A stretch of DNA of 64,000 nt from Amycolatopsis deserti (GTDB lineage Bacteria; Actinomycetota; Actinomycetes; Mycobacteriales; Pseudonocardiaceae): positions 434,001-498,000 of the forward strand of contig NZ_BNAU01000004.1 in NCBI RefSeq assembly GCF_014653945.1, in the 5' to 3' direction. The notes beneath the pieces are model-generated. The model ran no database searches. It saw nothing but the letters and a program-made list of their open reading frames with translations, and was not told the origin of the DNA. Position 1 is the stretch's first letter. The number at the start of each line of letters is the position of its first letter. Below are positions 1 to 64,000 of this stretch, piece by piece. Both the position numbers and the translations under genes were made by a program.

Positions 1-894
1 CACGGCCTTGTGGTCGGAGTTCGGCATCGGGAACACGCGGTAGGCCGTGACGGCGGCGCGCTGGTCGACCAGGACGTGGTCGATCGCGACCGGGGGCGGG
101 AACAGCTTCGAGGGCCAGGTCGAGGTGAAGCCCTCGCCGGTGGCGTTGCCCGCGTCCGCGTAACCGGTCGCGATCAGGTCCCGCAGCGTCCCGTGGTCGA
201 GCGTGGCGTTGAAGTCACCCGCGAGGATGCGCACCGGGCCGTCCGGATCGGGGTGCGGCAGACCGGCGATCTCCGACTTCCACGCCCCCGCGTCGGCGAC
301 CGGCGCGGTCGGGTGCACCGCCACCACCTCCACCGACACCCCGCCGCCGAGGTCCACGCGCGCGCTCGGCTGCGCGAAGATCGACGGCCCGGCCAGGGAC
401 AGCTCGGTGACCGGATACCGCGACAGCAGCCCTGACCCGGCGCCACGCCGCCCCGGCTCCAGCACCCGGTGCGGCAGCAACTCGAACAGCCCGGCCGCCT
501 CCAGCGCCGTCACCGCCTGCGGCGTCAGCTCCAGCAGGTTCAGCACGTCGACCTGGTTTTCGCGCACCAGCCGCACGAGGGTCTGCGGATCGGCTTCGCC
601 GTAGTACATGTTCGACGACATCACGTGCAGCGTCCGCCCGTGCACCTGGGGCTGTGCCGAGGAAAACGCGCGCGGCACCACCACCCCGCCCAGCACGAGT
701 GCGAGCACCAGCACGATCCCGCCGATCCACCAGTGCCGGAGCGCGAGGGTGAGAACCGCGAGCAGCAGGCCGCACACGATCCAGTACGGCGTCAACGCGA
801 TCAGCGACGCGGTCAACCGCCCGCCGTCGACGCCGAACAGGCGCATCGCGGCGAACACCACGAAAACCGCGGCGAGAACGGCGAAGAACACCAC
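1..894 (-). CDS. Endonuclease/exonuclease/phosphatase-fold membrane protein (3' end outside window)
   Basis: The frame is open from a GTG at 894 to the window edge, giving 298 codons with the stop missing. The N-terminus has about three hydrophobic segments (roughly residues 3-20, 30-47 and 53-72), so the catalytic domain is membrane-tethered, probably on the outside. The rest carries the EEP-family metal and phosphate residues: SSNMYYG, LLELTP (the catalytic Glu), GDFNAT, IDHVLVD, and SDHKAV at the very edge. The family cleaves phosphodiester or phosphomonoester bonds, and the substrate cannot be told from sequence. Two GTG codons (894 and 891) are possible starts and neither has a strong ribosome site. 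It is divergent from the ABC transporter at 999. Confidence 0.8.
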   Translation of the reverse strand, partial: MVFFAVLAAVFVVFAAMRLFGVDGGRLTASLIALTPYWIVCGLLLAVLTLALRHWWIGGIVLVLALVLGGVVVPRAFSSAQPQVHGRTLHVMSSNMYYGEADPQTLVRLVRENQVDVLNLLELTPQAVTALEAAGLFELLPHRVLEPGRRGAGSGLLSRYPVTELSLAGPSIFAQPSARVDLGGGVSVEVVAVHPTAPVADAGAWKSEIAGLPHPDPDGPVRILAGDFNATLDHGTLRDLIATGYADAGNATGEGFTSTWPSKLFPPPVAIDHVLVDQRAAVTAYRVFPMPNSDHKAV

Positions 895-927
895 GCGTCC
901 AGTTTTCCTGTCACGCCTCGGCAGCGG

Positions 928-956
928 CTGACAGTCGTCTGTGCGCGCGCTGTCAG
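928..956. promoter_or_regulatory. Inverted repeat in divergent promoter region, possible operator
   Basis: CTGACAG (928-934) and CTGTCAG (950-956) are perfect inverted copies separated by 15 nt. A third half-site, CTGTCA, lies at 908-913. They sit between the divergently transcribed EEP-type gene and the ABC exporter, about 45 nt before the exporter start, which suits a repressor site. No adjacent regulator gene is present to assign it to. A simple RNA hairpin is the alternative. Confidence 0.35.
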
Positions 957-998
957 GTTCCCCCGGAAGAGTCGGTTCCGACACAGGAGGAGGATGTC

Positions 999-1964
999 AT
1001 GACCTTGGCGATCCAGGCTGAGGGCCTGGTGAAACGGTTCGGGAACACCACCGCGCTGAACGGGGTCGACCTCGAGGTGCCGACCGGCAAGGTGGTCGGC
1101 GTGCTCGGCCCCAACGGCGCGGGCAAGACCACCACGGTGCGGATACTGGCGACGCTGCTGCGGCCGGACGCCGGTCACGCGACGGTCGGCGGCTACGACG
1201 TCGTGCGCGACGCGGTGCGGGTGCGCGGGCTGATCGGCCTGACCGGCCAGTACGCGTCGGTCGACGAGGACCTGTCCGGCACCGAGAACCTGGTGCTGCT
1301 GGGCCGGTTGCTCGGGCTCGGCCGGGCTGAGGCGAAGGCGCGCGCGGCGGAGTTGCTGGAGCAGTTCGAGCTGTCCGACGCCGCCGGCCGCGCCGCGAAG
1401 ACGTACTCGGGTGGCATGCGGCGGCGGCTGGACCTGGCCGCGAGCCTGGTCGGCCACCCCAAGCTGCTCTACCTCGACGAGCCGACCACCGGGCTGGACC
1501 CGCACGCGCGCAACGAGGTGTGGCAGGTGGTGCGGCGGCTCGTCGACGACGGCGCGACCGTGCTGCTGACCACGCAGTACCTGGACGAGGCCGACCAGCT
1601 CGCGGACACGATCACGGTGATCGACCACGGGCGGGTCGTCGCGGAGGGCCGCCCGGACGAGCTGAAGCGCCGCGTGGGCGGGCAGACCGTGCAGGTCCGG
1701 CCGACCTCGCGGGCCGATTTCGACGCGGTGGCGCGGATTTTGACCGATCTGACCGGGTTCGAGCCGGCTCGCGACACGGATGTCGGGTTGTTGACCGCAC
1801 CCGTGGGCGATCCGGTCCTGATGTCCACTTTGGTCCGCAAACTGGACGAAGCCGGCATCACTGCCGACGAACTGGCGCTGCGCCTGCCCAGCCTCGACGA
1901 GGTCTTCCTGGCGCTGACCGGCAAGCCGGCCGAAGAAACCACACGTGAAGGGAGCCTGGTGTGA
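999..1964 (+). CDS. ABC transporter ATP-binding protein, DrrA (daunorubicin-resistance) type
   Basis: The 321-aa protein energises export by the permease encoded next to it. Visible motifs are Walker A GPNGAGKTT (about residue 38), the ABC signature YSGGMRRRLDLA, Walker B LLYLDEPTTGLDP, and TTQYLDEAD, where Gln replaces the usual switch His as is typical of DrrA-like proteins. A C-terminal domain of about 90 residues follows, as in drug-export ATPases. The start is set by a strong AGGAGGAGG (985-993) five bases before ATG 999; an ATG at 994 is out of frame. The gene overlaps the permease by GTGA. The substrate is unknown, and no biosynthetic cluster is visible that would identify the cargo. 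Confidence 0.93.
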   Translation: MTLAIQAEGLVKRFGNTTALNGVDLEVPTGKVVGVLGPNGAGKTTTVRILATLLRPDAGHATVGGYDVVRDAVRVRGLIGLTGQYASVDEDLSGTENLVLLGRLLGLGRAEAKARAAELLEQFELSDAAGRAAKTYSGGMRRRLDLAASLVGHPKLLYLDEPTTGLDPHARNEVWQVVRRLVDDGATVLLTTQYLDEADQLADTITVIDHGRVVAEGRPDELKRRVGGQTVQVRPTSRADFDAVARILTDLTGFEPARDTDVGLLTAPVGDPVLMSTLVRKLDEAGITADELALRLPSLDEVFLALTGKPAEETTREGSLV

Positions 1965-2755
1965 CCACGCTCGACCTGCCCCGGCGCATCAGCCCGGGCA
2001 AGGCCCTGCAGGACGGGTTCACCCTGGCCTGGCGGGGCGTGCTGAAGATCCGCAAGAACCCCGAGCAGCTGGCCGACGTGACGCTGCAGCCGATCCTGTT
2101 CCTGCTCATGTTCGGCTTCCTGTTCGGCGGCGCGATCGCCGGCAGCACGAGCGCCTACCTGCAGGTCCTGGTGCCCGGCCTGATGGTGCAGAACACGGTG
2201 TTCGCGAGCATGGCGACCGGGACCTCGCTCAACACCGACGTCACCAAGGGCGTGTTCGACCGGTTCCGCGCCATGCCGATCGCCCGGTCCGCGCCGCTGA
2301 TCGGCGCCGTGGTGTCGGACGTCGTGCGGTACGCGGTGGCGCTGGTCGTGCTGCTGGTCGCCGGCACGATCATGGGTTACCGGCTGCACACCGATCCGGG
2401 CTCGCTGCTGGTGGGCGTCGCGCTGATGCTGCTGGCCGGGCTGTGCTTCTGCTGGATCGCGGTGTTCGTCGGGATGCTGATGCGCAGTCCGGGAGCCGTG
2501 CAGGGCGTGATGGTCGCGATCATGATGCCGATCACCTTCGGCAGCAACGTGTTCGTCCCGTCCGACACGATGCCCGGCTGGCTGCGGGCGTGGTCGGAGG
2601 TCAGCCCGGTCAGCCTCCTCACCGGAGCGATGCGCGGCCTGCTCAACGGCGGCCCGGTCACCGGCCCGCTGCTGGGAGCGCTCGCCTGGATGGCGGGGAT
2701 CGTCGCGGTGTTCTTCCCGCTGGCGATGCGCGCCTACCGGCGCCGGGTGGCCTGA
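1961..2755 (+). CDS. ABC-2 type permease, DrrB type
   Basis: The 264-aa integral membrane protein has about six hydrophobic helices and a short basic C-terminus (AYRRRVA). The cytoplasmic N-terminus contains the KIRKNPEQLADVTLQPI region common to DrrB-like permeases. Its GTG start overlaps the stop of the ATPase gene (GTGA), and GAAGGGAG lies 6-12 bases upstream inside the preceding gene. The pair should therefore be translated in equal amounts and form one exporter. A strong bidirectional terminator follows directly. Confidence 0.92.
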   Translation: MTTLDLPRRISPGKALQDGFTLAWRGVLKIRKNPEQLADVTLQPILFLLMFGFLFGGAIAGSTSAYLQVLVPGLMVQNTVFASMATGTSLNTDVTKGVFDRFRAMPIARSAPLIGAVVSDVVRYAVALVVLLVAGTIMGYRLHTDPGSLLVGVALMLLAGLCFCWIAVFVGMLMRSPGAVQGVMVAIMMPITFGSNVFVPSDTMPGWLRAWSEVSPVSLLTGAMRGLLNGGPVTGPLLGALAWMAGIVAVFFPLAMRAYRRRVA

Positions 2756-2759
2756 CGAG

Positions 2760-2795
2760 CCGGGTCTCCGCCGATGGGGGTCGGCGGAGACCCGG
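2760..2795. terminator. Bidirectional intrinsic terminator between convergent genes
   Basis: A perfect 15-bp stem (2760-2774 with 2781-2795) encloses a 6-nt loop TGGGGG. It fills the gap between the end of the DrrB-type permease and the stop codon of the AfsR-like regulator on the other strand. There is no U-tract, which is common for high-GC actinobacterial terminators. Confidence 0.8.
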
Positions 2796-5700
2796 TCACC
2801 GGACTCGATCGGCGACCGCGGACTTGATCGCGGCGATCGCCCGCGGGCCGGTGAGCCGCGCGCCCCGCTGGTAGGCCTCCTCGTAGGCGTCGGCGCCGAG
2901 GCTCTCCCGCAGGGAATCGATCACCGCGCGCAGTTCCGGGTCGCCGGCGTCGAAGACGCCGCGGATGGCCGCGCTCAGGCCGAGCGCCCACGCGGCGCGT
3001 TCGGCGTCGCCCTCCGCGTGGAACGCCCGGGCGACCACGACGACCGTCTTCGCCACGTCCGGCAGGTCCCTGCGCTCGCTCGCCGAGCGCAGCGGGCCCG
3101 GCAGCAGCGGCCACGCCTCCGCGGGCCGCCCCTCGGTGACGAGCAGCGAGGCTCCGGTGGTCGCGACCAGCTCACCCGCCATGTCGACCGGGAACGGGAC
3201 ACGCGCGGCGTTCGCGGTCAGCCACGCGTGCTCGGCGCGCGCCACCTCCAGCTCACCGCACCGCCGGGCCATGTCGAACTTCCGCAGCGCCACCATCGCC
3301 CGGCGGTCGACCTTGTCCCCCGCCAGCCGCTCGGCCTCGGCGATGTCCCGCCAGGCCGACTCGGCGTCCCCGGCCCGGAGCCGCTCTTCCGCCAGCCGGG
3401 TCAGCTGCTGCACCACGTCGTCCGCCGAGGACAGTTCGCGGGCCATCCGCAGGCCCTCCTCGAACCCGGCGATGGCCGCGGAGTGGTCGCCACGCAGCGA
3501 ATGCGCCTCCGCCTGCATCGCGACCGTCATCGAGGTGCCCCAGCGGTCCCCGCACTCGCGGAACCCGGCCAGCCCACGGTCCCGGGCTCGTCCGCTGCGG
3601 TCCAGATCGCCGTCCTGGTCGGCCAGGAACCCCTCGGCCCAGCTCGCGCACGCGATCATCCACGGGTCCGAGCCCCGCAGCACGCGTTGCACCTCCCGCT
3701 CGGCGAGGTCCCGGTGCCCGCCCAGGAAACAGGTCATCGGCAGGGCCAGCGCCAGCATCGGGTACCGCTCCACCGCGCCGCTGCGCACGCACTCGACGGC
3801 CAGCTCCGGCACATCGTCGCGGCGCACCAACGGCAGGCTCGTCATCAGGGTGTGCATCACGGCCAGGCACGCGTGGGCGTGGTCCGGCAGGCCGTCGTGA
3901 CGCAGCACCTCCTCCAGCAGCGGCGCCGGTTCGGCGTTGAACCCGCGGATCACCCAGTACCAGAGCGTCGCGAGGACCAGCCGCGCCGCGGTGCCCGAGT
4001 CCTGGTCGTCGAGGGCGCGCCGCACCGCGGCCATGATGTTGTCGTGCTCGGCGCCGAAGGTCTCCAGCGCGTGTACCTGATCGTGGCCGCGCAGCTTCGG
4101 GTCGTTCTCCTCGGCCAGATCGGCGAAGAACCCGGTGAACCGCCGCACCACGTCGTCCTGCTCGCCGGACTCGGCGAGCCGCTCGGCGCCGTAGGCGCGG
4201 ATCGTCTCCAGCATCCGGTACCGCGGCTCACCGCCGGTCGATCCGGCATCCACAATGGACTTCTCGACGAGTGAGCCGAGCACGTACAGCACGTCCTCGG
4301 CCGGCAGCAGCTCGTCGGCGCAGACCGCTTCGGCCGAGGCCACCGTGGCGCCGCCGGGGAACACCGACAGCCGCCGGGCCAGGATCCGCTCCGGCTTCTC
4401 CAGCAGGTCCCAGCTCCACTCGACGACGGCCCGCAGCGTGCGCTGCCGCGGCATCGCGGTGCGGCTGCCGGAGTTCAGCAGCCGGAAGCGGTCGTCCAGG
4501 CGCCGCGCGATCTGGTCCGCCGTCATCGACCGCAGCCGCGCGGCGGCCAGCTCCAGCGCGAGCGGCATCCCGTCCAGGCTGCGGCAGATCTCCTCCACAG
4601 CGTCCGAAGTGGACTCGTCGAGCACGAAGCCCGGCCGCACCGCGACCGCCCGTTCGGTGAACAACCGCACCGCCTCGGGAACCTCGAGCGGGCCGACCTG
4701 GCACAGCGACTCGCCGGTGATCGCGAGCGGTTCCCGGCTGGTGGCCAGAATCCGCAGCCCGGGCACGCGGGCCAGCAGTTCGAAGGCCACGTCGGCCACG
4801 GCGTCGACGACGTGCTCGCAGTTGTCCAGCACCAGCACCGCGTCGCCGCCGTCGAGCAGCGCCACGATCTGCGACATCGCGTCCACCGGAACCTTCGGCG
4901 CGCTGGTCACCCGCAGGTCCAGCGGCCCCAGCGCACCCAGGATCGCGCCTGGCACGTCGTCCGCGTCGCGCACGCCCGCGAGCGCGACGAACCACGCGCG
5001 CGCCGGGTGGCGTTCCGCCGCTTCGGTCGCCAGGCGGGTCTTGCCCGCCCCGCCGGGCCCGACCAGCGTGACCAGCCGGGACGCCGACAACGCCCGCGCC
5101 ACCTGGTCGAGTTCCCGCTCCCGGCCGACGAAACTGGTCAGCCGCACCGGGAGCGTGGGCTCGGCACGCGGCGGCGCGACCTCCCCGCGCAGGACCTTCA
5201 GGTGCGCGTCGCGCAGTTCGGCGGACGGGTCGACGCCCAGCTCCTCGGCCAGCGTGGCGCGGATCCGTTCGAACACGGCGAGGGCGTCGGCCTGGCGGCC
5301 GCTCGCGGCCAGGGCGAGCATCCGCAACGACGCCAACCGTTCCCGCAGCGGGTGCGCCTCCCCGGCGGCGTCCAGGTCCGCCAGCACCTCGGCGTGCCGC
5401 CCGAGCGCCAATTCGGCCTCGAAGCGGTCCTCCACCGCGGCGATCCGCAGCTCCTCCAGCCGCGCGACCGGGGCCGGCGCGAACGGCGCGTCGAGCACGT
5501 CGGCCAGCGCGTCGCCGCGCCACAGCGCGAGCGCTTCACCGAGGACCGCGGCGGCCTCGCCGGCCCGTCCGGCGGCGAGGCCGCGACGGCCACGGGCGGC
5601 CAGCTCCTCGAACCGCTGGGCGTCCACGTCGGCGTCGAGCGTGTAGCCGCCGGAACCTGACGCGATCGTGCCCGCGCCGCCCAGCGCCCGTCGCAGGCGG

Positions 5701-5912
5701 GACACCAGGGACTGCAACGCGTTGGCCGCGTCGGTGGGTGGTTCGGCGCCCCACAGGCCGTCGATCAGCGTGTCGGCGCCGACCGTCCGGCCGGCGTCCA
5801 GCGCCAGGCGGGCCAGGAGCATGCGCAGACGCGGGCCGCCGATGTCGATCGGCGTGCCGTCGTCCGCCTGGGCCCGGACCGGGCCGAGCAGTGCCACCCG
5901 CACGGCTACCAC
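2796..5912 (-). CDS. AfsR/SARP-type transcriptional regulator (DNA-binding, BTAD, NB-ARC, TPR)
   Basis: The 1038-aa protein has the AfsR layout. An OmpR-type winged helix occupies about residues 1-90, the bacterial transcriptional activation domain about 95-245, an NB-ARC ATPase follows with Walker A GPGGAGKTRLA near residue 285 and VLVLDNCEH as Walker B, and the long C-terminal half is helical, alanine-rich and TPR-like. Such proteins activate secondary-metabolite or stress genes after ATP-driven oligomerisation. The frame opens at GTG 5912, but GTG 5903 begins the conserved VRVALLGPV and may be the real start. Only 9 nt separate it from the Hsp70-like gene upstream, so the two are probably one operon. 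Its target promoters cannot be inferred here. Confidence 0.9.
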   Translation of the reverse strand: MVAVRVALLGPVRAQADDGTPIDIGGPRLRMLLARLALDAGRTVGADTLIDGLWGAEPPTDAANALQSLVSRLRRALGGAGTIASGSGGYTLDADVDAQRFEELAARGRRGLAAGRAGEAAAVLGEALALWRGDALADVLDAPFAPAPVARLEELRIAAVEDRFEAELALGRHAEVLADLDAAGEAHPLRERLASLRMLALAASGRQADALAVFERIRATLAEELGVDPSAELRDAHLKVLRGEVAPPRAEPTLPVRLTSFVGRERELDQVARALSASRLVTLVGPGGAGKTRLATEAAERHPARAWFVALAGVRDADDVPGAILGALGPLDLRVTSAPKVPVDAMSQIVALLDGGDAVLVLDNCEHVVDAVADVAFELLARVPGLRILATSREPLAITGESLCQVGPLEVPEAVRLFTERAVAVRPGFVLDESTSDAVEEICRSLDGMPLALELAAARLRSMTADQIARRLDDRFRLLNSGSRTAMPRQRTLRAVVEWSWDLLEKPERILARRLSVFPGGATVASAEAVCADELLPAEDVLYVLGSLVEKSIVDAGSTGGEPRYRMLETIRAYGAERLAESGEQDDVVRRFTGFFADLAEENDPKLRGHDQVHALETFGAEHDNIMAAVRRALDDQDSGTAARLVLATLWYWVIRGFNAEPAPLLEEVLRHDGLPDHAHACLAVMHTLMTSLPLVRRDDVPELAVECVRSGAVERYPMLALALPMTCFLGGHRDLAEREVQRVLRGSDPWMIACASWAEGFLADQDGDLDRSGRARDRGLAGFRECGDRWGTSMTVAMQAEAHSLRGDHSAAIAGFEEGLRMARELSSADDVVQQLTRLAEERLRAGDAESAWRDIAEAERLAGDKVDRRAMVALRKFDMARRCGELEVARAEHAWLTANAARVPFPVDMAGELVATTGASLLVTEGRPAEAWPLLPGPLRSASERRDLPDVAKTVVVVARAFHAEGDAERAAWALGLSAAIRGVFDAGDPELRAVIDSLRESLGADAYEEAYQRGARLTGPRAIAAIKSAVADRVR

Positions 5913-5921
5913 TGTTCCAGA

Positions 5922-7721
5922 TCAGGCGCCGGGCTTGAGGCTCTGCTCGAAGTAGTCGACCATGTCCTGCGGTGTCGGGCTGTCGGCGCCGAAGTCGACC
6001 CAGACCAGCAGGCCGCAGATCTCCGCGTCGTCCGCGCCGAACACCATGATCCCCGTTCCGGTCATCGTGCCCGCCAGGTACTTGCCGGTCAGGCCCGCCC
6101 CGTTCCAGGTGCCTTCCAGCGCGCCGGCCGAATCGACCAGCTGGGACTCGATGCCCAGCTTCAGCACGTCGAACGACAGGCCCTCGTAGTAGATGACGGA
6201 CCGGCCGCTGGTGGTGGAATCGCTGGGCAACGTGCAGGTCACCACGTTCTCGGCGCCCGCCTCCTGGATCGGCGAACCGGCGCCACCGCTCTCGCACGTC
6301 CCGACGTCCGGAACCGTGCCGGCGAGCCGGCGCAGGCAGGACGTGAAGCCGTCGGCGTCCGGCTCACCGCCGGGCGAGCAGCTCCCGGCGACCTGTCGCG
6401 TCGAGACCTGGGCCGCGTTTCCGCTGGTCCCGGCCGCGACCGGATCGCCAGAGCCGCCGCGGGTGACGGCCAGCAGGGTGATCACCAGTGCGGCGACCAG
6501 CACCCCGACGCCGGCGCCGATGAGCAGCGGTTTGCGCACGCCCTTGGGTTTGGCCGGGGGCGGCGGTGGCGGCCAGGCGGCGGGCGTGGTGGCCGGGGCC
6601 ATGGCGGGGACGGTGCGGCCGTCGATCGCGGGGGTCGCGGGTGGCGTCGGCGGTGGGCCGGCCGGGACGTGGTGCAGTCCGAAGGCGACCGCGGTCTCCG
6701 GCTGGTCCTGGGTGGTCGGCAGGACGCCGAGCTGCTCGGCGAGCAGGGTCGCGACCAGCGGCATCCGGCTCGGCCCACCGACCAGGTAGACACCGGTGAG
6801 CTGCTGCGGGGTGCGGCCGGCGTCGCGGATGGTCGCGGCGAGCATCTCGGCGCTGCGCAGCAGGTTGGGCCGGACGAGGGCCTCCAGCTCGGCGCGGGTG
6901 ACCAGCACGTCGCCGAACGGTTCCGGCATCGGCACTTCGGTGTGCGCGTGACGGGACAGGGTCTCCTTGGCCTCGCGCACGTCCTGCAGGAGCGCGCGGC
7001 GGGTGCGGCGGTCGGCGAGGCTCCGCGGGCGCAGCATCCGCTGCCACCGGGCCGGGTCGGTGTGGGAGACCTGGCGGCCGACGTGTTCGAGGAGGGCCTG
7101 GTCGATGTCGAGGCTGCCGAGGTCCGGCAGGCCGTTGTCGGCGAGCACGGTGAAGCCGCGGTCGGTGACGCCGACGACGGCGCAGTCGAACGTGCCGGCG
7201 CCGAGGTCGTAGACGGCCAGGGTGCTGCCGGGTGCGAGGGTGCGGCCGAGGGAGGCGTAATGCGCCGCGGCGGCGACCGGTTCCGGGATGAGGACCGGGT
7301 TCGGGCCGAGGCCGGCCTTGGTCGCGGCCTGGCGGAGGAGTTGCTGCCGGGTGGCGCCCCACCGAGCGGGGTGGGAGAGGCGGACCTGGTCGAGCGGCTG
7401 CCCGGCGAGCTGGCGGTGGGCCTCCTCCGCCACGCGGCGCAGGACGGCGGCGAGGGCGTCGGTGACCTCGACGACGGTGTCGCCGAGCAGGAGGGTGGCG
7501 TCGTCGATGCGGCGCTTGGGGTTGGGCTCGAACCGGGCCGGGTCGAGGCGCGCCCGGCGCTCCGCGTCCTGCCCGACGACCAGCGTGCCGTCTTCGCCCG
7601 CGAAGATCGCGGACGACATCGTCACCGACCCGTCGACCTCGATGACGCGCGGCCCGCGCTCGAAAGCGGACAGGACGGCCACCGTGCTCGACGTACCCAG
7701 GTCGATCGACAGGACGTTCAT
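5922..7721 (-). CDS. Hsp70-like ATPase with a transmembrane segment and extracytoplasmic domain
   Basis: This is a 599-aa protein. The first ~360 residues are an actin/Hsp70-type ATPase: SIDLGTSSTV (phosphate 1), VYDLGAGTFDCAV (phosphate 2) and YLVGGPSRMPL (adenosine site). No Hsp70 substrate-binding domain follows. Instead there is a Pro/Ala-rich linker, one membrane helix (LLIGAGVGVLVAALVITLL) and a C-terminal domain of about 150 residues with several cysteines, presumably outside the cell. The start ATG 7721 has GGGGAGG just upstream and begins exactly at the conserved strand. The architecture suggests a cytoplasmic ATPase that senses or transmits a signal across the membrane. It lies immediately upstream of the AfsR-like regulator in the same orientation. 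Confidence 0.85.
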   Translation of the reverse strand: MNVLSIDLGTSSTVAVLSAFERGPRVIEVDGSVTMSSAIFAGEDGTLVVGQDAERRARLDPARFEPNPKRRIDDATLLLGDTVVEVTDALAAVLRRVAEEAHRQLAGQPLDQVRLSHPARWGATRQQLLRQAATKAGLGPNPVLIPEPVAAAAHYASLGRTLAPGSTLAVYDLGAGTFDCAVVGVTDRGFTVLADNGLPDLGSLDIDQALLEHVGRQVSHTDPARWQRMLRPRSLADRRTRRALLQDVREAKETLSRHAHTEVPMPEPFGDVLVTRAELEALVRPNLLRSAEMLAATIRDAGRTPQQLTGVYLVGGPSRMPLVATLLAEQLGVLPTTQDQPETAVAFGLHHVPAGPPPTPPATPAIDGRTVPAMAPATTPAAWPPPPPPAKPKGVRKPLLIGAGVGVLVAALVITLLAVTRGGSGDPVAAGTSGNAAQVSTRQVAGSCSPGGEPDADGFTSCLRRLAGTVPDVGTCESGGAGSPIQEAGAENVVTCTLPSDSTTSGRSVIYYEGLSFDVLKLGIESQLVDSAGALEGTWNGAGLTGKYLAGTMTGTGIMVFGADDAEICGLLVWVDFGADSPTPQDMVDYFEQSLKPGA

Positions 7722-7767
7722 GAGCCTCCCCTCGCCCACGATCACACTATCGGGGAGTCTCGGACGA

Positions 7768-7864
7768 GAAGTGCCCCCAGGTGAGTCGTCACCGGCCACT
7801 CCGGTGTTTCGCCGCCCCTCCGGAAACGTGAAGTGCCCCCAGGGAACCAGTCCCTGGGGGCACT
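7768..7864. repeat. Repeated GAAGTGCCCCCAGG element; second copy forms the clpC terminator arm
   Basis: GAAGTGCCCCCAGG occurs at 7768-7781, and again as GTGAAGTGCCCCCAGG with its 5' arm at 7830-7843. The second copy pairs with 7851-7864 to form the clpC terminator. The first has no partner, so it is either a decayed terminator or a duplication. Confidence 0.5.
7832..7864 (-). terminator. Terminator of clpC
   Basis: A 14-bp perfect stem (7832-7845 with 7851-7864) with a 5-nt loop ACCAG starts about 20 nt past the clpC stop codon. It ends the clpC transcript and separates it from the Hsp70-like gene downstream. Confidence 0.8.
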
Positions 7865-7884
7865 CGCTTCAGCGGTCTACTCGG

Positions 7885-10437
7885 TCAGCGCTCGCCTTCG
7901 GCGTCGTCCTCGTGGGTGCCCGCGCCGATGCTCACCGGCGGGGCGTCGGGGACGTCGGCCGGCTTCGGCTCGCCGCGGAAGACGAACCGCGCCTCGTCGT
8001 CGCGGTCCTCCGGGTTGCCGCTCCAGCCCTCGACGTCGACGATCACGATCTGACCAGCCTCGACCTCGCCGAACAGGATCTTCTCGGACAGCTGGTCCTC
8101 GATCTCCCGCTGGATGGTCCGGCGCAGCGGACGGGCGCCGAGCACCGGGTCGAAGCCGCGCTTGGCCAGCAGCGCCTTCGCCTTGTCGGTCAGCTCGAGA
8201 GCCATGTCCTTGGCCTTCAGCTGCTTCTCCACCCGCGTCACCATCAGGTCGACCATCTCGATGATCTGCTCCTGGGTGAGCTGGTGGAACACGATGATGT
8301 CGTCGATCCGGTTGAGGAACTCGGGCCGGAAGTGCTTCTTCATCTCCTCGTTGACCTTCTGCTTCATCTTCTCGTAACGCGATCCCTCGTCGTTACCGGA
8401 AGAGAAGCCCAGGCTGACGGTCTTGGAGATGTCCGACGTGCCCAGGTTCGAGGTGAAGATCAGCACCGTGTTCTTGAAGTCGACCGTGCGGCCCTGACCG
8501 TCGGTGAGCCGGCCGTCCTCCAGCACCTGCAGGAGGGTGTTGTAGATCTCCTGGTGGGCCTTCTCGATCTCGTCGAACAGGACCACGGAGAACGGCTTCC
8601 GGCGGACCTTCTCGGTCAGCTGGCCACCCTCCTCGTAGCCGACGTACCCCGGAGGGGCACCGAACAGCCGCGAGGCGGTGTAGCGGTCGTGGAACTCGCC
8701 CATGTCGATCTGGATGAGCGCGTCGTCCTCGCCGAACAGGAACTCCGCCAGCGCCTTGGACAGCTCGGTCTTACCGACACCGGACGGGCCGGCGAAGATG
8801 AACGAGCCGGACGGGCGCTTCGGGTCCTTCAGGCCGGCGCGGGTGCGGCGGATCGCCTGGGAGACGGCCTTGACGGCGTCCTCCTGGCCGATGATCCGCT
8901 TGTGCAGCTCGTCCTCCATGCGGAGCAGACGCGTGGTCTCCTCCTCGGTGAGCTTGAACACCGGGATGCCGGTCCAGTTGGCCAGGACCTCGGCGATCTG
9001 CTCGTCGTCGACCTCGGCGACGACGTCCAGGTCACCGTCCTTCCACTGCTTCTCCCGCTCGGACTTCTGCGCGAGGAGGTTCTTCTCCTCGTCACGCAGC
9101 CGGGCGGCGCGCTCGAAGTCCTGCGCGTCGATCGCGGACTCCTTGTCGCGGCGCACCTTGGCGATCTTCTCGTCGAACTCGCGCAGGTCCGGCGGCGCCG
9201 TCATGCGCCGGATGCGCATGCGGGCGCCGGCCTCGTCGATCAGGTCGATCGCCTTGTCCGGCAGGAACCGGTCGTTGATGTACCGGTCGGCCAGGGTGGC
9301 CGCGGCGACCAGCGCGGAGTCGGTGATCGACACGCGGTGGTGCGCCTCGTAGCGGTCCCGCAGGCCCTTGAGGATCTCGATGGTGTGCTCGAGCGACGGC
9401 TCGCCCACCTGGATCGGCTGGAAGCGGCGCTCCAGCGCGGCGTCCTTCTCGATGTACTTGCGGTACTCCTCGAGCGTGGTGGCGCCGATGGTCTGCAGCT
9501 CGCCGCGGGCCAGCATCGGCTTGAGGATCGACGCGGCGTCGATCGCGCCCTCGGCGGCACCCGCGCCGACGAGCGTGTGCAGCTCGTCGATGAACAGGAT
9601 GATGTCGCCACGGGTCTTGATCTCCTTGAGCACCTTCTTCAGGCGCTCTTCGAAGTCACCGCGGTAGCGGGAGCCGGCGACCAGGGAGCCCAGGTCCAGC
9701 GTGTAGAGCTGCTTGTCCTTCAGCGTCTCGGGCACCTCGCCCTTGACGATGTTCTGGGCCAGGCCCTCGACGACGGCGGTCTTGCCGACGCCGGGCTCGC
9801 CGATCAGCACCGGGTTGTTCTTGGTGCGGCGGGACAGCACCTGCATGACCCGCTCGATCTCCTTGCCGCGCCCGATGACCGGGTCCAGCTTGCCCTCACG
9901 CGCCGACTGGGTGAGGTTGCGGCCGAACTGGTCGAGCACGAGCGAGGAGGACGGGGTGCCCTCGCCACGGCCGGCGCCGGCCTCGGCCGGCTCCTTGCCC
10001 TGGTAGCCGGACAGCAGCTGCAGCACCTGCTGGCGCACCCGGTTGAGGTCCGCGCCGAGCTTGACGAGCACCTGCGCGGCGACGCCTTCGCCCTCGCGGA
10101 TCAGGCCGAGCAGGATGTGCTCGGTGCCGATGTAGTTGTGGCCGAGCTGCAGCGCCTCGCGCAGCGACAGCTCGAGCACCTTCTTGGCACGCGGGGTGAA
10201 CGGGATGTGCCCGCTCGGCGCCTGCTGGCCCTGGCCGATGATCTCCTCGACCTGCTGGCGGACGCCTTCCAGCGCGATACCCAACGATTCGAGCGCCTTG
10301 GCGGCGACACCCTCACCCTCGTGGATCAGGCCCAGGAGGATGTGCTCGGTGCCGATGTAGTTGTGGTTGAGCATCCGGGCCTCTTCCTGGGCCAGGACGA
10401 CCACCCGCCTCGCGCGGTCGGTGAACCTCTCGAACAT
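7885..10437 (-). CDS. clpC: ATP-dependent Clp protease ATPase subunit ClpC
   Basis: The 850-aa class I AAA+ unfoldase feeds substrates to ClpP. It starts with the invariant [13 protein letters not shown]. Two Clp_N repeats follow, each with [12 protein letters not shown]. Then come AAA module 1 ([15 protein letters not shown]), a UVR/coiled-coil middle region around [18 protein letters not shown] module 2 ([15 protein letters not shown]) and the C-terminal D2-small domain. Length and order match mycobacterial ClpC1. The start at 10437 is fixed by the conserved N-terminus and GAGGGAGTGGG upstream; the longer reading frame to 10473 is not needed. It is the left end of the conserved clpC-lsr2-lysS neighbourhood, and a candidate ClgR site lies upstream. 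Confidence 0.97.
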
Positions 10438-10664
10438 TCCCACTCCCTCGACTGCTGCGCCGGCGGTGAGCACCCATCACTTCGCGATGGATTCAGCACC
10501 GTGAGTCCACTGTAGTAGCCATGCGGTCCCACCGGACTACCACTGGGGCGGATTAGGTCACAGCTGATGTAGATGCCGGAATCTCCCGGCGATGAGTCTG
10601 CGCTGGTAGCTGACGTAAGGGTCCAACGCGGGACTTCTCCCCGCGATTCCGCGAGCCCCGGTTT

Positions 10665-10682
10665 GTCCGCTCACCGCGAACA
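10665..10682. promoter_or_regulatory. Candidate ClgR-type operator
   Basis: CGCTCACCGCGAAC (10668-10681) resembles the actinobacterial ClgR consensus CGC-Y-N-A-N-R-GCG-W-W-S, with one mismatch in the core (C for R) and one in the flank. ClgR activates clp genes in Corynebacterium, Streptomyces and Mycobacterium. The position, about 230 nt upstream of clpC, is rather far, so this is tentative. Confidence 0.3.
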
Positions 10683-10725
10683 CCCCCGTCAGGAGGACGG
10701 GGCTGACGCTTCCGCCCGGATTGAG

Positions 10726-10744
10726 TAAGGTAAGGCCAACCTAA
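10726..10744. promoter_or_regulatory. DtxR/IdeR-type iron box
   Basis: TAAGGTAAGGCCAACCTAA matches the 19-bp IdeR/DmdR consensus TWAGGTTAGSCTAACCTWA at 17 positions by my count. It sits 20-40 nt before the candidate starts of the FhuF-like gene. It predicts repression of that gene when iron is plentiful. Confidence 0.85.
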
Positions 10745-10805
10745 CCAACTAGGGAGGTCCGCCATCGACACCGCGCTGGGCGCTCTCGACGCGTCAGTCA
10801 CGAGG

Positions 10806-11543
10806 GTGGCCGCCCTGCAGGACCGCATGGAAGTGCGCACCGACCTGCCCGGCACGGGCACCTGGCTGCGCTGCGGCGACCTGCTGGCTGACCCCGCGCG
10901 GTTCGACGTGTGGCGCAAGCTCCTGGGTGAGTGGTTGCGGGCCAACTTCGGCGAGGCACCCGACCGGACGACCGCGGGATTCGTCATGTCGTGGTATCTG
11001 CACGTGCCGGCCTTCACCGGTGCGTTGCTGCTCCATCACGAACGGCGAGTACCCATGCTGCGGCCGGGTGAACTCGCCTTCCGCCTGTGCGCGGACCGTC
11101 CGCACCCCGAAGGTGTGGCGGTGCTGGGGCACGAGTTCTACTGCCTGCCCGGCGACCCGGCGGCGGACCTGCCCGAAGCGACGGTGGTCGCGGACGAGAA
11201 GGCGCTGGCCGCGGTGCTGCGCGCCCGGTACACGGCGCACGCGGCGCAGTTCGTGCAGGCCTACGCCCCGGTCAGCCGGCTGGGGCGCCGGATGCTCTGG
11301 GCGGCGGCGACGGATGCCTTGGACAGCACGCTGTGGTGGGCCGGGCTGTACGCCGGCGACGAGGAGGCGGGCGTCGCGGACGCGCAGCTCGTGCTCGACG
11401 AGCGCTACCCGCCGCTGACGGCGTCGACCCGGCTTAGGCAGACGGAGGACGGGTGGGCCCGGCGGCGGGAGAGCTGCTGTTTTTCGTACCTGCTGCCGGA
11501 GCAGCCTCTCTGCGAGGGCTGCCCGCGCACCTGCCGCCGGTGA
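10806..11543 (+). CDS. FhuF-like (2Fe-2S) siderophore-iron reductase
   Basis: The 245-aa protein ends in CC-x10-C-x2-C, the unusual 2Fe-2S ligand pattern of the E. coli FhuF C-terminus. The N-terminal three quarters fits the FhuF/IucA-like fold with many Trp and Leu. FhuF proteins reduce ferric hydroxamate siderophores in the cytoplasm to release iron. The iron box directly upstream supports this role. The start is uncertain. The first canonical start is GTG 10806, but the good ribosome site GGGAGG (10752-10757) points to an in-frame ATC at 10764, which would add MDTALGALDASVTR-like residues. The gene stands alone, with no siderophore genes in the window. Confidence 0.85.
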   Translation: MAALQDRMEVRTDLPGTGTWLRCGDLLADPARFDVWRKLLGEWLRANFGEAPDRTTAGFVMSWYLHVPAFTGALLLHHERRVPMLRPGELAFRLCADRPHPEGVAVLGHEFYCLPGDPAADLPEATVVADEKALAAVLRARYTAHAAQFVQAYAPVSRLGRRMLWAAATDALDSTLWWAGLYAGDEEAGVADAQLVLDERYPPLTASTRLRQTEDGWARRRESCCFSYLLPEQPLCEGCPRTCRR

Positions 11544-11954
11544 CTTTCACCACACGGCGGATTTCGGAGATCGGGGTGGGGCGGGTTTCGGGGCTGCACC
11601 CGGCGACGGGCCCGTAGCCGGAAGGCGCCGGTGGGCGCCGGCCGCAGGTCGGTCCGGCGGCAGCCGCCGCCGATCGTGCGCCCCGCGGCCGGAACACCCC
11701 TAGCTCCGCCAGCCCGGATCGCGGCCCGTCAGCGCCACCAGCCGGTCCAGCGGCGGCGCCTCCGCCGAGCACGGCACCTCCGGCCCGAAGATCTTCATCT
11801 CCCGCGCCTGCTCGGCCGTCGCCGCGCGGCGCCCGGGCGCGGCCAATGGGCGGCACGTCGTGCACCACTCAGCCATCGCCAGCACGCCGCCGGGGCACGA
11901 CCACCGGGTGGCACGTGGTGCACCACCCGATGGCAACCCCACACCGGAACGCCC
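11544..11954. other. Gene-poor region with a decayed duplication
   Basis: These 411 nt lie between the convergent FhuF-like gene and the TIGR03086-type gene. They contain a GGCGCC-GGTG-GGCGCC hairpin (11625-11640) that may end the FhuF-like transcript, a 134-bp duplicated fragment of the neighbouring gene, and a shorter repeated motif (GGCACGTCGTGCACCAC near 11851 and GGCACGTGGTGCACCAC near 11910). No intact gene is present. Confidence 0.6.
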
Positions 11955-12079
11955 CTAGCTCCGCCAGCCCGGATCGCGGCCCGTCAGCGCCACCAGCCGG
12001 TCCAGCGGCGGCGCCTCCGCCGAGCACGGCACCTCCGGTCCGAAGATCTTCATCTCCCGCGCCTGCTCCGCCGTCGCCT
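11691..12079. repeat. Direct repeat, copies 11691-11824 and 11946-12079
   Basis: Two copies of about 134 bp, offset by exactly 255 bp, differ at only a few bases (for example GGAACACCCC versus GGAACGCCCC). The right copy is the 3' end of the intact gene at 11955-12536, and the left copy is its displaced duplicate. The near identity suggests a recent event. Confidence 0.85.
11700..11824 (-). pseudogene. Orphan duplicate of the 3' end of the TIGR03086-type gene
   Basis: The minus strand encodes the last ~40 residues of the neighbouring protein (ATAEQAREMKIFG through DPGWRS and the stop) without the rest of the gene. Upstream sequence in the same frame, to an ATG at 11942, is unrelated and low complexity. 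It is best read as a gene fragment left by tandem duplication. Confidence 0.7.
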
Positions 12080-12536
12080 GGGCTGAGGTGAACAGGGCCT
12101 CCGCCGTCGCGGGGTCCACCGTCAGCGGGTGGCCCGTCGCGCGGGCGAGGTCCCATCCGTGCACCACCCATTCGGTGAGCGCCATTTCGGCGATCATCGG
12201 CGCCGGCATCTCCGAACCGCCGAACTTCGTGGTGCCCTCGAGCGCCCCCGGCCGTCCACAGGCATCCACAATTCCATCCACAAGCGTGCACAGCTCGCCC
12301 AGCCAGTCACTCTGCGTGAGATCGGTGTCCCGCTCGCCGCCGGCGGCCTCGGGCGCCGGGTCGCGTCGCAGGGCCGCCGCCATCCACGGCCCCCAATAAA
12401 GCAGGTGGTTGAGCAGGCCCCGCACGTCGTATTCGGTGCAGGGCGTCCGGTTGTCCAGTTGGGCTGGTTCGATGGCGCGGAGCAGCGCGGTGAACTCGCG
12501 CGCAGCCCGCTCCAGCATCGGTCGAAGGTCGGTCAT
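11955..12536 (-). CDS. TIGR03086-type mycothiol-dependent maleylpyruvate-isomerase-like (DinB-fold) protein
   Basis: The 193-aa protein has the DinB-like four-helix metal-binding layout. NRTPCTEYDVRGLLNHLLYW (about residues 29-48) carries the conserved TPC-xx-DVR-LLxHL, and LTEWVVHGWDLARATG carries the second His. The family includes mycothiol-dependent metalloenzymes, but for most members the reaction is unknown. The start ATG 12536 follows TGGAGG at close spacing. The last 40 codons are duplicated downstream (see the repeat at 11691-12079). The gene stands alone. Confidence 0.8.
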   Translation of the reverse strand: MTDLRPMLERAAREFTALLRAIEPAQLDNRTPCTEYDVRGLLNHLLYWGPWMAAALRRDPAPEAAGGERDTDLTQSDWLGELCTLVDGIVDACGRPGALEGTTKFGGSEMPAPMIAEMALTEWVVHGWDLARATGHPLTVDPATAEALFTSAQATAEQAREMKIFGPEVPCSAEAPPLDRLVALTGRDPGWRS

Positions 12537-12639
12537 GCCTCCATTCAGCCGAATCGCGGCGCCGCCGTCTTGAACAAAAGCGACAGCCGCTCGCGAATGA
12601 CCCGCCGGGACAGAACCATGTACAACCTGCCGCACAATG

Positions 12640-12668
12640 AAAAAAGCCGCCGGGAATCCCCGGCGGCT
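12640..12668 (-). terminator. Rho-independent terminator of lsr2
   Basis: A 10-bp stem (12645-12654 with 12659-12668) with a 4-nt loop is followed on the minus strand by six U residues (A-tract at 12640-12645). This is a classical intrinsic terminator 30 nt after the lsr2 stop. Confidence 0.9.
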
Positions 12669-12697
12669 CTTCACGCCCCTCTTTACCCGAACTGCGC

Positions 12698-13051
12698 TCA
12701 GTTCTTCTTGTGGTAGGCCTCCACGACCTCCGACGGGATACGCCCGCGGTCGGAAACCTGGTACCCGTTCTTGCGCGCCCAGGCCCGAATGGCCTGGTTC
12801 TGCTCGCGGTCGACCGACGCGGAACGGCCCGCCACCTTGCCCGCCGGCTGACGACCCGCCGTGCCCCGCTTGCGGCCACCGGCACGCCGCGCGTGCTCGA
12901 CGTACTGGGCCAGCGCGTCACGGAGCTCCTCGGCGTTTTCCGCCGACAGGTCGATCTGGTACGAGATGCCGTCCAGTCCGAACTCGACGGTCTCGTCCGC
13001 CTCCGAGCCGTCGATGTCGTCGATGAGCGACACCAGCACCTTCTGTGCCAT
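12698..13051 (-). CDS. lsr2: Lsr2 nucleoid-associated protein
   Basis: The 117-aa protein is a histone-like silencer of AT-rich and foreign DNA in actinobacteria. The N-terminal dimerisation domain ([15 protein letters not shown], then [12 protein letters not shown]) and the C-terminal DNA-binding domain ([19 protein letters not shown]) with the minor-groove RGR motif are both present. The linker is rich in Gly, Arg and Lys. AGGAGG lies six bases before ATG 13051. The gene sits in the conserved clpC-lsr2-lysS order, with its own strong promoter and terminator, consistent with abundant expression. Confidence 0.97.
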
Positions 13052-13130
13052 GTGTTTCCTCCTGTTTTAGGCCAGCCACGAATGATCGGGCAGGGGCAGG
13101 CGCCCTGACCAGAAGCCATTGACTAGGACA

Positions 13131-13159
13131 TTAATACCCGGAATCAGGGCAGCACGCAA
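13131..13159 (-). promoter_or_regulatory. Sigma-70-type promoter of lsr2
   Basis: Reading the minus strand, -35 TTGCGT (13159-13154) and -10 TATTAA (13136-13131) are separated by exactly 17 bp. The site lies about 80 nt before the lsr2 start. It is unusually AT-rich for this genome, which fits a strong housekeeping promoter. Confidence 0.6.
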
Positions 13160-13194
13160 ATCACGTTACCGATACCGTGACCAGTTCCTGCCTG

Positions 13195-14706
13195 CTATTC
13201 GGGGCGTACCAGGGGGAAGAGGATGGTCTCCCGGATGCCCAGGCCGGTCAGGGCCATCAGCAAGCGATCGATGCCCATTCCCACGCCACCACTCGGTGGC
13301 ATTCCGTACTCGAGCGCACGCAGGAAATCCTCATCGAGGCGCATCGCTTCGCTATCGCCGGCCGCGGCCTGCCGGGCCTGATCCAGCAATCTTTCCCGCT
13401 CGATCACCGGATCGACCAGCTCGGAGTATCCGGTGGCCAACTCGAATCCGCGGACGTAGAGGTCCCACTTCTCGGCCACACCGGGCTTGGTCCGGTGCTG
13501 CCGGGTCAGCGGCGAGGTCTCGATCGGGAAATCCCGCACGAAAGTCGGCTCGTGCAGGTGATCGCCGACGAGGTGCTCCCACAGTTCCTCGACCAGCTTG
13601 CCGTGGCCGAGTTTCGGATCGACCTCCAGACCGCGCGCCGATGCGAACCCGCGCAGCTTCTCGACCGACGTTTCCGGCGTCACTTCTTCACCGAGCGCGT
13701 CCGACAACGAGTCGTACATGCTCAGCGAGGTCCATTCGCCGGACAGGTCGTAGGGCGTGCCGTCGGCGAGCGTGACCTCCAGACCGCCGAAAACGGCCTG
13801 CGCGGCTTCCTGGATCAGCTCGCGCGTCATCACCGCGTTGGTGTCGTAGGTGGCGTAGGCCTCGTAGTACTCCAGCATCGCGAATTCCGGCGAATGCGAG
13901 GAGTCGCTGCCCTCGTTGCGGAAGTTGCGGTTGATCTCGAAGACCTTCTCGATCCCGCCGACCACGCACCGCTTGAGGAACAGCTCCGGCGCGATCCGCA
14001 GATACAGATCGATGTCGAACGCGTTCGAATGGGTGACGAACGGCCGGGCGGACGCGCCGCCGTGCAGCGTCTGCAGCATCGGCGTTTCCACCTCGGTGAA
14101 ACCGCGGCGGTGGAAGGAATCCCGCAGCGAGCGGACCACCGACGCGCGCGTGCGCACCACGTCGCGGGCCTGCGGGCGCAGGATCAGGTCGACGTAACGC
14201 TGGCGGACGCGCGTCTCCTCGGCCAGCTCCTTGTGCGCGACCGGCAGCGGGCGCAGCGCCTTCGCGGCCATCCGCCATTCGTCGGCCATGATCGACAGCT
14301 CGCCACGCTTGGAGGTGATGACCTCGCCGTGCACGTAGACGTGGTCACCGAGGTCGACGTCGGACTTCCAGGCGGCCAGCGCCTCCTCGCCGACGTTCGC
14401 GAGGCTGATCATCGCCTGCAGTTCGGTGCCGTCGCCCTCGCGCAGGGTCGCGAAGCACAGCTTTCCCCCGATGCGCGAGAACATGACGCGACCGGTCACG
14501 CCGACGACCTCGCCGGTGGCCGTGTCGGCGGGCAGGTCCGGGTGGGCCGCGCGCACCTCGGCGAGCGTGTGGGTGCGCGGCACTTCCACCGGGTACGGCT
14601 CCACGCCCTCCGCGAGCAGCCGGTCGCGCTTGGCCCGACGGACCCGCATCTGCTCGGGCAGGTCGTCAGCGGGCACCGGGCGCTCCGGGGAGGGGGAATC
14701 CGTCAT
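13195..14706 (-). CDS. lysS: Lysyl-tRNA synthetase (class II)
   Basis: The 503-aa enzyme charges tRNA-Lys. An N-terminal OB-fold anticodon-binding domain (about residues 65-150, [15 protein letters not shown]) precedes the class II catalytic core: motif 2 [20 protein letters not shown] and motif 3 [15 protein letters not shown] near the C-terminus. The ending [14 protein letters not shown] is typical of LysS. It corresponds in position and size to mycobacterial lysS1. The gene runs toward lsr2 but is separated from it by 143 nt holding the lsr2 promoter. The start at 14706 is the first codon before a short divergent region with the methyltransferase gene. Confidence 0.96.
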
Positions 14707-14779
14707 GCGGACAGGGTATTCAAGGCCGTTCCGACTAGGCCAACCGGATTACCTGTATCGACCAGCGCATGTTCGTCGA

Positions 14780-14785
14780 TAGCAT
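14780..14785 (+). promoter_or_regulatory. -10 box (TAGCAT) of a probable leaderless transcript
   Basis: TAGCAT ends seven bases before GTG 14793, which puts the expected transcription start on the start codon. No ribosome site precedes either candidate start of the methyltransferase gene, which supports leaderless translation. Confidence 0.45.
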
Positions 14786-14792
14786 CGCGCGA

Positions 14793-15548
14793 GTGAGCGA
14801 AGCCACTTCATCCGCGGAGCGTGAGCTCTGGAACCGGCGGTCCCGCTCATTCGGGGGACGCGCGGACGCGTATGCCGAACACCGTCCGGATTACCCGCTC
14901 GACGCACTGCGCTGGACGGTGCCGCCGCAGGCCGCCGAGGTGGTCGACCTGGCCGCGGGCACCGGCAAGCTCACCGGCGGATTGCGCGCGCTCGGCCTGC
15001 ACGTGACGGCGGTGGAGCCGGACCCGGGGATGCGTGCCGAATTCACCCGGCACCACCCGGACGTGGCGGTTCTCGACGGGACGGCCGAACGGATCCCGCT
15101 GCCCGATGCCAGCGCCGACGCGGTGCTGGCCGGTCAGGCGTTCCACTGGTTCGACATCGACGCCGCGCTCACCGAGATCGCCCGCGTGCTGCGGCCTGGC
15201 GGCGTGGTGGCCGGGCTGTGGAACGGCAACGACGATTCCGTGCCGTGGGTCGCCGAAATGGCGCGACTCGCCGGCTTCGTCCGGCGCGCCCGGTGGGTGG
15301 CCGAACTGGGCGAGCACCCGGCGTTCGGTCCGTTCGAGGAGAAGACTTTCCGGCACGCGCACCGGCGCACACCCGAAAGCCTGGTCGAAACGATCTCCAC
15401 GCATTCCCACCTGATCGTCGCCGAGGCGGACGAGCGCACGCGGACGCGGGAGCAGCTGCTGGAATTCCTCCGCACCCACCCGGACACCGCCGGTGGCGAA
15501 TTCGACCTGCCGCTGGTGACGACCGTGCTGCGCGCGGTCCGCCGTTAA
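14793..15548 (+). CDS. Class I SAM-dependent methyltransferase
   Basis: The 251-aa protein has the Rossmann-type methyltransferase core. [15 protein letters not shown] is motif [12 protein letters not shown] motif II, and GQAFHWFD then [16 protein letters not shown] motifs III-IV. The AEHRPDYP region near the N-terminus is typical of methyltransferase_11 proteins of unknown substrate. ATG 14769 is an alternative start adding eight residues; GTG 14793 is preferred because of the -10 box just before it. Its stop overlaps the coaX stop on the other strand (TTAA, 15545-15548). Confidence 0.85.
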
Positions 15549-16330
15549 CGCGTCTGGCGTTCGAAGGCCAGGCGCAGGCCCAGCAGCGTCAGGTCGGGCA
15601 CGTGCTCGGTGATCGTCTCCGACTCGCCGATCACCAGCGGCGCGAGGCCGCCGGTGGCGAGCACCGTGACCGGCTCGTGGGTGCGCTCGGTCAGCTCCCG
15701 CACGATCCGCCGCACCAGACCGTCGACCTGACCGGCGAACCCGAACACGATGCCGGACTGCAGGCACTCCACGGTGTTCTTGCCGATCACCGACCGCGGC
15801 CGGGCCAGCTCGACCTTGCGCAGCGCCGCGGCCCGCGCGGCCAGCGCGTCGACCGAGATCTCGATGCCGGGCGCGAACGCGCCGCCGAGGAACTCGCCCT
15901 TCGCGGAGATGACGTCGACGTTGGTCGAGGTCCCGAAGTCCACGACCACGCACGCCGTGCGGTACAGGTGGTGCGCGGCGAGCGTGTTGACCAGCCGGTC
16001 CGCGCCCACCTCCCGCGGGTTGTCGACGAGCAGCGGGACGCCGGTGCGCACGCCGGGCTCGACGACGACCTTCGGCACCCGCGCGTAGTAGCGCGCGAGC
16101 ATGACCCGCATTTCGCGCAGCACCGCGGGCACGGTCGACAGCGCGCTGATCCCGGTGATCGCGTCGGCGTGCTCGCCGAGCAGGCCGCGCATGGTCAGCG
16201 CCAGCTCGTCGGCGGTCATCTGCGCGTCGGTCCGCATCCGCCAGTCACCGACGAGCTTGGCCGCGTCCCCCCGGCCCTCGTACAGGCCGAGCACGATGTT
16301 CGTGTTGCCGACGTCGATCGTCAGGAGCAC
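15545..16330 (-). CDS. coaX: Type III pantothenate kinase
   Basis: The 261-aa enzyme phosphorylates pantothenate, the first step of CoA synthesis. The ASKHA-fold marks are [16 protein letters not shown] (phosphate loop), [12 protein letters not shown], and [13 protein letters not shown] followed by [13 protein letters not shown]. The length fits bacterial CoaX. It follows panD by 6 nt in the operon DUF2520-panC-panD-coaX, so one transcript makes pantothenate and commits it to CoA. Confidence 0.95.
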
Positions 16331-16336
16331 CTGCGG

Positions 16337-16834
16337 TCAGCTCTCGGTGTGCAGCAGTGCGTCCAGGCGCGCCGCGTCGACGGTCTCGGCGACCGGGAAC
16401 GGGTTCTCCCGGTCCGGCGACGCGATCGGGATGCTGCCGCTCACCAGGCCCGAGCCCGCGGGTGCGTGGCCGGGGTCGCTGCCGGAGTGCTTGATCCGGT
16501 TCTCGTCGTCGACGAACACGATCCGCGGCTGGTAAGTGGCGGCCTCGGCGTTGTCCATCTGCCCGTAGGAGATCAGGATGACCAGGTCGCCCGGGTGCAC
16601 GAGGTGGGCGGCCGCGCCGTTGATCCCGATGACGCCGCTGTCGCGCTCGCCGGGGATGACGTAGGTCTCCAGCCGCGCGCCGTTCGTGACGTCCACAATG
16701 GACACCTGCTCGCCTGGCAGCAGGTCGGCCGCCTCCATCAGCGTCTCGTCGATCGTGACCGACCCGACGTAGTGCAGGTTGGCCTGGGTGACCGTCGCGC
16801 GATGGATCTTCGACTTCAGCATCGTGCGGTACAT
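16337..16834 (-). CDS. panD: Aspartate 1-decarboxylase precursor
   Basis: The 165-aa proenzyme self-cleaves between Gly24 and Ser25 (HYVGSVTID) to form the pyruvoyl cofactor, then makes beta-alanine from aspartate. [16 protein letters not shown] and GINGAAAHL are conserved. The C-terminus runs about 30-40 residues past the usual 126-139 aa length (from about DENRIKHSG) and is Pro/Gly/Ser-rich, which is seen in some actinobacteria. Two nucleotides separate it from panC. Confidence 0.95.
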
Positions 16835-16836
16835 GG

Positions 16837-17721
16837 TTATCCCTCTTCCTCCGACGCGCCCAGCACCACCGGGACGTTGTCGATCAGCCGGGTCCGCCCC
16901 ACGCGGGCGGCGATCAGCAACCGTGCTTCCCCATCGACGGGTGCGGGACCGAGATCGGTTCCCCGCAACTCCAGATAATCGACGTCGACCTCGGGACGGG
17001 CGGCCAGCGTCTCGCGCGCCGCCGCGAGCACCGCGTCCGCGCCCTTCGGACCGGAGTGCCCGCCCGCCGCCAGCGCCGCGGACAGCACCACGGCCGATTC
17101 CCGCTGTTCCGGCGAAAGGTAGACGTTGCGCGAGGACAGGGCCAGCCCGTCGGATTCGCGCACCGTAGGCACGCCGATCACCCGGACGTCCAGGTTCAGG
17201 TCGCGCACCATCCGCTTGATCAGGACCAGCTGCTGGTAGTCCTTCTCGCCGAAGAACGCGTAGTCGGGCGTGACGATGTGGAACAGCTTCGCCACCACCG
17301 TCAGCACACCGGCGAAGTGGCCGGGGCGGTGGGCGCCCTCCAGCTCGTCGCCGAGCGGGCCGGGGTGCAGGGTCACCGCGTGGCCCTCGGCGTAGAGGTC
17401 GCCGACCTTGGGCACGAACGCGATCTCGACACCGTCCTCGGCGAGGATCTCCAGGTCGCGCTCCAGCGGCCGCGGGTAGGCGTCGAAGTCCTCACCCTCG
17501 CCGAACTGCAGCGGGTTGACGAAGATCGACACGGCGACGACGGTGTTCGGCAGGCGCTTGGCGCGGCGGATCAGCTCGCGGTGGCCGGCGTGCAGCGCGC
17601 CCATGGTCGGCACCAGCGCGACCTTGCGGCCCACCGAGTGCAGCGCCGCGGTGACCCGGTGGACGTCGCCGGGCGTCTGGTAGGTGTTCAGCTGCCCGCG
17701 GCTGAATTTCGGTGTGGTCAC
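16837..17721 (-). CDS. panC: Pantoate--beta-alanine ligase
   Basis: The 294-aa enzyme condenses pantoate and beta-alanine with ATP. The HIGH-type site is [13 protein letters not shown], with [26 protein letters not shown] and the KMSKS-like LSSRNVYLS. Its start overlaps the DUF2520 gene stop by 4 nt, so the two are translationally coupled. panB is not in the window. Confidence 0.96.
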
Positions 17722-18611
17722 GGGTGTTCCGGCCTTTCGAGGAGTTCGGTGATCTCGGCGGCGGCACCGGCGTCGAGCAGGCCGGCCGCTTCGGCTCGCT
17801 GCGCGGTGCGCCGGGCGAGGGAGGTGTAGGCGGGCACGATCGCGGGCTCGGTGGCTTCGAGCACGCCGAGGTGCTTGCGCAGCGTACCGGTGTCACCGCG
17901 GGCGACCGGACCGGTCAGCGCCCGGTCGCCGTGGCGCAGCGCGTTGTCCAGCGCCGCCGACAGCAGCGGGCCCAGCATGCGCTCGGCGTTGCCGATTCCC
18001 GCGCCACGCAACAGGTCCGCGCAGTCGTCGACGAGCGTGATCAGGTGGTTGGCGCCGTGCGCGAGCGCCGCGTGGTAGAGCGCGCGGGCGGCTTCCGGGA
18101 CGCGCACCGGTTCCGCGCCCATCTCGACGGTCAGCGCCTCGCCGACGCTCCACGCGGCCTCGTCCCCGGCGGTGGCGGTGACACCGACGCTGCAGGCGGT
18201 CAGCCGGTCCAGGTCCTCGGAGCGGCCGGTGAAGGTCATGACCGGGTGCAGGGCCAGCGGCAGCGCGCCGGCTTCGGCGGCCGGGGCGAGCACGTCGAGA
18301 CCGTGCGCGCCGGAGGTGTGGATGACGATCTGGCCGGGCCGCCAGGACCCGGTGGCGGCCAGGCCGCGGACCAGGCCGGCGAGTTCGTCGTCGGGCACGG
18401 CGAGCAGCACGAGGTCGGCGGTCGCGGCGACCTCGTCCGGCGGTTTCAGCGGGACGCCGGGCAGCATGCGCTCGGCGCGGGCCTGGGAGGCGGCGGAGAT
18501 AGCGGAGGCGGCGACCACGGTGTGCCCGGACCGGGCCAGCGCGGCGCCGACGACGCTGCCCACGCGGCCGGCGGAGATCACCCCGACGCCGAGCCTGGCG
18601 GGACGACTCAC
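17718..18611 (-). CDS. Rossmann-fold DUF2520 protein (Rv3603c-type)
   Basis: The 297-aa protein has an N-terminal NAD(P)-binding Rossmann domain (VGVISAGRVGSVVGAAL, then LVLLAVPDDEL) and a C-terminal helical DUF2520 domain (ALYHAALAHGANHLITLVDD). It resembles ketopantoate/6-phosphogluconate-type dehydrogenases. Its fixed place upstream of panC in many actinobacteria suggests a role in pantothenate synthesis, possibly as a ketopantoate reductase substitute, but that is inference. It is first in the pan operon. Confidence 0.85.
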   Translation of the reverse strand: MSRPARLGVGVISAGRVGSVVGAALARSGHTVVAASAISAASQARAERMLPGVPLKPPDEVAATADLVLLAVPDDELAGLVRGLAATGSWRPGQIVIHTSGAHGLDVLAPAAEAGALPLALHPVMTFTGRSEDLDRLTACSVGVTATAGDEAAWSVGEALTVEMGAEPVRVPEAARALYHAALAHGANHLITLVDDCADLLRGAGIGNAERMLGPLLSAALDNALRHGDRALTGPVARGDTGTLRKHLGVLEATEPAIVPAYTSLARRTAQRAEAAGLLDAGAAAEITELLERPEHP

Positions 18612-18718
18612 GGCGTGCCCCTGTGGACGCTCATGGCAGCAGAACTCCTCAGCTCGTTCCAGTCCCGCTCCTGGCGCGGGTACCGGACGACGGGGCGAGG
18701 GTAGCTCGCGGAAACGCC

Positions 18719-18756
18719 CCGGGTCGGCGGCAGGTGACCAGCTTCACCCGACCCGG
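18719..18756 (-). terminator. Hairpin after the PrsW-like gene
   Basis: CCGGGTCGG (18719-18727) pairs with CCGACCCGG (18748-18756) across a 20-nt loop, starting one base after the stop codon of the minus-strand PrsW-like gene. It is a probable terminator; the long loop lowers certainty. Confidence 0.5.
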
Positions 18757-18757
18757 T

Positions 18758-19891
18758 TCACCCGGTATGACTGCCTTCACCCGCCAGCCGGACCGCGTCG
18801 GCGCGGGAAGTGCGCAGCGTGTCGAGCAGTTCCCGCTTGCGCTGCTCGTGGTCCGGGGTCGCCTTGCGGCGGCGCAGGAACGCAAGCTCGGTCACGCTGG
18901 CCTGGTAGCGGGCGACGGCCTTCGCCGCGTCCCGCCCGGACTGCCGCCGGGCCTGGCGGCGCCACTCGCGGCGGCCGGCGAGCGTGGACAGCAGCTCGAC
19001 CTCGGACGGCGCGATCAGCCGCGCCTGCACCATGGCGGGCAGCGCGGCGGTGACGATGCGTTGTTCGCGGCGGCGGTGCAGGAGGACGAGCAGCACGACG
19101 GCGATGAACATCGGCACCATGATCAGGAAGTAGACGTTGAGGAACGTCTGTGCGCCGCCGAGGACCGCCGCGCCGTTCCACAGGGCGTGCAGCAGGACGG
19201 CGGCGAGGTAGGCGCCGAGCGGGGCGAGGATCTTGACGGTGCGGTTGTCGGCGCGGGCGGCGTAGCCGAGGCCGATGCCGGTGATGGCGGCGAAGAGCGG
19301 GTGCGTGAACGGTGACATCACGCCGCGCAGCACGAACGCGGCGATCACGCCGGTGCTGGTGGCGTCGCCGAAGCCGTAGTCGGCGAAGGCGCGGCCGAAG
19401 TAGTAGATGTTCTCGGTGAACGCGAAGCCGGCGGCGGTGAAGCCGGCGTAGACGACGCCGTCGATGATCCCGTCGAACTCGTCGGCGCGGCGGAGGAGGA
19501 TCGCGAGCACGAACGAGGCCTTCGCGGCCTCCTCGACGAGCGGGGCGGACAGGAGGGCGCTGAGCTTGCTGCCGCCGCCTTCGCCGAGCAGCAGGTCGCC
19601 CACGGTTTCGGCGGTGTTGTTGATCAGCAGGGCGGTGATCGCGGCGACGCAGGCGCCCCAGCAGAAGGCGACGAGGAGGAACTTCGCGGGCTCCGGCTCC
19701 CAGCGGTCGGCCCACAGGATGGTCGCCACGACGACCGCGACGGGACCCAGCGCCGCGGCGACGCCGATGGCCACCGCGACGGGCCCGACCTGCACGGTGA
19801 CCAGGCCGAGGACGGTCAGCCCGCACGCGGCCAGGACGACGAGGCCGAGCACGGGCAGGAGCACGGTGAGCCTGCGAGGGGGTGCCGTCAC
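18758..19891 (-). CDS. PrsW-family intramembrane metalloprotease
   Basis: The 377-aa protein has about eight or more membrane helices and the PrsW motifs VEEAAKASFVL (EExxK), AFTENIYYF (FxxxEN), SPFTHPLFAAITG and HALWNGAAV. PrsW proteins cut transmembrane regulators such as anti-sigma factors. The C-terminal ~80 residues are basic and cytoplasmic. The coding frame stays open far upstream, but that part is a GC-rich repeat. GTG 19891 (VTAPPRRLTVLL) is the last start before the first helix. No anti-sigma factor lies nearby. It is inserted between the pan and fol genes. Confidence 0.85.
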   Translation of the reverse strand: MTAPPRRLTVLLPVLGLVVLAACGLTVLGLVTVQVGPVAVAIGVAAALGPVAVVVATILWADRWEPEPAKFLLVAFCWGACVAAITALLINNTAETVGDLLLGEGGGSKLSALLSAPLVEEAAKASFVLAILLRRADEFDGIIDGVVYAGFTAAGFAFTENIYYFGRAFADYGFGDATSTGVIAAFVLRGVMSPFTHPLFAAITGIGLGYAARADNRTVKILAPLGAYLAAVLLHALWNGAAVLGGAQTFLNVYFLIMVPMFIAVVLLVLLHRRREQRIVTAALPAMVQARLIAPSEVELLSTLAGRREWRRQARRQSGRDAAKAVARYQASVTELAFLRRRKATPDHEQRKRELLDTLRTSRADAVRLAGEGSHTG

Positions 19892-20347
19892 AGCCCGGCA
19901 CTTTACGGTGACCGGTTCCGCGGGCGGGCCCCACCTCGCCCGGGCTTGGCGGGGGGCGCAGCGAGGTTGGTCGCCGGTGGGCGGGGGCGCCACACCGCAC
20001 GCATGACCGCGCCCAGCGACGCGGCGGCGACGCGGCGGCACGGCGGCAGGCAGCCCGGCGCGGCAGCGCGGTCGCACGGCGGCAGCGCGGCGGCAGCGCG
20101 GCGACACGGCGGCCAGGCAGCCCGGCGCGGCAGCGCGGCAGCCCGGCGGCAGCCAGCCCGGCGCGGCAGCCGCGCTTCCGGCAACCACCACAGATCGGCG
20201 GCTCCGGGCGCAAAGCGTTCCCGCCCGGCTGTCACCTTCGCTATCGGCGTGGCAGCTCGGCCCCTCCGGGCAACCACAGATCCGCGGCCTCGGCGCGGAA
20301 CCTTCCCGGCAGCCGGGGCAAAAGTTCCCTGCCCGGTGGTTGCCGCG
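19892..20347. other. Intergenic region filled with GC-rich repeats
   Basis: These 456 nt lie upstream of the PrsW-like gene and downstream of the coiled-coil protein gene. The region holds a tandem GC-rich array (20030-20175) and a diverged pair of about 90 bp: CAACCACCACAGATCGGCGG near 20182 and CAACCACAGATCCGCGG near 20271, each followed by a TTCCCG-containing block. No ORF here looks real. Confidence 0.6.
20030..20175. repeat. Degenerate GC-rich tandem array (GGCAGCGCGGC units)
   Basis: Short units of the type GCGGCAGCGCGGC and GGCAGCCCGGCGCGGCAGCG recur; the second occurs near 20048, 20121 and again shortened near 20155. The pattern is that of slippage-driven expansion. It creates spurious open frames on both strands. 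Confidence 0.6.
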
Positions 20348-22192
20348 TCAGTCTTCGGCTCGGCGGCGGCGTCGGGGGGTTGCCGATTTGCCGTTGGCCG
20401 CCAGTAGTTCGCTCACCGAACGGCCCGCCGAGTGGGATCCGGTGTCCTCCTCCACCGCGGCGCGGCGGCCGCGTGAGGTTTCCGGCTCAGGCTTCGCCCG
20501 GCGGCCGGTGCTCGTGGGGGACGGTGGCTCCTCCTCGGGGCGGTGGCGGCGGCCCGACGAGCCGGATGCCTCGGCCGAGCGGCGCCCCGAGATCGCGGCG
20601 GCGGAGCGGTACCCGCTCGACTCGGCCGACCGTCGGCCGGCGAGCGCGGCACCCGCGGCCGAACGGCGCCCCACGGGCTCCTCGTCCCCGGCAGCAGTAC
20701 CCGCCGCCGAGCGGCGCCCCACGGACTCCTCATCCCGGCCGAACGCACCCGTCGCCGAGCGGGGGCCCACGGACTCCTCGTCGCCGCCAGCAGAGCCTGC
20801 GGCCGAGCGGTGGCCCACGGGCACCTCGTCCCCGCCCAGCGCAGCGGCCGAGCGGCGGCCCACGGACTCCACCGTCTCGGCAGGAGCCGCTGAGCGGCGG
20901 CCGGCGGGCACCTGGTCCCCGCCGAGCCCAGCACTCGCGGCCGAGCGGCGGCCCGCGGACTCCACGTCCCCGGCCGGAGCACCCGCCGAGCGGCGGCCGG
21001 CGGGCGCCTCGTCCTCCTCCGCGCGTCGGCGACGGCCACCTGGCCTGCCCTGCTGCGCCAGCCGTCGGACCTCGACCGGCAACGTTTCGTTGACCACGGG
21101 GTGGTCCTCCGGCACCGCGACCACCGGCTCGGGCTCGACCACCGGCTTCGCGCGCGGCGGCTCAGGCTTCACCACCGGCTCCACGCGCGCCGTCTCCGCA
21201 CGCGGCGGCTCGGGCGTCACCGGCGGTTCCACACCCACCGGCTCGGGCTTCACCGGTCGCGTCACGCGCGTGGGAAAGGCCGCCGACAGGTCCCTCGCCG
21301 AGCGTTCGGCTCGCGGGGTCCAGTCCGGGGCGACCGCCTTCGCCACCTGCGTCGGTTGCTCGACCCGCGGCGGCTCACGCTTGACGGGCGCCGTCGCGTT
21401 GGCCGGGCGCAGCCGCTCGGGCCGGCTGGGCGCGGGACGGCTCGGCTCGACCGGCCGGGCCTGCGGGCGTTCCGCCTTCTTCGCCGCCGGCTGGACGCGT
21501 GTGCGCTCCGGATCGGCCGGCTCGGCGCCCGCGACCCGGCGGACGGGAAGGTCCATCGACACCTCGGGCCGCCGCGGCTCCGGCGCGCTCGGACGGCCAC
21601 CGGTGCGCACCGGCTCCTTCTCCCGCACCCGCTCGATGAACTCGGTCGGCCGGTCGGTGATCTCCCGCTTCTTCGCCGCGGTGAGCTGCGGCGGCTGGCT
21701 CGTGCCGGACTCGACGACCCGCTGCTCCTCGCGCAGCGCCCGCATCCGGGTCGCCTGCGCGGTCAGCGCGACGCGCTCCAGCAGCACCTCGCCACCGAAG
21801 AGGCTCTGCAGATTGTCCCGCAGGGACGCGATTTCCGAGCGCAACGCGTCCAGTTCGCTGCGGGACTCGGACTCGATCCGTTGCCGCGTCTCGGCTTCGA
21901 CCTCCAGCTCGAACTCGCGCCGCGCGGCGATCTCGCGTTCGAGCTCCAGCTCGTAGACCTCCTGCGCCTGCGCGACGGCCTCCTCGGTGGTCGACGCCTG
22001 GCGGCGGTAGCGCACGGCGAGGAAGGCGCCGATCAGCGCTGCCCACAACGCGGCGACGATGCCCAGCCGCATGTAGCGGACGTCGTCTGCCAGTACCAGC
22101 GGAATCGTGGCGCCGACCGCGAGGACGAGGCCGATGAGAAACCACGGCCCGCCCACGACGCGGCCGCGCGTCTCGTCACCCTCGCCAGTCAT
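20348..22192 (-). CDS. Coiled-coil membrane protein with a repeat-rich C-terminus (position of Rv3604c; possibly DUF6779)
   Basis: The 614-aa protein has two membrane helices near the N-terminus (about residues 17-36 and 43-61). A coiled coil (about 70-145, rich in Glu/Arg with EVYELELEREIAARREFEL) follows, then a long disordered Pro/Arg/Glu tail. The tail contains about eight copies of a 14-18 residue unit such as VGRRSAAGTAAGDEEP. It occupies the place of Rv3604c, a membrane protein rich in Ala, Arg and Pro. ATG 22192 is chosen because a TACGGT -10 box ends 7 nt before it; GTG 22201 is the alternative. No biochemical function is known to me; a cell-envelope or division scaffold would be a guess. 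Confidence 0.75.
   Translation of the reverse strand: MTGEGDETRGRVVGGPWFLIGLVLAVGATIPLVLADDVRYMRLGIVAALWAALIGAFLAVRYRRQASTTEEAVAQAQEVYELELEREIAARREFELEVEAETRQRIESESRSELDALRSEIASLRDNLQSLFGGEVLLERVALTAQATRMRALREEQRVVESGTSQPPQLTAAKKREITDRPTEFIERVREKEPVRTGGRPSAPEPRRPEVSMDLPVRRVAGAEPADPERTRVQPAAKKAERPQARPVEPSRPAPSRPERLRPANATAPVKREPPRVEQPTQVAKAVAPDWTPRAERSARDLSAAFPTRVTRPVKPEPVGVEPPVTPEPPRAETARVEPVVKPEPPRAKPVVEPEPVVAVPEDHPVVNETLPVEVRRLAQQGRPGGRRRRAEEDEAPAGRRSAGAPAGDVESAGRRSAASAGLGGDQVPAGRRSAAPAETVESVGRRSAAALGGDEVPVGHRSAAGSAGGDEESVGPRSATGAFGRDEESVGRRSAAGTAAGDEEPVGRRSAAGAALAGRRSAESSGYRSAAAISGRRSAEASGSSGRRHRPEEEPPSPTSTGRRAKPEPETSRGRRAAVEEDTGSHSAGRSVSELLAANGKSATPRRRRRAED
20575..20995 (-). repeat. In-frame repeats encoding VGRRSAA-type units
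   Basis: Within the coiled-coil protein gene, units of about 42-57 bp carrying GCCGAGCGGCGSCCC recur about eight times with variable linkers (GDEES, GDEEP, AETVES). Unit lengths stay multiples of three, so the reading frame is kept. This is likely length-variable between strains. Confidence 0.7.
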
Positions 22193-22261
22193 GACCAACA
22201 CCGTACCCGCTAGTTATGCGTCTGAGACCTAGTTGGTACTTCGAGCGGTCGGTTCCCCGCG

Positions 22262-22723
22262 TTAACCGGTCGGGTGATGATCGGGATCACTTTCGTCGTC
22301 TTCCGGCGTGCGGCAGCAGTGCTCCAGCCACAGCGCCGCGGCGATCAACATGGCCGCGCACACCGCCCCGATGGCGACGCTGCGGAGGTCGCTCGACGCC
22401 GCGGCCAGCTCCGACGCCCGCGGGATCAGCGCGCCGGCGATCCCGGCACACGCGCCGAGCATGATCGCGCCGAGGAGCGAGGAGGCCTTCGCGAGCGCGA
22501 CCGTGCGCGCCGCCGAGACCGCGTTGACGAGCCGGCCGGACCGGACCCGGGACCGCATCGTGAACGCCAGTGCGACTTCGATCACCGCGAGCACGAACAA
22601 CGTGATGCCGACCGGCCGGGGCACGCGGGGCAGATCCCCGTAGGCGAACCGGAACAACAGGTACGCCACCACGAGCCCGATCAGCCCGGCGATCACCAGT
22701 TCACGGGGCCGGGTGAAGTGCAT
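22262..22723 (-). CDS. DUF3180 membrane protein (Rv3605c-type)
   Basis: The 153-aa protein has four predicted membrane helices (about residues 10-28, 38-55, 80-100 and 115-133). The RPRELVIAGLIGLVVAYLL start and the basic loop after helix 2 fit the DUF3180 family, conserved beside the folate genes in actinobacteria. The role is unknown. ATG 22723 follows TACCGT by 6 nt, so the mRNA is probably leaderless. The MerR gene at 22785 separates it from folK, so it no longer shares the folate transcript. Confidence 0.85.
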   Translation of the reverse strand: MHFTRPRELVIAGLIGLVVAYLLFRFAYGDLPRVPRPVGITLFVLAVIEVALAFTMRSRVRSGRLVNAVSAARTVALAKASSLLGAIMLGACAGIAGALIPRASELAAASSDLRSVAIGAVCAAMLIAAALWLEHCCRTPEDDESDPDHHPTG

Positions 22724-22755
22724 ACCGCCACGGTACCCAGGTGATCGTGGCACAG

Positions 22756-22779
22756 TTGACTCTCCACTGGCTGGAGGGT
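22756..22779 (+). promoter_or_regulatory. MerR-type dyad before the MerR gene
   Basis: ACTCTCC and GGAGGGT (22759-22765 and 22773-22779) form a dyad next to TTGACT (22756-22761), as in MerR-family operators. The right arm also contains the ribosome site GGAGGG for ATG 22785, so bound regulator could block both transcription and translation. A -10 box at the usual 19-bp spacing would fall on the start codon, so autoregulation rather than classical activation is likely. Confidence 0.5.
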
Positions 22780-22784
22780 TGAGC

Positions 22785-23714
22785 ATGGGACGCGCGGACG
22801 GGACGTTCACCATCGGCGAGCTGAGCCGGCGGACCGGGTTGCCGGTCAAGACCATCCGGTTCTACTCCGACGAGGGGCTGCTCCCGCCCGCCGACCGCAC
22901 GAGTTCCGGCTACCGGCTCTACGACGTCACGGCGATGGCCCAGCTGGAACTGATCAAGACGCTGCGCGAACTCGGCCTGGGTCTGGCCGACGTGTCGGCG
23001 GTGCTGGCGCGGGAGACGAGCGTCCCCCGCCTGGCCCGCCGGCACATCGACGCGCTCGACGAGCAGATCCGCAGGCTGCGGCTGCGGCGCGCGGTCCTGC
23101 GTGCGGTCGTGAAACGCGAATCCGAGCTGGAGGAAGTGAAGCTGATGAACAGGCTGGCGGCGATGTCCGACGAAGAGCGGGCCCGCCTGCTCGACGAGTT
23201 CTGGCACGAGGTGACCGAGGGCCTGCCCGTCGACGCGGAGTTCTACGAGCGGATGCGCACGGCGAAGCCCGCGCTGCCCGACGATCCGTCGCCCGAGCAG
23301 CTGGAGGCGTGGATCGAGTTCGCCGAGCTGATCCAGGATCCGGAGTTCCGCGCGGTGACCCGGCGGATGAGCGAACGGCACGCCGACGACCTGCGCGCCG
23401 GCACGGCGACCGTGCCGGCGCAGTCGGAGTGGATCGAGTGGAGCGAGCGGGCGCACAAGGCGCTGGAGGCCGGGCTGCCGCCGGATTCGCCGGAGGGGCG
23501 CGAGCTGGCCGACGACATCGCGCGCGCGTGGGCGGCGGAGGGGCAGGATCCGGGTGATCGCGCGTTCCGGAATTCGGTGGCGGACCGGATCGCGGTCGGG
23601 ACCGATCGGCGGGCCGAGCGGTACTGGCAGCTGATGGCGATCATGAACGGCTGGCCCGAGGTGCCGACACGGGTGCCCGCGGTGGAGTGGCTGACGGCGG
23701 CGCTGCGCGCCTGA
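22785..23714 (+). CDS. MerR-family transcriptional regulator
   Basis: The 309-aa protein has an N-terminal MerR helix-turn-helix (TFTIGELSRRTGLPVKTIRFYSDEGLLPPADR), wing and dimerisation coiled coil, up to about residue 115. It then has a long C-terminal helical domain of about 190 residues with many Trp and acidic residues and no cysteine metal site, so it probably senses an organic ligand or a partner protein. ATG 22785 has GGAGGG at 6-nt spacing. It is divergent from DUF3180 and convergent with folK, an insertion relative to the mycobacterial order. Confidence 0.88.
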   Translation: MGRADGTFTIGELSRRTGLPVKTIRFYSDEGLLPPADRTSSGYRLYDVTAMAQLELIKTLRELGLGLADVSAVLARETSVPRLARRHIDALDEQIRRLRLRRAVLRAVVKRESELEEVKLMNRLAAMSDEERARLLDEFWHEVTEGLPVDAEFYERMRTAKPALPDDPSPEQLEAWIEFAELIQDPEFRAVTRRMSERHADDLRAGTATVPAQSEWIEWSERAHKALEAGLPPDSPEGRELADDIARAWAAEGQDPGDRAFRNSVADRIAVGTDRRAERYWQLMAIMNGWPEVPTRVPAVEWLTAALRA

Positions 23715-23722
23715 CGCCAGGG

Positions 23723-24211
23723 TCAGCGCGGGAAGGGGTGCAGCAAGCGGACCGAGTTGCGGTCGGATTGCGGGCGAGCCCGCAACAGGTCCCGGACCGG
23801 TCCGTGGCCGGGCAGCACCGCGTCGGGGTCGATTTCCAGCCACGGGATCAGCACGCTGGCGCGCTCGGGCGTGCCCGGATGCGGCAGCAGCAGCTCCGGG
23901 TCGTCCGAGCGCACTCCGTCCACCGTCACCACGTCGACGTCCAGCGTGCGCGGCCCCCACCGCACCTCGCGCACCCGGCCGGCCCGGCGTTCCAGCTCCT
24001 GGCCCGCCCGCAGCCACGCCCACTCGTCCCGCTCGGGATCGTCCACAATGCACACCGCGTTCAGGAAGTCCGGCTGGTCCACCACACCCCACGGTTCCGT
24101 TTCGTACACACTGGACACCGCGACCACGGCGGAACCCAGCGAGTCCACCACGGACTTCAGGTACGCCAACCGGTCGCCGAGGTTCGAGCCCAGCGACAGG
24201 ACCGCCCTCAC
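23723..24211 (-). CDS. folK: 2-amino-4-hydroxy-6-hydroxymethyldihydropteridine pyrophosphokinase
   Basis: The 162-aa HPPK transfers pyrophosphate from ATP to the pterin alcohol in folate synthesis. VLSLGSNLGDRLAYL at the N-terminus and RWGPRTLDVDVVTVDG with LLPHPGTPERASVLIPW are the family signatures. GTG 24211 overlaps the folB stop (GTGA). It is the last gene of ftsH-folE-folP-folB-folK. Confidence 0.96.
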   Translation of the reverse strand: MRAVLSLGSNLGDRLAYLKSVVDSLGSAVVAVSSVYETEPWGVVDQPDFLNAVCIVDDPERDEWAWLRAGQELERRAGRVREVRWGPRTLDVDVVTVDGVRSDDPELLLPHPGTPERASVLIPWLEIDPDAVLPGHGPVRDLLRARPQSDRNSVRLLHPFPR

Positions 24212-24570
24212 ACACGCTCCCGGTGCACGGTCACGGCCACGTCCTGGAAGTTCAACGGAATCGGCGCGGACGGCTTGTGCACGGTCACCTCGACCGCGGA
24301 CAACCGCGAATCCTTGAGCACCTCGTCGGCGATCCGGCCGGCCACGCTCTCGATCAGGTCGTACGGCTCGCCGCCGACGATGTCCGCCGCCAGCTGGGCC
24401 AGCTCGCCGTAGTGCAGCGTCTGCGTCAGGTCGTCGGAAGCGGCGGCGGGCGCGAGGTCCAGCCACGCCACGATGTCGACGACGAAGTCCTGCCCGTCCC
24501 GCTTCTCGTGCTCGAACACCCCGTGCCGCCCGAACACACGCAGCCCGGTGAGCGTGATCCGGTCAGGCAC
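24208..24570 (-). CDS. folB: Dihydroneopterin aldolase
   Basis: The 120-aa enzyme converts dihydroneopterin to hydroxymethyl-dihydropterin and glycolaldehyde. The sequence has GLRVFGRHGVFEHEKRDGQDFVVDI with the catalytic-site Glu, and the C-terminal KPSAPIPLNFQDVAVTVHR. GTG 24570 lies inside the end of folP (8-nt overlap). The open frame upstream is folP read in another phase. Confidence 0.96.
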   Translation of the reverse strand: MPDRITLTGLRVFGRHGVFEHEKRDGQDFVVDIVAWLDLAPAAASDDLTQTLHYGELAQLAADIVGGEPYDLIESVAGRIADEVLKDSRLSAVEVTVHKPSAPIPLNFQDVAVTVHRERV

Positions 24571-25396
24571 GCCCGCGCCTCCACGCCGCGGCCACCGCGA
24601 CCGCGTCCAGCGACGCACCCACGTTGTGCACCCGCACGCCCCACGCCCCCTTCACCGCCGCGATCGCCGACACCGCCGCCGTCGCGTCCTCCCGGCCGTC
24701 CGGCGGGCGTGGCTCACCGTCGGCGTCCGCCAGCAGACTGCCCAGGAACCGCTTGCGCGAGGCGCCCACCAGCACCGGGAACCCCATGCCGAGGAACGTC
24801 TCGAGCCCGTTCAGCAGCGCCCAGTCGTGCTCGGCTCGCTTGGCGAACCCCAGACCCGGATCGATGACGATCTTCTCCGCCGCGACCCCGGCGGCCAGCG
24901 CCGCGTCGACTCGCGCCCGAAGCTCGCGCCGCACGTCCTCGACCACGTCGTCGTACCGCGCGAGCGCGTTCATGTCCTTGCTGTGCCCGCGCCAGTGCAT
25001 CAGCACCCACGGCGCCTGGCTGGTCGCGGCTACCTTCGCCATGTCCGGATCGGCCAGGCCACCCGAGACGTCGTTGATGATCTCCGCACCCGCGTCCAGC
25101 GCCGCTTCCGCGACCGCCGCGCGCGTGGTGTCCACCGAGAGGCGCAGGCCGTCGGCCGCCAGCGCGCGCACGACGGGCAGCATGCGGGCGATCTCGGTCT
25201 CGGCGTCCACTCGCGACGAACCGGGACGCGTGGACTCGCCGCCCACGTCGATGATGTCCGCGCCGCGCTCCCACATCTCGTGCGCGTGGGCCAGCGCGGA
25301 ACCCAGGTCGAGGTACCGGCCGCCGTCGGAGAACGAGTCCGGCGTGACGTTCAGGACGCCCATCACCAGACAGCGGTCCGGCACCCCGGTGGTCAT
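24563..25396 (-). CDS. folP: Dihydropteroate synthase
   Basis: The 277-aa enzyme joins p-aminobenzoate to the pterin pyrophosphate and is the sulfonamide target. [46 protein letters not shown] and GASRKRFLG mark the substrate loops and TIM-barrel sites. ATG 25396 overlaps the folE stop (ATGA). It is of the functional FolP1 type by intact loops 1 and 2. Confidence 0.97.
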
Positions 25397-26055
25397 CGAC
25401 GGCCCTTGATCAGTTCCAGCGCCTCCGCCCGGGAGGTCGCCGACGTCTGCAGCATGCCGCGCACCGCGGATGTGGTGGTGCGCGCGCCCGGCTTCCGGAT
25501 GCCGCGCATCGACATGCACAGGTGCTCGGCCTCGACCACCACGATCACGCCGCGCGGCTCGAGCTTGCGCACCAGCGCGTCGGCGATCTGCGAGGTCAGC
25601 CGCTCCTGCACCTGCGGGCGCTTGGCGTAGAGGTCGACCAGCCGGGCCAGCTTCGACAGGCCGGTGACCTTGCCGTGGCTGTTCGGGATGTAGCCGACGT
25701 GCGCGACGCCGTGGAAGGGCACCAGGTGGTGCTCGCACGTGCTGTACATCGGGATGTCGGTGACCAGCACCAGCTCTTCGTGCGACTCGTCGAAGGTGCG
25801 GGCCAGCACCTCCGCCGGGTCGGTGTACAGCCCGGCGAACATCTCCCGGTAGGCACGAGCGACCCGGGCCGGGGTGTCCCGAAGGCCCTCCCGGTCCGGG
25901 TTCTCGCCCACGGCCTCCAGCAGTTCACGCACCGCTTTCTCGGCGCGCGCCTGATCGAAGACCGGTCCCTCCCCGGGCGTCAGCTCACTGTCGATCTTGA
26001 CCGTCCTGCTCGTCGGAATTCCGCCGGTGCTGGCCCTGGCCCTCCTCGGAACCAC
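25393..26055 (-). CDS. folE: GTP cyclohydrolase I (start uncertain)
   Basis: The enzyme turns GTP into dihydroneopterin triphosphate, the first step of folate synthesis. The zinc and active-site residues are present: [28 protein letters not shown] and [10 protein letters not shown]. The homologous region begins at [14 protein letters not shown]. No ATG, GTG or TTG lies just before it. The nearest canonical start upstream is GTG 26055, inside ftsH, giving 220 aa. The next canonical start downstream (GTG 25932) would remove conserved sequence. In-frame ATC 25995 or CTG 25983 near the ftsH stop would give about 200 or 196 aa, close to mycobacterial FolE. Translation is probably coupled to ftsH. 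Confidence 0.93.
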
Positions 26056-28342
26056 CGAACCAGTCACCCTGCCGCGGCTGCTCGCCCTGGTTCGGGCGCC
26101 ACGGCGTCTGGCCACCCGGCTGGGTCGCCGGGGTCCAGCCCGGAGGCGCACCGTAGTTCGGCGGGCCGGACTGGCCGCCACCGCCGTAGGGCTGCGGCCA
26201 CTGGCCGGTGCCGTTCGGGCCGTACGGGCGGCCGCCACCGTTGGGCGGCGGGTAGTTGTTGCCGCCCCCACCGGGGGGCGCGTACGGGTTCGACGGCGGT
26301 TCCGGCTGGCTGTACGGCGGGCCACCGGGCAGGTCACCGCCGCCCGGCGCGGTCCCGACCGGGGTCGGCACCTGACGCGGCGCCGGCTTCTTCTCCGGCG
26401 GCGGCCACGGCTCGCCGCGCTCCATCGCCAGCTCGCCCGGGGTCTTGATCGGCGGCTTGTCCGACGGGGTGCGCTCACCGAACTCGTTGAAGACGGTGAT
26501 GTGCGGCCGCTTCTCGACGGTGGCGAAGATCCGCTCCAGGTCCTTGCGGCTGAGCGTCTCCTTCTCCAGCAGCTCCAGCACCAGGTCGTCGAGCACGTCG
26601 CGGTAGGTGTTGAGCACCTCCCACGCCTCGGTGTGCGCGGTCTCGATGAGCTTGCGGACCTCTTCGTCGATCTCGTGCGCGACCTCGAGCGAGTAGTCCG
26701 CCTGACGCCCCGCGGAGCGGCCCAGGAACGGGTCACCCTGGTCCTGGCCGTACTTCACGGCGCCGAGGCGGGCGCTCATGCCGTACTCCATGACCATCGC
26801 CTTGGCGATCTTGGTCGCCTGCTCGATGTCGGAGGACGCGCCGGTGGTCGGCTCGTGGAAGACCAGCTCCTCGGCGGTGCGGCCACCCATCGCGAACACC
26901 AGCCGGGCGATCATCTCGGAGCGGGTCATCAGCTGCTTGTCGTCCTCGGGGACGACCAGCGCGTGCCCACCGGTCCGGCCGCGCGGCAGGATGGTCAGCT
27001 TGTAGACCGGCTCGAGGTCCGGCATCGCCCACGCGGCGAGCGCGTGCCCGCCCTCGTGGTAGGCGGTGATCTTCTTCTCCTGCTCGGAGATGATCCGGCT
27101 CTTGCGCGCCGGCCCGCCGATGACCCGGTCGACCGACTCCTCCAGCGCCGCGTCGGTGATCACGTGCCCGTTCTGGCGGGCGGTGAGCAGCGCGGCCTCG
27201 TTGATGACGTTGGCCAGGTCGGCACCGGACATGCCCACGGTGCGCTTGGCCAGCGCGTTCAGGTCGACGCCCTGCGCCAGCGGCTTGCCCTTCGAGTGCA
27301 CCTCGAGGATGGCGCGGCGGCCGGCCAGGTCCGGCGCGGACACCGGGATCTGCCGGTCGAAGCGGCCCGGGCGCAGCAGCGCCGGGTCCAGGATGTCCGG
27401 GCGGTTGGTCGCGGCGATCAGGATGATGCCGCCGCGCGAGTCGAAGCCGTCCATCTCGACGAGCAGCTGGTTCAGCGTCTGCTCGCGCTCGTCGTGACCA
27501 CCGCCGAGGCCGGCGCCGCGCTGGCGGCCGACCGCGTCGATCTCGTCGACGAAGATGATGCAGGGGGCGTTCTGCTTGGCCTGCTCGAACAGGTCGCGCA
27601 CCCGGGAGGCGCCGACACCGACGAACATCTCGACGAAGTCCGAACCGGAGATCGTGTAGAACGGCACGCCGGCCTCACCGGCGACCGCGCGCGCGAGCAG
27701 CGTCTTACCGGTGCCGGGCGGGCCGTAGAGCAGCACGCCCTTCGGGATCTTCGCGCCCAGCGCCTGGTAGCGGGCCGGGTTCTGCAGGAAGTCCTTGATC
27801 TCGTAGAGCTCTTCGACCGCCTCGTCGGCACCCGCCACGTCGTTGAACGTCGTCTTCGGCATGTCCTTGTTCAGCTGCTTGGCCTTGGACTTGCCGAAGT
27901 TGAGGACGCGGTTGCCGCCGCCCTGGGCGTTGTTCATCATCCACATCAGCAGCAGGAGCAGCAGGCCGAGCGGGATGATGTAGTACAGGATCTGCGTGAA
28001 GAAGCCCTGTTGGGTCACCGTGGTGGTGAACTTGACGTTCGGCTTGTCGATCAGCAGGTCGTAGATCGGTCGCGCCCCGTCGGACGGGAACGATGTGATG
28101 ACCTGGTCGACCTGCTGGCCGTCGACGTCGATCTTGTTCGTGAGCGACAGCTTGAGCTGCTGCTCCTTGTCCTCCAGGTTGGCTTCCTTCACGTTGTTGC
28201 CCTTGATCTGGGCGATCGCCTGTGAAGTGGGGACCTGGGTGTAACCACGGTCGCTGTCGAAGAGGGTGTTGACCGCGAGGAAGATCAACACAACCGCGAC
28301 GATCCACAGCAGCGGGTTCCTGAGCAGGCGCTTCCGGTCCAT
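25985..28342 (-). CDS. ftsH: ATP-dependent zinc metalloprotease FtsH
   Basis: The 785-aa membrane AAA+ protease has two N-terminal helices (about residues 9-27 and 112-134) flanking an extracytoplasmic domain. The AAA domain has [32 protein letters not shown] and the second region of homology. The protease domain has [12 protein letters not shown] (HEXXH zinc site) and a downstream acidic ligand. The last ~170 residues are Pro/Gly/Asn/Gln-rich and disordered, longer than in enterobacteria but common in actinobacteria. It heads the folate operon here, and its stop lies within the folE 5' region. Confidence 0.97.
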
Positions 28343-28542
28343 ATGCCTCGGCCGTTCGGCCTCGACCCTCCCTGGCTAGGCGGTTAGATGTCACAGCCGC
28401 CGTCACGGTGTAGACAACAACTTGCGGTGTGCGAGGAACACCCCGTCCATCCAGGGTACAGTCCGGCCGACATGGGCACCTGCACGAGTCTCAAGCAGGT
28501 CAACGGCCGGTGTCGCGGTCTGGTTCCCCGGGGCGGTTCGCG

Positions 28543-29346
28543 TCAGTAGCCCGGCTCGGATGTGACGCTCGCCACCATCTCGCCGAGCCTGGTGCGCAGC
28601 GTCTTGGCGTCCGCCGAGGACACCGTCACCCATTCGCGCCCGTCGGCGCCCGGCCGGGACAGGCTCAGGTACCGGCCGGTGGCCGTGTCGAACCAGCCCA
28701 GCACCGGTGACCTGCGACGACCGTTCACCTCGGAGCGGCTGTTCGCGGCGAGCTGACCACCGCGCAGCCGGGGCTGGCCGGCGAGCCGGGCGTAGGCCTC
28801 GCGCGGGTCCGACGGCCCCTCGGACAGCGACCGGCGCCGCGGCTTGGGGTCGCCGCCGACCGGCACGGCCGCCCTGGCCGGCGGGATGCGCAGTGCCTCG
28901 TCGACCGGAAGTGTGATGGAAGCCTCGGTGCCGCGCGTGCCCGGCGGCAGCAGGTCGACGACCGTCGAGGCCAGGCCCTCGGGGAAGGCCGGCCGGATCC
29001 AGATGCCGTCGGCGTCCTGGATCGCCACCACGCCGAGGGTGCCGTCGGTGGCGGCGAGGATCGAAACCGGCGGCACCTGGAAGTCCGGGATGTGCACGGC
29101 GTCGATGCTGGTGGTCGGCTGGGACAGCACCCGGAACCAGTCCTCGACCCGCGGGTCGAGGCGGCCGTAGTGGTCGCGCAGCCCGCGGGCCTTCAGCTCG
29201 TCGTGGGCCCGCTGGCGCAGCTTGGCACGCTCGTCCATGGTCGCGCCGTGCGAGCGGACCTGCAGCGGGTAGGGCAGCTCGCCGATGCCGGCCGCCTCCC
29301 AGAGGAAGTCGAAGGTCATCGGGGTGAAGAACTCGGGGCGGTTCAC
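28543..29346 (-). CDS. EspG-like type VII secretion chaperone, second copy
   Basis: The 267-aa protein is a paralogue of the one encoded at 29453-30253. The two share FTPMTFDFLWEAAGIGELPYP/LTPLELDFLWE, the RSHGATMDERAKLR stretch, RLRGGQLAANSRS and a C-terminal WFDTATGRYLS plus GREWVTVSSADA. EspG proteins hold PE-PPE dimers in the cytosol before ESX secretion. GTG 29346 overlaps the stop of a 37-codon mini-ORF. It is last in the PE-like/PPE-like/EspG unit and is followed by 200 nt before ftsH. Confidence 0.75.
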   Translation of the reverse strand: MNRPEFFTPMTFDFLWEAAGIGELPYPLQVRSHGATMDERAKLRQRAHDELKARGLRDHYGRLDPRVEDWFRVLSQPTTSIDAVHIPDFQVPPVSILAATDGTLGVVAIQDADGIWIRPAFPEGLASTVVDLLPPGTRGTEASITLPVDEALRIPPARAAVPVGGDPKPRRRSLSEGPSDPREAYARLAGQPRLRGGQLAANSRSEVNGRRRSPVLGWFDTATGRYLSLSRPGADGREWVTVSSADAKTLRTRLGEMVASVTSEPGY

Positions 29347-29494
29347 CAGGCACCCCCCGGCGTCAGGGTCTCGCCGGCGGCCCGCGTCCGCGGAATTGCC
29401 ACCCCAGCGGGGGCGAGCCGACCGCGACCGCGACCAGCCTCCATCAGGTGGTTCACCAGGCACCCCCCGGCATGAGGGTCTCGCCGGCGGCCCG
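29340..29494. repeat. 45-bp direct repeat between the two EspG-like genes
   Basis: Copies at 29340-29384 and 29450-29494, offset by 110 bp, differ at two positions. Each contains the codons for AGETL-(M/T)-PGGAW and the stop/start overlap GTGA. The event duplicated the end of the upstream gene and created a short extra reading frame between the two. Confidence 0.85.
29343..29456 (-). CDS. 37-aa mini-ORF coupled to both EspG-like genes
   Basis: GTG 29456 overlaps the stop of the upstream EspG-like gene, and its own TGA (29343-29345) overlaps the GTG of the next EspG-like gene. The peptide begins MNHLMEAGRGRGRL and ends AAGETLTPGGAW, the same tail as the upstream protein (AAGETLMPGGAW). It has no membrane segment. 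The frame is open and coupled at both ends, so ribosomes probably read through it. It may be only a by-product of the 110-bp duplication. Confidence 0.45.
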   Translation of the reverse strand: MNHLMEAGRGRGRLAPAGVAIPRTRAAGETLTPGGAW

Positions 29495-30253
29495 GACCAG
29501 CATTTCGCCGAGGCGGTGCCGCAGCGTCGGTGCGTCGGCGGGGGCGATGGTGATCCAGTCGCGGCCGTCGTGGCCGCGGCTCGCCTGCGTGAAGTAGCGG
29601 CCGCCGTCGGTGTCGAACCAGCTCAGCACCGGTGGGCGGGTCTTCGCGCCGCTGCGGCTGCGGGCGTTGGCGCCGATCTGCCCGCCACGCAGCCGCGGCT
29701 GGGCCTGCAGCCGGGCCAGCGCCTTGCGGTCGTCGTCCGCGCCGGTGCGGTCGCCGCCCGCGGGGCGGCGCTGCAGGAAGTCGGCCCCGGTGGCCGTCAT
29801 CAGCTGCTCGAGCGGCACGGTGATCGACTTCTCGGTGCCCCGCGGCGCGGCGGGCAGCAGCGACACGATGGCGCTCGCGAGGCCGTCCGCCGGCATCGGC
29901 TGGAAGTGGAAGCCCCGCTCGTCGTGCACCGCGAGCACACCGCGCCCGGCCAGCGCCGCCGCCACGGCGAGCAGCGGCCGCGCGTCGGGCGCGGTGATGT
30001 GCACGCTGTCCAGGCTGGTCTCCGACCCCGACAGCACCTCGAAGAACTCCTCGACGTGCGGCGCGGGACGGCCCCGGCCGTCGACGGCGCCGCGCGCGGC
30101 CAGCCGGTCCAGGGTCTGCCGCCGCAGCTGGGCGCGCTCGTCCATCGTCGCGCCGTGCGAGCGCACCTCCAGCGGGTACGGCAGTTCCCCTGCTCCGAAG
30201 GACTCCCACAGGAAGTCCAGTTCCAGCGGAGTGAGCAGCTCCGCTCGCACCAT
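29453..30253 (-). CDS. EspG-like type VII secretion chaperone, first copy
   Basis: The 266-aa protein has the EspG-type N-terminus (LLTPLELDFLWESFGAGELPYPLEV, split by a short loop), a central domain with VLSGSETSLDSVHI and the C-terminal SRGHDGRDWITIAPADA. It is closely similar in plan to the second copy. It is likely a cytosolic chaperone for the PPE-like protein encoded 37 nt upstream. GAGGGA lies 6 bases before ATG 30253. The conserved WFDTDGGRYF plus DWITI pair supports the family call; I cannot confirm it by profile search. Confidence 0.75.
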   Translation of the reverse strand: MVRAELLTPLELDFLWESFGAGELPYPLEVRSHGATMDERAQLRRQTLDRLAARGAVDGRGRPAPHVEEFFEVLSGSETSLDSVHITAPDARPLLAVAAALAGRGVLAVHDERGFHFQPMPADGLASAIVSLLPAAPRGTEKSITVPLEQLMTATGADFLQRRPAGGDRTGADDDRKALARLQAQPRLRGGQIGANARSRSGAKTRPPVLSWFDTDGGRYFTQASRGHDGRDWITIAPADAPTLRHRLGEMLVRAAGETLMPGGAW

Positions 30254-30290
30254 CAAGTCCCTCTTTCCGGGTTCGCGCGGTTGCGCCGGA

Positions 30291-31604
30291 TCAGCGGTCG
30301 TCCTCGTCGTTCCAGGCCCCGATGACCGGCGGCGCGGTCGCCACGTTGGCGCCGAACGCCTCGTCCGGGTCGGCCTCGACGAGGAAGGAAGCCCGCGTGT
30401 GCTCCTCGTCCTCGGCGCCCTGCGCGCCGCCGGCACCCATGCCCGAGGCGGGCGGCGGGGTGCCCGCCCCGCCGATGGTGCCACCGGTGTTCATCAGGCT
30501 CTGCTGGGCCTGCTGCTGCGTGGCGCCGTGGGCCTGCTGCGACTGGTCCGAGCTGGCCGCCGTCTCGTCGGCGGCCGGGCGCTCCTTGGCGCCGGACTTG
30601 CTGCCCCGGCCGAGCGCGGCCTTGCCGCCCACCGCGGCCAGACCCGCGGCACCCAGACCGACCGCCGCGCCCAGCGCCGCCGAGCCGCCACCGCCGGACG
30701 ACGTCGGCGCCGCCACCTGGCCCGCGCCGGAGACCGAGCCGGGCGCCGGAGCCGGCGGCGCGGGAACACCGTGCGGCCCCGGGACACCACCGGGCTGGCC
30801 GCCGGTGGCGAAGCCGGCCGCGCCGCCACCCGGGATCCCGGCCGTGACACCGCCGACCGGGCCGATCCCGACCGAACCGAGACCACCGGGAACCGCACCC
30901 GAACCGGCGCCGACGGACTGCGCCGACGTGCTGCCGAAGCGGCCGTCCGCGGGCAGGCCGAGCGACTCCGGGCCGAAGCTCGGGGTCGCGCTGTCCACCT
31001 CGGACATCGCCTGGGTGTAGGCGTTGAAGTACTGGACCTGCTGCGCGTGCACGGCGCGGGCCTCGTCGGCCTGCACCTTCATGTCCGCGACCATCGCGGC
31101 CGGGCCGCCGGCGAGCATCGCCGCGGTCTGCTTGGCCGGGTCGAACTCCTTCGGCGCCGGCATCTTCTTGACCTCGGCGGCCGCGGCGGCCTGCTGCGCC
31201 ATGCGGCTGGACATGGTGTGCGCCGCGTCGCCGGCCTGCTTGCTGGAGTTCGCGATGCCGACCAGCGCGCCCTGCGCGGACCCGGCGCCCTGGCCGATCC
31301 ACGCGTTGCCCAGCTCGGTGATCGCGTTGTACAGGTCGTCGGCGGCCTGGTGCAGGCTGTCGCCGTGCGACTGCCACTGCCGTCCGGTGGCCTCGGCCGT
31401 GGCCGGGTCGTTGTTCTGGGTGGCGCCGAGGTAGAGCTGGTTGCTCTCCTGCGAGGCCCAGTTCGGCGGGCTGCCGATGGCCCGGTCGCCGCCGTAGGTG
31501 AACCCGCCCGCGCTGTTGCGCGCCTGCTGCACCAGCGCGGCGGACTCGCCGTTGTCGCCCAGCTGGACGGCGTCGACTCTGGGCTCGCTGCTCGGAGAAG
31601 TCAT
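30291..31604 (-). CDS. PPE-like type VII secretion substrate with a Gly/Ala/Pro-rich tail
   Basis: The 437-aa protein has an N-terminal helical domain (about residues 20-215) with SPPNWASQESNQLY and a WxG turn (NAWIGQGAG), as in PPE/WXG proteins. A long Gly/Ala/Pro-rich low-complexity region follows (about 220-400), then a short acidic C-terminus (DPDEAFGANVATAPPVIGAW). By analogy with PE-PPE pairs it should dimerise with the 122-aa protein encoded 19 nt upstream and be recognised by the EspG-like chaperones. The clear ribosome site GGGGGGA precedes ATG 31604. Confidence 0.75.
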   Translation of the reverse strand: MTSPSSEPRVDAVQLGDNGESAALVQQARNSAGGFTYGGDRAIGSPPNWASQESNQLYLGATQNNDPATAEATGRQWQSHGDSLHQAADDLYNAITELGNAWIGQGAGSAQGALVGIANSSKQAGDAAHTMSSRMAQQAAAAAEVKKMPAPKEFDPAKQTAAMLAGGPAAMVADMKVQADEARAVHAQQVQYFNAYTQAMSEVDSATPSFGPESLGLPADGRFGSTSAQSVGAGSGAVPGGLGSVGIGPVGGVTAGIPGGGAAGFATGGQPGGVPGPHGVPAPPAPAPGSVSGAGQVAAPTSSGGGGSAALGAAVGLGAAGLAAVGGKAALGRGSKSGAKERPAADETAASSDQSQQAHGATQQQAQQSLMNTGGTIGGAGTPPPASGMGAGGAQGAEDEEHTRASFLVEADPDEAFGANVATAPPVIGAWNDEDDR

Positions 31605-31623
31605 CGTGATCGTCCCCCCGGGT

Positions 31624-31992
31624 TCAGACCTGACGCCCGGACGCCAGCGCGTCCTCGGCGGCCTGCTCGATCTTGTCGTAGTGGCTCATCGCCGCGACGA
31701 TGGCGTCCTCGGCCTGCTGGTACTGGTTGTAGAGGTTGCGCAGCGCGGTCGCGTACGACTCGCCGCCCCCGTCGGCGCGCTGCACGAACTTCGCGGCGAT
31801 GGCGTTGCCCACCGGGTTGTTGCCGAGCTTCGGCGGTTCGGCCAGGGCTCCGGCGTTGCGCAGCAGGTTCTCCACCTGGTCCTTGCCGAGGCGGATCTTC
31901 TTCAGAACCGTCTGCGCGGCGTCCGGGTCGACCCCCAGCTGACCGTTCACGGCGGCGTTCCGGAACGCCGCGGCGTCCGCGTAGCTCCCCAT
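31624..31992 (-). CDS. PE-like small helical type VII secretion partner
   Basis: The 122-aa protein is all helical with no signal peptide or membrane helix. The C-terminal half has YATALRNLYNQYQQAEDAI and then SHYDKIEQAAEDAL, containing the YxxxE form of the YxxxD/E type VII export signal near the end of a helix. The size and place before the PPE-like gene match PE proteins, though a PE dipeptide is not at the N-terminus. GGGAGAACTG precedes ATG 31992. It starts the four-gene type VII unit. Confidence 0.65.
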   Translation of the reverse strand: MGSYADAAAFRNAAVNGQLGVDPDAAQTVLKKIRLGKDQVENLLRNAGALAEPPKLGNNPVGNAIAAKFVQRADGGGESYATALRNLYNQYQQAEDAIVAAMSHYDKIEQAAEDALASGRQV

Positions 31993-32128
31993 CAGTTCTC
32001 CCTACCCCACGTCCGTACCGCATCGCGGCGCGTCACCCTCGTTCGCGTAGGTTAACGCACCGCACCGACGGTTATGACGCGTTCCGGCACGTTCGGGTTC
32101 ACGAATTTCCGGTGCTCACGCACCGTGT

Positions 32129-32683
32129 TCAGGCCCCGTACACCTTCGGATCAAGCGTGCCGATGTAGGGCAGGTCGCGGTAGCGCTCCGCGTAGTCCAG
32201 GCCGTACCCGACGACGAACTCGTTCGGGATGTCGAACCCGACGTAGCGCACCGGCACGTCCACCTTCACCGCCTCCGGCTTGCGCAGCAGCGTGACGACC
32301 TCCAGCGACGCCGGGTTGCGGCTCGCCAGGTTCTTCAGCAGCCAGGACAGGGTGAGTCCGGAATCGACGATGTCCTCGACGATCAGCACGTGCCGCCCGG
32401 TGATGTCCCGGTCGAGGTCCTTGAGGATCCGCACCACGCCGGAGGACGACGTGGACGAACCGTACGAGGAGACGGCCATGAACTCCAGCTGCGCCGGCAT
32501 CGGCAGCGCCCGGGCGAAGTCGGTCATGAACATGACGGCGCCCTTGAGCACCCCCACCAGCAGCAGGTCGCCGGCAGTCGTTTCGCGCTCGTAGTCCGCG
32601 GCGATCTGCTTGGCGAGCTCGGTGATCTTGTCGTTGATCTGCTGCTCGGTGATGAGGACGGAGGCGATCTCGCCTTCGTACAC
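32129..32683 (-). CDS. hpt: Hypoxanthine phosphoribosyltransferase
   Basis: The 184-aa enzyme salvages hypoxanthine and guanine with PRPP. The PRPP-binding motif is [18 protein letters not shown], the active-site loop is [12 protein letters not shown], and [22 protein letters not shown] recognises the purine. GTG 32683 follows AGAGGGGA. It lies 3 nt after tilS, the conserved tilS-hpt pair. Confidence 0.97.
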
Positions 32684-32686
32684 GGG

Positions 32687-33646
32687 TCAGTCCCCTCTTG
32701 TTTCCGGTGGATTCATGGCAAGCCTGCCATGCGTCCGGGTCACCACCAAGCCGCCGGGTAGCCAAACTCCGCCCTGACCACGCCAGTCGCCGACCAACGC
32801 GTCGACGGACCGCAGGTGGGCGTCGGTGAGGCCGCGCGCGCCGTGCGCGGTGAGCCAGTTCCGCAGGATCCTCCGCCGGAGGGATGCCGGCAGCGGGGAC
32901 AGGGCCGCGATGTCCGGTTTTCCGTGCCGCGCCAGGAAGTCCGTGGCGAGCGAGTCGAGCGCCTCGGAATCCTCCCTGAGCTGGGCGGCGGTGCGGGCGA
33001 GCGCGGCCGCGACCCCGCCGTTGAGGACGTCTTCCAGCAGTGGCAGCACTTCCGTGCGCAGGCGCACCCGGGTGTAGCGCGGATCGCTGTTGTGCGGGTC
33101 CTCCCACGGGGTCAGGCCGAGCGCGTGGCACGCCTCCCGCGTGGTCGCGCGGGGCAGGTCGAGAAGTGGCCTACCCCACGGGAGATCCACAGCACGCATC
33201 CCGGCGATCGAGCGCGGGCCGGAGCCGCGGCCGAGCCCGAGGAGCACGGTCTCGGCCTGGTCGTCCCGGGTGTGCCCGAGGAGGACGATCCCGCGGTGGT
33301 GCGCGCGCAGTGCGGCGTACCGGGCGTTCCGGGCCGCCGCCTCGGGCCCGCCCGGGCCGGTCACCTCGACGGTCAGCACCTCGGCGGAGTCGACCCCGAG
33401 CTTGCGCGCGACCCCGGCCGCCTCCGCGGCCACGCGTGCCGAATCCGGCTGCAGCCCGTGGTCCACGACCAGCGCGCGCACCGGCAGCCCGAGCGCTCGC
33501 CCGGTGAAGACGGCGGCCTCGGTGAGCGCCAGGGAATCCGCCCCACCGGACAACGCGACGTCGATCGCGGGCACCTCGGGGCACCCCGCCAGGAAGTTCC
33601 GCACCGCGCGGCGCACCGCGGCGACCGCGGGGTGCGGGCCGGTCAC
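32687..33646 (-). CDS. tilS: tRNA(Ile)-lysidine synthase
   Basis: The 319-aa N-type ATP pyrophosphatase modifies C34 of tRNA-Ile(CAU) so that it reads AUA. VALSGGADSLALTEA is the PP-loop, and LLGHTRDDQAETVLLGLGRGSG is a family signature. The C-terminal part is short, as in actinobacterial TilS. GTG 33646 overlaps the stop of the DUF2342 protease gene (GTGA); the frame extends seven codons further up without a better start. Confidence 0.95.
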   Translation of the reverse strand: MTGPHPAVAAVRRAVRNFLAGCPEVPAIDVALSGGADSLALTEAAVFTGRALGLPVRALVVDHGLQPDSARVAAEAAGVARKLGVDSAEVLTVEVTGPGGPEAAARNARYAALRAHHRGIVLLGHTRDDQAETVLLGLGRGSGPRSIAGMRAVDLPWGRPLLDLPRATTREACHALGLTPWEDPHNSDPRYTRVRLRTEVLPLLEDVLNGGVAAALARTAAQLREDSEALDSLATDFLARHGKPDIAALSPLPASLRRRILRNWLTAHGARGLTDAHLRSVDALVGDWRGQGGVWLPGGLVVTRTHGRLAMNPPETRGD

Positions 33647-34695
33647 GGGTGGACGCGCCGCACCCACGCCTCGGGATCGGCGATCTCGGCCCGGGTCGGC
33701 AGCGTGTTCGGCGAGGTCCAGACGGCGTTGAACCCGGCCATCCCGACCCGGCCGACCACGTGCCGGGTGAAGGCCGCGCCCTGCGCGTACTGGCGGATCT
33801 TGGCGTCCACGCCGAGCAGCGCCCGCAGCAGCCGGTCCAGCAGGCCGCCGCCCTTGCGCCGCTCGGTGAACCGCGCGCGGATGGTCTCGACGCTGGGCAC
33901 CACGCTCGGCCCCACCGCGTCCATCACGTAGTCCGCGTGCCCTTCCAGGAGGGTGGACAGCGCCAGCAGGCGGTCGAACACCTCACGCTGCTCCGGCGAG
34001 CGCAGCAGCTGCCCGACCGCCACCAGCCCGTCGGCCTTGGCGCGCCGGGCCTCGCGCAGCGCGTCCGGCAGACGACCGAGCAGGTCGGTCATCCCGTCGG
34101 TGTCGCTGGTGAGGCCGCTGACCAGCCGTTCCACCTCGTCGGCGAAGTAGTCGCGCAGCCAGTCCACGGCGGTGAACTGCAGCCGGTGCGTGCTCTCGTG
34201 CAGGCACACCCACAGCCGGAAGTCGCGGCCCGGCACCTGCAGCGCCTGCTGGGCGGTGACCACGTTCGGCGCCACCAGCAGCAGCCGCCCGGCGCCGTCC
34301 GGCCCGCCGAACGGGTCGTACTGGCCCAGCACGCGGGAGGCCAGGAAGGCCAGCACCACACCGGTCTGCACGCCGGCGCCACCGGCCAGGACGGGCCCGA
34401 GCGGGCCGGCCGGGTTCGGCGGCAACGCCTTCGCGGTGAGCGCGTCGAGCCCGGCCGCGGCCGAGCGCACCCAGCCGGGCCGGTCCACCACGTCACCGGG
34501 GAGCAGCGGCAGCCCGGCGCCCAGCCCGGTCAGGTCGCGGACGTGGGCCTCGGCGTCGACCGTCAGCTCACGCAGCTCGGTCACGGCCAGTCCGGCCTCC
34601 TCGCGGGAGACCACCGGCCCGCCGCGGGCGAGGAACGCGCCCGTTGCGGCGGCCAGCGACCAGTCCACGACCGGCCGGGACGCGACCTCGCTCAT
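33643..34695 (-). CDS. Zinc-dependent metalloprotease of the DUF2342 family (Rv3626c-type)
   Basis: The 350-aa protein carries VCLHESTHRLQF, an HExxH zinc site, and a downstream EGHADYVMD that probably supplies the third ligand. It has no signal peptide. The family is annotated as a coenzyme F420 biosynthesis-associated or zincin-like protease; its substrate is unknown. ATG 34695 is preferred, with AAAGG upstream; GTG 34704 is too close to that site. It lies between dacB and tilS, the same order as in mycobacteria. Confidence 0.88.
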   Translation of the reverse strand: MSEVASRPVVDWSLAAATGAFLARGGPVVSREEAGLAVTELRELTVDAEAHVRDLTGLGAGLPLLPGDVVDRPGWVRSAAAGLDALTAKALPPNPAGPLGPVLAGGAGVQTGVVLAFLASRVLGQYDPFGGPDGAGRLLLVAPNVVTAQQALQVPGRDFRLWVCLHESTHRLQFTAVDWLRDYFADEVERLVSGLTSDTDGMTDLLGRLPDALREARRAKADGLVAVGQLLRSPEQREVFDRLLALSTLLEGHADYVMDAVGPSVVPSVETIRARFTERRKGGGLLDRLLRALLGVDAKIRQYAQGAAFTRHVVGRVGMAGFNAVWTSPNTLPTRAEIADPEAWVRRVHP

Positions 34696-34716
34696 GGTGT
34701 TCACACCTTTCCGAAG

Positions 34717-36624
34717 CTATCGGCAGCCACAGCCCCGCAGCGAGGCCGCGACGACGTCCAGTGCCGCCCGCGCGGGATCCTGGTCGGCGCCGTCGGACAT
34801 CAACGCGAACACCAGGACCCGGCCGTCCTCGTCCAGCACTACCCCTGCCAACGTGTGGACCCCGGACAGAGTGCCCGTCTTCGCGCGAACCCACCCCTTG
34901 CCGGAGCGGGAGTTCGCCGCGTTGTAGCGGCCGGCGAGGGTGCCGCTGCCGCCGGCCACCGGCAGCCCGGCCAGCATCGGGCGCAGCTTCGCGGTGCGCG
35001 GGTCCTTGTCGTCCGGCCCGGCGGCGACCGCCAGGACCTGCGCGAGCAGCTTCGCCGGGACGCTGTTCTGCGGGGACAGTCCGCTGTTGTCGCTCAGCTT
35101 GACCTGCGACACGTCGAACCCGTTCTGGGACAACACGGACAGCGTCGCCTGCGCGGCGCCGGCGAACGACGCCTCGGCGCCGGTGGCGATCGCGGTCATC
35201 CGGCCGATCGCGTCGGCGAGGGTGTTGTCCGAGGCCTCCAGCGCGTGCGCGATCAGCTCGCTCAGCGGCGCCGACTTCACCTCGCCGAGCACCTTCGCGC
35301 CCTGGGACGCCTTCGCCGGACCGGCCGCGCTCGCGCCGAGGCGCTGGGCGAAGGTCTGCAGCACGGTGTTCGCCGGCTGGGCGACGCGCATCGAGTGGTC
35401 GTTGGCCGGGTCGGTGAGGCCGCCGTCGAGCATCACCGGCGTCATCGCGGCGGTGTAGATCGGCGCGTCGTCGGGCGCCCAGCCCGGTGCGGTCTGGGCA
35501 CCGGACCAGATCGAGGTGTCGATCTGCACCTTCTTGATCGCGCCACCGCTGGCGCGCTCGACCTGCGCGACGAGGTCGTCGAGGTGGGCGGCGCCGGAGT
35601 ACACCGACTGCCGCCCGGCCGGCAGCGAGGACAGCGTGATGTCCCCGCCCGCGACGATCACCGCGGTGTCCGGCGAGGCGCCCTGCACGACCTTGGTGCT
35701 CAGCTGCGTGCCCGGGTCCATCGCGAGCAGCGCGGCGGCGGTGGTCAGCAGCTTGGTGGTCGAGGCCGGGGTGCGGAACTGGCCGGAGTTGCGGTCCCAC
35801 AGCAGCTCGCCGGTCTCGGGGTCGATCACCGCGCCGGTGAGCGTGCCCAGTGCGGGGCTGGCGGCGGGACCGGCCAGCGCCCCGGACACCCCGGACGACG
35901 ACGGTTGGGGCGCCGACTCGCTGGGCGCCTTCAGCGACAGGGCCACCGGGACCGGCTCCGGGGTGTCGCCCTTGGGCAGGTTCGGCGCCCAGGGCAGGCC
36001 GAGGCGGTTGGAGACGTACGGCGTGGCGAGCGCGGCGCCCACCGCGATGACCAGGATCAGTGCCAGGGCACTGCTGACCAGCACACGCTTGCGGCGGCGC
36101 TTGGGCTTCGCCTCGGGCTCGGCCGGCGGCTTCTCCTCGCCGGTGGTCGCCTCGGCGGGGTGGATTTCGCCGCTGGGCTCGATGCGCATCGGCTGCATGA
36201 GCGGAGCCGCGGCGGGTGGCACCGGCTGCGGCCGGGGGCTGGGCTCGCCCTGCGGGTGCTCGGCGTTCGGCGCGGGCTGCGGGCTCTGCCGGCGTTCGGG
36301 GTTCGGCGCGGCGGGCTGCGGGCGGGGACGCTCCGGCTGTGCGGCCTGTTCGGGCGGCGCCGGGGCCGGCCGGGGCTCCGGTTTCGGAAGCTGGTGCGGC
36401 TCGGTCTTCTGCTCCTGCCGCAGGTCGATCACCTGCGTGCTCTCGGCGTCCGGCTCGGGCGGCTTCGGCACCGGCACGAACAGCGTCGGCGACTCGGGCA
36501 GCGAGACCTCGCCGGGCACCGGCAGCTGGGCCGTCGCGCCACCGTCAGTGGGCTTCGCCTCGGCGGAGACGTCAGCGACGTCAGCGTCTTCGGACGGCCA
36601 CTCGGGCTGGTCGTTGCTCGGCAC
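34717..36624 (-). CDS. dacB: D-alanyl-D-alanine carboxypeptidase/endopeptidase (PBP4 type)
   Basis: The 635-aa protein is a class C penicillin-binding protein that trims peptidoglycan stem peptides. A cytoplasmic Pro/Glu-rich region of about 175 residues precedes one membrane helix (VLVSSALALILVIAVGAAL), then the outside catalytic domain with STTK (SxxK), SDN twice (ASDNTLAD and SDNSGLSP) and AKTGTLSG (KTG). The long disordered cytoplasmic N-terminus is typical of actinobacterial homologues and may bind partners. GTG 36624 follows GGAGGAGGG. It heads dacB-DUF2342-tilS-hpt. Confidence 0.94.
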   Translation of the reverse strand: MPSNDQPEWPSEDADVADVSAEAKPTDGGATAQLPVPGEVSLPESPTLFVPVPKPPEPDAESTQVIDLRQEQKTEPHQLPKPEPRPAPAPPEQAAQPERPRPQPAAPNPERRQSPQPAPNAEHPQGEPSPRPQPVPPAAAPLMQPMRIEPSGEIHPAEATTGEEKPPAEPEAKPKRRRKRVLVSSALALILVIAVGAALATPYVSNRLGLPWAPNLPKGDTPEPVPVALSLKAPSESAPQPSSSGVSGALAGPAASPALGTLTGAVIDPETGELLWDRNSGQFRTPASTTKLLTTAAALLAMDPGTQLSTKVVQGASPDTAVIVAGGDITLSSLPAGRQSVYSGAAHLDDLVAQVERASGGAIKKVQIDTSIWSGAQTAPGWAPDDAPIYTAAMTPVMLDGGLTDPANDHSMRVAQPANTVLQTFAQRLGASAAGPAKASQGAKVLGEVKSAPLSELIAHALEASDNTLADAIGRMTAIATGAEASFAGAAQATLSVLSQNGFDVSQVKLSDNSGLSPQNSVPAKLLAQVLAVAAGPDDKDPRTAKLRPMLAGLPVAGGSGTLAGRYNAANSRSGKGWVRAKTGTLSGVHTLAGVVLDEDGRVLVFALMSDGADQDPARAALDVVAASLRGCGCR

Positions 36625-36789
36625 GCACCCCTCCTCCTCACCGGCGACACGCCGCCGGGCAAACTCACTGTTGTCAAGACGACATCAGTGCGACTTCCCA
36701 ACGGCGCGTGGTCCACACTAGTGAGAACAAGTTAGCGATACCGTAAGCCGCCGATTCCGGCGGGAAAAGACGAGGTCAGCGAGGACGCC

Positions 36790-37308
36790 GTGGAGTTCGA
36801 CGCCACGATCGAAATCCCCAAGGGGGAGCGCAACAAGTACGAGGTGGACCACAAGACGGGCCGCATCCGCCTGGACCGGACCCTGTTCACGGCCACCCAG
36901 TACCCGGCCGACTACGGCTTCATCGACGACACCCTCGGACAGGACGGCGATCCGCTCGACGTGCTGGTGCTCGTCCAGGAGCCGACGTTCCCGGGCTGCC
37001 TGATCCGCTGCCGCGCGATCGGCATGTTCCGCATGACGGACGAGAAGGGGCCGGACGACAAGGTCCTCGCGGTGCCGTCGGACGACCCGCGGCTGGAGCA
37101 CCTGCGTGACATCCACCACCTGAACGAGTTCCACAAGCTGGAGATCGAGCACTTCTTCCAGGTGTACAAGGACCTGGAGCCGGCCAAGAGCGTCGAGGGC
37201 TCGCAGTGGGTGGGCCGCACCGAGGCGGAGGCCGAGATCAAGCGCTCCTACCAGCGTGAGATCGACCGGCTCGCGAAGGAGGCCGCCGAGGGCGGCGAGC
37301 ACCACTGA
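36790..37308 (+). CDS. ppa: Inorganic pyrophosphatase
   Basis: The 172-aa family I enzyme hydrolyses cytoplasmic pyrophosphate. Metal and substrate residues are [20 protein letters not shown] and the signature [11 protein letters not shown], then DDKVLAV and [11 protein letters not shown] 36790 begins [12 protein letters not shown]. It is divergent from dacB; a TACCGT box at 36740-36745 may be its -10. The organism also has the membrane pyrophosphatase encoded at 54268. Confidence 0.97.
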
Positions 37309-37323
37309 GTGCGCACAACGAAG

Positions 37324-37355
37324 AACGCCCCTTCCCCGCGCGGGGAAGGGGCGTT
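37324..37355. terminator. Bidirectional terminator between ppa and glyA
   Basis: A perfect 32-nt palindrome (37324-37355) gives a stem of about 14 bp with a minimal loop, followed on the plus strand by TTTCTCGTT. It ends both convergent genes. Confidence 0.9.
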
Positions 37356-37366
37356 TCTCGTTCTGA

Positions 37367-38635
37367 TCAGGCCCGGTAGCCGGGGATCGGGTAGGCGGCG
37401 AGCAGGTCGCGCACCTCGCCGGCGATCTTGCTGATCGCGGCCTCGTCGTTCGCGGCGGCCGCGGCGATCGAGCGGTCGATCCACTCGGCGATCTGCGGCT
37501 GGTGCTCCGGCTTGAGGCCGCGCGTGGTGATCGCCGCGGTGCCCAGCCGGATGCCGGACGGGTCGAACGGCTTGCGCGGGTCGAACGGCACCGTGTTGTA
37601 GTTCAGCTCGATGCCGGCGCGGTCCAGCGCCTGCGCGGCCGGCTTGCCGCCGATCTGCTTGCTGGTCAGGTCGACCAGCAGCAGGTGGTTGTCGGTGCCG
37701 CCGGACACCAGGTCGAAACCGCGCTCGATCAGGGCCTCGGCCAGCGCCTTGGCGTTGGCGACGATCGCGTGGGCGTAGTCGCGGAACTCCGGCTTGGACG
37801 CCTCGCCCAGCGCGACCGCGATCGCGGCGGTGGTGTGGTTGTGCGGGCCGCCCTGCAGGCCGGGGAACACCGCCTTGTCGATCGCCTTCGCGTGGTCGGC
37901 GTCGGTCATGATCATCGCGCCGCGCGGGCCGCGCAGGGTCTTGTGCGTGGTGGTGGTGATGACCGGCGCGTGGCCGACCGGCGACGGGTGCGCGCCACCG
38001 GCGACCAGGCCGGCGATGTGCGCGATGTCGGCCACCAGCACGGCGCCGACCTCGTTGGCGATCTCCGCGAAGGCCGGGAAGTCGATGGTGCGCGGGATCG
38101 CGGTGCCACCGGCGAAGATCAGCTTCGGCCGGTGCTCCAGCGCCAGCTCGCGGACCTGGTCGAGGTCGACGCGGCCGGTCTCCTTGCGCACGCCGTAGCG
38201 GACCGGGTTGAACCACTTGCCGGTGGCCGAGACCGACCAGCCGTGCGTGAGGTGGCCGCCGTCGGGCAGCGCCATGCCCATCACGGTGTCGCCGGGGCTG
38301 GCGAAGGCCAGGTAGGCGGCCAGGTTCGCGGGCGAGCCGGAGTACGGCTGCACGTTCGCGTGGTCGACGCCGAACAGCGCCTTGGCGCGCTCGATCGCGA
38401 CCTGCTCGACCTGGTCGATGAACTGCTGGCCCTCGTAGTACCGCTTGCCGGCGTAGCCCTCGGAGTACTTGTTGGTGAGGACGGAGCCGGTGGCCTCCAG
38501 GACCGCCTCGGACACGTAGTTCTCCGAGGCGATGAGGCGGATCTTCTCCGCCTGGCGGCGCGCCTCGTCCTCGACGAGACCGGCGATCTGCGGGTCGGCC
38601 GCGGTGAGCGTGGGGATGGCTGGCTGGTGCGTCAT
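37367..38635 (-). CDS. glyA: Serine hydroxymethyltransferase
   Basis: The 422-aa PLP enzyme converts serine and tetrahydrofolate to glycine and methylene-THF. [39 protein letters not shown] and [15 protein letters not shown] (PLP lysine) are visible. ATG 38635 has GGAG upstream; the longer open frame before it is non-conserved. It uses the folate made by the fol operon in this window, but is a separate transcript. Confidence 0.97.
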
Positions 38636-38747
38636 CTTCCTACTCCTGACACTGGCCACACCCAGGCGCGCGGTGCCGGCCTCGTCGGTCGCTTCCCGGT
38701 GGTGCTCCACCTCTACGGCGCCAGTCGCAAGTTGCTGTGCGCCCAGC

Positions 38748-39269
38748 TTAGTCGACGGGTGCGACACCTTCCGCGTGCCGCCGGGCCAGCTGCTGGTAGA
38801 TGGCCGCGTTGTGGTCGACCCAGCCCCGCGCGGAGTCGGTCAGCGGGACGAACTTCTTGGCCGGGCTGCCCATCGCGATGACCTCCGGCGGCACCTGGGT
38901 GGCCGGGGTGACCGTGGAACCGGCGGCGATCAGCGCGCGCTCGCCGATCACCGACTGGTCCAGCACGGTCGAGCCGTTGCCGATCAGGGCCTGCTCGCCG
39001 ACCGTGCAGTCGTGCACCAGGCACATGTGCCCGACCGTGACGTTGCGGCCGATCTCGCACACCCCGGTGTTGACGTGGACGACGGAGTTGTCCTGGATGT
39101 TGGCGCCCTCGCGCACGATGATCTTGCCGAAGTCGGCCCGGAGCACCGCGCCGTACCAGATGGAGACGTCCTTTTCGATGACGACGTCGCCGATCAGGGT
39201 CGCGGTGGGCGCGATCCAGGCGTCCGGGTGCACGGTGGGGCTCACGCCCTCGAAGGAGAACAGAGGCAT
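38748..39269 (-). CDS. Gamma-class carbonic anhydrase-like hexapeptide protein
   Basis: The 173-aa left-handed beta-helix protein shows repeating hexapeptides ([24 protein letters not shown]) and the zinc ligands [15 protein letters not shown]. It belongs to the YrdA/CaiE-type gamma carbonic anhydrase family; activity is not assured from sequence. ATG 39269 lies 10 nt after the TetR gene stop, so the pair is one transcript and may be co-regulated. Confidence 0.88.
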
Positions 39270-39279
39270 ACCCGGAACC

Positions 39280-39861
39280 TTAGGCCAGGCAGAGCGACTC
39301 GATCTCCTCACGGAGGGTCGCGAACGGGCGCCGCCGGACGCGCTGCTGCACGACCGCGCCGAGCAGGTAGGACATCAGGGCCCTGGCCCGCGCCCGCGGG
39401 TCGATGACCCCGACCCCGGCGAGCAGTTCGGTGAGCAGCTCGGTGACCGAGCGGAGCATCGCCTCGATCGCCTCCGGGTGGTCGGCGCGGCTGACCGCGA
39501 TCCAGTACTCGAACCACAGGAACGCCGAGTCGGCCTCCTTGGCGAAGCTGTCGAGGTAGGCCTCGAGGACGGCCCACAGCTTCTCCCGCGGATCCGCGTG
39601 CCGGGCGGCGACCTCGCGCAGCTCGTCCAGGAAGGCGGTCACGTGCGCGGCCATCGCCCGGTCGACGAGCACGTCGATGTCGGTGAAGTAGTAGTGGATG
39701 GCGCTTTTGGTGAGCGGGCTCGCGTCGGCGATCGCCCGTGCCGTGCACCCGGCCAGTCCGTCCCGCGCGAGCACCTGGCGCGCGGCTTCGACGATCTGCT
39801 CCTGCTTGGCGAGCTGGTTAGGAGAGAGCCGCTCGCGCTGCCCCGGCGGGGTGACGGCCAC
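39280..39861 (-). CDS. TetR-family transcriptional regulator
   Basis: The 193-aa protein has an N-terminal TetR helix-turn-helix (IVEAARQVLARDGLAGCTARAIA, then KSAIHYYFTDIDVLVDRAM) and a C-terminal helical ligand/dimer domain. It is upstream of, and co-transcribed with, the gamma carbonic anhydrase gene, and divergent from the membrane protein at 39971. Either could be its target. A palindromic operator was not obvious in the 39862-39970 gap. Confidence 0.88.
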   Translation of the reverse strand: MAVTPPGQRERLSPNQLAKQEQIVEAARQVLARDGLAGCTARAIADASPLTKSAIHYYFTDIDVLVDRAMAAHVTAFLDELREVAARHADPREKLWAVLEAYLDSFAKEADSAFLWFEYWIAVSRADHPEAIEAMLRSVTELLTELLAGVGVIDPRARARALMSYLLGAVVQQRVRRRPFATLREEIESLCLA

Positions 39862-39970
39862 TGCGATGTCCTCCTGACTGGGATTGCGGACGGTCAGCCT
39901 ACCTGTCAGGACCGCTGTCCCAACGGCCTGCTCGGGTGCGGGCCGGGGCCGGGACGTTTACCGTCCTGCC

Positions 39971-40660
39971 ATGAAGATCGCGCGTGGGTGGTTCGGGCTG
40001 CACGCCCTGGTGGTGCTGGCCGGCGTGGTGATGCAGCTGTTCGTCACCTCCGGCGTGATGGGCGGCCGCTACGAGTCGGCCGCCGCGCGCATGGCGAACG
40101 TGTTCGCCTACTTCACCATCCAGTCCAACCTGATCGTGGGATTCACCAGCCTGCTGCTGGCGATCCGTCCACTGCGGACGTCCACACCGTTCCGGACGCT
40201 GCGGCTGGACGGGGTGCTCGCGATCGCGGTCACCGGCATCGTGTTCCACCTGGTGCTGGCCGGGCTGCAGGACCTCACCGGGCTGGCGTGGGTCGCGAAC
40301 CTGCTGCTGCACACCGTGTCCCCGCTGCTCGGCGTGCTCGGCTGGCTGCTGTTCGGGCCGCGCGGCGCGATCTCCCCGCGGATCATCGGCTGGTCGGTGG
40401 TCTACCCCCTCGCGTGGGTGGCGTTCACGCTCGTGCGGGGCGCGATCGACGGCTTCTACCCGTACCCGTTCATCGACGTGACCGCCCTCGGGTACCCGCG
40501 GGTGGCGGTGAACTGCCTGGTGATCGCGGTGTTGTTCCTCGCGCTGGCGTTCGGCGCGATGCTGCTCGACCGGCTGCTAGGACGCGGCCTCGACGACCCG
40601 GACGAGCCCGGTGGCCGGCGGGACGTGCAGCACCGCCCGGCCGAACCCAGCCGCGAGTAG
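39971..40660 (+). CDS. Pr6Pr-type integral membrane protein
   Basis: The 229-aa protein has six hydrophobic helices and the motifs YFTIQSNLIVG near helix 2 and YPYPFIDV before the last helix, as in the Pr6Pr/FAR-17a-like family. The function in bacteria is unknown. TACCGT (39959-39964) ends 6 nt before ATG 39971 and there is no ribosome site, so the mRNA is probably leaderless. The last 84 nt overlap the convergent methyltransferase gene. Confidence 0.8.
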   Translation: MKIARGWFGLHALVVLAGVVMQLFVTSGVMGGRYESAAARMANVFAYFTIQSNLIVGFTSLLLAIRPLRTSTPFRTLRLDGVLAIAVTGIVFHLVLAGLQDLTGLAWVANLLLHTVSPLLGVLGWLLFGPRGAISPRIIGWSVVYPLAWVAFTLVRGAIDGFYPYPFIDVTALGYPRVAVNCLVIAVLFLALAFGAMLLDRLLGRGLDDPDEPGGRRDVQHRPAEPSRE

Positions 40661-41362
40661 CGCCTCGCGGGCCGCGGTCTCGTCGGCGAAGTGCAGGTGC
40701 ACGCGGCCGCGCACGAACGCCGACAGCGCCTGGACGAACGCCCGCACCGGGAGGTCGGCGGTCGCCAGGTGCAGGTCGGAGAAGTACCGGCCGCGGTCGA
40801 AGCGCCGCAGCGCCCGAGCGAAGCGCGCCCACATCGCCCGCACGGTCGGCTCGTCGAAGTAGTTGACCAGCCCCTCGGTGACGATCACCAGCCCACGCGC
40901 CGGGTCGAGGCCGGCCACCAGCCGGTCCAGGGCCGTCTCGTCGAGGACGTCCAGTTCGGTCACGCGGTGCCCGGGCCCGGCGGGACTCGCGCGGCGCAGG
41001 GTGCGGCGCTTGCGCTCGGCCATGGCCGGCAGGTCCGCCTCGAGGTAGGTCAGGCCGGGGTGGCGGCGGGTGAAGCGCCAGCCGCGGGCGGACAGCCCGG
41101 CCGCGATCTCGACGACCTGGGTGATCCCGTCCCGTTCTATGGCGCCGGTGAGCAGGTCGTCGATCAGGCGGTGCCGGGCCAGCAGGAACCCCTCCAGCGT
41201 CGGCCCGCCGAGCGCGCCGCTGACCGCCATGAACGGCCGCAGGAGCCGGTGCAGCACGCGGCCCTCGCCGGTCGCGAAGGCGGGATCGGAGAGCCCGTGC
41301 CGCACCCACACGTAACCGGTGTAGTGGGCGGTCGGACTGATCGTCTCGGAGCCACGGGCCAT
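40577..41362 (-). CDS. SAM-dependent methyltransferase of the LCMT (leucine carboxyl/polyketide O-methyltransferase-like) family
   Basis: The 261-aa protein contains VVEIAAGLSARGWRFT (motif I, the LCMT form of the glycine loop), LTYLEADLPAMAERKRR (SAM acidic residue) and LVIVTEGLVNYFDE, hallmarks of LCMT-type methyltransferases. The substrate is unknown. Its 3' end overlaps the Pr6Pr gene on the other strand by 84 nt, an unusually long convergent overlap in which both frames are conserved-looking. A tRNA lies upstream. Confidence 0.83.
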   Translation of the reverse strand: MARGSETISPTAHYTGYVWVRHGLSDPAFATGEGRVLHRLLRPFMAVSGALGGPTLEGFLLARHRLIDDLLTGAIERDGITQVVEIAAGLSARGWRFTRRHPGLTYLEADLPAMAERKRRTLRRASPAGPGHRVTELDVLDETALDRLVAGLDPARGLVIVTEGLVNYFDEPTVRAMWARFARALRRFDRGRYFSDLHLATADLPVRAFVQALSAFVRGRVHLHFADETAAREALLAAGFGRAVLHVPPATGLVRVVEAAS

Positions 41363-41390
41363 GGCCGGAGAGCCTAGGCCGGGAACGACG

Positions 41391-41420
41391 TCGGGGGCCC
41401 TCCGAGTGGAGAGCCCCCGA
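41391..41420 (-). terminator. Terminator of tRNA-Thr
   Basis: TCGGGGGC (41391-41398) and CTCC (41400-41403) pair with GGAG (41408-41411) and GCCCCCGA (41413-41420) around a GAGT loop, with one C-A mismatch. It lies 11 nt past the 3' end of the minus-strand tRNA. Confidence 0.75.
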
Positions 41421-41431
41421 CCGTTGCCGGA

Positions 41432-41504
41432 GCCGCCTAGGGGAATCGAACCCCTGACCTGCTCATTACGAGTGAGCCGCTCTGGCCGACTGAGCTAAGG
41501 CGGC
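41432..41504 (-). tRNA. tRNA-Thr (anticodon CGU)
   Basis: The 73-nt cloverleaf on the minus strand has acceptor GCCGCCT/AGGCGGC, D-arm GCTC...GAGC, anticodon stem GCTCA/TGAGC with loop CTCGTAA, giving anticodon CGU for ACG codons, and T-arm AGGGG-TTCGATT-CCCCT. CCA is not encoded. ACG is a frequent Thr codon in such GC-rich genomes. Confidence 0.97.
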
Positions 41505-41617
41505 AACACGAACTAGTGTAGCGACCCCTCTCGCGTCACTTGAGCACCCCCCGCGTCGTTAGGCTGTGCGACGCCGATCACACGGGATCGGCCCGTCGTA
41601 CTGGGAGGACCTTCCAC

Positions 41618-43258
41618 ATGCGTCGACGCATGCCTCGCGCGCTGGCGCTGCCGGTCGCCGCGGCCGTGCTCGTCCTGTCGGCCACGCCCGCCGTGGCGCA
41701 GAGCACGATCCCCACCACCCCGACCCCGCAGCCGGCCAACCCGGGGCAGCCGCCGTTCATCGGCCAGGAGGGCCCGCAGCCGCTCGGCCACGCCGTCGCC
41801 GACGCGGCCGCCGCGCTCGGGGTGCTGCGCCTGCTGCCGAATTCGGTCCCGACCAGCACGATCCTGCCCGGCTACGGCGACCAGCTGCCGAAGCAGTCCG
41901 CGCTCGAGGCCGGCATGGGCCTGTCCAGCGCGCAGGCGAACTCCGAGGCGCTGCTCAGCTACGAGAAGGCGATCGCCCAGTCCTCCCCGTTCGGGCTCGC
42001 GGTGGGCGGCAACGCGCCGCAGGCGCCGGGCAGCCTGGTGCAGACCGCGCTGCCGGACAACGAGAAGCCGCTCACCGGCGGCCTCAACGGGCCGGAGAAC
42101 CCGCTGCTCAACGTGGGCCTTCTGAACGGCAAGGTGCACGCGCGCTACAGCCCGACGCTCGGCCCGTGCGTCGGCACGATCGCCGACGCCAGCACCTCCG
42201 TGGCGAGCCTGTCGCTGCTCAACGTCATCCCGTCGCTGCCGAACCTGCCGATCGACGGCCTGGACCTGCAGAACGTGCAGCTGGCCGACGGCTTCGACCC
42301 GACCAAGGGCCTGCAGACCCTCGGCGGCTTGCTCAGCGGCGGCGCCCAGACCAAGTCCGACGGCACGAACGCCGTGCTCAGCCTGCCGAACACGCTGTCC
42401 TCGCGGTCGGTGGTGCAGCTGGTCGACATCCCGGGTTCGCCGAACAAGGCGGTCCAGTCGATCTCGACGCTGCAGGCCGCCGACATCGAGATCCTCAAGG
42501 GCACCCCGCTCGAGCTGACGCTGAAGGTCGTCAGCCAGCCGACGCTCAAGGTCACCTCGACCGGCGACGAGAAGACCTCCAAGGTCGAGTACACGGCACC
42601 GGTGATCACGATCGAGCGGCAGGGCAAGGTGCTCTACACGCTCGACGCGACCAACCCGACGAAGGACATCCCGATCGGGCTGCCGCTGTCCGGCCTGTCC
42701 CAGCAGTTCGGTCCGCTGGAGGACCTGCCGGTGGTCGGCGGCCTGGTCGCGACCGCGCAGAAGGGCCTGCAGCCGGTCTCGGACACCGCGGGCAAGGTGC
42801 TCGACCTCGGCGTCCTGCGGCTGAGCATCGCCGAGCTGACCCAGAAGGGCCAGAACCTCACCGACCCGTTCCAGGGCTACCAGCTGGGCGCCTCCGCGCG
42901 GATGCTCGACCTGCAGATCCTGCCGACGGCCGGGCTGAAGGACCTGCTCCCGGACGGCAAGGACTCCCTGCCGTCGTCGCTGGCGCAGCTCTCCCTGGGC
43001 GAGCAGATCGGGCGGGCGTACGCGCCGGAGGGCGGTGTCGTGTGCGGCACCACGACGACCCCGCCGCCGGCGGGCAACGCGGCTCCCCCGGGTGTGCCGC
43101 AGAAGCTCGCCTACACGGCCGGCGCCTACTCGGCGGTGCCGATGTTCTGGACCGGCACCGCGATGCTGCTGCTCGGGGTCGTGCTCGTGGCGGCGTTCCC
43201 GGCCCGCAAGCGGATGAAGGCGGTTCCGGTGAAGCCGTCGCCGCGGCCGCGGAACTGA
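41618..43258 (+). CDS. Secreted, membrane-anchored surface protein of unknown function
   Basis: The 546-aa protein has a Sec signal peptide (basic MRRRMPR, hydrophobic core, cleavage near AVAQ-S) and a C-terminal membrane helix followed by a basic tail (ARKRMKAVPVKP). The mature part has paired cysteines (GPCVGT and VVCGTT) and many Leu/Pro/Gly turns. A GGAGG-containing site precedes ATG 41618. I do not recognise the family. The layout suggests a cell-surface or wall-associated protein. It is a single gene with a strong terminator. Confidence 0.75.
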   Translation: MRRRMPRALALPVAAAVLVLSATPAVAQSTIPTTPTPQPANPGQPPFIGQEGPQPLGHAVADAAAALGVLRLLPNSVPTSTILPGYGDQLPKQSALEAGMGLSSAQANSEALLSYEKAIAQSSPFGLAVGGNAPQAPGSLVQTALPDNEKPLTGGLNGPENPLLNVGLLNGKVHARYSPTLGPCVGTIADASTSVASLSLLNVIPSLPNLPIDGLDLQNVQLADGFDPTKGLQTLGGLLSGGAQTKSDGTNAVLSLPNTLSSRSVVQLVDIPGSPNKAVQSISTLQAADIEILKGTPLELTLKVVSQPTLKVTSTGDEKTSKVEYTAPVITIERQGKVLYTLDATNPTKDIPIGLPLSGLSQQFGPLEDLPVVGGLVATAQKGLQPVSDTAGKVLDLGVLRLSIAELTQKGQNLTDPFQGYQLGASARMLDLQILPTAGLKDLLPDGKDSLPSSLAQLSLGEQIGRAYAPEGGVVCGTTTTPPPAGNAAPPGVPQKLAYTAGAYSAVPMFWTGTAMLLLGVVLVAAFPARKRMKAVPVKPSPRPRN

Positions 43259-43273
43259 CACTCGAACGATGAA

Positions 43274-43308
43274 GGGGGGCGGTGCCGCGGCACCGCCCCC
43301 CTTTTTTT
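43274..43308. terminator. Strong bidirectional intrinsic terminator
   Basis: A perfect 28-nt palindrome (43274-43301, stem of about 12-13 bp) is followed by seven T residues (43302-43308). The T run touches the stop codon of holB on the minus strand. Confidence 0.93.
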
Positions 43309-44516
43309 CAGCCGTGGCGCAGGGCCGTGAGCATCGCTTCCACCGCGATCCGCGGCTTGACGTTCCACAGGATCGCTTCGCGGCAGGCGAGCACGGCTTC
43401 CAGGCGCTTCAGCGTGGATTCGGCCGTCCACTGGCGGGCGGCCTGTTCGATGTCCTGGGCGTGGTCCGGGTGGTTGTAGCGGGCGTCGGCGCCGCTGATC
43501 GCCACCAGCACGTCCCGGTAGAAGCCGGCCAGGTCGACCAGCGCCAGGTCCAGGGTGTCGCGCTGGGTGCGGGTCGCCCGGGACTTCTGGCGCTTCTCCA
43601 GCTGCTTGACCGCCGCTTCGGCCGCCCGCTTGGCGCCCGCGACGCCCTTGCCGGTCGCGTCACCGCCCATCGCGTTGCGCAGCTCGGCCTTCTCGGCCTC
43701 GTCGCGGACCTTGCTCTCCTCCGTCGCGTCCGCTTCGGCCGCGGCGATCAGGTCGTCGGCGCACCGGAACACGTCGCCGGGCCGGGACAGGCCCAGCGGG
43801 ATCCGCAGCACGGCGGCCCGGCGCTTGCGGGCGTTGTCGTCCGTGGCCAGGCGCCGGGCCCGGCCCACGTGACCGCCGCACACCGACGCCGCCCACTCGG
43901 CCAGCTCCGGATCGACGCCGTCCCGGTCGACCAGCACCCGGGCGATCGCCTCCGCGGCCGGCGTCCGCAAGGTGACCAGACGGCACCGCGAGCGGATGGT
44001 GACCGAGATGTCCTCGGGGTGGTCCGAGGGCGCGCAGAGCAGGAACACCGTCCGCTCCGGCGGCTCCTCGACCGCCTTGAGCAGGGCGTTCGACGCGCCC
44101 TCGGTCAGCCGGTCGGCGTCCTCGATGATCACGACCTGCCACTGGCCGGTGGTCGGCCGACGGGCCGCGGCCTGGACCAGCGCGCGCATCTCGGCGACCG
44201 AGATCGACAGCCCCTCCGGGATGACCAGCCGGACGTCGGCGTGGGTGCCGTGCATCGCGGTGCGGCAGCCGGGGCACTGGCCGCAGCCGGTGCCGGTGAT
44301 GCACTGCAGGGCCGCCGCGAACGCCCGGGCGGCCACCGACCGGCCCGAACCCGGCGGGCCGGTGAGCAGCCACGCGTGCGTCATCGCCCCCGCCGGAGCC
44401 GGTTCCCCGGCGACGATCTGCGCCGCCGCGCGGGCGGCGGAGGACAGCACGTCGACGGCGTGGTCCTGGCCGACCAGCTGGGCCCACACCCCGGCCGGCG
44501 CGACGACAGCGGTCAC
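43308..44516 (-). CDS. holB: DNA polymerase III subunit delta'
   Basis: The 402-aa clamp-loader subunit has GPPGSGRSVAARAF, a P-loop with Arg in place of Lys as is usual for the non-hydrolysing delta'. It also has the zinc module CGQCPGCRTAMHGTHAD, VIIEDADRLTEGASNALLKAVEEPP, and sensor TIRSRCRLVTLRTP. GTG 44516 overlaps the stop of the upstream MFS-kinase gene (GTGA). The open frame upstream of that is the other gene read in a different phase. Confidence 0.94.
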   Translation of the reverse strand: MTAVVAPAGVWAQLVGQDHAVDVLSSAARAAAQIVAGEPAPAGAMTHAWLLTGPPGSGRSVAARAFAAALQCITGTGCGQCPGCRTAMHGTHADVRLVIPEGLSISVAEMRALVQAAARRPTTGQWQVVIIEDADRLTEGASNALLKAVEEPPERTVFLLCAPSDHPEDISVTIRSRCRLVTLRTPAAEAIARVLVDRDGVDPELAEWAASVCGGHVGRARRLATDDNARKRRAAVLRIPLGLSRPGDVFRCADDLIAAAEADATEESKVRDEAEKAELRNAMGGDATGKGVAGAKRAAEAAVKQLEKRQKSRATRTQRDTLDLALVDLAGFYRDVLVAISGADARYNHPDHAQDIEQAARQWTAESTLKRLEAVLACREAILWNVKPRIAVEAMLTALRHG

Positions 44517-46618
44517 CTGGCCTCCTCGGCCAGCGGCGCCAGCCCGAGCTTGCGCTGGGCGAGCACGGCCGCGACGGCGGTGCGCACCCGGTCGCCGACC
44601 TCGTCCGCGGGACCGTCCGCGTCCACCACGACGTAGTGGTCCGGGTCGGCCGCGGCCATCTCGCTGAGCAGGTTCTGCACGCGCCACTGGTCCTCGACCG
44701 AGATCGGGCCGGGCACGTTGGCGCCGGGGTCGGCGTCCAGCAGCACGGTCACGTCGGGCCGCAGGCGGCCGGTGGCCCAGTCGGCGAGGCCTTCGAGTTC
44801 CTTCGCGTCCAGCCCGGCGACGGCGGACAGGTGCGCGAGCGGCGAGTCGACGAAGCGTTCCATCACCACGATCGAACCGCCGTCCAGCGCGGGGTTGACG
44901 TTGCGCTCCACGATGTCGGCGCGCACCGCGGCGGCCGCGAGCGCCTGCGCCCGCGCCCCGGACAGCGAGGCGTTGCCGATGATCGTGGCCAGGCGCTCGT
45001 CGTCCAGCGCCGGATCCGCGGCCAGCACCACCGGGCGCGGGCTGACCGACCGCAGCCACTCGGCGAGCTTCGACGCCTGCACGGCGGTGTCCGCGGCCGT
45101 GGTGCCCTCCAGTGCGATGAGCAGGCCGTTCACCCGGCGCGGGCGGCGCCGGATCGCGTTGCGCAGGTCGGCCATGATCGGCTCGGACCGGCGCGAGTCC
45201 ATCTGCCGGTAGGCGATGATGCCGACGACCGCGGCCAGCGCGCCGCCGCCGAGCATCACCGGCCGGGTGCCGTCGATGATGATCGGGTTGCCCCAGGCCA
45301 TGATCGTCCGCGGCTTGGTCAGACCGATCAGCAGCGGCACCACCGAGACCGACCCGAACACGATGATCTTCATCATCGACTGGTAGATCGCGTTGATCCG
45401 GCCGCGGATCGCGTCGTCGACCTGCGAGCCGATGATCGTCACCCCGGTCAGGAACGCCGCACCGGCACACGCGCCGACGATCGCCACCGCGACGAGCGAC
45501 ACGGTCAGGTGCGGCGAGAGCGCCACCAGGATCAACGCCAGCCCGGCGAGCACGATCGAGATGCCGAACAGCCGGTCGTGCGGCAACCGCCGGGCCAGCT
45601 TCGGCGCCCCGCCCATCCAGGTGGCCAGGCCGATGAACACGGCCACCACCAGCAGGCCCCACGCGGAGTCGCCGGCCAGCAGGCTCGCCGAATACGGCTT
45701 GGCCGAACCGACCACCGCGCCGCCCGCGGCGAACGCCCCGGCCGCGCCGATGAGCAGTCCGCGGACCAGGGGCGTGCTCCGCACGTACTTGCCGGCGTCC
45801 TTGATCAGCGTGCCGAGGCCAGGCTGGTCCGCCTCCTTGACCGGCTTCGCGGCCTTCTCGGCCTGCTCGTGCGAGATCCCGGCCATGCGCGGCTTGCGGA
45901 TCGACAGCTCCGGGATGCGGGTCAGCACCAGGATCGCGCTGGCGAGGTACAGCAGCGCGATGAGCACGACGATGACCTTGGCGACGCCCAGCTCGCCGAA
46001 GAACCCGGACGGCAGGCCCACCGACGCCGCGATCCGCGTCACCACGGCGTAGAGACCGCCCGCGGTGACCGTGGCGAGCCCGTAGGTCATCACCAGCCCG
46101 AGCTGGTTGGCCGTCTCCACCTGGTCCGGGCGCTTGAGCAGGTTCGGGACCGCCGCCTCCTTGGACGGGATCCACATCATCGCGCTCGCGCTGGCCAGGA
46201 AGTTCGCGATGTAGAGCCACCAGGACGTGCCGACGAACGCCACCGACAGCAGGAAACCGCAGCGGAACAGGTCGGCGACGAACATGACCTTGCGCCGGTC
46301 GAAGCGGTCGGCGAGCAGGCCACCCAGCGGCGCGAAGATCAGGCCGGGCAGCAGCGCGGAGAGCAGGACGCCGGTGAAGGCGAAGTTCTGCGCGGTGTAG
46401 TTCGTGGTCAGCTGGGTGGCGAGGCTGGTCAGGCCCAGGATGGTCAGCCAGTCGGCGACGCTGCAGAGATACGTGACCCCCCACAGCCGCCGGAACGGCC
46501 GGATCGCCAGCACCCGACGCGCCCGGTGGATCGTCGAGGCGTCACGCCCTGCCGGCGCCTCACTTCCTGCGCCGGGTTCCACGTGCACGACCTCGCTGAT
46601 CGGACCCACCCCACTCAC
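44513..46618 (-). CDS. MFS transporter fused to a degenerate thymidylate-kinase-like domain
   Basis: This is a 701-aa protein. About residues 35-465 are a major-facilitator-like membrane domain (about 11-12 helices, LLADRFDRRKVMFVADL between helices 2 and 3). The last ~215 residues align with thymidylate kinase: LLIALEGTTAADTAVQ in the P-loop position, ERFVDSPLAHLS for the usual DR-motif and DVTVLLDADP. The Walker A residues GxxGxGK[ST] are absent, so dTMP phosphorylation is doubtful. Similar fusions beside holB and topA are known in Streptomyces (annotated tmk-like). GTG 46618 or 46609 is the start. It is coupled to holB. Confidence 0.82.
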   Translation of the reverse strand: MSGVGPISEVVHVEPGAGSEAPAGRDASTIHRARRVLAIRPFRRLWGVTYLCSVADWLTILGLTSLATQLTTNYTAQNFAFTGVLLSALLPGLIFAPLGGLLADRFDRRKVMFVADLFRCGFLLSVAFVGTSWWLYIANFLASASAMMWIPSKEAAVPNLLKRPDQVETANQLGLVMTYGLATVTAGGLYAVVTRIAASVGLPSGFFGELGVAKVIVVLIALLYLASAILVLTRIPELSIRKPRMAGISHEQAEKAAKPVKEADQPGLGTLIKDAGKYVRSTPLVRGLLIGAAGAFAAGGAVVGSAKPYSASLLAGDSAWGLLVVAVFIGLATWMGGAPKLARRLPHDRLFGISIVLAGLALILVALSPHLTVSLVAVAIVGACAGAAFLTGVTIIGSQVDDAIRGRINAIYQSMMKIIVFGSVSVVPLLIGLTKPRTIMAWGNPIIIDGTRPVMLGGGALAAVVGIIAYRQMDSRRSEPIMADLRNAIRRRPRRVNGLLIALEGTTAADTAVQASKLAEWLRSVSPRPVVLAADPALDDERLATIIGNASLSGARAQALAAAAVRADIVERNVNPALDGGSIVVMERFVDSPLAHLSAVAGLDAKELEGLADWATGRLRPDVTVLLDADPGANVPGPISVEDQWRVQNLLSEMAAADPDHYVVVDADGPADEVGDRVRTAVAAVLAQRKLGLAPLAEEAR

Positions 46619-46755
46619 TCCCGTGGCGCTGGGGAACCCCTCGCGCGACACACCGGTATCCCCCAACCGTGGGGCCAGGGTAGCTCTGCCGGTCGGAGAG
46701 TGCCCGTCGTGGTGGGCAGTACGTGTCCGGAATGGGAAGATCGTCCCGTCGGGGG

Positions 46756-47259
46756 CTAGTCGAAGATGCCGCTGAGCGTGTCGATCAGGCTGGACAGGAA
46801 CTGGATCGCGAGCACGCCGAACACGACCATCAGCAGGATCGCGACCAGGAACGCCGTCGACCCGCTGGACGGCTTCGCCCGGCGGACCGAGCCGACCTGG
46901 CCCGGCCGCGGCAGGCGGAACGACGGCTTCGACCACGAGGCGAGCTTCTTGCGCCCGGACCAGGTGCGCTGCCGGGGCAGGATGCCCAGCGGCGGCGCGG
47001 GCGGCACCGCCGGGGCGGGGGCCGCGGGTGGGGTGTCGTCCACCGGCACCTCGGCCGGCGCGGCCGGCTTGTCGGACATCGCCTCGATCATCTGGCGGAC
47101 CTTCTCCGGGTCCGGCTCGACCGGCTTGGCCACCTTCAACGGCTGGTAGCCCTCGGAATCGCTGACCGACCCCGAGACGGCGTCGCTGAACGTCAGCGGC
47201 GGCAGGCCGGACTGCGTGCCGTCCCCGTCGAAGCGCCCGTCGTCCTTCGCCGGACTCAT
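46756..47259 (-). CDS. Small C-terminally membrane-anchored protein, unknown
   Basis: The 167-aa protein has an acidic, Pro/Ala-rich cytoplasmic part with EKVRQMIEAMSDK, a basic segment (SGRKKLASWSKPSFRLPR) and one C-terminal helix (FLVAILLMVVFGVLAIQFLSS). No family is recognised. GGGAG precedes ATG 47259. It lies between the MFS-kinase gene and the 264-aa gene below, on the same strand with gaps of about 110-140 nt. Confidence 0.6.
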   Translation of the reverse strand: MSPAKDDGRFDGDGTQSGLPPLTFSDAVSGSVSDSEGYQPLKVAKPVEPDPEKVRQMIEAMSDKPAAPAEVPVDDTPPAAPAPAVPPAPPLGILPRQRTWSGRKKLASWSKPSFRLPRPGQVGSVRRAKPSSGSTAFLVAILLMVVFGVLAIQFLSSLIDTLSGIFD

Positions 47260-47366
47260 GGTGACCACTCCCGTGCGTTCGGAAACACCTCGACCCAGGG
47301 TAGTGGGCATTTCGCGGCTCGCACGCGCCCATCCGGGCAACCTCACGATCACTGTGCGCAACCGGA

Positions 47367-48161
47367 TCAGGCACAGGTCATCGCCGCCTCGACCGCGTCG
47401 GTCATCCACTGAGCCAGCCGGTCGCGGTCGGACGGGACCAGGAACAGCTGGGTGCCCTCACCCGGCTCGGTGACCGTGGCCAGCACGTGGCGGCCCAGGT
47501 CGTTGTCCACCACGACGTAGCCCAGCCGCGGGAACTGCGCGCAGCGGCGGTCGAACGCCATCAGGTCGACCACCGTGGTGCCGGTGCGCGGCCGCCGCAG
47601 GAACTCCCGCACCCGCGCCGCCTGCTCGGCGTCCCGGCCGGTCACCTCGCCGGACGGGCCGGCCTGCAGCATCACCGACTCGAACCGGCCCCGGCGCTGC
47701 TCGGGCACGAACCCGACCACCTGGTCGAACAGGGTGCGCAGCTCGCGGAAGCCCCAGCCGCCCACCTGCGTGGTGTCCGGCCGCCAGCTCCACAGCACGC
47801 CGGCCGCGGTGTCGGCGTAGACCCGCACGTCCAGCGGCCCGGGCAGCCCGGCGTGCACGCCGGTGAGCACCATCCGGATCGGCCCGCGCAGCATCAGCGC
47901 GAACGCCCGCATCGCGTCGTCGGTCAGGTCGCCGCCCTCGACGAACGGCGAGTCCCGCAGCTGCGCCATCCACGCGTTGTGTTCCTCGACCTCGGCCACC
48001 AGGTCGGCCGGATCGCTCGAGCGGCTCAGCGGGTACCGGATCCGCTCGACGTCCTCGTCCGTCGCGAACGGCGCGTACAGGTCCCAGGTGCTGGCCCGCA
48101 TCGGGACGGTGTCCAGCACCGGCCGGGCGGCCTCGGTCAGCAGTTCGTCGATCGTCGTCAC
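47367..48161 (-). CDS. Conserved-looking cytoplasmic protein of unknown function
   Basis: The 264-aa protein has no signal or membrane segment. It has a regular mix of helices and strands with many Trp, Arg and Asp (STWDLYAPF, GPLDVRVYADTAAGVLWSW, ELRTLFDQVVGFVP). The size and the charged beta-rich middle faintly recall EspG-type proteins, but the conserved N-terminal block of the two EspG-like copies is missing, so I do not assign it. It is upstream of the small membrane protein gene and downstream of topA. Confidence 0.6.
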   Translation of the reverse strand: MTTIDELLTEAARPVLDTVPMRASTWDLYAPFATDEDVERIRYPLSRSSDPADLVAEVEEHNAWMAQLRDSPFVEGGDLTDDAMRAFALMLRGPIRMVLTGVHAGLPGPLDVRVYADTAAGVLWSWRPDTTQVGGWGFRELRTLFDQVVGFVPEQRRGRFESVMLQAGPSGEVTGRDAEQAARVREFLRRPRTGTTVVDLMAFDRRCAQFPRLGYVVVDNDLGRHVLATVTEPGEGTQLFLVPSDRDRLAQWMTDAVEAAMTCA

Positions 48162-48195
48162 GGGGGCAGTGTGCCCCGGGGGTACGACAGTTTTG

Positions 48196-48213
48196 CTCGA
48201 ACTGCTGTTCGAG
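48196..48213 (-). terminator. Short hairpin after topA
   Basis: CTCGAAC (48196-48202) pairs with GTTCGAG (48207-48213) around TGCT, three bases past the topA stop. There is no U-tract, so it may be a weak terminator or a processing stem. Confidence 0.4.
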
Positions 48214-48215
48214 GT

Positions 48216-50981
48216 CTACTTCTTGGCGGCCGCCTTCTTCGCCGGGGCCTTGCGCGCCGGCGCCTTCTTCTTCGGCGCCGGACCCTTCGCCCGCTTCTCG
48301 GCGAGCAGCTCGGACGCCCGCTCCGGGGTCAGCCCCTCGATGCTGTCGCCCTTGCGCAGGGTCGCGTTGTACTCCCCGTCGGTCACGTACGGACCGAACC
48401 GGCCGTCCTTGACCACCATCGGCTTCTTGGACACCGGGTCCTCGCCCAGCTCCTTCAGCGGCGGCTTCGCCGCACCACGCCGGCCGCGCTGCTTCGGCTC
48501 GGAGTAGATCTTCAGCGCCTCTTCCAGCGTGATCGAGAAGATCTGGTCCTCGCTGGACAGCGACCGCGAGTCGGTGCCCTTCTTCAGGTACGGCCCGTAG
48601 CGACCGTTCTGCGCGGTGATCTCCTCGCCGGACTCCGGGTCCTTGCCCACCACGCGCGGCAGCGACAGCAGCTTGAGCGCGTCCTCCAGCGTCACCGTCT
48701 CGATCGACATCGACTGGAACAGCGAACCGGTGCGCGGCTTCGGCTTCTTCGCCTTGCTGGTCTTCTTGCCGCCCTCGGCTTCCTCGGGCTCCTCGAGCAC
48801 CTCGGTGACGTACGGGCCGAACCGGCCCTCCTTGGCGACGATCCGGTGGTTCGTGACCGGGTCGACGCCCAGGTCACGACCTTCCTGCGGGGTCGCGAAC
48901 AGCCGCTCCGCGATCTCCACGGTCAGCTCGTCCGGCGGCAGGTCCTCGGGCAGGTTCGCGCGCTGCGGCTTGCCGTCCACCTCGCGTTCGAGGTACGGGC
49001 CGTAACGGCCGACCCGCACGTGCACGGTGCGGCCCTCGCCGTCCTCGAACATCGGGATGGAGTTGATCTCGCGCGGGTCGATGTCCTCGACCCCGCCGCT
49101 GACCAGCTTCTTCAACCCGCCCAGGCGGCCCACCGAGCCGTCCACGCCCTGCTCGCCGCCGAAGTAGAACCGCGACAGCCAGCGGGTGCGCTGCTCGTTC
49201 CCGGCCGCGATGCGGTCGAGCTCGTCCTCCATGGCCGCGGTGAAGTCGTAGTCGACCAGCCGCTCGAAGTGCCGCTCCAGCAGCCCCACCACGGCGAAGG
49301 CGACCCACGACGGGACCAGCGCGGAGCCCTTCTTCCAGACGTACCCGCGGTCCTGGATGGTCTTGATGATCGACGCGTACGTCGACGGGCGGCCGATGCC
49401 CAGCTCCTCCAGCTTGCTGACCAGGCTCGGCTCGTTGTAGCGCGCCGGCGGCGTGGTCGCGTGGCCGTCCGGGGACAGCTCGGACGCGGTCAGCGCCTGG
49501 TCCTTGACCAGCTGCGGCAGACGGCTCTGCTTGTCGTCGGCCTCGGCGCCGGAGTCGGCGTCCACCGCCTCCACGTAGGCCTTGAGGAAGCCGGCGAAGG
49601 TGATCGTGCGGCCGGACGCGGCGAACACGCACTCTTCGCCGGTGCTCGCGGTGCCGGTGATGCGCACCGACATCGTGGTGCCCTTGGCGTCGGCCATCTG
49701 CGAGGCGATCGTGCGCTGCCAGATCAGCTCGTAGAGCCGGAACTCGTCGGCCTGCAGCTCGCCCGCGACCTGGCCGGGCGTCCGGAACACCTCACCGGCG
49801 GGACGGATCGCCTCGTGGGCCTCCTGCGCGTTCTTCACCTTGCGCGTGTACTGCCGCGGCGTCGGCGAGACGTAGTCCTTGCCGTACAGCTCGGTGGCCT
49901 GGCTGCGGGCCGCCGCGAGCGCCGACTCCGACAGCGTCGTGGAGTCGGTACGCATGTAGGTGATGTACCCGTTCTGGTACAGCCGCTGCGCGATCTGCAT
50001 CGTCGTCTCGGCGTTGAAGCGCAGCTTGCGGCCGGCCTCCTGCTGCAGCGTGGAGGTCATGAACGGCGCGTACGGCCGCCGCGTGTACGGCTTCTCCTCG
50101 ACGCTGGTGACCTTGAAGTCGCGCTGCTGCAGCCCCTCGGCCAGCGCCCGCGCCGCCGCCTCCTCGAGCACCCGGACGTCCTGGGAGTTCGCCTTGAGCT
50201 GCCCGGCGGCGTCGAAGTCCTTGCCGGTGGCCAGGCGCGCGCCGTCGACCGACACCAGACGCGCCGGGAACTGCCGCGGTGAGGCGTCTTCGCCGGCGTC
50301 CATCGTGGCGGAGATGTCCCAGTAGGAGGCCGAGGTGAACTTGATGCGCTCCCGCTCGCGCTCGACGACCAGCCGCGTCGCCACCGACTGCACCCGGCCC
50401 GCCGACAGCCGCGGCATGACCTTCTTCCACAGCACCGGCGAAACCTCGTAGCCGTAGAGCCGGTCCAGGATGCGGCGGGTCTCCTGCGCGTCGACGAGGT
50501 CGCCGTCCAGCTCGCGGGTGTCCTCGGCGGCCGCGCGGACGGCCTGCTCGGTCACCTCGTGGAAGACCATCCGGCGCACCGGGACCTTCGGCTTGAGGGT
50601 CTCCAGCAGGTGCCAGGCGATGGCCTCGCCCTCGCGGTCGGGGTCGGTGGCGAGGAACAGCTCGTCGACGTCCTTGAGCAGGCTCTTCAGCTCGGTGACC
50701 TTGGACTTCTTGTCCGCGGAGACGACGTAGAGCGGCTCGAAGTCGTGGTCGACGTTCACGCCGAGCTTCGCCCAGGGCTCACCCTTGTACTTGGCGGGGA
50801 CGTCGTCGGCCTTCGACGGCAGGTCCCGGATGTGCCCGACCGAGGACTCCACGACGTAACCCGGACCGAGGTAGGACGCGATCTTGCGGGCCTTGGCGGG
50901 CGACTCGACGATCACCAACCGTCGACGACCGGCGCCGTTCGCCCCGGCGTCGTTCTTCTTCGTCTTCGTCGATCCAGCCAC
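48216..50981 (-). CDS. topA: DNA topoisomerase I
   Basis: The 921-aa type IA enzyme relaxes negative supercoils. The TOPRIM region has LVIVESPAKARKIASYLG and FLATDPDREGEAIAWHLLE, and the catalytic Tyr is in GYITYMRTDSTTLS. The C-terminal third has several GRxGPY-type repeats (NGRYGPYL, GRFGPYV) instead of zinc fingers, and a Lys/Ala tail (KKKAPARKAPAKKAAAKK), as in actinobacteria. GTG 50981 is preferred because AGGAGAG lies upstream and the N-terminus then matches homologues; the frame reaches 51014. Confidence 0.97.
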   Translation of the reverse strand: MAGSTKTKKNDAGANGAGRRRLVIVESPAKARKIASYLGPGYVVESSVGHIRDLPSKADDVPAKYKGEPWAKLGVNVDHDFEPLYVVSADKKSKVTELKSLLKDVDELFLATDPDREGEAIAWHLLETLKPKVPVRRMVFHEVTEQAVRAAAEDTRELDGDLVDAQETRRILDRLYGYEVSPVLWKKVMPRLSAGRVQSVATRLVVERERERIKFTSASYWDISATMDAGEDASPRQFPARLVSVDGARLATGKDFDAAGQLKANSQDVRVLEEAAARALAEGLQQRDFKVTSVEEKPYTRRPYAPFMTSTLQQEAGRKLRFNAETTMQIAQRLYQNGYITYMRTDSTTLSESALAAARSQATELYGKDYVSPTPRQYTRKVKNAQEAHEAIRPAGEVFRTPGQVAGELQADEFRLYELIWQRTIASQMADAKGTTMSVRITGTASTGEECVFAASGRTITFAGFLKAYVEAVDADSGAEADDKQSRLPQLVKDQALTASELSPDGHATTPPARYNEPSLVSKLEELGIGRPSTYASIIKTIQDRGYVWKKGSALVPSWVAFAVVGLLERHFERLVDYDFTAAMEDELDRIAAGNEQRTRWLSRFYFGGEQGVDGSVGRLGGLKKLVSGGVEDIDPREINSIPMFEDGEGRTVHVRVGRYGPYLEREVDGKPQRANLPEDLPPDELTVEIAERLFATPQEGRDLGVDPVTNHRIVAKEGRFGPYVTEVLEEPEEAEGGKKTSKAKKPKPRTGSLFQSMSIETVTLEDALKLLSLPRVVGKDPESGEEITAQNGRYGPYLKKGTDSRSLSSEDQIFSITLEEALKIYSEPKQRGRRGAAKPPLKELGEDPVSKKPMVVKDGRFGPYVTDGEYNATLRKGDSIEGLTPERASELLAEKRAKGPAPKKKAPARKAPAKKAAAKK

Positions 50982-51212
50982 GCTGTCCGCTCTCCTGCTT
51001 CGTCCCGCCGCCAAAGCAGCGGCGCCTGTTCAACCAGCAAGTGTGCACGTTGCCTGCCGGTAATGTCCCCCGAGGTGACGTAACACGCCGCCGCGCTTCC
51101 CGTCCGGGATGGGCGCCGGCGTGCGTCATCTCCCCCTTTCCACACCTAGCACGTGATGCCGGACACATGCTTCGCGGGGCTTGTGAGTAGCCGTTCCGCT
51201 ACGCTCCGCGCT

Positions 51213-52064
51213 ATGTTCCGCCGCCTGCTCACAGTCCTGGCCGTCCTGCTGACCGGTCCCGCGTTGGCCGGGGTCAGCACCGCGTCCGCCGCTCCCGCCG
51301 CCGACTACAGCGGGATCGTCAAGCTCAGCAACTGCTCCGGTTCGCTCGTCCGGCTGCCCCAGTCCGACGAGTCCGACCGGGCGCTCGTCCTCACCAACGG
51401 TCACTGCCTGGAGTCGGGCATGCCGGAGGCGGGCGAGGTCCTGGTCAACCAGCCGGCCAACCGGAAGATGGTGCTGCTCGGCGCCGACGGCCGCGAGCTG
51501 GGCGGCATCCGCGCGACGAAGCTCGTCTACGCCACGATGACCGACACCGACGTCGCGCTCTACGCGCTCGACTCGTCCTACCGGCAGATCGCCCGCGAAC
51601 TCGGCGGCCACCCGCTGACGCTGGCGGCCTCGCCGGCCGACGTGGGCACGCCGGTCAGCGTCGTCTCCGGCTTCTTCACCCGCACGTGGAACTGCTCGAT
51701 CGAGCGGGTCGTGTACTCGGTGCGCGAGGCGGACTGGACCTGGAAGGACTCGATCCGGTACGCGCCCGGCTGCGACACCATCCACGGCACCTCCGGCTCG
51801 CCGATCATCGACCACGGCAGCCGGGAGATCGTCGGCATCAACAACACGGGCAACGACGACGGCGAGGTCTGCACGTTCAACAACCCGTGCGAGGTCGACG
51901 AGAACGGCGTGGTGTTCGCGCGGCGCGGCCTCACCTACGGCCAGCAGACCTACCGGATCCCGGCCTGCTTCGCCAAGAACAACCAGCTCAGCCTGGTCCG
52001 GGACGGGTGCATGCTGCCCAAGCCGGCCGCCGCGCTGCCCGTTCCGGTGCCCATCCCCGCCTGA
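51213..52064 (+). CDS. Secreted trypsin-like serine protease
   Basis: The 283-aa protein has a signal peptide (MFRRLLTVLAVLLTG, cleavage near ASAAPA) and a chymotrypsin-fold triad: LVLTNGHCLE (His), DTDVALYAL (Asp) and TIHGTSGSPII (Ser). Several cysteine pairs suggest disulfides. TACGCT (51200-51205) ends 7 nt before ATG 51213 and no ribosome site is seen, so it is probably leaderless. The gene ends directly against the convergent gene at 52065. Confidence 0.88.
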   Translation: MFRRLLTVLAVLLTGPALAGVSTASAAPAADYSGIVKLSNCSGSLVRLPQSDESDRALVLTNGHCLESGMPEAGEVLVNQPANRKMVLLGADGRELGGIRATKLVYATMTDTDVALYALDSSYRQIARELGGHPLTLAASPADVGTPVSVVSGFFTRTWNCSIERVVYSVREADWTWKDSIRYAPGCDTIHGTSGSPIIDHGSREIVGINNTGNDDGEVCTFNNPCEVDENGVVFARRGLTYGQQTYRIPACFAKNNQLSLVRDGCMLPKPAAALPVPVPIPA

Positions 52065-52661
52065 TCACACCGCCTGCCGGGCCGGTGCGTGCCGCGGCCA
52101 CACCGGCTCGGCGCCCGGCGGCGGCATGCCGATCAGCTCGGCCAGCGTCGCGAGCCTGCGGCGGCCGGTGACCCGGACCGCGGGCCCGCCGCCCTTCGGC
52201 CCGACCAGCTGCGCCGGCACGCCGAGCTGCCGGAACGCCTCGGCGAGCGGTTCGTGCGTGTCCGGCGCCCGCTCGTCGACGGCCAGCAGGTACCCCTGGA
52301 CGCCGGGCCGGCCCGCCGCCAGCGCCCACAGCCGCAGGGCCGCACCGGTCAGCCGGAACCGTCCCGGCAGCGACTTCCCCTCGTCGTCGAGCCACGCCCT
52401 GGCCAGCCCGATCAGATCGGACCGGAATGCGGTGCGGATCATCGGCCTGCCGTCCTCGGTCCGGCCCAGCTCGGCGGACACCCCGCGCCTGCCGAACTCG
52501 GCGGCCAGCACCCGCGCGCGCCACACCTCGTCCACCTCCACGGTGAGGCGGGCGGCCGTGCGCGCGAAGCCGGTGATCTGGCCCTGCCCGCACAGGACGC
52601 CGCTCAGGTCGGCGATGTCCGGGCCGCTCGCCTCCGCCGAGAAGAGCGACATCTGATCCAC
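52065..52661 (-). CDS. Conserved protein of unknown function (position of Rv3647c), possible LAGLIDADG-like/WhiA-related fold
   Basis: The 198-aa protein lies beside topA on the same strand, as Rv3647c does in M. tuberculosis. The second half (SDLIGLARAWLDDEGKSLP, then GAALRLWALAAGRPG and GYLLAVDE) has a faint LAGLIDADG-like rhythm, as in WhiA. That is weak evidence. It has no membrane segment. There are no nucleotides between its stop and the convergent protease stop. Confidence 0.6.
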   Translation of the reverse strand: MDQMSLFSAEASGPDIADLSGVLCGQGQITGFARTAARLTVEVDEVWRARVLAAEFGRRGVSAELGRTEDGRPMIRTAFRSDLIGLARAWLDDEGKSLPGRFRLTGAALRLWALAAGRPGVQGYLLAVDERAPDTHEPLAEAFRQLGVPAQLVGPKGGGPAVRVTGRRRLATLAELIGMPPPGAEPVWPRHAPARQAV

Positions 52662-52719
52662 AGCGGACAGGGTAGAACACCCGTTCGATTTCCCGCGAGT
52701 CGTCGCGTCGAAAAAGTTC

Positions 52720-52750
52720 TTGAAGTTGACGCGGCGTCAACCTCTACCGT
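52720..52750 (+). promoter_or_regulatory. MerR/TipA-type promoter with 19-bp spacer and operator palindrome
   Basis: -35 TTGAAG (52720-52725) and -10 TACCGT (52745-52750) are separated by 19 bp, the overlong spacer typical of MerR-activated promoters. The palindrome GTTGACGCGGCGTCAAC (52725-52741) fills the spacer. The gene at 52779 is the only one downstream, so the regulator controls itself. Confidence 0.85.
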
Positions 52751-52778
52751 GGTTTTCACGGGCGAGAACGGAGACGAG

Positions 52779-53540
52779 ATGGACGAACCGCTGTCGATCG
52801 CTCAGGTGTCGAAGGCCTCCGGGGTGACCTCCCGGACCCTGCGGCACTACGACGACGTCGGCCTGCTGCCACCGGCCTTCGCCGACACCAGCGGGAGGCG
52901 CTACTACCAGCGGGAACAGCTCATCCGGCTGCAGCAGATCCTGCTGCTGCGGGAACTGGGCCTCGGCCTGGACACGATCGGCGAGATCCTCGACGGATCC
53001 GTGTCCAGGGCCGAGGCGCTGCGGCTGCACCGGAAATGGCTGCTGGCGGAGCGCGATCGGCTGGACCGGCTCGCCGCCACCGTCGCCCGGACCATCGAAG
53101 AACTGGAAGGAGGGGAACACATGTCCGCCAAGGAACTGTTCGAGGGGTTTTCACCGCACTCGGACAAGGCGAAGTGGCTGGCACAGGAAGCGGCCGAACG
53201 TTGGGGTGAGAACGCTGTGGCGTCGCACGAGCGCAGCAAGCGCTGGTCGGACGAGAAGTGGGCCGCGGTCAAGCGGCAGGGCGGCGAGGCCGCCGAGCGC
53301 CTGGCCGAACTGGCCCGCGAGGGCGTCCCGGCCGACGACGAGCGCGCGCTCGACGCGGTCGCGGCGCACCGGGCCTGGCTGGAGAACTTCTGGACGCCCG
53401 ACGCCGCGTCCTACACCGGCCTGGGCCGCCTGTACACCGACGACGAGCGTTTCCGCAGCCAGTACGACGCCATCCAGCCCGGATTCGCCGAGTACCTGCG
53501 TGACGCCATGGCCGCCTACGCCCGCGCCCGCATGAGCTAG
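52779..53540 (+). CDS. TipA-like MerR-family regulator with TipAS domain
   Basis: The 253-aa protein has an N-terminal MerR domain (SIAQVSKASGVTSRTLRHYDDVGLLPP), a dimerisation helix to about residue 108, and a C-terminal TipAS-like domain (MSAKELFEGFSPHSDKAKWL, then NFWTPDAASYTGLGRLYTDDERF). In TipA this domain binds thiopeptide antibiotics. An internal ATG at the TipAS start with GGAGGG before it (about 53121) could give a separate short ligand-binding protein, as TipAS is made from tipA. It is autoregulated through the promoter above. Confidence 0.9.
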   Translation: MDEPLSIAQVSKASGVTSRTLRHYDDVGLLPPAFADTSGRRYYQREQLIRLQQILLLRELGLGLDTIGEILDGSVSRAEALRLHRKWLLAERDRLDRLAATVARTIEELEGGEHMSAKELFEGFSPHSDKAKWLAQEAAERWGENAVASHERSKRWSDEKWAAVKRQGGEAAERLAELAREGVPADDERALDAVAAHRAWLENFWTPDAASYTGLGRLYTDDERFRSQYDAIQPGFAEYLRDAMAAYARARMS

Positions 53541-54139
53541 CGGGGCGCCGCGGTCGCCTGCACGGTGAGCTGCCGGCACACCGGGGCGTGCGCGACCGCG
53601 GTGGCCAGCTCGGGCACGGCGTCGAAGCGGTTCAGCAGGTCGAGGCGGGCCACCTCGTCCAGCGGGCCGTGCGCCTGCCCGAGCGTGGCCTCGTCGATGG
53701 CGCCCGGCTCGGTCGAATCCAGCCGCTGCCGGGCGGCGGAGGCGCGGTCACGCACGCCCTGGAAGTCGGTCACGGCCTGGGCGCGCACCTGGTCACCCCC
53801 GGGAACCGGGGACGGCGGCAGCCGGTGCAGCCCGTCCAGGGCGCGGTCCAGGCCGTTGATCACCGACCCGAGCAGCTCGCTCGACGTGCGCACGGCGCGC
53901 TGCGGGCTGCTCGGGTCCACGCTCGGCATCGTCGCCAGCCCCTGGACGAGCGAGCCGACCGCGACGCAGTAGTCGTCGGCCCACCGCGCGGCGGCGTCCT
54001 GCAGCTGGACCTCCTCGCGCGACAGACCGGGGCCGCCCGGCTCGACGGTTCTCGCGGGTTGCTGGCCACATCCGGAAAGGCTCACGCAGAGCCCGGTCAG
54101 TACCACCAGGAACACGGACTGCCCGGGCCGCACCCACAC
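53537..54139 (-). CDS. Putative lipoprotein, unknown function
   Basis: The 200-aa protein starts with a signal peptide ending in a lipobox (VSLSGC-GQQ) if GTG 54139 is used, which also has GGAGGT just upstream; the frame is open to 54199. The mature part is helical (about residues 40-190) with a conserved-looking RWADDYCVAVGSL and a C-terminal cysteine (APVCRQLTV). No known domain is recognised. The stop overlaps the MerR gene stop by 4 nt. Confidence 0.7.
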   Translation of the reverse strand: MWVRPGQSVFLVVLTGLCVSLSGCGQQPARTVEPGGPGLSREEVQLQDAAARWADDYCVAVGSLVQGLATMPSVDPSSPQRAVRTSSELLGSVINGLDRALDGLHRLPPSPVPGGDQVRAQAVTDFQGVRDRASAARQRLDSTEPGAIDEATLGQAHGPLDEVARLDLLNRFDAVPELATAVAHAPVCRQLTVQATAAPR

Positions 54140-54216
54140 ACCTCCAGCTGCCGACGCGAAGCTCTTTCCCGACGGTACCGAGACGATTGCGGATCGCAAC
54201 CGCCGGGCATGGGAAA

Positions 54217-54255
54217 GGCCGGACCCGTCACGCTCCGTGCGCGACGAGCCCGGCC
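54217..54255 (-). terminator. Terminator of hppA
   Basis: GGCCGG-A-CCCGTC (54217-54229) pairs with GACGAG-C-CCGGCC (54243-54255), with one internal mismatch, a G-U pair and a 13-nt loop. The T residues just beyond on the minus strand (AAA at 54214-54216) fit an intrinsic terminator for the gene ending at 54268. Confidence 0.7.
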
Positions 54256-54267
54256 CTCCGGGAGAAA

Positions 54268-56562
54268 TCAGGCGGTCTTCGCCGGGGTGGCGTCCTCGCT
54301 CGGCGTCTCGGTCATGACGCTCGCGCGGCGCTTCGACACCACGATCGCGGCGACGATGATCGCCACCGCGACCAGCGAGATCGCGATCCGCACACCGGCG
54401 GAGGCGTCCGGGCCGATCGAGAACTGCACGACGGCGGGCGCGATCAGCACCGAGACCAGGTTCATCACCTTGATCAGCGGGTTGATCGCCGGGCCCGCGG
54501 TATCCTTGAACGGGTCGCCGACGGTGTCGCCGATGACCGTCGCGGCGTGCGCCTCGGAGCCCTTGCCACCGTGGTAGCCGTCCTCGACCAGCTTCTTCGC
54601 GTTGTCCCAGGCGCCACCGGAGTTGGCCAGGAAGATCGCCATCAGGGTGCCGGTCGCGATCGCGCCGGCCAGGTACCCGGCCAGCGCGCCGGTGCCGAGG
54701 CCGAAGCCGACGGCGATCGGCGCGAACACCGCGAGCAGACCCGGGGTGGCCAGCTCACGCAGCGAGTCGCGGGTGACGATGTCGACGACCTTGCCGTACT
54801 CGGGCCGCGTGGTGCCCTCCATGATCCCCGGGATGTCGCGGAACTGGCGGCGCACCTCGTACACCACCGCGCCCGCGGCACGGGACACCGCGTTGACCGC
54901 GAGACCGGAGAACAGGAAGACCACCGCGGCGCCGACGATGACGCCGACCAGCGTGTTCGGGCTGACGATCGTGTCCACGAACGACTTCACGCCCGCGGCG
55001 GACTCGCCGATGTCGGCCAGCGCCTTGGAGATCGAGTCCTGGTAGGACCCGAACAGCGCGGTCGCGGCCAGCACGGCCGTCGCGATCGCGATGCCCTTGG
55101 TGATCGCCTTGGTGGTGTTGCCGACCGCGTCCAGCTCGGTCAGGATCTGCGCGGCGTTCTCGTCGACCTCGCCGGACATCTCCGCGATGCCCTGCGCGTT
55201 GTCCGAGACCGGGCCGAAGGTGTCCATCGCGACGATGACACCGACCGTGGTCAGCAGGCCGGTGCCGGCCAGCGCGACCGCGAACAGCGCGACCGTGCCG
55301 CCCAGCAGGTAGGCGCCGAACACCGCCGCGCCGATCACCAGCGCGGTGTAGACGGCCGACTCGAAACCGACCGAGATACCGGACAGGATCACCGTCGCGG
55401 CGCCGGTGCGCGAGGTCTCTCCGACGTTCTTCACGGGGCCGTGCTCGGTGCCGGTGTAGTAGCCGGTCAGCTTAAGGATGACGCCGGCCAGCACGATGCC
55501 GATGATCACCGCGATGAACGCGATCAGCGCCGGGTTGCCGTCGATGCCGGCCTGGTCCGCGCCGAACTCGGCGAACGAGCCGGGCAGGTAGACGAACGCG
55601 GCGACCGCGCACAGCACCGCCGAGATGCCGGCGGAGATGTAGAACGAGCGGTTGATCGTGACCAGGCCGTTCTCGCCGGAGCGGGCCCGCGTGATGTAGA
55701 CGCCGATGACCGCGGTGATCACACCGATGGCAGGCACGATCAGCGGGAACAGCAGGCCGTCCACACCGAAGGCGGTGCTGCCCAGGATCAGCGCGGCGAC
55801 CAGGGTCACCGCGTAGGACTCGAACAGGTCGGCCGCCATGCCGGCGCAGTCACCCACGTTGTCACCGACGTTGTCGGCGATGGTGGCCGCGTTGCGCGGG
55901 TCGTCCTCGGGGATGTTCTGCTCGACCTTGCCGACCAGGTCCGCGCCCACATCGGCGGCCTTGGTGAAGATGCCGCCACCGACACGCATGAACATCGCGA
56001 TCAGCGCGGCGCCGAAGCCGAAGCCCTCGAGCACCTTCGGCGCCTGGCCGGTGTAGACGAGCACGACGACCGCGGCGCCGAACAGGCCCAGGCCGACGGT
56101 GAACATGCCGACCGCGCCACCGGTGCGGAACGCGGCGCGCATCGCCTTCTCCCGGCCGCCCGGCTCCCGGGAGGCGGCGGCGACCCGCAGGTTGGCCCGC
56201 GTCGCCAGCCACATGCCGGTGTAGCCGATGAGGAACGAGAACACCGCGCCGACCAGGAAGAACAGCGAGCGGCCGATGCGCTCGTTCCAGTCCTCCGCCG
56301 GGAGCGCGAGCAGCAGCAGGAACACCACGACACCGAAGATCGAGAGGGTGTTGCGCTGCCGCTTCAGATACGCGGCCGCCCCTTCCTGCACGGCCTTGGC
56401 GATGTCCTGCATCTTCGTGGTGCCCTGGCCGGCGGCCAGCACCTCCTTGAGCAGGAACCAGCCGATGACCAGAGCGGCCAGGGCGATGACGGCGACTACG
56501 GCCGCGATGCCGTAGTCACCTCCGGAAAACTCGAGGCCCTCCGCGAGGGTCTGCCGGGACAT
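54268..56562 (-). CDS. hppA: Membrane proton-translocating pyrophosphatase (K+-independent type)
   Basis: The 764-aa pump couples pyrophosphate hydrolysis to proton export, with about 16 membrane helices. Substrate loops are GGGIFTKAADVGADLVGKVE, DNVGDNVGDCAGMAADLFES and GDTVGDPFKDTAGPAINPLIK. GNTTKAITKG has Lys and Thr at the two positions that distinguish K+-independent enzymes from the K+-dependent class (Ala, Gly). ATG 56562 has AGGAGGAC upstream. Together with ppa it handles pyrophosphate from biosynthesis. Confidence 0.96.
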   Translation of the reverse strand: MSRQTLAEGLEFSGGDYGIAAVVAVIALAALVIGWFLLKEVLAAGQGTTKMQDIAKAVQEGAAAYLKRQRNTLSIFGVVVFLLLLALPAEDWNERIGRSLFFLVGAVFSFLIGYTGMWLATRANLRVAAASREPGGREKAMRAAFRTGGAVGMFTVGLGLFGAAVVVLVYTGQAPKVLEGFGFGAALIAMFMRVGGGIFTKAADVGADLVGKVEQNIPEDDPRNAATIADNVGDNVGDCAGMAADLFESYAVTLVAALILGSTAFGVDGLLFPLIVPAIGVITAVIGVYITRARSGENGLVTINRSFYISAGISAVLCAVAAFVYLPGSFAEFGADQAGIDGNPALIAFIAVIIGIVLAGVILKLTGYYTGTEHGPVKNVGETSRTGAATVILSGISVGFESAVYTALVIGAAVFGAYLLGGTVALFAVALAGTGLLTTVGVIVAMDTFGPVSDNAQGIAEMSGEVDENAAQILTELDAVGNTTKAITKGIAIATAVLAATALFGSYQDSISKALADIGESAAGVKSFVDTIVSPNTLVGVIVGAAVVFLFSGLAVNAVSRAAGAVVYEVRRQFRDIPGIMEGTTRPEYGKVVDIVTRDSLRELATPGLLAVFAPIAVGFGLGTGALAGYLAGAIATGTLMAIFLANSGGAWDNAKKLVEDGYHGGKGSEAHAATVIGDTVGDPFKDTAGPAINPLIKVMNLVSVLIAPAVVQFSIGPDASAGVRIAISLVAVAIIVAAIVVSKRRASVMTETPSEDATPAKTA

Positions 56563-56809
56563 CCGTCCTCCTGGAAACGTTCCTGTCGCCAGTGACAGCC
56601 CGCCTAGGGGAAGCCGTGCCGACGCTGGCATGGGATCTACACCACAAGTGGTGCCGGTTGCCCGGAGTGTATTGGTATTGGATCCGGCGCGGTCAGGGCG
56701 TCCCGTAACGATCACGCTGGGTACATGTGAGCCTGCTCACGGTTCATGATCTTTTCACACGAGAGCGGTTCTGTCGTACACCTGTGCGAAGCTGGATACC
56801 GTGGAAGTC

Positions 56810-59719
56810 ATGGCGGAAACCGAGCGTGCGCGGCGGTTGCTGCACCGGGTCACCGCCGGGATCCCGGAGAACCCGGTGACCCACGTGGCCGATCTGCCCG
56901 CCCGCGAGGCGCGGCACACCGAGTGGCCGTCGTGGGCGGATCCGCGCGTGGTGGATGCCCTGCGGTCGGGCGGGGTGGAGCGGCCGTGGGCGCACCAGAC
57001 GGAGGCGGCGTCGCTGGCCTTCGCGGGGCGGCACGTCGTGGTGTCCACGGGCACGGCTTCGGGCAAGTCGCTGTGCTACCAGCTGCCGGTGCTCTCGACG
57101 CTGGCGGCCGACGACAAAGCGTGCGCGCTGTACCTGTCGCCGACCAAGGCGCTGGGTGCCGACCAGCTGCGGTCGGTGTCCGCATTGGACATCCCGGGCG
57201 TGCGGGCGGCCTCCTACGACGGGGACACGCCGATGGCCGAGCGCGACTGGGTGCGGGCGCACGCACGGTGGGTGTTCACGAACCCGGACATGCTGCACCG
57301 CGGCATCCTGGCCGCGCACTCGCGGTGGGCGCGGCTGTTCCGCAAGCTCTCCTACGTCGTGATCGACGAGTGCCACAGCTACCGGGGCGTGTTCGGGTCG
57401 CACGTCGCGCTGCTGCTACGGCGGCTGCAGCGGGTGGCGCGGCACTACGGGTCGTCGCCGGTGTTCATCCTGGCGTCGGCGACCACGGCCGAGCCGGGCG
57501 AGTTCGCCTGCCGTCTGGTCGGCGCGGACTGCGTGCCGGTGGTCGAGGACGCGTCGCCGCGCGGGGCGCGGACGGTGGCGCTGTGGGAGCCGCCGTTGAT
57601 GGAGGACCACCGCGGGGAGCACGGCGCGCCGGTGCGCCGGTCGGCCGGGGCGGAGGCGAGCCGGATCCTGGCGGAGCTGGTCATCGAGGGCGCCCGGACG
57701 CTGGCGTTCGTGCGGTCGCGGCGGGGCGCGGAGCTGACGGCGCTGGGCGCGCGACGGTTGTTGTCTGAAGTGGACGGTGAGCTGCCGCGTCAGGTGGCGG
57801 CCTACCGGGCGGGGTTCCTGCCGGAGGAGCGGCGGGCGCTGGAGCGGGCGCTGTTGTCGGGCGAGCTCAAGGGCGTGGCGACGACGAACGCGCTCGAGCT
57901 GGGGGTGGACATCGCGGGGCTGGACGCGGTGGTGCTGGCCGGGTATCCGGGCACGCTGGCGTCGTTCTGGCAGCAGGCGGGCCGGGCCGGCCGGTCGGGT
58001 GACGACGCGCTGGTGGTGTTCGTGGCGCGGGACGATCCGCTGGACACGTATCTCGTGCACCACCCGGAGGCGGTGCTGGAGCGGCCGGTGGAGGCGGCGG
58101 TGCTTGACCCGTCGAACCCGTATGTGCTGGCGCCGCAGCTGGCGTGCGCGGCGGCGGAGTTGCCGTTGACGACGGGCGAGCTGGAGACGTTCGGCGGCGC
58201 GGCGGCGCGCGAGGTGCTGGACCGGCTGGTGGCGGACAGGTTGCTGCGCCGCCGGCCGAGCGGCTGGTACTGGACGTCGCGGGACCGCCCGCACTACGAG
58301 GTGGACATCCGCGGTTCGGGCGGCGAGCAGATCGCGGTGGTCGAGGCGGACACGTCGAGGCTGCTGGGAACGGTCGACCCGGGTTCGGCGTGCACGACGG
58401 TGCACCCGGGGGCGGTGTACCTGCACCAGGGTTCGTCGTACGTGGTGGACGAGCTGGACCTGGAGGCGGGCATCGCGCTGGTGCACGCGGAAGACCCGGA
58501 GTGGACGACGTCCGCCAGGGAGGTCGCGGACATCGCGGTGCTGAACACGCAGGAGAGGCTGGACTACGGCGGCGTGACGGTGTGCCTGGGCGAGGTCGCG
58601 GTGACGTCGCAGGTGGTGGGCTACCTGCGGCGCCGCCCCTCGGGTGAGGTGCTGGACCAGGTAGCGCTGGACCTACCGGCGCAAACGCTGGAAACGCGGG
58701 CGGTCTGGTACACAATCAGCCCCGAGCTCCTCGAAGCCCGCCGGGCACCAGAGGTAGCCGGCCCTCCGCAAATCGCCGGGGCACCAGAGCCTGGCGGGCC
58801 GAGCGGCGGCTCGGAGGCAGGCGGGACAAGGGAAGGCGCCAGCTTCCAAAAGGCCCGCAGGGCCGGCAAACTCTCCGGCCCCTCGGCCATCGCCGAAGCG
58901 CGGGAAGCCACCGGTGCGTGGGAGGCCGGCGGGCCCCGGGAAGGCACCAACTCCCAAGACTCCCGCGGGGCCGGAGAAGCCGTCGAGCCCTCGGCTATCG
59001 CCGAAGCGAGCGAGATTTCCCCGCCCGCAGAAATCGCCGACGCCCGGGAAACCAGCCTGCCGCGGGAAGACACCAACTCCCAGCAACCCCATGGGACCGG
59101 AGAACTCCCCGGCCCCTCTGCCATCGCCGAAGCGCGGGAAGCCACCAGCGCCCGAGAGACCCCCGCGGCGCGGCAGGTCTCCGCCGCCCGCAAAGCCAGC
59201 GGGGGGCGCCGGGCCACCAGCGCCCGGGTAGCCAGCGGGGTGCCGGAGGCCCCGTCGGAGGGTGCCGGGACTTGGGAGGTCGGCGGGGCGCCGGGGGGCG
59301 CCGGTTTGGATCCGGCGCGCATCCCCGGCGCCCTGCACGCCGCCGAGCACGCGGCGATCGGCCTGCTACCGCTCTTCGCTACGTGCGACCGGTGGGACAT
59401 CGGCGGCGTATCGACCGCGTTGCACGCTGACACCGGGGAGGCGACGGTGTTCGTGCACGACGGCCATCCCGGAGGCGCGGGATTCGCCGATCGCGGTTTC
59501 GCTGCTGTTGTCCCCTGGCTGGCCGCTACGCGGGAGGCCATCATCTCCTGCGAGTGCCCGGCGGGATGCCCGTCCTGTGTGCAGTCACCGAAGTGCGGGA
59601 ACGGTAACGACCCACTGGACAAGGCGGGGGCGGTGGCCGTGCTGGAAACCGTGCTCGGGGCGGTGAGTCGTCACAGTGCCCGGCACGACCACGGGGTGGC
59701 TCAGGCTGCGGCGAACTGA
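56810..59719 (+). CDS. DEAD/DEAH-box helicase with C-terminal DUF1998 (MrfA/Rv3649-type) and a repetitive insert
   Basis: This is a 969-aa protein. The helicase core has STGTASGKSLCYQLPVL (Walker A), YVVIDECHSY (DECH box), ILASATT, and motif VI QQAGRAGRSGDDA. A winged-helix-like region follows, then the DUF1998 module with LHAAEHAAIGLLPLFATCDRWDIGG and CECPAGCPSCVQSPKCGN (four-Cys metal site). Relatives such as MrfA act in DNA crosslink repair. About 190 residues of repeats (58733-59310) interrupt the fold between TISPELLEA and LDPARIPGALHAAEH. ATG 56810 has TACCGT 7 nt upstream, so it is probably leaderless. The end overlaps the next convergent gene by 19 nt. Confidence 0.9.
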   Translation: MAETERARRLLHRVTAGIPENPVTHVADLPAREARHTEWPSWADPRVVDALRSGGVERPWAHQTEAASLAFAGRHVVVSTGTASGKSLCYQLPVLSTLAADDKACALYLSPTKALGADQLRSVSALDIPGVRAASYDGDTPMAERDWVRAHARWVFTNPDMLHRGILAAHSRWARLFRKLSYVVIDECHSYRGVFGSHVALLLRRLQRVARHYGSSPVFILASATTAEPGEFACRLVGADCVPVVEDASPRGARTVALWEPPLMEDHRGEHGAPVRRSAGAEASRILAELVIEGARTLAFVRSRRGAELTALGARRLLSEVDGELPRQVAAYRAGFLPEERRALERALLSGELKGVATTNALELGVDIAGLDAVVLAGYPGTLASFWQQAGRAGRSGDDALVVFVARDDPLDTYLVHHPEAVLERPVEAAVLDPSNPYVLAPQLACAAAELPLTTGELETFGGAAAREVLDRLVADRLLRRRPSGWYWTSRDRPHYEVDIRGSGGEQIAVVEADTSRLLGTVDPGSACTTVHPGAVYLHQGSSYVVDELDLEAGIALVHAEDPEWTTSAREVADIAVLNTQERLDYGGVTVCLGEVAVTSQVVGYLRRRPSGEVLDQVALDLPAQTLETRAVWYTISPELLEARRAPEVAGPPQIAGAPEPGGPSGGSEAGGTREGASFQKARRAGKLSGPSAIAEAREATGAWEAGGPREGTNSQDSRGAGEAVEPSAIAEASEISPPAEIADARETSLPREDTNSQQPHGTGELPGPSAIAEAREATSARETPAARQVSAARKASGGRRATSARVASGVPEAPSEGAGTWEVGGAPGGAGLDPARIPGALHAAEHAAIGLLPLFATCDRWDIGGVSTALHADTGEATVFVHDGHPGGAGFADRGFAAVVPWLAATREAIISCECPAGCPSCVQSPKCGNGNDPLDKAGAVAVLETVLGAVSRHSARHDHGVAQAAAN
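58810..59180 (+). repeat. Three in-frame tandem repeats inside the helicase gene
   Basis: Three units of about 118-130 bp start near 58819, 58938 and 59067. Each encodes a (G/D)-T/A-S-Q block followed by PSAIAEAREAT. Lengths are multiples of three. The insert is Ala/Glu/Gly/Pro-rich and would be disordered. Confidence 0.8.
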
Positions 59720-60327
59720 CCGGCGCCGACGAGGGCAGTCCGGTCGGCACCCCGCTGGTCGAGCGCGCGGGCGAGCACGGAGTGCACGGCCTTGGCGGAC
59801 GGCAGCCGCCAGCCCCACACGTCCGGCTTGACCCGCCAGTGCACGACGCCGTGCTGGAACGGGGTGGGCGGGAGCGGGATCCAGCTGCCCTGGCCGTGCC
59901 AGCGGACCTCGCCGTCGGTGACGAGCTCCTCCGGGATGCGGTCGGCGACCGTGGTCAGGAACAGCCAGCGACCATCCGGCGTCGCGACGATCGGCGCGGG
60001 GTGGCCGGTGGCGCGGAGCAGCCGGGCCGCGCGCTTGCCCAGCTCATCCGGGACCTCGACGGCGTCCAGCACGGTGCCGGTCGCGACGAGCAGGCTGTAG
60101 GGCTGACCGGTCCACCAGCCGGCCACCTCGTTCGGGTGGGCGCCGAGCCGGTCGGCCCAGTCCTCGTGGACGGGCACCGGGCCGGTCCAGGGGCCCGCGG
60201 CGTCCGCCTGCGCCGGAAAGGTGCCGGGCAGCACCGGCCACCCGTGCCAGGCGAGACCGATGGCCTCCGCACGTAGCTCGATGCGGAAGGCGCCCCGCCA
60301 GCTGTCCGACCAATCCGTGTCCAACAT
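59701..60327 (-). CDS. Bifunctional DNA primase/polymerase N-terminal-like (prim-pol) protein
   Basis: The 208-aa protein looks like the stand-alone prim-pol N-terminal domain of many actinobacteria. IELRAEAIGLAWHGWPVLPGTFP at the start, EVAGWWTGQPYSLLVATGTVLDAVEV and GRWLFLTT are visible. The metal-binding acidic triad of active prim-pols is not clear, so it may be inactive or regulatory. ATG 60327 is the start closest to the conserved WSDSWRGAFRIELR; AAGGAG lies about 10-15 nt upstream. It is convergent with the helicase gene and preceded by a gene-poor stretch. Confidence 0.72.
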   Translation of the reverse strand: MLDTDWSDSWRGAFRIELRAEAIGLAWHGWPVLPGTFPAQADAAGPWTGPVPVHEDWADRLGAHPNEVAGWWTGQPYSLLVATGTVLDAVEVPDELGKRAARLLRATGHPAPIVATPDGRWLFLTTVADRIPEELVTDGEVRWHGQGSWIPLPPTPFQHGVVHWRVKPDVWGWRLPSAKAVHSVLARALDQRGADRTALVGAGQFAAA

Positions 60328-61190
60328 TTCCGTCCACAACTCCTTGCTCGTTCCACCGCTCCGGGTGGCTGTCTGGTGTCCAATAAACGGCAAGTTGCAA
60401 AGTGCCGGAACCCGCCGCGCGACAACCGGCCGCTCCGAGGCGACGAGTGACGAGCCCCTGCTCGGCCCGGCCGAACGCCGCTCGGCGGATGACGCCGGAC
60501 GACGAGCGGCCGACCGGGCTGATCGTCAATCGTGATCTCCAGCACACGTTTCTCCTGCATACCAACGGTTTCCGACCCGGGATCGCCCCTAGCCCCGAAC
60601 ACGCGCCGTGACCGCTCGGCGCGCGAGGGCGACCGCCCAACCTCCGGCAGCACACCGACCGTTCGGCGCGGAACCGACCGCTCGTCGCACCACGGCCCGG
60701 CAGGCCCCTCGGCGCCCGGCGGGAGCCGGCCCGTTGAGGGCCGCAGAGGCGCAGGGCTGGAGAGTGAGGGCACAGGGGCGAGGGGTTGGGGGCGCAGCGC
60801 TGGATGGGCGGAGGGGCACAGGGCCCGAGGGGGCGGGGGCCGCAGGGGATGCAGGGCCGCAAGGACCCCAGAGCCCAGAGCCCCAGGAGCGCAGGGCTGC
60901 AAGGCCTCACAGGCCCCAGGGGCCAGAGGCGCACGGCCCAGAGCCGCAGGACCCAGAAGCGCAGGGCCCAGAGGTGCAGGGGCGTAGGGGCGCACTGGCC
61001 CCAGGGGGCAGAGGCGCACGGCCCAGGGCCGCAGGGCTCAAAGGCGCAGGGTGTAGGAACGCACCCTTTAAACCCATGCGAACCCGCACGAGTCCGAGCC
61101 GTCCTCAGGGCCCCGAGCGGGCCAGCCCCGCGGGCCGAGCCGTCCTCAGGAGCCGGAGCGGGCCAGCCCCGCCGCCGGGCCGAGCCGTTC
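60328..61190. other. Long gene-poor region with GC-rich repeats
   Basis: These 863 nt lie between the prim-pol gene and the 3' end of the tad operon. 60328-60730 is unique-looking and holds the prim-pol promoter. 60735-61070 is a degenerate purine-biased array of GCAGGGCCCAGAGGCGC-type units. 61098-61200 has three copies of a 41-45 bp unit beginning CGAGCCGTCCTCAGG. Long frames on both strands are low-complexity products of the repeats and not genes. Confidence 0.65.
60735..61070. repeat. Degenerate short-unit array (GCAGGGCCCAGAGGCGCA)
   Basis: Elements such as GCAGGGC, CCCAGAG, GGCGCACGGCCCAG and CAGGGGC recur over about 335 bp; GGCAGAGGCGCACGGCCCAG-like blocks are seen near 60920 and again near 61010. 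The strand is strongly asymmetric for G and A over C and T. Confidence 0.6.
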
Positions 61191-61200
61191 TCAGGGGCCG
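61098..61200. repeat. Three tandem copies of a 41-45 bp unit
   Basis: CGAGCCGTCCTCAGG(G/A)GCC...CGGGCCAGCCCCGC occurs near 61098 and 61138, with a diverged third copy near 61183 (CGAGCCGTTCTCAGG). It abuts and slightly enters the 3' end of the TadG-like gene, whose last codons (GRARAGP) come from the third unit. Confidence 0.65.
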
Positions 61201-61679
61201 GCTCGGGCTCGCCCTGCTGCGGGGCCGAGGCCGGTGTCGACGGTTACCTCGACGAGGGCGTCCCACCCCTCGAAGCGGCAACTCACCATCCGCGCCCCCA
61301 TCCGGTCGGCGACCCAATGGGCCCGCCCACAGGCTGCGTCGGTTCCGTGGCCGGCCTGTCCGGCGGCCGCGAGGGCCGCGAGGTCGGCCGCCCCGCCAGC
61401 CCGGTGCCGGGCGATCGCCGCCGAGCCGAGTCCCCACAGCAACCCCGCGACGGCCACCAGCGCGGCGATGGCGCAGGCGGCCCAGACGGTCGCCGCACCT
61501 CGGTCCGTTTGTGGCGGGATCCTTGCCTCGCTCAGGCGGGGCCGGTCCGGGCTCGGGGCGGCGCCTTCCCCTTCTGTTCGTGGCGGGATCCCCGCCTCGC
61601 TCGGGCGGGGCCGGTCCGGGCTGCTCGGGGCGGCGCCTTCCCCTTGACCGGGCGTTCGGATCAGGTCAGGGAGGTGCAT
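61191..61679 (-). CDS. TadE/G-like secreted protein of the helicase/tad neighbourhood (Rv3654c-type)
   Basis: The 162-aa protein has a disordered N-terminus of about 55 residues and then DRGAATVWAACAIAALVAVAGLLWGL, a pilin-like helix. The rest (GGAADLAALAAAGQ, CGRAHWVADRMGARMVSC) fits the TadE-like family found beside DECH helicases in actinobacteria. Position +5 after the Gly is Trp, where true class III pilins have Glu, so prepilin peptidase processing is uncertain. ATG 61679 overlaps the tadE-like gene by 14 nt, with GGAG upstream. The N-terminal tail consists of two 23-24-residue repeats. Confidence 0.78.
   Translation of the reverse strand: MHLPDLIRTPGQGEGAAPSSPDRPRPSEAGIPPRTEGEGAAPSPDRPRLSEARIPPQTDRGAATVWAACAIAALVAVAGLLWGLGSAAIARHRAGGAADLAALAAAGQAGHGTDAACGRAHWVADRMGARMVSCRFEGWDALVEVTVDTGLGPAAGRARAGP
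61511..61651 (-). repeat. Two tandem 69-72 bp repeats in the TadG-like gene
   Basis: Copies run from 61511 and 61580, each encoding EGAAPS-PDRPR-SEA-IPP. The period is 69 bp (23 codons), with one 3-bp indel, so the frame is preserved. Confidence 0.85.
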
Positions 61680-62037
61680 CGGCTACTCCTGGTTCGAGGA
61701 TGGCGAACGCATTGGCCGTGAGGTGGAGGCCGGGGAGGAAGCCGCCCGCCGGTGCGGCCCGGATTTCGACGGTGATGCTTTCGCCCTCTGTCTTCACCGC
61801 GAGCGACGCGCCGGGTGGGGCGATCTGCTCGACGGCCTGCGCGGCCAGTTGGGGTTCGCCCCGGGCGAGGAGGCGTGCGGCCTCCCGGGCGGCGTCGGCG
61901 CAGCGGAGCTGGCTCGCGATGGCTGTGAAGCCCGCCAGCACCAGTCCGACCACGACGGTCAGGGCACACAGTGCGATCGCCGCTTCGACGGTCACCGCTC
62001 CGCGGTCCCCCGGGCCGGCCCGGGGACGGGTGGTCAT
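61666..62037 (-). CDS. TadE-like minor pilin (Rv3655c-type)
   Basis: The 123-aa protein has a short basic leader, then DRG-AVTVEAAIALCALTVVVGLVLAGF: a class III prepilin site with Gly at -1 and Glu at +5, and the pilin helix. The remainder (RCADAAREAARLLARGE) is typical of TadE. It is exported and processed with the Flp-like subunit below. ATG 62037 overlaps the Flp-like gene stop by one base. Confidence 0.85.
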   Translation of the reverse strand: MTTRPRAGPGDRGAVTVEAAIALCALTVVVGLVLAGFTAIASQLRCADAAREAARLLARGEPQLAAQAVEQIAPPGASLAVKTEGESITVEIRAAPAGGFLPGLHLTANAFAILEPGVADAPP

Positions 62038-62273
62038 CAGAACTCCGCCGTCAGCGCTTGCTCGACCAACCCGGTCAACGCCGCAACGACCGAGTCTCCG
62101 GTGACCACGGAATACAGCAAAGCGCCGAACGCCGCGGCCGCGATCGTGCCGATCGCGTACTCGGCGGTGCTCATGCCGTCGTCAGCGGCCACGAACGGAC
62201 GGAACCAGCGGCGCCACCACCGCGGGCGGGCCGGGGCGGCGTGGCGGCCGGTGGGCTTGGTGCGGAACAACAC
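62037..62273 (-). CDS. Flp-like pilin, DUF4244 family (Rv3656c-type)
   Basis: The 78-aa protein has a basic leader of about 34 residues, then DDG-MSTAEYAIGTIAAAAFGALLYSVV with the Gly/Glu(+5)/Tyr(+6) pattern of Flp pilins and a single helix. It is the likely major subunit of the Tad pilus. AAAGGAG lies 8 nt before GTG 62273; the reading frame upstream of that is not conserved-looking. Confidence 0.88.
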   Translation of the reverse strand: MLFRTKPTGRHAAPARPRWWRRWFRPFVAADDGMSTAEYAIGTIAAAAFGALLYSVVTGDSVVAALTGLVEQALTAEF

Positions 62274-62302
62274 GAGAGTTCTCCTTTGTCTGTTGTGGAG
62301 GG

Positions 62303-62884
62303 TCAGAACACGTTGAGACGTCCGGCCAGGCCGAGGACCACGGGGACGACCCCGAGGCACACGAAGGCCGGGAGGAAGCAGAGCCCCAGCGGGCCGGCGA
62401 TCAGCACGCCCGCGCGCTGCGCCCGCGCCTCGGCTCGGTCGCCGAGGGAGGCGCGGATTCCCCGGGCGAGGCCGGTGGCCGCGTCGGCGAGGGTGGTTCC
62501 GCTGCGCGCGGTTCGCTTGGCCGCACGCGCGAACTCCGCCGTCCCGGGACAGTCGAGCGCGGGGGCCCATGCCTCGGCCGCGTCAGCGCCGAGTTCGAGC
62601 AGGCCGGCTGTGGCGCGGAGTGCGTCTGCTTCCGGACCTGTCACGTCGTCGGTCACGGCGCGCAGCGCGGCCGGCACGGGTTGCCCGGACCGCAGGCAGG
62701 CGGCCAGCAGGTCCCACGTCGCGGCCAGGTCGAGCGGATCGCTTCTCGGCCGGCGCGAGCGGATCCGGGCGGGCGCTCTCGGCGACGGGAAGAGGTGGGC
62801 CAGCCGCAGACCGGGGATCGGCCTGCCCGGCAAGGTCAGCAAGGCCGCGCCGAGCAACGCGACCACGACGGCGGCCGTGCTCAT
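62303..62884 (-). CDS. tadC: TadC-type type II/IV secretion F-domain membrane protein
   Basis: The 193-aa protein has an N-terminal helix (MSTAAVVVALLGAALL), a cytoplasmic GspF-like helical region (DLLAACLRSGQPVPAALRAV, then RTARSGTTLADAATGLARGI) and C-terminal helices (GVLIAGPLGLCFLPAFVCLGVVP). With TadB it forms the inner-membrane platform for pilus assembly. ATG 62884 overlaps the stop of the small ORF upstream (ATGA), with GGGGAG 8 nt before it. Confidence 0.88.
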   Translation of the reverse strand: MSTAAVVVALLGAALLTLPGRPIPGLRLAHLFPSPRAPARIRSRRPRSDPLDLAATWDLLAACLRSGQPVPAALRAVTDDVTGPEADALRATAGLLELGADAAEAWAPALDCPGTAEFARAAKRTARSGTTLADAATGLARGIRASLGDRAEARAQRAGVLIAGPLGLCFLPAFVCLGVVPVVLGLAGRLNVF

Positions 62885-63042
62885 CGCCGCACTCCCCGGC
62901 TCACGATCTGTGCGACGGCACTCGCGGTGGTGAATGAAGGCAGCAGCGCTCGGGGCGAAGAAGGGTTGTGGCGGAAGAGAGGGCGTCTCGGCCGGTCGGT
63001 GCTACGTCCGGCAGTGGGGGCAAGGCGGGCGAATGTGTTCAT
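62881..63042 (-). CDS. 53-aa small ORF coupled between tadB and tadC
   Basis: ATG 63042 overlaps the tadB stop (ATGA), and its TGA overlaps the tadC ATG (ATGA). GAGGAG lies about 9 nt before it inside tadB. The peptide (MNTFARLAPTAGRSTDRPRR... ending SAVAQIVSRGVRR) is basic and Pro/Arg/Ser-rich, with no membrane helix or pilin motif. Without it, tadB and tadC would be separated by an untranslated 154-nt gap. It may be a real small protein or a translated linker that maintains coupling. Confidence 0.55.
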   Translation of the reverse strand: MNTFARLAPTAGRSTDRPRRPLFRHNPSSPRALLPSFTTASAVAQIVSRGVRR

Positions 63043-63836
63043 CGCAGGGCTCCTCGTCTTGTGAGGTGCGCGCTCCACGTGCTGCCGGCGATGATCAGCG
63101 CGGTGCCGAGCAGGAGGAGCGCGTTGCCGCTGCTGGTGGCGAACAGGACGTGGACCGGGTGGGCGCCCATGCCTTCGCCGAGCAGCAGCCCGAATCCGGG
63201 TAGGGCGGCGAGGACCATCGCGCTCGCGCGGGGACCGGACATCGCTGCCTCCGCCTGGCTGGTGAACCTCAGCTCCGCGACGATGTCCCGACGCACCGCG
63301 TCGAGCAGGTCGGCCAGTGGGAGGCCATGCCGTTGGCTCAGCGACCACGCCCGCACCAGTCGCGCCCGGGCCGCGGACAACGGCTCGGCCGTCGGGACCG
63401 TTGCCAGCGTTTCCGCGACGTTCCCGCCGAGGCGCGCGGCACCGGCCACCGCGTCGAGGATCTCCGCGACCGGGCGGGTTGCGTCGGCCGCGGCGGACTC
63501 GGCGGCCAGTGCGGGTGGGGCGCCGGCGCGGAGGTCCACCACCATCGCGTGCAGCGCCTCAGCCATCGCGCGCCGTATCGCCAGGCCGGACTTCGATCGC
63601 CGGCGTGCGTGCCAGTGGCGCCAGCCGGCCCAGCCCAGCAGGGCGCCTGCCGCCCACACCATCGGCGGCATGACGAAAAGCAGTGGCACCAGCCCGAGGG
63701 CGAAAGCCTTCCGCGGCTTCGGCATGCCGCGGCGCCGCACCGACGGAGCGAGCGCGCGCAGCCGGACGACCGAGCCCCTCACCGGAGGCCAGCACAAGGC
63801 AGCCGCGGCAGCGCAGGCCAGAGACTGGGTCAGCAC
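63039..63836 (-). CDS. tadB: TadB-type secretion F-domain membrane protein
   Basis: The 265-aa protein has hydrophobic segments near the N-terminus (about residues 1-18 and 47-70). The cytoplasmic GspF domain has ALHAMVVDLRAGAPPALAAE and ARLVRAWSLSQRHGLPLADLLDAV, and C-terminal helices follow. It partners TadC. GTG 63836 overlaps the tadA stop; the frame continues upstream only in the tadA shadow. Confidence 0.88.
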   Translation of the reverse strand: MLTQSLACAAAAALCWPPVRGSVVRLRALAPSVRRRGMPKPRKAFALGLVPLLFVMPPMVWAAGALLGWAGWRHWHARRRSKSGLAIRRAMAEALHAMVVDLRAGAPPALAAESAAADATRPVAEILDAVAGAARLGGNVAETLATVPTAEPLSAARARLVRAWSLSQRHGLPLADLLDAVRRDIVAELRFTSQAEAAMSGPRASAMVLAALPGFGLLLGEGMGAHPVHVLFATSSGNALLLLGTALIIAGSTWSAHLTRRGALR

Positions 63837-64000
63837 GGCCCGCCTCCGTGGGACAGCAATGCGGAGAACAGCACCCGCCGCTTGGTCCACCCGCCGTCCT
63901 TCCAAACGGGAAGCACGCGTACATCGCCGTTGTCGCTCCGGCTCAGCACACCGACCTCGGCCAGCTCCCGTTGTCCCGACGCGGACCGGCGCATGTGGAG
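63830..64000 (-). CDS. tadA: TadA-type secretion ATPase, C-terminal end (continues beyond window)
   Basis: Only the last 56 codons are present. HMRRSASGQRELAEVGVLSR and VLPVWKDGGWT match the end of CpaF/TadA-type ATPases of actinobacterial tad loci. The stop overlaps the tadB start region. The catalytic part lies outside the window. Confidence 0.8.
   Translation of the reverse strand, partial: LHMRRSASGQRELAEVGVLSRSDNGDVRVLPVWKDGGWTKRRVLFSALLSHGGGPC

Follow-up and report, generated by a model that had tools for sequence, protein, structure and literature searches.

The espG genes are customarily, though not by definition, encoded within an ESX cluster, as in mycobacterial ESX-1, ESX-2, ESX-3 and ESX-5. 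The described systems closest to the locus reported here are the complexes PE25-PPE41-EspG5, PE8-PPE15-EspG5 and PE5-PPE4-EspG3 (PDB 4kxr, 5xfs and 6uuj), with which it shares the EspG family, a predicted PPE fold (residues 47 to 217) and a YxxxE-type motif on the partner protein. Unlike these systems, our cassette has two EspGs per pair, an extra conserved C-terminal tail and no adjoining eccB, and its proteins in the window (the whole 64-kb stretch of DNA analyzed, from the soil actinomycete Amycolatopsis deserti) have no PE or PPE profile match. EspB is a single chain, and the EspB-EspK complex (8ako) uses EspK, whereas the cassette comprises two genes plus EspG. According to the available portion of one study (PMC4791881), the ESX-4EVOL clusters of Nocardia, Tsukamurella, Segniliparus and some mycobacteria likewise hold espG, pe and ppe at sites other than the ESX-1, -2, -3 and -5 loci; there, however, these genes lie inside the ESX cluster, whereas the cassette genes are orphans.

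The same portion of PMC4791881 reports Pseudonocardiales with ESX-4 and without mycolic acids, the ESX-4EVOL species that it names being mycolic-acid producers, and presents a model in which a plasmid-borne ESX cluster gained espG, pe and ppe later than the divergence of Corynebacterium and Rhodococcus. PE/PPE proteins are called unique to mycobacteria in the accessible text of a 2025 review (PMC12209268), and that of a paper on one Amycolatopsis lists eccB, eccC, eccD and mycP with EspG going unmentioned (PMC11004387). Our literature searches found no paper on the PPE family in Pseudonocardiales, nothing related by title on EspG in Amycolatopsis or on DUF3558, and only PMC4791881 on EspG and PPE in Saccharopolyspora.

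In the window, four adjoining minus-strand genes fill the hpt/ftsH interval and encode a 122-aa protein, a 437-aa protein, EspGa and EspGb, in agreement with an earlier sequence-only reading of this DNA. Along hpt–122-aa–437-aa–EspGa–EspGb–ftsH, the spacings are 136, 19, 37, 106 and 200 bp. The features, in window positions, are as follows.

32129..32683, minus strand: hpt, upstream flank (ORF; match at E <= 1e-40 in 119 of 120 family genomes, its own included)
31624..31992, minus strand: PE-like (Esx/PE-type helical) partner, 122 aa (helical AF2 model; Yxxx[DE] near the C terminus)
31666..31680, minus strand: YDKIE, YxxxE-type motif, partner residues 105 to 109 (Y105 invariant among aligned relatives)
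30291..31604, minus strand: PPE-like protein, 437 aa (alignment, AF2, weak WXG100 matches)
30954..31466, minus strand: predicted PPE-fold domain, residues 47 to 217 of the 437-aa protein
30315..30422, minus strand: C-terminal signature GAEDEEHTRASFLVEADPDEAFGANVATAPPVIGAW of the PPE-like protein (profile A5, E 5e-19; this tail is itself among the 15 training rows)
29453..30253, minus strand: EspGa, EspG-family chaperone, 266 aa (PF14011 E 1.7e-67; tree group of 21 'a' rows)
28543..29346, minus strand: EspGb, second EspG-family chaperone, 267 aa, GTG start (PF14011 E 5.4e-67; tree clade of 20 'b' rows, 100/98)
29337..29384, no strand: 48-bp direct repeat copy 1, EspGa/EspGb junction (94% identity to copy 2)
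29447..29494, no strand: 48-bp direct repeat copy 2 (spacing 110 from copy 1)
25985..28342, minus strand: ftsH, a housekeeping protease gene, downstream flank (ORF; tblastn in relatives)

The order hpt-PE-PPE-EspGa-EspGb-ftsH recurred on one strand in every one of the 68 named loci extending to ftsH, and dN/dS was below 1 for all four cassette genes (range, 0.03 to 0.65 in five comparisons; 0.22 to 0.41 for EspGa and 0.12 to 0.37 for EspGb). We thus conclude that the four-gene set is a genuine cassette and more than a product of chance. The 80 named loci, having been found by a partner-protein query, show where the cassette lies rather than how often it occurs. Among 60 Pseudonocardiaceae intervals anchored on hpt and drawn from the 118 other genomes of the family in which hpt was matched, 19 had the same order (ORFs in relatives were called by a codon-composition heuristic). 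Variant cassettes occupying this site include a DUF3558 lipoprotein and have an EspG at each end. Scanning for promoters and terminators gave no promoter-like site and three overlapping terminator-like sites, all on the plus strand, an outcome of little use; a DUF2563 search, itself ill suited to the question, had no match anywhere.

Both EspG proteins matched PF14011 along its full length (228.1 bits for EspGa and 226.4 for EspGb; cut-off, 27; positions 1 to 245 of 245), so that the twin EspG-like paralogues of the earlier reading are indeed EspG family members. They are 49% identical. In the EspG tree, which omitted L106 of the same genome (below the cut used) and in which L105 was re-cut by hand, the 21 'a' rows grouped together and the 20 'b' rows formed one clade (100/98). 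The clustering of a and b holds across genera, so the two are not recent copies, and a recent tandem duplication was rejected as their source; they are two old lineages that split early within the locus and were both kept. The 48-bp junction repeat is a separate local event, not the origin of the twins. Comparison of 91 sequences of each group identified 54 positions at least 93% conserved in both and only 2 fixed differences, which would take a structure to interpret. PPE-domain distances, corrected for housekeeping divergence, correlated at 0.647 with those of EspGa and 0.642 with those of EspGb (68 loci), a difference that singles out neither as the partner of the PPE domain (bootstrap, -0.058 to 0.074).

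The 437-aa protein consists of a helical N-terminal domain, a long Gly/Ala/Pro-rich linker and a conserved C-terminal tail. It matched no Pfam family up to E 1, including PPE (PF00823), and PPE was absent from the six families matched by the 32 rows of its alignment; WXG100 was the profile matched by most rows, weakly (29/32; best E, 5.9e-5). The same-site variant L052 reached 19.9 bits with PPE, under the cut-off of 26. An hhalign comparison with eight proteins, four PE and four PPE, of three sampled loci of family f8 (taken to be Mycobacteriaceae), whose profiles were tiny, detected no PE/PPE homology; against PDB sequences, A4 had no match and A3 only weak, unrelated ones. The AF2 model nevertheless predicts a PPE helical fold for residues 47 to 217, PPE chains ranked above EspB in both fold searches (EspB coming next in one), and a WxG-type turn, W[IV]G, is present in 71 of 73 named relatives. 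Its predicted fold is thus that of a PPE protein, and we call it PPE-like on the basis of this model and of its relatives.

The signs behind the PE-like label of the 122-aa protein, drawn from sequence and model, are weaker. It matched neither the PE nor the WXG profile, and with E allowed up to 0.1, PE (PF00934) matched only 2 of 32 aligned rows (best E, 0.046). Its AF2 model is mostly helical, with long helices at 23 to 47 and 80 to 119, at low confidence (mean pLDDT, 54.8). Yxxx[DE] was found near the C terminus in all 80 named loci, and Y105 did not vary in alignments of 22 and of 32 relatives. In one locus (L058), the cassette has decayed and the partner gene is truncated. For the PE/PPE-like pair proposed earlier, the analysis supports a predicted PPE fold and the YxxxE tail, found as YDKIE; profile searches bore out EspG for both chaperones and yielded neither PE nor PPE for the window's 122-aa and 437-aa proteins.

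A C-terminal signature ending in APPVIG is common to many PPE-like partners. The profile was trained on 15 tails, all from EspG loci, and 55 of the 61 places that it located, 10 of them training tails, lie no more than 4 kb from an EspG hit; leaving out the training tails, 45 of 51 do. (A strict regular expression matched only 2 cases, and the profile was used instead.) Some tail-bearing proteins at other EspG loci exceed the 26-bit PPE cut-off, namely L106 in the same genome (32.1), L245 (51.9) and L246 (36.3), and others fall below it (L103, 22.8; L240, 20.7; L243, 24.2). Three more tail-bearing PPE-like genes (E <= 1e-3) occur in the A. deserti genome, each with an EspG hit within 2.3 kb. 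A literature search for 'PPVIG' found no description of the tail, the matches being viral-peptide or unrelated papers by their titles and abstract openings. The tail is probably a second recognition element.

As the earlier reading had noted, no ESX core gene was found beside the cassette in the window. The one core gene searched for genome-wide, eccB, occurs in two places, on contigs C3 and C2, the window being on C4; both loci carry EccB, an EccC-type ATPase, EccD and WXG100, and we tentatively label them ESX-4-like. Nine genomes gave 18 eccB loci, and no EspG lay within 20 kb of any of these (for two of them the contig has no EspG hit at all, and one of the two is close to a contig end). 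Since both eccB loci of this genome lie elsewhere and neither is near an EspG, the cassette probably works in trans, in line with the earlier suggestion that it serves an ESX system elsewhere. EspG hits were obtained in 28 of 29 Pseudonocardiaceae genomes, with up to 12 candidates scored per genome, so that counts of 12 mean at least 12 and the single zero (G004) reflects 12 of 50 candidates; in nine genomes all candidates were scored. EspG hits in other families (15 genomes) were mostly weak. PF00823 exceeded its cut-off in 58 of 60 genomes of the family. EspG and PPE genes are thus numerous and scattered in Pseudonocardiaceae, away from eccB in the nine genomes.

The likely explanation is that the cassette encodes a PE/PPE-type substrate pair with two dedicated EspG chaperones, exported by an ESX-4-like machine elsewhere. 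EspG membership, the predicted PPE-type fold, the motif, the gene order and the distant eccB loci are the observations behind it; pairing, capping, export and choice of machine extend them. The 122-aa and 437-aa proteins would pair as a helical bundle, the PPE-like domain would have its exposed tip capped by an EspG, and the capped complex would pass to either of the two ESX-4-like machines, where EccC would read the partner's YxxxE motif. EspGa and EspGb would most likely both serve this pair, each acting at a step of its own or on behalf of a different partner of the pair.

Only one EspG might instead serve the local pair, the other attending a PPE-like substrate encoded elsewhere and being placed here merely by history. 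The three further tail-bearing genes and six other EspG hits in the genome would suit such a division, as would the rarity of close EspG pairs (five at the hpt/ftsH junction and six elsewhere among 102 hits in nine genomes). Both EspGs, however, stay together in all 68 loci reaching ftsH and track the PPE domain equally, and the three other tail-bearing genes have EspG hits of their own nearby; we regard this division as unlikely. A regulatory role for one of the EspGs, no longer active as a chaperone and acting on the cassette or on the adjoining ftsH, has no direct support beyond their common strand run, and is made very improbable by the 54 shared conserved positions with only 2 fixed differences and by the near-equal PF14011 scores. 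The WXG100 matches and the rank of EspB directly after PPE could point to a WXG100/EspB-like cytosolic or cell-surface protein that is not ESX-exported; given PPE chains above EspB in both searches, the EspG neighbors and the YxxxE motif, we give this slightly less credence still.

The M. tuberculosis PE32/PPE65-esxVW-espACD interval lies at what we take to be the same hpt-ftsH junction. PE32 and PPE65 are co-operonic, according to the available part of PMC4868851. The earlier reading had seen here a home for type VII substrates predating the split of mycobacteria from Pseudonocardiaceae, and the shared interval and the PE/PPE genes at the junction in 3 of 25 loci of family f8 (23 reaching ftsH), taken as Mycobacteriaceae by inference from these genes, speak for common inheritance. 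These genes are sporadic (four PE and four PPE ORFs, assigned to their loci from the sequences; the Pfam families listed are 25 of 65), and among the 115 ORFs predicted in the f8 intervals none matched EspG profiles. Twelve other families of the order were sampled with 15 loci, and in every one of these loci the hpt-ftsH gap was near-empty (80 to 484 bp). In the ftsH+hpt tree, whose root is weak, the outgroup not falling on one side of a branch, the cassette lies inside one clade of Pseudonocardiaceae, to which it is confined, and ten sampled f8 EspGs form a clade of their own in the EspG tree. An ancient home is therefore unsupported, and shared ancestry with the mycobacterial interval, already contradicted, was rejected as the least credible of the explanations; with EspG in the cassette and none found in the sampled f8 intervals, the two are separate insertions on present evidence. 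Nor do the DUF3558-containing variants fit a "minimal ancestral" cassette.

More tentatively, Pseudonocardiaceae may possess a dispersed chromosomal PPE-EspG export network running on espG-free ESX-4-like machines, each substrate having its own chaperone and many an 'EHxRxxYLVExDPDxxFG...APPVIG' recognition tail; the ftsH-hpt cassette would be a specialized branch in which two EspG lineages divide the work. If this is true, PPE-EspG secretion is older and wider than the published mycobacterial plasmid-borne origin. The two fixed chaperones for one pair offer a natural system for EspG roles beyond capping, and the tail offers a handle on substrate routing. Since PF00823 and EspG hits are found in nearly all the Pseudonocardiaceae genomes sampled, the origin of EspG-PPE secretion becomes directly testable in harmless soil bacteria without mycolic acids.

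The locus in the window is a real, conserved, orphan cassette of a PE/PPE-type substrate and twin EspGs. Using the 122-aa PE-like partner as the query, we retrieved 80 named loci, of which 68 extended to ftsH and the remaining 12 stopped at a contig edge. The single-strand order hpt-PE-PPE-EspGa-EspGb-ftsH was kept in all 68, one of which has an additional partial EspGa match. The module of PE/PPE-like and twin EspG-like genes described in the sequence-only reading holds. The loci come from Amycolatopsis, Prauserella, Saccharomonospora, Haloechinothrix, Actinophytocola, Thermocrispum and Qaidamihabitans, with one from a MAG labelled only Actinomycetes bacterium; the closest are those of A. tucumanensis and A. 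thermalba (99% identity for the 122-aa protein). The A. deserti genome carries eight EspG matches spread over seven places and two eccB loci, both with EccB, EccD, FtsK/SpoIIIE-type EccC and WXG100 proteins and one with a subtilase. Nine Pseudonocardiaceae genomes together have 18 eccB loci, none of them with an EspG inside 20 kb; two of these loci are on contigs without any EspG match (one close to a contig end).

The PPE-like protein ends in a C-terminal signature with the consensus xxEEDxEHxRxxYLVExDPDxxFGxxxxTAPPVIG. In the A. deserti genome, all four matches to this tail (E ≤ 0.001) have an EspG match no more than 2.3 kb away, and across the nine family genomes 55 of 61 have one within 4 kb, where random placement expects 0.93; by our count, 45 of 51 remain when the training tails are left out. 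Conversely, a tail is present within 4 kb for 63 of the 102 EspG matches in these genomes, and thus some EspGs of the family are without a tail-bearing partner. Among the six tail matches beyond 4 kb of any EspG, a weak one (G009:C15:6277-6369, E = 7.6e-4) lies ∼2 kb from an eccB gene. A narrow motif search of the literature, judged by titles, found no published description of the tail.

When 60 Pseudonocardiaceae intervals were anchored on hpt, the cassette was complete in 19 and variant or decayed in 5; 10 intervals held an unrelated antisense gene, 4 held other content and 22 were empty (≤500 bp). In the decayed locus L058, the partner and PPE-like genes are shortened, EspGa is open and EspGb is absent. 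The antisense gene product (∼570 aa; L051, L060, L061, L063, L065, L066, L072, L075, L077 and L099) resembles, by eye, an exported substrate-binding-like protein. In the ftsH+hpt tree, all cassette rows fall inside one 30-row group (SH-aLRT 98), five rows of which lack the cassette, and its presence and absence require at least three changes, which fits a single gain and a few losses in the family.

In each of 15 loci sampled across 12 further families of the order, hpt and ftsH are only 80 to 484 bp apart. Junctions in family f8, taken to be Mycobacteriaceae, were variable (25 loci, 2 stopping at a contig end), with PE/PPE genes in 3; EspG profiles that recover known EspGs matched none of the 115 ORFs predicted in them. 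Pseudonocardiaceae and f8 therefore appear to have filled the junction independently, and the synteny comparison does not uphold the proposal that this interval housed type VII substrates before mycobacteria and Pseudonocardiaceae split.

In an unrooted tree of 73 EspGs, which gives no direction of transfer, the 48 junction sequences form one clade (100/99), separate from 15 EspGs of other loci in the family; a further clade (100/100) unites the ten f8 EspGs. Inside the junction clade, 21 EspGa rows cluster (90/28), 20 of them at 100/98, as do 20 EspGb rows (100/98); the b label overall needs two changes because L052 is a single-EspG locus. In the variants L073, L074 and L100, EspGs at both ends enclose the PE-like gene, a DUF3558 lipoprotein and the PPE-like gene, and L062 has the a-b arrangement, likewise with the lipoprotein; PF12079 scored above cut-off in all four. 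Given the EspGa and EspGb groups and these two-EspG variants, we conclude that two EspGs are an old state of the junction locus. Both EspGs have dN/dS values under 1, and EspGa and EspGb distances follow those of the PPE domain to the same degree, as would be expected if both serve the local substrate pair. Close EspG pairs in the nine genomes numbered five at the junction and six elsewhere, some of the latter resembling fragments of a single broken gene or including a copy with an internal stop. Direct repeats were seen at the EspGa/EspGb junction (window 29337-29494), and L042, the locus of a relative, has three 278-nt copies (3346-3963), overlapping segments with matches to the 3' end of EspGa.

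The DUF3558 lipoprotein, absent from the window cassette, occurs at the hpt-ftsH junction and at another EspG locus; it separates the PE-like gene from the PPE-like gene in L062, L074, L100 and L103 (G000:C6:266000-279000) and precedes the PE-like gene in L073. A further locus, L104 (G000:C2:606000-620000), encodes an EspG, a PE-like, a tail-bearing PPE-like and an EspC-type protein (PF10824), followed by a very long ORF with what look, by eye, like YD/Rhs repeats, possibly a polymorphic-toxin-like substrate next to an EspG cassette. At L101 (G000:C6:424500-436000), another EspG locus, no tail was found, and the protein encoded beside the EspG has, as judged by eye, what may be an enzyme-like domain at its end.

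Across 200 genomes of the order, the tail matched in 34, comprising 28 of 29 Pseudonocardiaceae, 3 of f8, 2 of family f2 and 1 of family f15. With at most 12 candidates scored per genome, EspG was present in 28 of 29 Pseudonocardiaceae (7 to at least 12 matches each) and 26 of 29 f8 genomes (1 to at least 12 each); 15 genomes of other families had matches, mostly weak (best, 1.2e-26). G004, the sole family genome of this draw without the tail, also had no PPE match and no EspG match among the 12 scored of its 50 candidates, making a joint absence of all three possible; G050, of the same genus, has three PPE matches. Of 60 Pseudonocardiaceae genomes, 58 had PF00823 matches above the cut-off, between 1 and 16 per genome. 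This spread of PF00823 and EspG in Pseudonocardiaceae is at odds with the description of PE/PPE as unique to mycobacteria in a 2025 review (PMC12209268), and likewise with a published model placing the acquisition of espG and ppe on a plasmid of mycolic-acid bacteria (PMC4791881).
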